From Candidatus Heimdallarchaeota archaeon (GTDB lineage: Archaea; Asgardarchaeota; Heimdallarchaeia; Heimdallarchaeales; Kariarchaeaceae), in NCBI GenBank assembly GCA_026702845.1, contig JADCLS010000030.1, positions 1 through 14,544 of the forward strand: a stretch of DNA of 14,544 nt, written 5' to 3'. Under the pieces are notes generated by a model that saw only the letters and a list, made by a program, of their open reading frames with translations, was not told where the DNA came from and made no database searches. Shown in pieces: positions 1 to 14,544 of this stretch. A program made the translations under genes and the position numbers. How positions within the stretch are numbered: position 1 is the first letter of the stretch; each line of letters starts with the position of its first letter.

Positions 1-80
1 TGAGATCGATATATTTTATCTAGAAAAATAACTAGATTAATTGGGGTGAAAGACATACAAAAATTTTCAGAGATGCATGA

Positions 81-92
81 ATTAATAATATT
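81..92 (+). promoter_or_regulatory. Candidate TATA box, leaderless start of the NTF2-like gene
   Basis: The A/T-only stretch attaataatatt ends 20 nt before the ATG at 112, with its core at about -29 to -22. This is the spacing of an archaeal TATA box when transcription starts at the start codon. No Shine-Dalgarno site is visible. A/T boxes are common by chance in such DNA, so one site alone is weak. Confidence 0.35.
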
Positions 93-111
93 GTTCTATT
101 TCAGTGTAATT

Positions 112-489
112 ATGAAAATTACTATACTTCCAGATTGTGGAAATTCACCAAAAAAAGAAATACTTAAGAAGTTTAATATCGCTTTTGCTTCAGGTGATAG
201 CAAAAGCATTCTTGAGATGATATCTGAAGATTTTACTTGGGAGATAGTGGGTGAATCCCTTGTGAGTGGTAAGGAACAACTTGAAGAGATATTACCGAAA
301 ATACCTTTTGATCAGAACAAAGAGATCATCGTAGACAAAATCATTACTCATGGAAGAGAGGCTGCCACGTATGGGGAGATCATTCTTATTGATGATACCA
401 GATATAAATTCGCAGATATTTATGAATTCAGCAATGCTTTTGGCAAGATGATTCAATCACTAATTTCTTTCAACATTAAATTATCATAA
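112..489 (+). CDS. NTF2-like / SnoaL-fold small protein
   Basis: A 125-residue soluble protein. The start region (residues 1-12, MKITILPDCGNS, followed by PKKEILKKFNIAFASGD) and the pattern of an amphipathic helix, a 'D.F.WEIVG' strand and an 'SGKEQLEEIL' helix match the NTF2/SnoaL-like fold, a cone-shaped alpha+beta dimer used by many small isomerases, cyclases and binding proteins. Length fits the family. I chose the ATG at 112 rather than the in-frame GTG at 46 or ATG at 73 because family members begin at this point, the upstream residues are unlike coding sequence, and an A/T box lies 22-29 nt before 112, as expected for a leaderless archaeal gene. The ligand and reaction cannot be read from the sequence. 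It stands alone, with no co-directional neighbour close by. Confidence 0.72.
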   Translation: MKITILPDCGNSPKKEILKKFNIAFASGDSKSILEMISEDFTWEIVGESLVSGKEQLEEILPKIPFDQNKEIIVDKIITHGREAATYGEIILIDDTRYKFADIYEFSNAFGKMIQSLISFNIKLS

Positions 490-557
490 AACTAGAAATG
501 AATATGTGATTTAAATTATTGATTAAAAATTTTAAAAAAATCTGCAAATCTGAAAAA

Positions 558-642
558 ATCGATTTCAAGTGATTTTATTAAGTAATCCAGCGTTTTATGT
601 TTTCATCGATGACCATCGATGGAATATATCGATTTCATCGAT
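558..642. repeat. Cluster of five ATCGAT palindromes
   Basis: ATCGAT occurs at 558-563, 605-610, 615-620, 628-633 and 637-642. The copy at 615 lies in the 10-bp perfect palindrome CCATCGATGG (613-622), and ATCGATTTCA occurs at 558-567 and 628-637. Four copies lie within 38 bp, spaced 9, 10 and 13 nt apart, close to one helical turn. Possible operator-like sites, but no neighbouring start codon is properly placed, so function is unknown. Confidence 0.5.
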
Positions 643-785
643 TGTATAACAAAGTACATTTGAGATAGATATGACGGCGAATATTTTAGAATCAAATCTT
701 AGGTGAGGATAGATACACAATAATATTCTTTTTCAAGACCTCAATCCTGAAAATCGAATAATTAAAATGAAATATTTCAATATTT

Positions 786-803
786 TATAAAAAACAAAAA
801 TAG
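786..803 (-). terminator. Candidate T-rich terminator of the rhodanese gene
   Basis: Read on the minus strand, the sequence about 65-80 nt after the rhodanese stop codon carries two T runs (T5 and T6) separated by one G (plus-strand A runs at 789-794 and 796-800). Archaeal RNA polymerase terminates at such oligo-T tracts without needing a hairpin. No stem was found. Confidence 0.35.
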
Positions 804-865
804 TAGATCATCTTAATTTTTGAATTTTTTCCCAATTAACTATAATCCATGGAATATCATTTAAA

Positions 866-1210
866 CTAAATTATTCTAGCTTTTCCACCAAATTTTCTAT
901 ATCTTGGTAAAGAGGGATCAGTTTGTAAGGCCCATCTCTCAATTCCACCTTGTATATTTGAAACATTAAGAAATCCCATCTGATGTAAAAAAAGCGTAAC
1001 CCTTCCTGATCTAGATCCGGTATGGCATAATACGGCTATATCCTTATCTCTGGGTAACTCATCCAGTCTATCAGGAATCTCCAGCATCGGGATATGGATG
1101 AAATTTGATATAGCTGCAGCTTCAATTTCAAATTTTTCTCTCACGTCTATGACCAGAACTTCATCATTTCCCAGCATTCGATTGACTTCGGAGGGAGTGA
1201 GTGACCGCAT
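866..1210 (-). CDS. Single-domain rhodanese-like sulfurtransferase
   Basis: A 114-residue protein made of one rhodanese domain (PspE/GlpE type). Visible landmarks are the CH2A-like 'VLVIDVREKFEIEAAAI', a 'HIPMLEIPDRLDELP' segment and the six-residue active-site loop starting at Cys62 (CHTGSRS), followed by 'GF.NV.NIQGGIERW', all diagnostic. Cys62 would carry the persulfide used in sulfur transfer to cyanide, thiols or sulfur-carrier proteins in the cytosol; the partner is unknown. An upstream in-frame extension of 26 residues is possible, but the domain begins right after the ATG at 1210 and an A/T box sits 21-30 nt before it, so the short form is preferred. It ends in TAG, followed two codons later by an in-frame TGA. 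Confidence 0.9.
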   Translation of the reverse strand: MRSLTPSEVNRMLGNDEVLVIDVREKFEIEAAAISNFIHIPMLEIPDRLDELPRDKDIAVLCHTGSRSGRVTLFLHQMGFLNVSNIQGGIERWALQTDPSLPRYRKFGGKARII

Positions 1211-1230
1211 AATTAAATGAATTATTTGAC

Positions 1231-1240
1231 ATTTATATTT
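1231..1240 (-). promoter_or_regulatory. TATA box, leaderless start of the rhodanese gene
   Basis: On the minus strand aaatataaat occupies -30 to -21 relative to the ATG at 1210. It is preceded by cttgaa, a possible BRE-like element. No Shine-Dalgarno site is present, so the mRNA is probably leaderless. The box helps decide the start. Confidence 0.5.
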
Positions 1241-1412
1241 TTCAAGATAGGAACAACTTTGATTGTCTTTTACCGATAATTGTATCAAACGATATTGTGC
1301 AGATATTATTACTAATTTTTAGTTCCATCACTCTTCTCATATTCACGTAGTAGGCTATCAATATGCTCATCAACAGAACCCTCTACCTCTTGTAGTGTTG
1401 TTGATACTTGTT

Positions 1413-1434
1413 AATGAGGGAATAATGAGGGAAT
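1413..1434. repeat. Perfect 11-bp tandem duplication
   Basis: The unit aatgagggaat occurs twice head-to-tail with no mismatch. Because 11 is not a multiple of three, such a duplication would shift any reading frame through it. It lies just upstream of the membrane-anchor remnant, consistent with a decaying gene. Confidence 0.8.
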
Positions 1435-1455
1435 CTCCTCTAAAACATTATCTGA

Positions 1456-1644
1456 AAACACGCTAGGCTCAAATCCTATCTCAACTCCTACTTCTCAGAT
1501 CCTGAGCAATTTGACAAGTGGTGGTTATTATTCCTCCCAATTATCAGCATTGCAATATTATTGGCTAATAGATACTTGTCAAAGCAAAGAAATACGATAG
1601 AGGAACCAATACTTGAAAAAAATGAAACTGAAATAATTAAGTAA
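1456..1644 (+). pseudogene. Remnant 3' end of a C-terminally anchored membrane protein
   Basis: After an in-frame TGA (1453-1455), 62 open codons run to a TAA with no usable start. They encode 'NSYFSDPEQFDKWW', a hydrophobic segment WWLLFLPIISIAILLA and a charged tail starting NRYLSKQRN and ending in ETEIIK. This is the usual layout of the end of an archaeal surface or sensor protein: stalk, one membrane span, basic stop-transfer residues, short cytosolic tail. A second plus-strand frame across 1412-1590 also reads as a Ser/Thr-rich stalk, suggesting frameshifts. I read it as the last piece of a decayed gene; a short functional ORF with a non-standard start cannot be excluded. Confidence 0.45.
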
Positions 1645-1959
1645 CATTATTAATAGCATTTTATGATGAGATGTATAGTGGGTAATGGGTACAATTTGCT
1701 ACCATATTGAACAAAATGCAAGATTCTTCATGGAATATTAAAATTGATTTTGATTGCACATTTTCGTTCAGAAAATTTGATATTCGTACATAATATGATA
1801 TCAATTAATGTGAAAATCGTAAAAATACATGATTAATTTCTATTTAGCTGAAGTCAACGATAATCAACTGATATGGGAAAATGATTTAAACCTTGCCTAA
1901 ATTAGCTTTTAGTACTATTACCTCTGTTGCCATTACTATGGACTAGAGGTATTTACATT

Positions 1960-1964
1960 AGGAG
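1960..1964 (+). promoter_or_regulatory. Shine-Dalgarno site that fixes the CD36-like gene start
   Basis: AGGAG lies 7 nt before the ATG at 1972. It selects this ATG over the in-frame TTG at 1927, which would add 15 charged, non-family residues ahead of the membrane anchor. It also implies a leadered mRNA, unlike the apparently leaderless neighbours. Confidence 0.75.
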
Positions 1965-1971
1965 AAAACCT

Positions 1972-4900
1972 ATGAATACTAAGATAATTTTACCCATAGT
2001 ATTAGCCATTCTTGGAGTTGGTGCCTTGAGTGGTACATTATATGTGAATAACTATATTGAAGGCGAATTGGATGCTGGAATACATGATCTACTTGTGGTC
2101 AATCCAGATGATGCAGAATCATACGCCAATTGGCTAACAAGTGAAGATGCAGATGACGCTCCCCTCTATAAAAAATACTACCTCTGGGATCTAACCAATC
2201 CGGATGCGTTCCTGGCCGGATCCAAGCCTATTATGGAGGAAAAGGGGCCGTATGTCTACCGTCAGTATGATAGAAAGATAGACGTATCCTTTGATGATGA
2301 TGAGGTGACCTACAAGACCTACACGTACTATATCTTTGATGAGGACCTCTCTTGCTCCACCTGTTCCATTGGTGATGAAATTACCAATGTTAATCCCCAA
2401 TACCTCGGTGTACTTGCACAAGCAGGATCTGAGGCTGCATTGGTTACTGGTTTTGTTGGACCCACCATCACACAGGTGGTTGATGGGCTAACTGGTGACT
2501 TTGTGGATGGAGTAAAAGTTCAAGGAGCTGCTGCTGCACTTGAAACTGTTGTCGCAGGGCTTACAACTGATTTCGTGCAGGGAGTACTCGTACAGGGTGC
2601 TGCGACTGCAATTGATACCATCTTTCAAGGATTGCAAACTGATTTTACACAGGGAGTACAGGTACAGGGTGCTGCAGCCACTGTTGAAACCATATCCGCT
2701 GGACTTACGGGTGATTTTGCTCAGGGAGTTTTATTGAAAGCATTTCCTGATGTATTACTAGGCGTGCAGTCAGGTGTCACTGAGAATTTTGAATTTGCGG
2801 TCAATGCAACCACCGTAGCAGGTTACCTCAAGAATGCTTGGGTAACCATAGAATCTGGATCTGATCCTATCACTGCCAATGCACAACTTTTCAACTCCAC
2901 TGATTTCTCCACTGGGACATTTGCTGGTTTTGGAATAGAGAGTGTCTCTGAGTGGGCCACGAATGGTCAACTCAATTTAGGCTACTCCAATGCCACCATT
3001 GATAAACTGCTTCATACTGGACCTGGAATTGGTGGAATTCCTGGTTGGCTGGGTGATACTGACAGTGGAATGGGTGTACTTGGTTTTCTCAAATTATATG
3101 AGAATGCTACCAATAATCTTGGGGGATTGAATAATGATACTCTACAGTTCCTTTATGGTGCAGATCAACCTCTACTCGATGCTGCTGCGGGTTATCTTCT
3201 CAATCTTTGCGAGAACAATGCCACCATCAATGCAGCGACTATAGGTGCCAAGGGAGCAACTGCAAAGGTAATTGCTCCTACCATGTTCTATGATCAATGG
3301 GCCAATGCTACATACCTTCCAGGTGGTGCAGATATCAGTGGTGATGGTCATGCAGATGGTTTTGAATTAAGTTTACTAATTGATTCTAATATTACACTTG
3401 CTACTGCAATGAACCTATTTGATCCAACAAATGGCTATGCACTTACCAATGCCACTGGTATTGGTGTCTGGTTCCAATCAGCACTTGACGCACAGGAAGC
3501 TAATTATACAATTCATACAAATCTGGCTACTGCATTTAGTTTATCTGCTGATCAGATGAACCTCATCTACGGATGGCTTGTTGGCTTCAAGGATGGAATC
3601 ACCCAGGGACAGGTAATATTACAATTCTCACCCTATGGAGTGACAAATCTAGATGATGTAGGCTATCTACAGTGGGGTATGAATGCAACTGGTGTATCCC
3701 TACTCTCACTAGATCCTACTCTAGGTTATCCAGCTGAGTTCTGGCACTGGAGTAAAACTTTTGATACAGGTATATCGCTCAATCTTACCAATTCCCGTGC
3801 ATTACTCACCGGGGATTACAATCTAGCAAATACTACTGCTGCAGGAACATTCCTGACTCTTGCTGCTACTGCTGATGTAGCAACAATCAATGCACTCTTC
3901 GGATCAAAACTTGAATTGACTGAGATGGCCAAAGTTGCAGCCTATCTGCAGTACACCATGGGAAGTTTTGTTCTGGGTCAGATGCCATTTGCTACTTGGG
4001 ATGAATTTGCTTTCTTCCATTTTGGAAATGGAGCAGCAACTTCAAATTACGGATTATTTGATGCTGAAGCCACTCCTGCCCAAGCAGAATTCTGGGATTG
4101 GTCTATGGATATAGAGGGATCAAATGCCACATTATTACAATCTGATGTGGAGGGATTAATGTCTGGACCTAGTCTCAATCTAACCAGTTCTACAGGAGTC
4201 GGTGCTTTTCTGCTCCATGCAGCAATGGGCAATATCACGGGAATCAATGCTTTATTTGGTACTAATCTGGATCTAACCCAGATGGCACTACTCGTGGGAT
4301 ACATTCAACATATCCAGAGTGCCTTTGTGGTTGCCTCATTTGCTCCTGTAGGTGTGACAACAGCCACTGATCTAGGGTATCTACAATTTGGTAGTGATGT
4401 AATCGGTGCAGGTAGCTTATTGGATCTTGAGACACCCCTTCCAGGGGAGGCTGAGTTCTGGGCATGGTCAGCACGTACGGCGGTAGGAACCCCTGGATAC
4501 ATGCTAGATCTTGCAACAAGCAAGGCAATTCTGTCTGGTGATAATACCATGACTAATATGACCAACCTGGGTACTTTTCTAGCGTTGGCTGCTGGTGCAG
4601 ACTTCACCACCATCGAGGCATTATGGGGATTGAATAGCTCAGAAGCTGTTGCATTCGCTGGTTATCTAACCTACATGATGGATACTTTCGTACTAACCAG
4701 CTTTGCTCCATACGGTGTGTCTACATGGGATGATGTGGCCTATTTGCAATGGGCAACACCCTATGTCAGTGGAGTTAGTCTATTCAAACTACAACCCTCA
4801 CTTGGCTTCTTCCCAGAACTATGGACTCATGCAAGAAATGTCTCCGAATCACCCTATGAATTCACCCTTGCCAAGGCAAAGGCTGTTCTAACAGGTACTT

Positions 4901-5973
4901 ACTCCTTACTAGATAGCACAAATGCTGGAATGTTTCTCGTTCTAGCAGGCAGCGGTGCTTCAGGACTTACCCAGATCAATACACTCTGGGGCTTGAATGC
5001 AACTGATGTTGGAGCACTTGCTGCTTGGTTACAGTATCTCATGGCAGGACCTATCACTGCAGTACTAACCCCTGTATTCGCTGCAGGTGGAGGTTTGATA
5101 ACCACCAGAACTGTCAATGAGTGGCTATGGGATTACTCAGATCCACTGCTTGAATTTCTTGTTGCAAATGGACAGGATCTTGATACCTCTGCTAACTTCT
5201 TTGGTAATGATACCAGTGAGGATGATGCAAGAGAGGGATTGAGTAACACCTATAACACAGGTAAGAATGATATCAACAAAGTTGGTCAGTATATCAAGTA
5301 CCAAGAATCCACTACAGTTGATGTCTGGGCATCCTCAGAGCATGTGAGAGGTACAGGCGGTACGCAGTTTGCCCCAGATGTTGATGAGGCAGATACACTG
5401 GTTGCCTGGGTAGGAGATCTCTTGAGAGCTGTTGATTTTGTCTACCAGAGTGATGTGGTTGTAGAGGGTATAGACCTCCTCAAATTCGTCCTAGCTGCCA
5501 AAACATTGGGATCATCTGCTGAGTATGCAGAAAATGCCAAGTACTACCAGGGTGTCAAAGGATTGGGTAATATGACCGCAGCTATTGGTGCACCACTATT
5601 TCTGAGCAAACCTCACTTCCTTGATGGTGCTGGTTATCTATCTGATCTTGCTGGAGTAAATCCAGTCAGAGCAGATCATGATACCTATCTCTCGGTCGAG
5701 CCCACCTCAGGTGCAGTATTTGATGCTAGAAAGAGATTACAAATTAATCTTGATGTTACCCCATCCAATTTCTTCACTACAACAGTGTATGATGCCTTTG
5801 TACCAGTAATCTGGATAGAGGAAGGAGCAACCATTCCCAAAGATTCTGCTGAATCATTCAAGGATGTGGTATATAGTGCTCAGAATATTCAAGAAAATAC
5901 TGCTTCGTATCTACCAGCAATGGGTGTCTTACTGATATTCGCTGCTGTATTTACCACCAAAAGAGCATTATAA
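1972..5973 (+). CDS. CD36/LIMP-2/SR-BI-family two-pass membrane protein with giant repeat insert
   Basis: A 1333-residue protein. Residues 5-25 form an N-terminal membrane segment with a short cytosolic start, and 1312-1328 a C-terminal one with tail ending KRAL: the two-anchor topology of CD36. Residues 64-126 carry family landmarks (PLYKKYYLWDLTNP, KP..EEKGPYVYRQY, YYIFDEDLS). Residues 1047-1333 carry the rest in order: TVNEWLWDYSDPLL, NDINKV (1099-1104), QSDVVVEGIDLLKFVL (1159-1174), PHFL (1214), 'NP..ADHDTYLSVEP.SG', KRLQINLDV (1254), FVPVIWIEE. Without residues about 160-1046 the protein would be about 447 long, close to human CD36 (472). The insert replaces the apical helix bundle with repeats and carries some 20 N-x-S/T sequons. 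Only three cysteines (128, 131, 417) exist, so the CD36 disulfides are absent. Eukaryotic relatives bind or channel fatty acids, lipoproteins or lysosomal enzymes; an extracellular binding role is inferred and the ligand is unknown. Confidence 0.88.
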   Translation: MNTKIILPIVLAILGVGALSGTLYVNNYIEGELDAGIHDLLVVNPDDAESYANWLTSEDADDAPLYKKYYLWDLTNPDAFLAGSKPIMEEKGPYVYRQYDRKIDVSFDDDEVTYKTYTYYIFDEDLSCSTCSIGDEITNVNPQYLGVLAQAGSEAALVTGFVGPTITQVVDGLTGDFVDGVKVQGAAAALETVVAGLTTDFVQGVLVQGAATAIDTIFQGLQTDFTQGVQVQGAAATVETISAGLTGDFAQGVLLKAFPDVLLGVQSGVTENFEFAVNATTVAGYLKNAWVTIESGSDPITANAQLFNSTDFSTGTFAGFGIESVSEWATNGQLNLGYSNATIDKLLHTGPGIGGIPGWLGDTDSGMGVLGFLKLYENATNNLGGLNNDTLQFLYGADQPLLDAAAGYLLNLCENNATINAATIGAKGATAKVIAPTMFYDQWANATYLPGGADISGDGHADGFELSLLIDSNITLATAMNLFDPTNGYALTNATGIGVWFQSALDAQEANYTIHTNLATAFSLSADQMNLIYGWLVGFKDGITQGQVILQFSPYGVTNLDDVGYLQWGMNATGVSLLSLDPTLGYPAEFWHWSKTFDTGISLNLTNSRALLTGDYNLANTTAAGTFLTLAATADVATINALFGSKLELTEMAKVAAYLQYTMGSFVLGQMPFATWDEFAFFHFGNGAATSNYGLFDAEATPAQAEFWDWSMDIEGSNATLLQSDVEGLMSGPSLNLTSSTGVGAFLLHAAMGNITGINALFGTNLDLTQMALLVGYIQHIQSAFVVASFAPVGVTTATDLGYLQFGSDVIGAGSLLDLETPLPGEAEFWAWSARTAVGTPGYMLDLATSKAILSGDNTMTNMTNLGTFLALAAGADFTTIEALWGLNSSEAVAFAGYLTYMMDTFVLTSFAPYGVSTWDDVAYLQWATPYVSGVSLFKLQPSLGFFPELWTHARNVSESPYEFTLAKAKAVLTGTYSLLDSTNAGMFLVLAGSGASGLTQINTLWGLNATDVGALAAWLQYLMAGPITAVLTPVFAAGGGLITTRTVNEWLWDYSDPLLEFLVANGQDLDTSANFFGNDTSEDDAREGLSNTYNTGKNDINKVGQYIKYQESTTVDVWASSEHVRGTGGTQFAPDVDEADTLVAWVGDLLRAVDFVYQSDVVVEGIDLLKFVLAAKTLGSSAEYAENAKYYQGVKGLGNMTAAIGAPLFLSKPHFLDGAGYLSDLAGVNPVRADHDTYLSVEPTSGAVFDARKRLQINLDVTPSNFFTTTVYDAFVPVIWIEEGATIPKDSAESFKDVVYSAQNIQENTASYLPAMGVLLIFAAVFTTKRAL
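2485..2736 (+). repeat. 24-residue (72-bp) tandem repeats in the CD36-like protein
   Basis: Three full units start with glycine codons at 2485, 2557 and 2629, exactly 72 bp apart, and a partial fourth begins at 2701. The unit reads G-L-(T/Q)-(G/T)-D-F-(V/T/A)-(D/Q)-G-V-x-(V/L)-Q-G-A-A, then (A/T)-x-(L/I/V)-(E/D)-T and three variable residues. Alternating small and hydrophobic positions suggest a short helical or amphipathic repeat. In residue terms it covers about 172-255, right after the N-terminal CD36 segment. Confidence 0.9.
3625..5073 (+). repeat. Four ~120-residue repeats in the CD36-like insert
   Basis: Units begin near 3625, 3985, 4339 and 4702 and the last ends near 5073. Each has, in order: 'F.P.GV...DD.(G/A)YLQ(W/F)', 'PAEFW.WS' (second unit: AEFWDWS), 'L(N/D)L..S.A(L/I)L(T/S)G....', 'N...(A/L)GTFL.LAA', 'INALFG' and 'LT.MA...AYLQY.M..FV'. 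Amino-acid identity is partial and DNA identity lower, so these are old duplications. Two more divergent units seem to precede them (about 2890-3270 and 3280-3620), recognisable by 'QWANAT', 'NATGIGVWF' and 'LSADQMNLIYGWL'. The predicted fold is mostly helical. Confidence 0.8.
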
Positions 5974-6074
5974 ATCATGTAAAATAATAAAATGAATAAT
6001 CAAAATTAATTTCATATCATTATATCAATTCTTGAAACGCAATTAAAGTTAAACAAGGTGGTAAATATAGATTC

Positions 6075-6093
6075 TTTTTGTTGAAATTTTTTT
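6075..6093 (+). terminator. Candidate oligo-T terminator of the CD36-like gene
   Basis: T5 (6075-6079) and T7 (6087-6093) runs lie about 100-120 nt after the TAA at 5971-5973, the type of oligo-T signal archaeal RNA polymerase uses. No stem-loop precedes it. Confidence 0.35.
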
Positions 6094-6145
6094 GTAAACA
6101 CCTATTCAATCGAATCTTTATTAATATACCATGAAAATAAGAATA

Positions 6146-7408
6146 TTATAATTTCCCAAAACCTGAAGATTCATTTTGTTGGTATTTATTTAATAAACGA
6201 TCAATTTCATTCTCAATATTTTCAAAAGCATCAGATTCACCTTCTCCTAGCAATTGGTTCCGAAGATTTTTACGTAGAATTTCTCGTAATTCATCAACCA
6301 ATGGTTGACTTTGTTGATAGATATATTCTGCAAGTAATTCACTTTTTGGTGTTTTTAAATTCTCCAACTGAAGTAAATTTCGAAATTTAGGAAGGTCCTT
6401 ATCGATAGTGGAATGCAATTCTTGCTCTAGAGAATCGGGTTGAATTTCTGTTATTCTCGGTATCAGTGATTCAAGCTGAGTTCTGACAAATTTATTTATG
6501 AGTGGATCAATTTCTTTTATTATTGCTTTAAATTCATTCATCTCATCTTCCTTTCGCTTAATTTGTTTCTTATTGTTCTCTTCTAATTTTGCATAAAATA
6601 AGGGAGGAAGGTAAAGGAAAATGGGAGAGATAAATGATATGATAATAAAAATAATTCCAATAGTATTACTACGAATGGATGTGATGAGATTATAGGCAAT
6701 AATTGTAGTATGATTCTCAATCTCAATGTAGAGCATCAATTTATCATCTACTATTCCCATATAATTACAAATTCCATCAATCGGTATATTGCGATTAAAA
6801 ATATCGACATCATCCATAGTGATTTCCTTATCATTAACAACCGATGCTGATGGAATAAGAGCCGTATTGAAGCTGTAAATGGAGTACTCAGCCTCCGATT
6901 TACATAAGATATAGATTGTATCCTGGTACGCAACACCAGCAATTATTGCTGGAAAATCAACAAACTCATAAACAACAGAGGATTCAATAGATTGAATAGA
7001 ATCTTCGTAGAGAACATAAAAAATCTCAAGACTAAACATGAGATCCACTGGAATCGCAGATTTCAAATTAGATACCTCACTCTGAAGAGTAGCAATGCCA
7101 TAGGATATTGCATAGAAATTTGTAAACTGATTTCGATAACCAACACCCCACAAATATTCACCATCAGAGGCAATACCTTGCATTGGTGCACTCAATCCTA
7201 TGGTACCATCTATTAAATCAAAAGATTCACTATATTCCAATAATCCATTTCCTCCTTCATTCAAGAAAAAATAAGATCCTGGAAGCTATGCCATATCCTG
7301 AAAGCTTGAACCATTACTGAATTGAGCATAAGGAACCGTGTAAAGTAGAATAGAACCAAGAATGAAAAGAAATAAAAATACAATTAAATAAACTCTTTTT
7401 CCAATCAT
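6146..7408 (-). pseudogene. Receptor-like membrane protein gene interrupted by an in-frame TAG
   Basis: Read from the ATG at 7408 the frame gives 420 codons with a single stop, TAG, at codon 41 (7288-7286). Codons 1-30 form a signal peptide or first anchor (MIGKRVYLIVFLFLFILGSI and following residues); codons 42-248 an ectodomain with propeller-like wording ('GIASDGEYLWGVGYRNQ..NFYAISYG'); about 249-272 a strongly hydrophobic membrane segment; and 273-420 a charged, helical, probably coiled-coil cytosolic domain rich in E, K, L and Q. The sequence reads as coding on both sides of the TAG, and an A/T box fits the ATG at 7408. The open part alone (6146-7264, 372 residues from a TTG) would lack its signal. 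Possible explanations: recent nonsense mutation (a CAG Gln to TAG change would suffice), sequencing error, or read-through. I do not recognise the family; a sensor or receptor role is inferred from topology only. Confidence 0.65.
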
Positions 7409-7428
7409 TGAATGGATAATTTTTGTAA

Positions 7429-7436
7429 TAATATTT
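7429..7436 (-). promoter_or_regulatory. Candidate TATA box for the interrupted receptor-like gene
   Basis: On the minus strand aaatatta occupies -28 to -21 from the ATG at 7408, in the leaderless position. It supports 7408 as the original start and hence the interpretation that the TAG interrupts a once-longer gene. Confidence 0.4.
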
Positions 7437-7476
7437 GTATATTACGGGCAAAAGAGGATAATATTACTCTAATTTG

Positions 7477-7482
7477 AAAAAA
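7477..7482 (-). terminator. Candidate T6 terminator of the dehydrogenase-reductase operon
   Basis: A run of six T on the minus strand about 22-28 nt after the stop codon of the enoyl reductase gene. Suitable for archaeal oligo-T termination, but a run this short could be chance. Confidence 0.25.
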
Positions 7483-7504
7483 TGTGGAGCTATTCAGCTT
7501 AATA

Positions 7505-8482
7505 CTAATATCCTACAAAAAGTACCTTACCATCCTTGGCCTCAGTATCTGCATGTTTCAAGGCGTCCTTGAACTCATCCAGAGGATAAGTACCTGCGAT
7601 TTTTACAGCTAATTCTCCTTTGCTAATTAACCCAATTAAGTAACCAAGCGTGTGCTGCACCTCCTTGCGATCTGTCTCCTGATACCACCTACTAAGCCAG
7701 AATGGTTTTATCGTAAGATTCTTGCTCATCACCACTGCCATATTAACCTTGATAAGATCAAGACTCATGGCACCATAGACCACAAGGGTGGCATTTTGAC
7801 CCAGACATCTGATCATCCTATCTGAGGCTTCCCCTGACACTGCATCAATTCCAAGTTTAATTGTAGCTCCATCAAGAGCGGATTTCACCTGCTTTGGAAG
7901 ATCAGGTCCATCAACCAGAACCACATCTGCACCCAAATCCTTGAGCTCTGAGATCAAGGATTCTCTCCTTACAATATTTACCGTCTTGATACCCCGGATC
8001 TTGGCCAGTTGTATGATATATCTCCCAACTGCTGAATTAGCAGCATTCTGGATTATCCAATCACCTTCATCAAGCTCAACAAATTCCTTCAGCATTAAGT
8101 AAGCTGTGGGTGGATTCACGGATATCATTGATAACTGATGAATATCTCCCTCAGGAAGAGCAAATACTCGTTTACCAGGGCAGATTATCTGGCTTCTCCA
8201 TGTACCATTACCAGATGGAAGAAGGACTAGATCTCCTTGCTTCACATGAGTTACCTTTGAACCTATTGTGACCACTCGTCCAATGCCTTCATTGCCAAAA
8301 ATCTCTGGAAAGGAATATTTTCGGGGATAAAGCCCCTTTATTGCCAAGATATCTGATGGATTGATCGGTGATGCCAGCATGTCCAGCAGAACCTCGTCAT
8401 CCTTGATCTCGGGAAGATCCATCTCCAAGAGTTTTGATACTTCATCTATTTTTCCATGACCAATTACCTGTATTGCCTTCAT
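7505..8482 (-). CDS. MECR/ETR1-like NADPH-dependent 2-enoyl thioester reductase (MDR superfamily)
   Basis: A 325-residue zinc-free medium-chain dehydrogenase/reductase. Residues 37-70 (LASPINPSDI..IKGLYP..Y..P, then GNEGIGRV) and 118-135 (MISVNPPTAYLMLKEF) are the catalytic-domain signatures of mitochondrial trans-2-enoyl-CoA reductase; Tyr52 aligns with the catalytic tyrosine of MECR/ETR1. The Rossmann segment NAANSAVGRYIIQLAKIRG (146-164), followed by VNIVRR, predicts NADPH binding, and 'FWLSRWYQ' matches a segment typical of this subfamily. The expected reaction is reduction of a trans-2-enoyl thioester to the acyl thioester in the cytosol; whether CoA- or ACP-bound cannot be told. The ATG follows the TAG of the upstream dehydrogenase by 2 nt, so the genes are co-transcribed and probably translationally coupled. 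It ends TAG, with TAA two codons on. Another quinone-oxidoreductase-like activity is the main alternative. Confidence 0.87.
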   Translation of the reverse strand: MKAIQVIGHGKIDEVSKLLEMDLPEIKDDEVLLDMLASPINPSDILAIKGLYPRKYSFPEIFGNEGIGRVVTIGSKVTHVKQGDLVLLPSGNGTWRSQIICPGKRVFALPEGDIHQLSMISVNPPTAYLMLKEFVELDEGDWIIQNAANSAVGRYIIQLAKIRGIKTVNIVRRESLISELKDLGADVVLVDGPDLPKQVKSALDGATIKLGIDAVSGEASDRMIRCLGQNATLVVYGAMSLDLIKVNMAVVMSKNLTIKPFWLSRWYQETDRKEVQHTLGYLIGLISKGELAVKIAGTYPLDEFKDALKHADTEAKDGKVLFVGY

Positions 8483-8484
8483 AT

Positions 8485-9474
8485 CTAATACCCCAGATCC
8501 AGATGAACCTTGTTGATCGGTTCCTTGTTCTCATAAACACGTATGATATTCTCAAGAATATCCTGAGCAAATACCTCCTCCCTGTCTCGAACCTTGAAGG
8601 CACTATGAGGGGTCATCACTATATTGGGCAAATCATGAAAGGGGAAGTTCTGTTGTGTTTCATGTGTACCACCACTGGGGTAATTATACCAGACATCTAT
8701 TCCTGCTGCCCCGATCTGTTTCTCCTTCAATGCGGTATAAAGAGCTTCCTCTTCTACCACTGGACCACGAGCGATATTTACCAAGACCGCATTATTTTTC
8801 ATCTTGGCAAAATGTTCCTTCTTCAATAATCCCTCGGTTTCTGAGGTGAGTGGAACAGCAACCACTATCAGATCACTCTCTGACAAAACATAATCAAGAT
8901 CCTGCATATCACCAATGAAATCAGTAATCTCATCTTTTTCAGATTTGTTTCGCTTGATGGCCAGTACTTCCATGTTGAATCCGGGTTTGAGCATTGCTGC
9001 AACTTTCTTGCCAATGGCCCCGTAGCCTATGATACCCAGCTTTCTGCCCGTCAACCAAAAGGATTCGGTATCATTGGATCGTGTACTCCAATCTCCCTTC
9101 CTCATCAAGGAATCTCTATGTGTAAGTAGCTTAGATGCTGCGAATAATAAAGCTATTGCATGTTCAGCAATAGCCAGAGAGTTGGAATGTGAATTTGACA
9201 CCGTGATATCATCTCTTCCCTCAAGGTGTTCTCCACCAAAATTGTTGAATCCAGTCCAGGGAATCTGAATATGTCTCAATTTCTTTGCTTGCTGGATAAA
9301 TGCCTCGGAAATACGGTAACCAACGAAGATCTCTACTTCTGATGCTTTTTCAAGCAATTCAACTTCCTCTCTTGTTTCAGAGAAGATCAACTCCACTCCA
9401 TCTGGAACATTATTGGAGAAAAATTGCTTGTATTCCTCAGAGATCAAACCCTGGTATTGGAACAGTACCTTCAT
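8485..9474 (-). CDS. D-isomer-specific 2-hydroxyacid dehydrogenase family, catalytic Glu replaced
   Basis: A 329-residue protein of usual length. The N-terminal substrate domain is followed by a dinucleotide fold with GIIGYGAIG (148-155; GxGxxG) and then 'VLAIKRNKS' (170-178), where the acidic NAD-specifying residue is replaced by basic ones, suggesting NADP(H). Of the family's Arg-Glu-His triad, Arg236 (NIARGPVV) and His290 (TPHSAF) are present, but the Glu normally in 'DVF.xEP' is Tyr265 in GIDVWYNYP. The family reversibly reduces 2-keto acids to D-2-hydroxy acids (glyoxylate, hydroxypyruvate, 3-phosphoglycerate); the missing Glu makes exact assignment unsafe, and activity may be altered. 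First gene of a two-gene operon with the enoyl reductase. The ATG at 9474 starts the first beta strand (MKVLFQYQG), as expected; no clear ribosome site is seen. Confidence 0.88.
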   Translation of the reverse strand: MKVLFQYQGLISEEYKQFFSNNVPDGVELIFSETREEVELLEKASEVEIFVGYRISEAFIQQAKKLRHIQIPWTGFNNFGGEHLEGRDDITVSNSHSNSLAIAEHAIALLFAASKLLTHRDSLMRKGDWSTRSNDTESFWLTGRKLGIIGYGAIGKKVAAMLKPGFNMEVLAIKRNKSEKDEITDFIGDMQDLDYVLSESDLIVVAVPLTSETEGLLKKEHFAKMKNNAVLVNIARGPVVEEEALYTALKEKQIGAAGIDVWYNYPSGGTHETQQNFPFHDLPNIVMTPHSAFKVRDREEVFAQDILENIIRVYENKEPINKVHLDLGY

Positions 9475-9654
9475 AATTCAATACTATATCACAGTGAATT
9501 TCAATCTTTTCCTATCGGAGTAAGAGAGTATTGGGATTATCTATACCACTAATACAGATTGATTACGTTTTCACCTACTCAATGCAAAGGTTGCACTACT
9601 TATTGATGATATAGACAGTATTTGCATTCAGCAAGAATTTTCTAGATGACGCTT

Positions 9655-10122
9655 TCATTGATAAATAAGATAGAAATGTATTACATGTGCAAATATAAAT
9701 AAAGTTGAGGGAATGCAGAACCAAAGCTTATTACAAATGAGAGCCATCCCAATCATCCAGATAATGGGGGTATAGGATGGAGCAAACACAACAATTGCTC
9801 TTAATACAGGTGAGTAATTATCAATTTTTGACACATCTATGAGGATCAAAGCGATCCAACTACTGAAATACACGAATAGTCCGACACAATATAGTATGAT
9901 TCCAGCATTCAGATACTTGTTATCCTTTGTGTCAATGAATAGAAAGAATGAAGAAATTACAGCAATTATCCTGAAAACTTGTTCTGCTAACACTGCCAAT
10001 TTCACAGGTTCTTTGGGAAAGAAATGATCCATTGGTAGCTTAGATGCAAGAGGGATATTAAATAGTAGGGGTATCAAGAACAAAAAAAAACCGTTTTTGA
10101 GAATTCTTTGGTAGGGAAACAC
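9655..10122 (-). CDS. Small multi-pass membrane protein, conserved hypothetical type
   Basis: A 155-residue hydrophobic protein starting at GTG. About five membrane segments can be drawn: residues 10-25, 42-63, 72-95 (GIILYCVGLFVYFSSWIAL), 107-130 and 133-153. Motifs such as 'RIIAVIS', 'G..LY..G..VYF.SW' and 'APSYTPIIWMIGMALI' resemble an uncharacterised membrane-protein family I recall from bacteria; I cannot name it or give a function. No neighbour overlaps it. The start is supported by an A/T box in leaderless position. Codon and base use do not look unlike the surroundings. Confidence 0.75.
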   Translation of the reverse strand: MFPYQRILKNGFFLFLIPLLFNIPLASKLPMDHFFPKEPVKLAVLAEQVFRIIAVISSFFLFIDTKDNKYLNAGIILYCVGLFVYFSSWIALILIDVSKIDNYSPVLRAIVVFAPSYTPIIWMIGMALICNKLWFCIPSTLFIFAHVIHFYLIYQ

Positions 10123-10143
10123 AAGTTAACTAGAAATGAAATC

Positions 10144-10151
10144 AATTTATG
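10144..10151 (-). promoter_or_regulatory. Candidate TATA box for the small membrane protein
   Basis: On the minus strand cataaatt lies at -29 to -22 from the GTG at 10122, the leaderless position. It supports this GTG as start; no Shine-Dalgarno site is present. Confidence 0.35.
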
Positions 10152-10275
10152 CAATACCTAAAACTAAAAGATAATTGGTGAAATAGATAGATCGCAAAAA
10201 CATTTTTCCCATGATGAACATAGGTAAACCAAGGTTCCAGAACAATCCGGGAGATCCTCACCTGATTATAATCGC

Positions 10276-10833
10276 TTACTGCTCATTATCAAATAGCTCA
10301 AGTAAATTCTGCAATTGAGATGATACTCCCAATTTTACTGATTTTTGCTTCAATAGTTCAAAATCAATATTGTTGAAATTTCTTGTCAATATAGCCATAG
10401 CATCCTCTATATCAATTTGAGATCCAAATAAGAGTTTATTCACAATGATATTCTCGAAAGAATCCAATTTTATTTGCAGATCAACAAAGTTTACGATTTT
10501 TCCTTCTCTAATAGTTTCTTCATCTTTTTCTTTATAGATCCCCTTCATATCAATGCGAAACATCGTATTAGTATCAAAGAAGTTGACATGCATTTTTTCA
10601 TCAAAATTATCCAAATCTCTCAAAGTTATATCAAATCCGGTATCTCGTAAAGAATGTACAAATTTCTCTCGATTTAGATTTCGATGATCGATTATTACAT
10701 CAATATCTGACGTTGTTCTAATTCGACCAAACGCAATCACAGCTACACCACCCACAAAAGCATAATTAATGTCTAGATCATTAAACACTTTAACAAGACG
10801 ATTGAGTAATAGGCTAATAATATTGTCTGACAT
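10276..10833 (-). CDS. Minimal nucleotidyltransferase (Pol beta superfamily, MNT/AbiEii-like)
   Basis: A 185-residue cytosolic protein. Residues 25-48 hold the superfamily signature: AFVGGVAVIAFG with G28-G29, then RTTSDIDVII with the metal-binding pair Asp43 and Asp45. The third carboxylate is probably Asp95 in 'FRIDMKG'. A helical C-terminal half follows ('SFENIIVNKLLFG..IDIEDAMAIL', 128-149), as in nucleotidyltransferases that modify proteins or RNA in toxin-antitoxin and abortive-infection systems. Expected reaction: transfer of a nucleotide from NTP to an unknown acceptor. It begins 2 nt after the stop of a 55-residue protein, with GAGGAG in the end of that gene as its ribosome site, so the two form a tight unit. 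Toxin, antitoxin or housekeeping role cannot be decided. Confidence 0.85.
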   Translation of the reverse strand: MSDNIISLLLNRLVKVFNDLDINYAFVGGVAVIAFGRIRTTSDIDVIIDHRNLNREKFVHSLRDTGFDITLRDLDNFDEKMHVNFFDTNTMFRIDMKGIYKEKDEETIREGKIVNFVDLQIKLDSFENIIVNKLLFGSQIDIEDAMAILTRNFNNIDFELLKQKSVKLGVSSQLQNLLELFDNEQ

Positions 10834-10835
10834 GA

Positions 10836-11003
10836 TTACTCCTCATTAGTACTAGCATGAAGCTTACGAGAAAAAGAAATCAGTTGATCTGCTTGCTTAA
10901 TCAATTCTTCAGATGAGAAATTACGAGCTCTAAGGCCCATGAGATAGGCATCATGTAATCTTTGTTTTTCTCTTTCTGAGAGCGATTTAAGATCAATGGT
11001 CAC
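10836..11003 (-). CDS. 55-residue helical protein, partner of the nucleotidyltransferase
   Basis: A short ORF from GTG to TAA. It reads as two amphipathic helices, 'LKSLSEREKQRLHDAYLMG' and 'SSEELIKQADQLISFSRKL', with no membrane segment and many charged residues. Evidence for a real gene: the stop lies 2 nt before the nucleotidyltransferase ATG, its 3' end carries that gene's GAGGAG site, and the composition is clearly protein-like. The size, helical character and position fit the small antitoxin-like or regulatory partners often paired with minimal nucleotidyltransferases; this is inference. The start is less sure: GTG at 11003 is favoured by an A/T box 24-31 nt upstream, and an internal ATG (codon 22) is the alternative. 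Confidence 0.7.
   Translation of the reverse strand: MTIDLKSLSEREKQRLHDAYLMGLRARNFSSEELIKQADQLISFSRKLHASTNEE
10839..10844 (-). promoter_or_regulatory. Shine-Dalgarno site GAGGAG inside the upstream gene
   Basis: GAGGAG on the minus strand ends 5 nt before the nucleotidyltransferase ATG and encodes the last two residues (Glu-Glu) of the 55-residue protein. It implies coupled translation of the two genes. Confidence 0.7.
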
Positions 11004-11026
11004 TAAGAATAAATAGAATATATTCC

Positions 11027-11034
11027 TAATAAAT
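11027..11034 (-). promoter_or_regulatory. Candidate TATA box for the two-gene cassette
   Basis: On the minus strand atttatta lies at -31 to -24 from the GTG at 11003. A second A/T box (aatatatt) lies closer, at about -21 to -14, and would place transcription start inside the ORF, so the start remains somewhat open. Confidence 0.3.
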
Positions 11035-11148
11035 GTGTTTTACGTTGATAGTAAAAGTGCAAGTATTTTAGGTTTTATGCAATTGTTGAATGATAAAATC
11101 ACATATCACTAATGGTTACAAGGGTTGAGATTAAAACATCAAATTATC

Positions 11149-13815
11149 TCACTTTTTTGGATTCCTTCTTCTTAAGATAACTGCAATTGACACAAAGGAG
11201 AGAAGGAGGAAGCTGATAGGTCCTGCACTGGTATCACTAGTGTTAAGTTCAATTGGTGTTGTTATGTTGGTTATTGAAATGGTTGTGGTAGTAGTATAAA
11301 CTGTAGTCTCAGTGGAAGCAGTAGTGGTTGTGACAATTGAAGTGTTGACTATTGTAGTTGTAACTGGCTCATTAGTGGTGTTTTCAGTCACATCAATGAA
11401 GATGGTATCACTTTCTGTATTACCATGAGAATCAAAGACATTGAGAATTAAGGTGTGTTGACCAATACCTAACCCATCCACAACAATTGATATCAATCCA
11501 TTTTCCCCGACAGTCTCTCCAACAAAGAGATCACCATCCAAGGTGGCATTATACGAGCTAGAATAATCTTGAATAATTGTCCATTCTAACACATTCCCAG
11601 TAGTCGCCCATTCGTAAGAAATATCATCTGGAGAAGAAATTATCATTGTGTACATACCAGCATCATTAATCTGCCATTGAAAAGTATCCATAATATACTG
11701 CCGAGATGCTGCAGAACTACCATAATGACAGAGGTTTGCATCTAACCTCACCTCTTCCTGCAATGGAAGCTCTGACCAAGAAGAAAGCATATTGTCATAA
11801 TAGGGAACGGAGATTTTTACTTCATTCAGCATAGATCTCATATCTTTTACTCTGGAGACATCCCAAGAAGAAATATCCTGATTGAATGATCTGGTACCAT
11901 CAAACATTGATCTCATATCAGTCACACTGGATACATCCCAGAAACTCAAGTCTTGATTGAAATATGGAACATGCTCAAACATTGATTTCATATCCGTGAC
12001 ACTTGATACATCCCATGAGTTAAGCGATTGATTAAATTCATTAGCATACTCAAACATATAACTCATATCCGTGACGTTAGAAACATCCCAAGAAGAAATA
12101 TCCTGATTAAATGACGTAGCACCATCAAACATCGATCTCATAGTTGTGACCAGAGATACATTCCATACATTAATATCTTGATTGAAGGCACTCGCAAATT
12201 TAAACATGGAGCTCATATCAGCAGCTCTTGAAACATCCCAGTTCAGTGGTTGGTTGAAGGCCCTAGCTCTCTCAAACATTGATTTCATATCAGTAACACG
12301 GGATACATCCCATGAGCTAATGTTTTGATTGAATGAAATAGCCTCATCGAACATAGAATTCATATCAGTTACACGGGATACATCCCATGATCCAATATTT
12401 TGATTGAATGAACTGGCCCCATAGAACATAGAATCCATTTTCTCTACACTGGAGGTGTTCCATGAGCTAATATCTTGATTAAATAAACTGGCATCCTGGA
12501 ACATTGAACTCATTGAGCTAACCTGAGAGGTATCCCATGAACTGATGTCTTGATTAAATGTAGTTGCACCCTGGAACATGGAGAACATATGTCTGACACT
12601 GGAAGTATCCCACAAGTTGAGTGACTGGTTGAATGCAATAGCATCTTGGAACATCTGATACATAGATTGAATCCCAGAAACATTCCATATATTAAGAGCT
12701 TGATTAAATAGACTAGCTCCATTAAACATAGCACTTGTATATATAACATTAGACATGTCCCATGATTCAAGTGGTTGATTGAATGAAATCGCATTTTGAA
12801 ACATAGTACTCATATCATGAATACCAGTTACATCCCATGAACTAAGATCTTGATTAAATGAGCTAGCTCCATTAAACATACAACTTATGGAATAAACATT
12901 GGAGATATTCCATGAATTGAGAGGTTGATTGAATGCAGTTGCATCTTGAAACATGCCATATAAATACGTTAAACCTGAAACATCCCAGGAGTTGAGAGGT
13001 TGATTGAATGAACTTGCACCTTCAAACATGTAATAGATATGATTTACACTGGAAATATCCCATGAATCGAGTGGTTGGTTGAACGCAGTCGCATCCTTGA
13101 ACATGTATGGCATATACACTACTCCGGACACATCCCAAGTACTAAGATCTTGATTGAATGAACTTGCCCCTTCAAACATATTGGCCATTGAAGTAACACT
13201 GGAGACATCCCATGAGCTAATATTTTGATTGAATGAACTGGCACCCTGAAACATTTTCACCATTAAACTAATACTAGAAACATCCCAAACAGCCATGGAT
13301 CCTTCAGAACCCAGAGCTTGACAATTTGCAAAGGCCGAAGCTAATGAGGAAGTACTACTCAAATCTGGAGCATCAATCGCAGTCAAGACTAAATTTTCAG
13401 CCCCAGTAAAGCTATAGCTACCAATACCCAAATCTCCCCATTGAGAGATCTCAATAATCTTCAGCCGATCACCCTCATTGTTGAATTCCCAACCTTTGAT
13501 TGTGCCAGAAATACTTACATCATACACACCCTCGGTAGCATAAGTATGTGTAACTTCGGCTTGATCATACATAGAAATATAATCTGAGGTACTATCTCCC
13601 CAATCCACGTCAAAACCATAACTTCCAGAAGCTTTTAGGGGAAGCTTAATCTGATTGCTTGAACTAGAACCACTACTAACCAAAGTAGTATCCCACCTTG
13701 ATAGAAAAGGGGAAGTAAGATCAACAAAGGATATTGTTATTCCATTACCTTCTGTTTCAACCAGAGCTATGGAACATAAAATTAAAAGAATGAGTATTAC
13801 TCGAAATTTTATCAT
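11149..13815 (-). CDS. Large cell-surface protein with DUF285/BspA-type 25-residue repeats
   Basis: An 888-residue secreted, C-terminally anchored protein. Residues 1-22 are a signal peptide ([16 protein letters not shown] core). Residues about 38-110 form the N-terminal domain seen with these repeats ('[13 protein letters not shown]', '[17 protein letters not shown]'). About 177-680 hold 20 tandem repeats of the DUF285 (PF03382) or BspA/Listeria 26-residue type; '[22 protein letters not shown]' closes the array. About 715-810 form an Ig-like domain ('[11 protein letters not shown]', '[18 protein letters not shown]'), then a Thr/Ser-rich, probably O-glycosylated stalk (about 812-860), and a membrane segment [15 protein letters not shown] followed by RRRNPKK. 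Probable role: extended surface scaffold or adhesin; partner unknown. Many repeats contain N-x-S/T sequons. The start is supported by a leaderless-position TATA box. Such repeats are best known from bacteria and some protists. Confidence 0.9.
11779..13287 (-). repeat. Twenty tandem 25-residue (75-bp) DUF285 repeats
   Basis: Units start at each Trp codon, the first at 13287 and the twentieth at 11865. The unit reads W-D-V-S-x-V-T-D-M-x-S-M-F-x-G-A, then x-x-F-N-Q-(D/P/N)-(I/L)-x-S. Nineteen are well formed; the twentieth is degenerate after 'SML' and runs into the capping sequence. Eighteen of the first nineteen are exactly 25 residues; the fourteenth lacks one codon ('FNQPLN' directly followed by 'WDVS'), near 12240. 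No frame is broken. Confidence 0.95.
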
Positions 13816-13835
13816 TGAAGTAAAAATTATGTAAG

Positions 13836-13843
13836 TTATAAAA
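13836..13843 (-). promoter_or_regulatory. TATA box, leaderless start of the DUF285 surface protein
   Basis: On the minus strand ttttataa occupies -28 to -21 from the ATG at 13815, preceded by the purine-rich gcaagaa (possible BRE). No Shine-Dalgarno site follows, so a leaderless mRNA is likely. Confidence 0.5.
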
Positions 13844-14544
13844 TTCTTGCTTATATCATTTAGTTCATTGATTAGTATTACAAATATATGATATTATCGA
13901 TTATTTACCTCGTGCCCTCACCACAGTGTGAGTGCAATAATCACTTAGTATAATGACGATTATTGGGACTCTTTGAGACCTCTGTAATAATCCTTGGGAC
14001 AATGACAATAGATCCTCCAAAAAAGACGAATATCGACTCCTTTTGCTTAATATAGGGTATACTAGTTATTGAAGAACAAGTAATTTGTTGTGAATTTTCA
14101 ATTTTTTGATAATGAATATTCAGTATTTTCGATACCTGCCGATTATAATTATCCGATTTATTCGAGAAATTTCAGGTATTTCTAAAATTTCATTACAATT
14201 AATGTTATTTCGTGAAGGAAATGAAATTCAAACAAAAATCCGATATTGGGATAAGAAACACATAGTCTTTTTGATTTTGAGAAATGAATCTAGATATACG
14301 AAAAGATAAACTTCATTATTAAGTGTAAAGACATTCATTAAATCGATTTACATATAATGGCTGAATATTAATTACGGATAATGAACATATGGAAAATAAG
14401 GATTTCCGAAAATCATTTTGAGATACATTGAGCCGGTAGGCTCAATGATATTATTGTTAACAGTTCAGATATAGTTGTGCGCAAGATTCGCCTATAACCG
14501 AACTAGATAAAAGGTAGAGGGTCTAGATCGACTAGTGCTATCAA
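13844..14544. other. Gene-free stretch at the right end
   Basis: I see no gene I can support. An open frame at 14106-14309 (67 codons, plus strand) has an Ile/Arg/Lys-rich composition typical of chance A/T-rich translation, with no promoter or ribosome site. The only clear structure is the 9-bp hairpin at 14426-14447. No tRNA could be folded from the region. Confidence 0.5.
14426..14447. other. Perfect 9-bp hairpin with GGTA loop
   Basis: The arms cattgagcc (14426-14434) and ggctcaatg (14439-14447) are perfectly complementary around a 4-nt loop ggta. Pairing stops outside these arms, and no oligo-T follows on the plus strand, so it does not look like a standard terminator. It could be part of a small RNA or a protein-binding palindrome. 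Confidence 0.6.

What the first reader, a model, noticed from the sequence alone, without database searches (positions are those of the whole stretch)
1972..5973. A CD36/LIMP-2/SR-BI-family receptor in a prokaryotic, probably Asgard, genome
Seen: both membrane anchors and family landmarks in the correct order (PLYKKYYLWDLTNP, GPYVYR, LWDYSDPLL, NDINKV, SDV..EGI...FVL, PHFL, HDTYLSVEP, KRLQ.NL.V, VPVIWIEE), in an intronless gene with a Shine-Dalgarno site. Known: CD36-family proteins are lipid/lipoprotein scavenger receptors and lysosomal transporters studied mainly in animals and other eukaryotes. If confirmed it is a candidate eukaryote-like surface receptor in archaea, or a transfer from a eukaryote.
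Basis: partly seen in the sequence, partly recalled or inferred. Interest (0 to 1): 0.85.

Follow-up and report, generated by a model that had tools for sequence, protein, structure and literature searches.

The report
Archaeal CD36-type receptor with long mast
An Asgard archaeon carries a gene for a CD36/LIMP-2-type membrane receptor, a family studied in eukaryotes, and the archaeal version bears at its tip a predicted long rod whose length and number of building blocks change together.

The parts
1960..1964 (+). Shine-Dalgarno-like AGGAG, 7 bases before the ATG
1972..5973 (+). CD36/SR-B family protein, 1333 aa
1984..2040 (+). N-terminal membrane anchor (19-mer peak starts at residue 5)
2086..2436 (+). 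N-terminal CD36 core, residues 39-155
   Evidence: 2e-26 alone
2425..2796 (+). 24-aa repeats, about residues 152-275 (the clearest units begin DF at residues 176, 200, 224 and 248)
2455..2859 (+). predicted single stalk helix, residues 162-296 (135 residues)
2863..3282 (+). first, degenerate helical module; limits approximate (weak HMM match 367-414, E about 1; holds the first of six long module helices of the model)
3283..3606 (+). helical module 2, residues 438-545
   Evidence: 2e-22
3637..3978 (+). helical module 3, residues 556-669
   Evidence: 7e-35
3991..4335 (+). helical module 4, residues 674-788
   Evidence: 4e-30
4351..4698 (+). helical module 5, residues 794-909
   Evidence: 4e-36
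4714..5058 (+). helical module 6, residues 915-1029
   Evidence: 2e-38
5080..5952 (+). C-terminal CD36 core, residues 1037-1327, beginning with the hinge motif (ITTRTVNEWLW at 1043)
   Evidence: 4e-61 alone for 1040-1333
5899..5955 (+). C-terminal membrane anchor (19-mer peak starts at residue 1310)

Best explanation
The gene encodes an Asgard archaeal member of the CD36/LIMP-2/SR-B family. Two membrane anchors hold a lipid-tunnel-type beta barrel on the outer face of the cell membrane (family shown; fold shown by the model of a homologue; topology predicted). At the barrel's apex sits a mast. One continuous helix, lengthened in 24-residue steps, runs outward from the barrel, and a matching number of about 120-residue helical modules returns along it to the barrel (structure prediction plus length covariation; packing of modules on the helix inferred). 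The mast is rich in N-glycosylation sequons, so it is probably a glycosylated spacer. I infer that it lifts the capture surface about 200 angstrom out (135 residues x 1.5 angstrom), through or beyond the cell's glycan or S-layer coat. It would present hydrophobic ligands or partner-cell surfaces to the receptor, and lipid would pass through the barrel to the membrane as proposed for SR-B proteins.
Against: No ligand, tunnel volume or transport was tested, and no model coordinates were at hand to inspect the tunnel or the packing of modules on the helix. pTM is 0.64 and 0.57, and four of the five apex models have lower mean pLDDT (67.5-78.2), so the overall arrangement of the rod is less sure than its parts. 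L037 breaks the length rule by one 24-aa unit, and an eleventh Heimdall-class protein, L034, was left out because it lacks the stalk landmark and has no module at E <= 1e-3. The rule was fitted after seeing the lengths. With modules counted only at E <= 1e-3, r drops to 0.94 (10 proteins) or 0.93 (8), and the window's first module is missed. Asgard N-glycosylation of this protein is assumed.
Confidence: 0.6

Rival explanations
1. Envelope-lipid trafficking rather than receptor: like the actinobacterial LmcA/PgfA (PorA family), the protein moves the cell's own lipids or glycolipids outward to build its coat, and the mast is part of the coat.
Against: LmcA lacks the three-helix apex bundle (PMC8972800 passages). 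The fold similarity is far weaker than to LIMP-2/CD36. The window protein itself shows no PorA match. The PorA-like Asgard protein L039 gave no profile match to the archaeal CD36 alignment A2 (hhalign probability 0.4%).
Confidence: 0.2
2. Adhesin: the CD36 barrel is only an anchor, and the glycosylated mast binds partner cells or surfaces.
For: Long repeat rod with variable copy number and sequon-rich surface; a DUF285 repeat surface protein lies in the same window.
Against: The CD36 core aligns with its landmarks kept across Loki and Heimdall members, and Loki homologues keep it with as a rule a single clear module match. Repeats alone are no evidence of adhesion.
Confidence: 0.15
3. Late transfer from a eukaryote into Asgard archaea.
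For: Patchy: 11 of 227 genomes, though genomes may be incomplete. The family is widespread in eukaryotes (PMC10715195, abstract and Results read). A CxxC at residues 128-131 of the window protein aligns with CxxC pairs of P0053, P0125 and P0139, and is absent from the other Heimdall proteins checked.
Against: Archaea are one clade (100/99) with Loki-like (100/99) and Heimdall (96/88) clades and long internal branches. The apex module occurs in both and in none of the 113 proteins. GC3 of the gene (0.34) is within that of the neighbours measured (0.25-0.43). Archaeal forms score better against PorA. Protist sampling is too thin to exclude nesting.
Confidence: 0.2
4. Eukaryotic contamination or chimeric assembly.
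For: The window is a single 14.5-kb contig without marker genes, and no whole genome is held for it.
Against: Homologues in 11 genomes, on contigs up to 504 kb, one with aEF-2 and archaeal HMG-CoA synthase; intronless; shared archaeal-only modules.
Confidence: 0.02

Closest known systems
LIMP-2/SCARB2 and CD36 (class B scavenger receptors, PF01130)
   Different: Archaeal; about 880 aa of stalk helix and modules at the apex; the protein has three cysteines, two of them in the core, so the three bilaterian disulfide pairs cannot form.
Apex expansions of SR-B proteins in other eukaryotes (PMC10715195)
   Same: Expansion in the apex, before the hinge; helical; ectodomains up to 2,294 aa are reported there.
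   Different: Whether the archaeal modules are homologous to any such expansion could not be tested: no long-apex eukaryotic sequence was recognised among the hits. The paper treats expansions as independent, and its main text does not mention archaea.
LmcA/PgfA, PorA family (PF11271), Actinobacteria
   Different: No three-helix apex bundle or mast, a single protruding helix instead; weak sequence similarity.

Membership tests
CD36/SR-B (PF01130) | CD36 domain above the curated cut-off | tested here: met
   294.5 bits against 26.5; both terminal parts pass alone
CD36/SR-B (PF01130) | two transmembrane anchors flanking the ectodomain (operational definition in PMC10715195) | tested here: met
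   only two hydropathy peaks, residues 5 and 1310; predicted, not shown by experiment
CD36/SR-B (PF01130) | asymmetric beta barrel fold | tested here: met
CD36/SR-B (PF01130) | continuous hydrophobic tunnel | not testable with these tools
   no model coordinates available for cavity analysis
CD36/SR-B (PF01130) | lipid or lipoprotein binding | not testable with these tools
   needs experiment
CD36/SR-B (PF01130) | the disulfide pairs known from animals (not family-wide: PMC10715195 finds none outside animals) | tested here: not met
   three cysteines in the window protein; none in nine other Heimdall proteins, one in L034. Not a defining feature of the family
PorA/LmcA (PF11271) | PorA profile above the cut-off | tested here: not met
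   no PorA match listed for the window protein at E <= 10; relative L034 passes (32.5 bits against 29.5)

The most novel reading that the evidence does not exclude
Class B scavenger receptors are an Asgard invention, passed vertically to eukaryotes. They began as a lipid-handling barrel related to bacterial LmcA. The archaea built on it a ladder-like mast in which each helical module occupies one 24-residue rung of a single central helix, giving a genetically length-tunable lipid receptor.
Probability: 0.3. Interest if true: 0.93.

Novelty: new variant of a known kind. Interest (0 to 1): 0.82.

Why it matters
SR-B receptors handle lipoprotein, fatty-acid and lysosomal cholesterol transport in animals and are inferred for the last eukaryotic common ancestor (PMC10715195). 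A genuine Asgard branch makes their prokaryotic ancestry testable by phylogeny and structure. It also gives Asgard archaea a candidate surface lipid receptor, relevant to how the archaeal ancestor of eukaryotes dealt with lipids and partner cells. The one-module-per-24-residues rule is an unusual, simple protein architecture that a single structure could prove or disprove.

Tried and rejected
Viral origin: a scan of viral contigs with A4 gave 94 pattern matches and no relative. Known fold for the mast: Foldseek with the apex model found no PDB and no viral match at E <= 0.001. Foreign base composition: GC3 is ordinary. Bridge to PorA through L039: not supported by hhalign. A negative control over Pseudomonadota failed because the E. 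coli locus lies in no held genome, so no other prokaryote phylum was surveyed. Of the 14 control genomes none passed the PF01130 cut-off (one ring below the cut-off, Thermotoga maritima). Conserved neighbourhood: at E <= 1e-6 no ORF of the window other than CD36 matched ORFs of the 12 other loci compared. Lipid-metabolism neighbours (fatty-acid CoA ligase-like gene in L005, HMG-CoA synthase and thiolase in L004, methylmalonyl-CoA mutase in L033) were seen but not tested against background.

Limits of the tree: of 58 archaeal proteins given, 10 were skipped (anchor pattern not found or too short); 48 were joined and thinned to 42. The eukaryotic rows are 28 representatives of 95 that passed a length and motif filter, out of 113 hits; every name that identifies an organism is an animal. 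That the unnamed ones are eukaryotic is assumed. P0139, P0146 and P0164 are long branches, and their forks next to the archaeal clade are drawn by a midpoint root; the true root is unknown. Some Loki-type proteins carry NCBI labels of other phyla (Hodarchaeota: P0012, P0016, P0052; Hermodarchaeota: P0014), and none of these four is among the 42 kept rows.

Limits of the length rule: stalk, array and module numbers were read off and typed into. I put the window at 6 modules and P0006 at 7, one more each than at E <= 1e-3, on weak matches (E about 1 and 3e-3) and array length; the later model of the window shows six long helices, P0006 was not modelled. Short partial matches in P0001, P0002, P0003 and P0004 were not counted. 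For P0005 the hinge pattern failed; one search places it as in P0004.
Full report
What is there. The ORF at 1972-5973 (+) encodes 1333 residues and is preceded by AGGAG seven bases before the ATG. Pfam CD36 matches at E 1.5e-87, and each terminal part alone passes (2e-26 and 4e-61). Among nine PDB sequence hits at E <= 10, eight are LIMP-2 or CD36. A profile built here only from 28 presumed eukaryotic sequences covers residues 8-157 and 1038-1329, leaving a gap between profile positions 165 and 177. Hydropathy shows one anchor at each end and none between.

Where the insert sits. [quoted passage not shown] The archaeal insert lies just before the hinge TTRTVNEWLWDYSDPLL, which I equate with M6 by position (inference). 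That paper's main text does not contain the words archaea or prokaryote.

The family in archaea. A protein search with the whole sequence gave 8 hits including itself, one named by NCBI as Candidatus Hodarchaeales. A genome scan gave 5 loci from 105 pattern matches: two titled Heimdallarchaeota, two titled archaeon isolate Dive96, and one Lokiarchaeota. In the phylum of the Loki genome, 11 of 227 genomes have PF01130. Of these, 5 of 58 lie in the class of G001, which also holds the Heimdallarchaeota-titled G002, and 6 of 83 in the class of the Loki genome. By subtraction none is in the other 86. No other prokaryote phylum was surveyed beyond 14 control genomes. A profile search gave 47 hits; every NCBI name among them is an Asgard one, and P0053 and P0054 are animal-like. 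The genes sit on contigs of up to 504 kb. One contig (L004) also carries archaeal HMG-CoA synthase (548 bits against cut-off 353) and archaeal EF-2 (745 against 738). I hold contamination excluded for the family.

The mast. The best model of the window's own apex (residues 134-1070, pLDDT 82.7, pTM 0.57; the other four models 67.5-78.2) has one helix of 135 residues (162-296) followed by a series of helices that includes six long ones. The 24-aa repeats lie in the long helix. An HMM made from the window's four clearest modules and iterated on the Heimdall set finds five modules in the window at E <= 1e-3, plus a weak match at E about 1 (residues 367-414) that overlaps the first of the model's six long helices (residues 399-424). 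Stalk length (from NPxYxGV to VN[AG][ST]) and module number rise together over ten proteins: 58 aa with 3 modules, 82 with 4, 106 with 5, 130 with 6, 150 with 7, 178 with 8; L037 has 82 with 5. The fit 58 + 24(n-3) is exact in 8 of 10, off by 4 in P0006 and by 24 in L037. Slope is 23.9 aa per module, r 0.98. With module counts at E <= 1e-3 only, r is 0.94; with the three near-copies reduced to one (n = 8) r is 0.98 or 0.93. Array length per 24 aa of stalk is 118.8 aa, close to one module. The eleventh Heimdall-class protein, L034, lacks the landmark and was left out. The proteins are related and the rule was fitted after the fact, so the p values overstate the evidence, but close relatives differ together: in the tree the window (6 modules, 130 aa) groups with P0003 and P0005 (4 and 82), and P0007 (6 and 130) with P0008 (5 and 106). 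I read this as a ladder in which each module covers one 24-residue, 36-angstrom rung. That packing is inferred; no coordinates were examined.

Same module in Loki. The Heimdall-made module HMM matches 38 of 165 other proteins, 37 of them at E <= 1e-3. All 38 belong to the 52 other archaeal proteins of the pool; none is among the 113 proteins. L034 gave nothing at E <= 10 with default filters and one match (E 4e-4) at maximum sensitivity. The apex module therefore probably predates the Loki/Heimdall split of this family.

Surface. N-glycosylation sequons number 20 in the insert against 7.6 in shuffles, and 2 against 2.5 in the CD36 core. Nine of ten further archaeal proteins exceed all 300 of their shuffles, and the tenth (L029) is equalled or exceeded in 17 of 300. 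A glycosylated outer mast is likely but inferred.

Relationships. In a tree of 70 joined or whole cores, archaea form one clade (100/99), with Loki-like (100/99) and Heimdall (96/88) inside, and 28 presumed eukaryotic rows on the other side. The root is unknown and protists are hardly sampled, so ancestry and old transfer remain open. The PorA profile reaches 10 of 30 scanned members of alignment A3 at E <= 0.1 (29 archaeal plus P0053), best 7.3e-8, against 2 of 28 eukaryotic-type members, best 0.064. This hints that archaeal forms lie nearer to the bacterial LmcA/PorA side. Against it, the window protein has no PorA match, and a direct hhalign of the archaeal alignment A2 with the Asgard PorA-like protein L039 found nothing (probability 0.4%). 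The LmcA-CD36 likeness itself is published (PMC8972800, passages; PMC9678360, abstract and passages).

Function. Best reading: a surface lipid receptor or transfer barrel carrying a length-tunable, probably glycosylated mast. Shown: family, insert position, repeat architecture, archaeal distribution; by model of a homologue, the fold. Inferred: outward topology, lipid tunnel, glycosylation, reach through the coat, ligand. Rivals are envelope-lipid trafficking (as in LmcA/PgfA), adhesion, and late transfer from a eukaryote. Lipid-metabolism genes near some homologues are a lead only.

Novelty. Ten library searches were made, and I saw no paper on CD36 in Asgard archaea in them. Searches returned zero papers, three (none on archaea by title), and (PF01130 with archae-) only PMC10715195. 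The others showed capped listings (for example 20 of 1,455 and 5 of 143), ranked with papers holding more of the terms first: the one listed paper holding CD36, Asgard and archaea is an AMPK review (listing only), and the rows listed do not hold CD36. The library lacks most subscription journals and preprints, supplementary tables could not be read, and automated Pfam labels for such proteins exist. I rate it a new variant of a known kind.

Noticed in passing
window 11149-13815 (-): 888-aa surface-type protein built of DUF285/PARCEL repeats (PF03382, E 1.8e-254; the models are named from Mycoplasma and Listeria), with a C-terminal anchor-like end.
   Followed up: partly
window 2353-2364 (residues 128-131 of the CD36 protein): A CxxC pair that aligns with CxxC pairs of eukaryotic-type sequences P0053, P0125 and P0139; nine other Heimdall proteins have no cysteine at all.
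   Followed up: partly
L029 11101-11820, L030 12495-13229, L031 10840-11580, L032 6692-7390, L033 10526-11329, L035 14756-15460 and 15537-16313: A conserved protein of about 240 aa lies near the CD36 gene in all 6 Loki-class genomes that have one, in varying orientation; winged-helix-like by mostly sub-cut-off Pfam matches in the 3 copies scanned. A candidate regulator.
   Followed up: partly
L005 7854-12163: A CD36 gene followed on the same strand by an AMP-binding, fatty-acid CoA ligase-like gene; the same contig carries a second CD36 gene.
   Followed up: partly
L039 621-1574 (-), genome G227: 318-aa PorA/DUF3068-like protein (E 9.8e-12) in an Asgard-phylum genome; PMC9678360 calls this family exclusive to actinobacteria. 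May be contamination.
   Followed up: partly
P0006 and P0028: C-terminal extensions of about 124 and 215 residues after the second anchor, presumably inside the cell; a possible signalling or binding part.
   Followed up: no
L035 5887-14025 (-): A 2713-aa ORF between the two CD36 genes of the Loki genome.
   Followed up: no
P0012, P0014, P0016, P0052: Loki-type CD36 proteins whose NCBI labels say Hodarchaeota or Hermodarchaeota: mislabelled bins or transfer between Asgard lineages.
   Followed up: no
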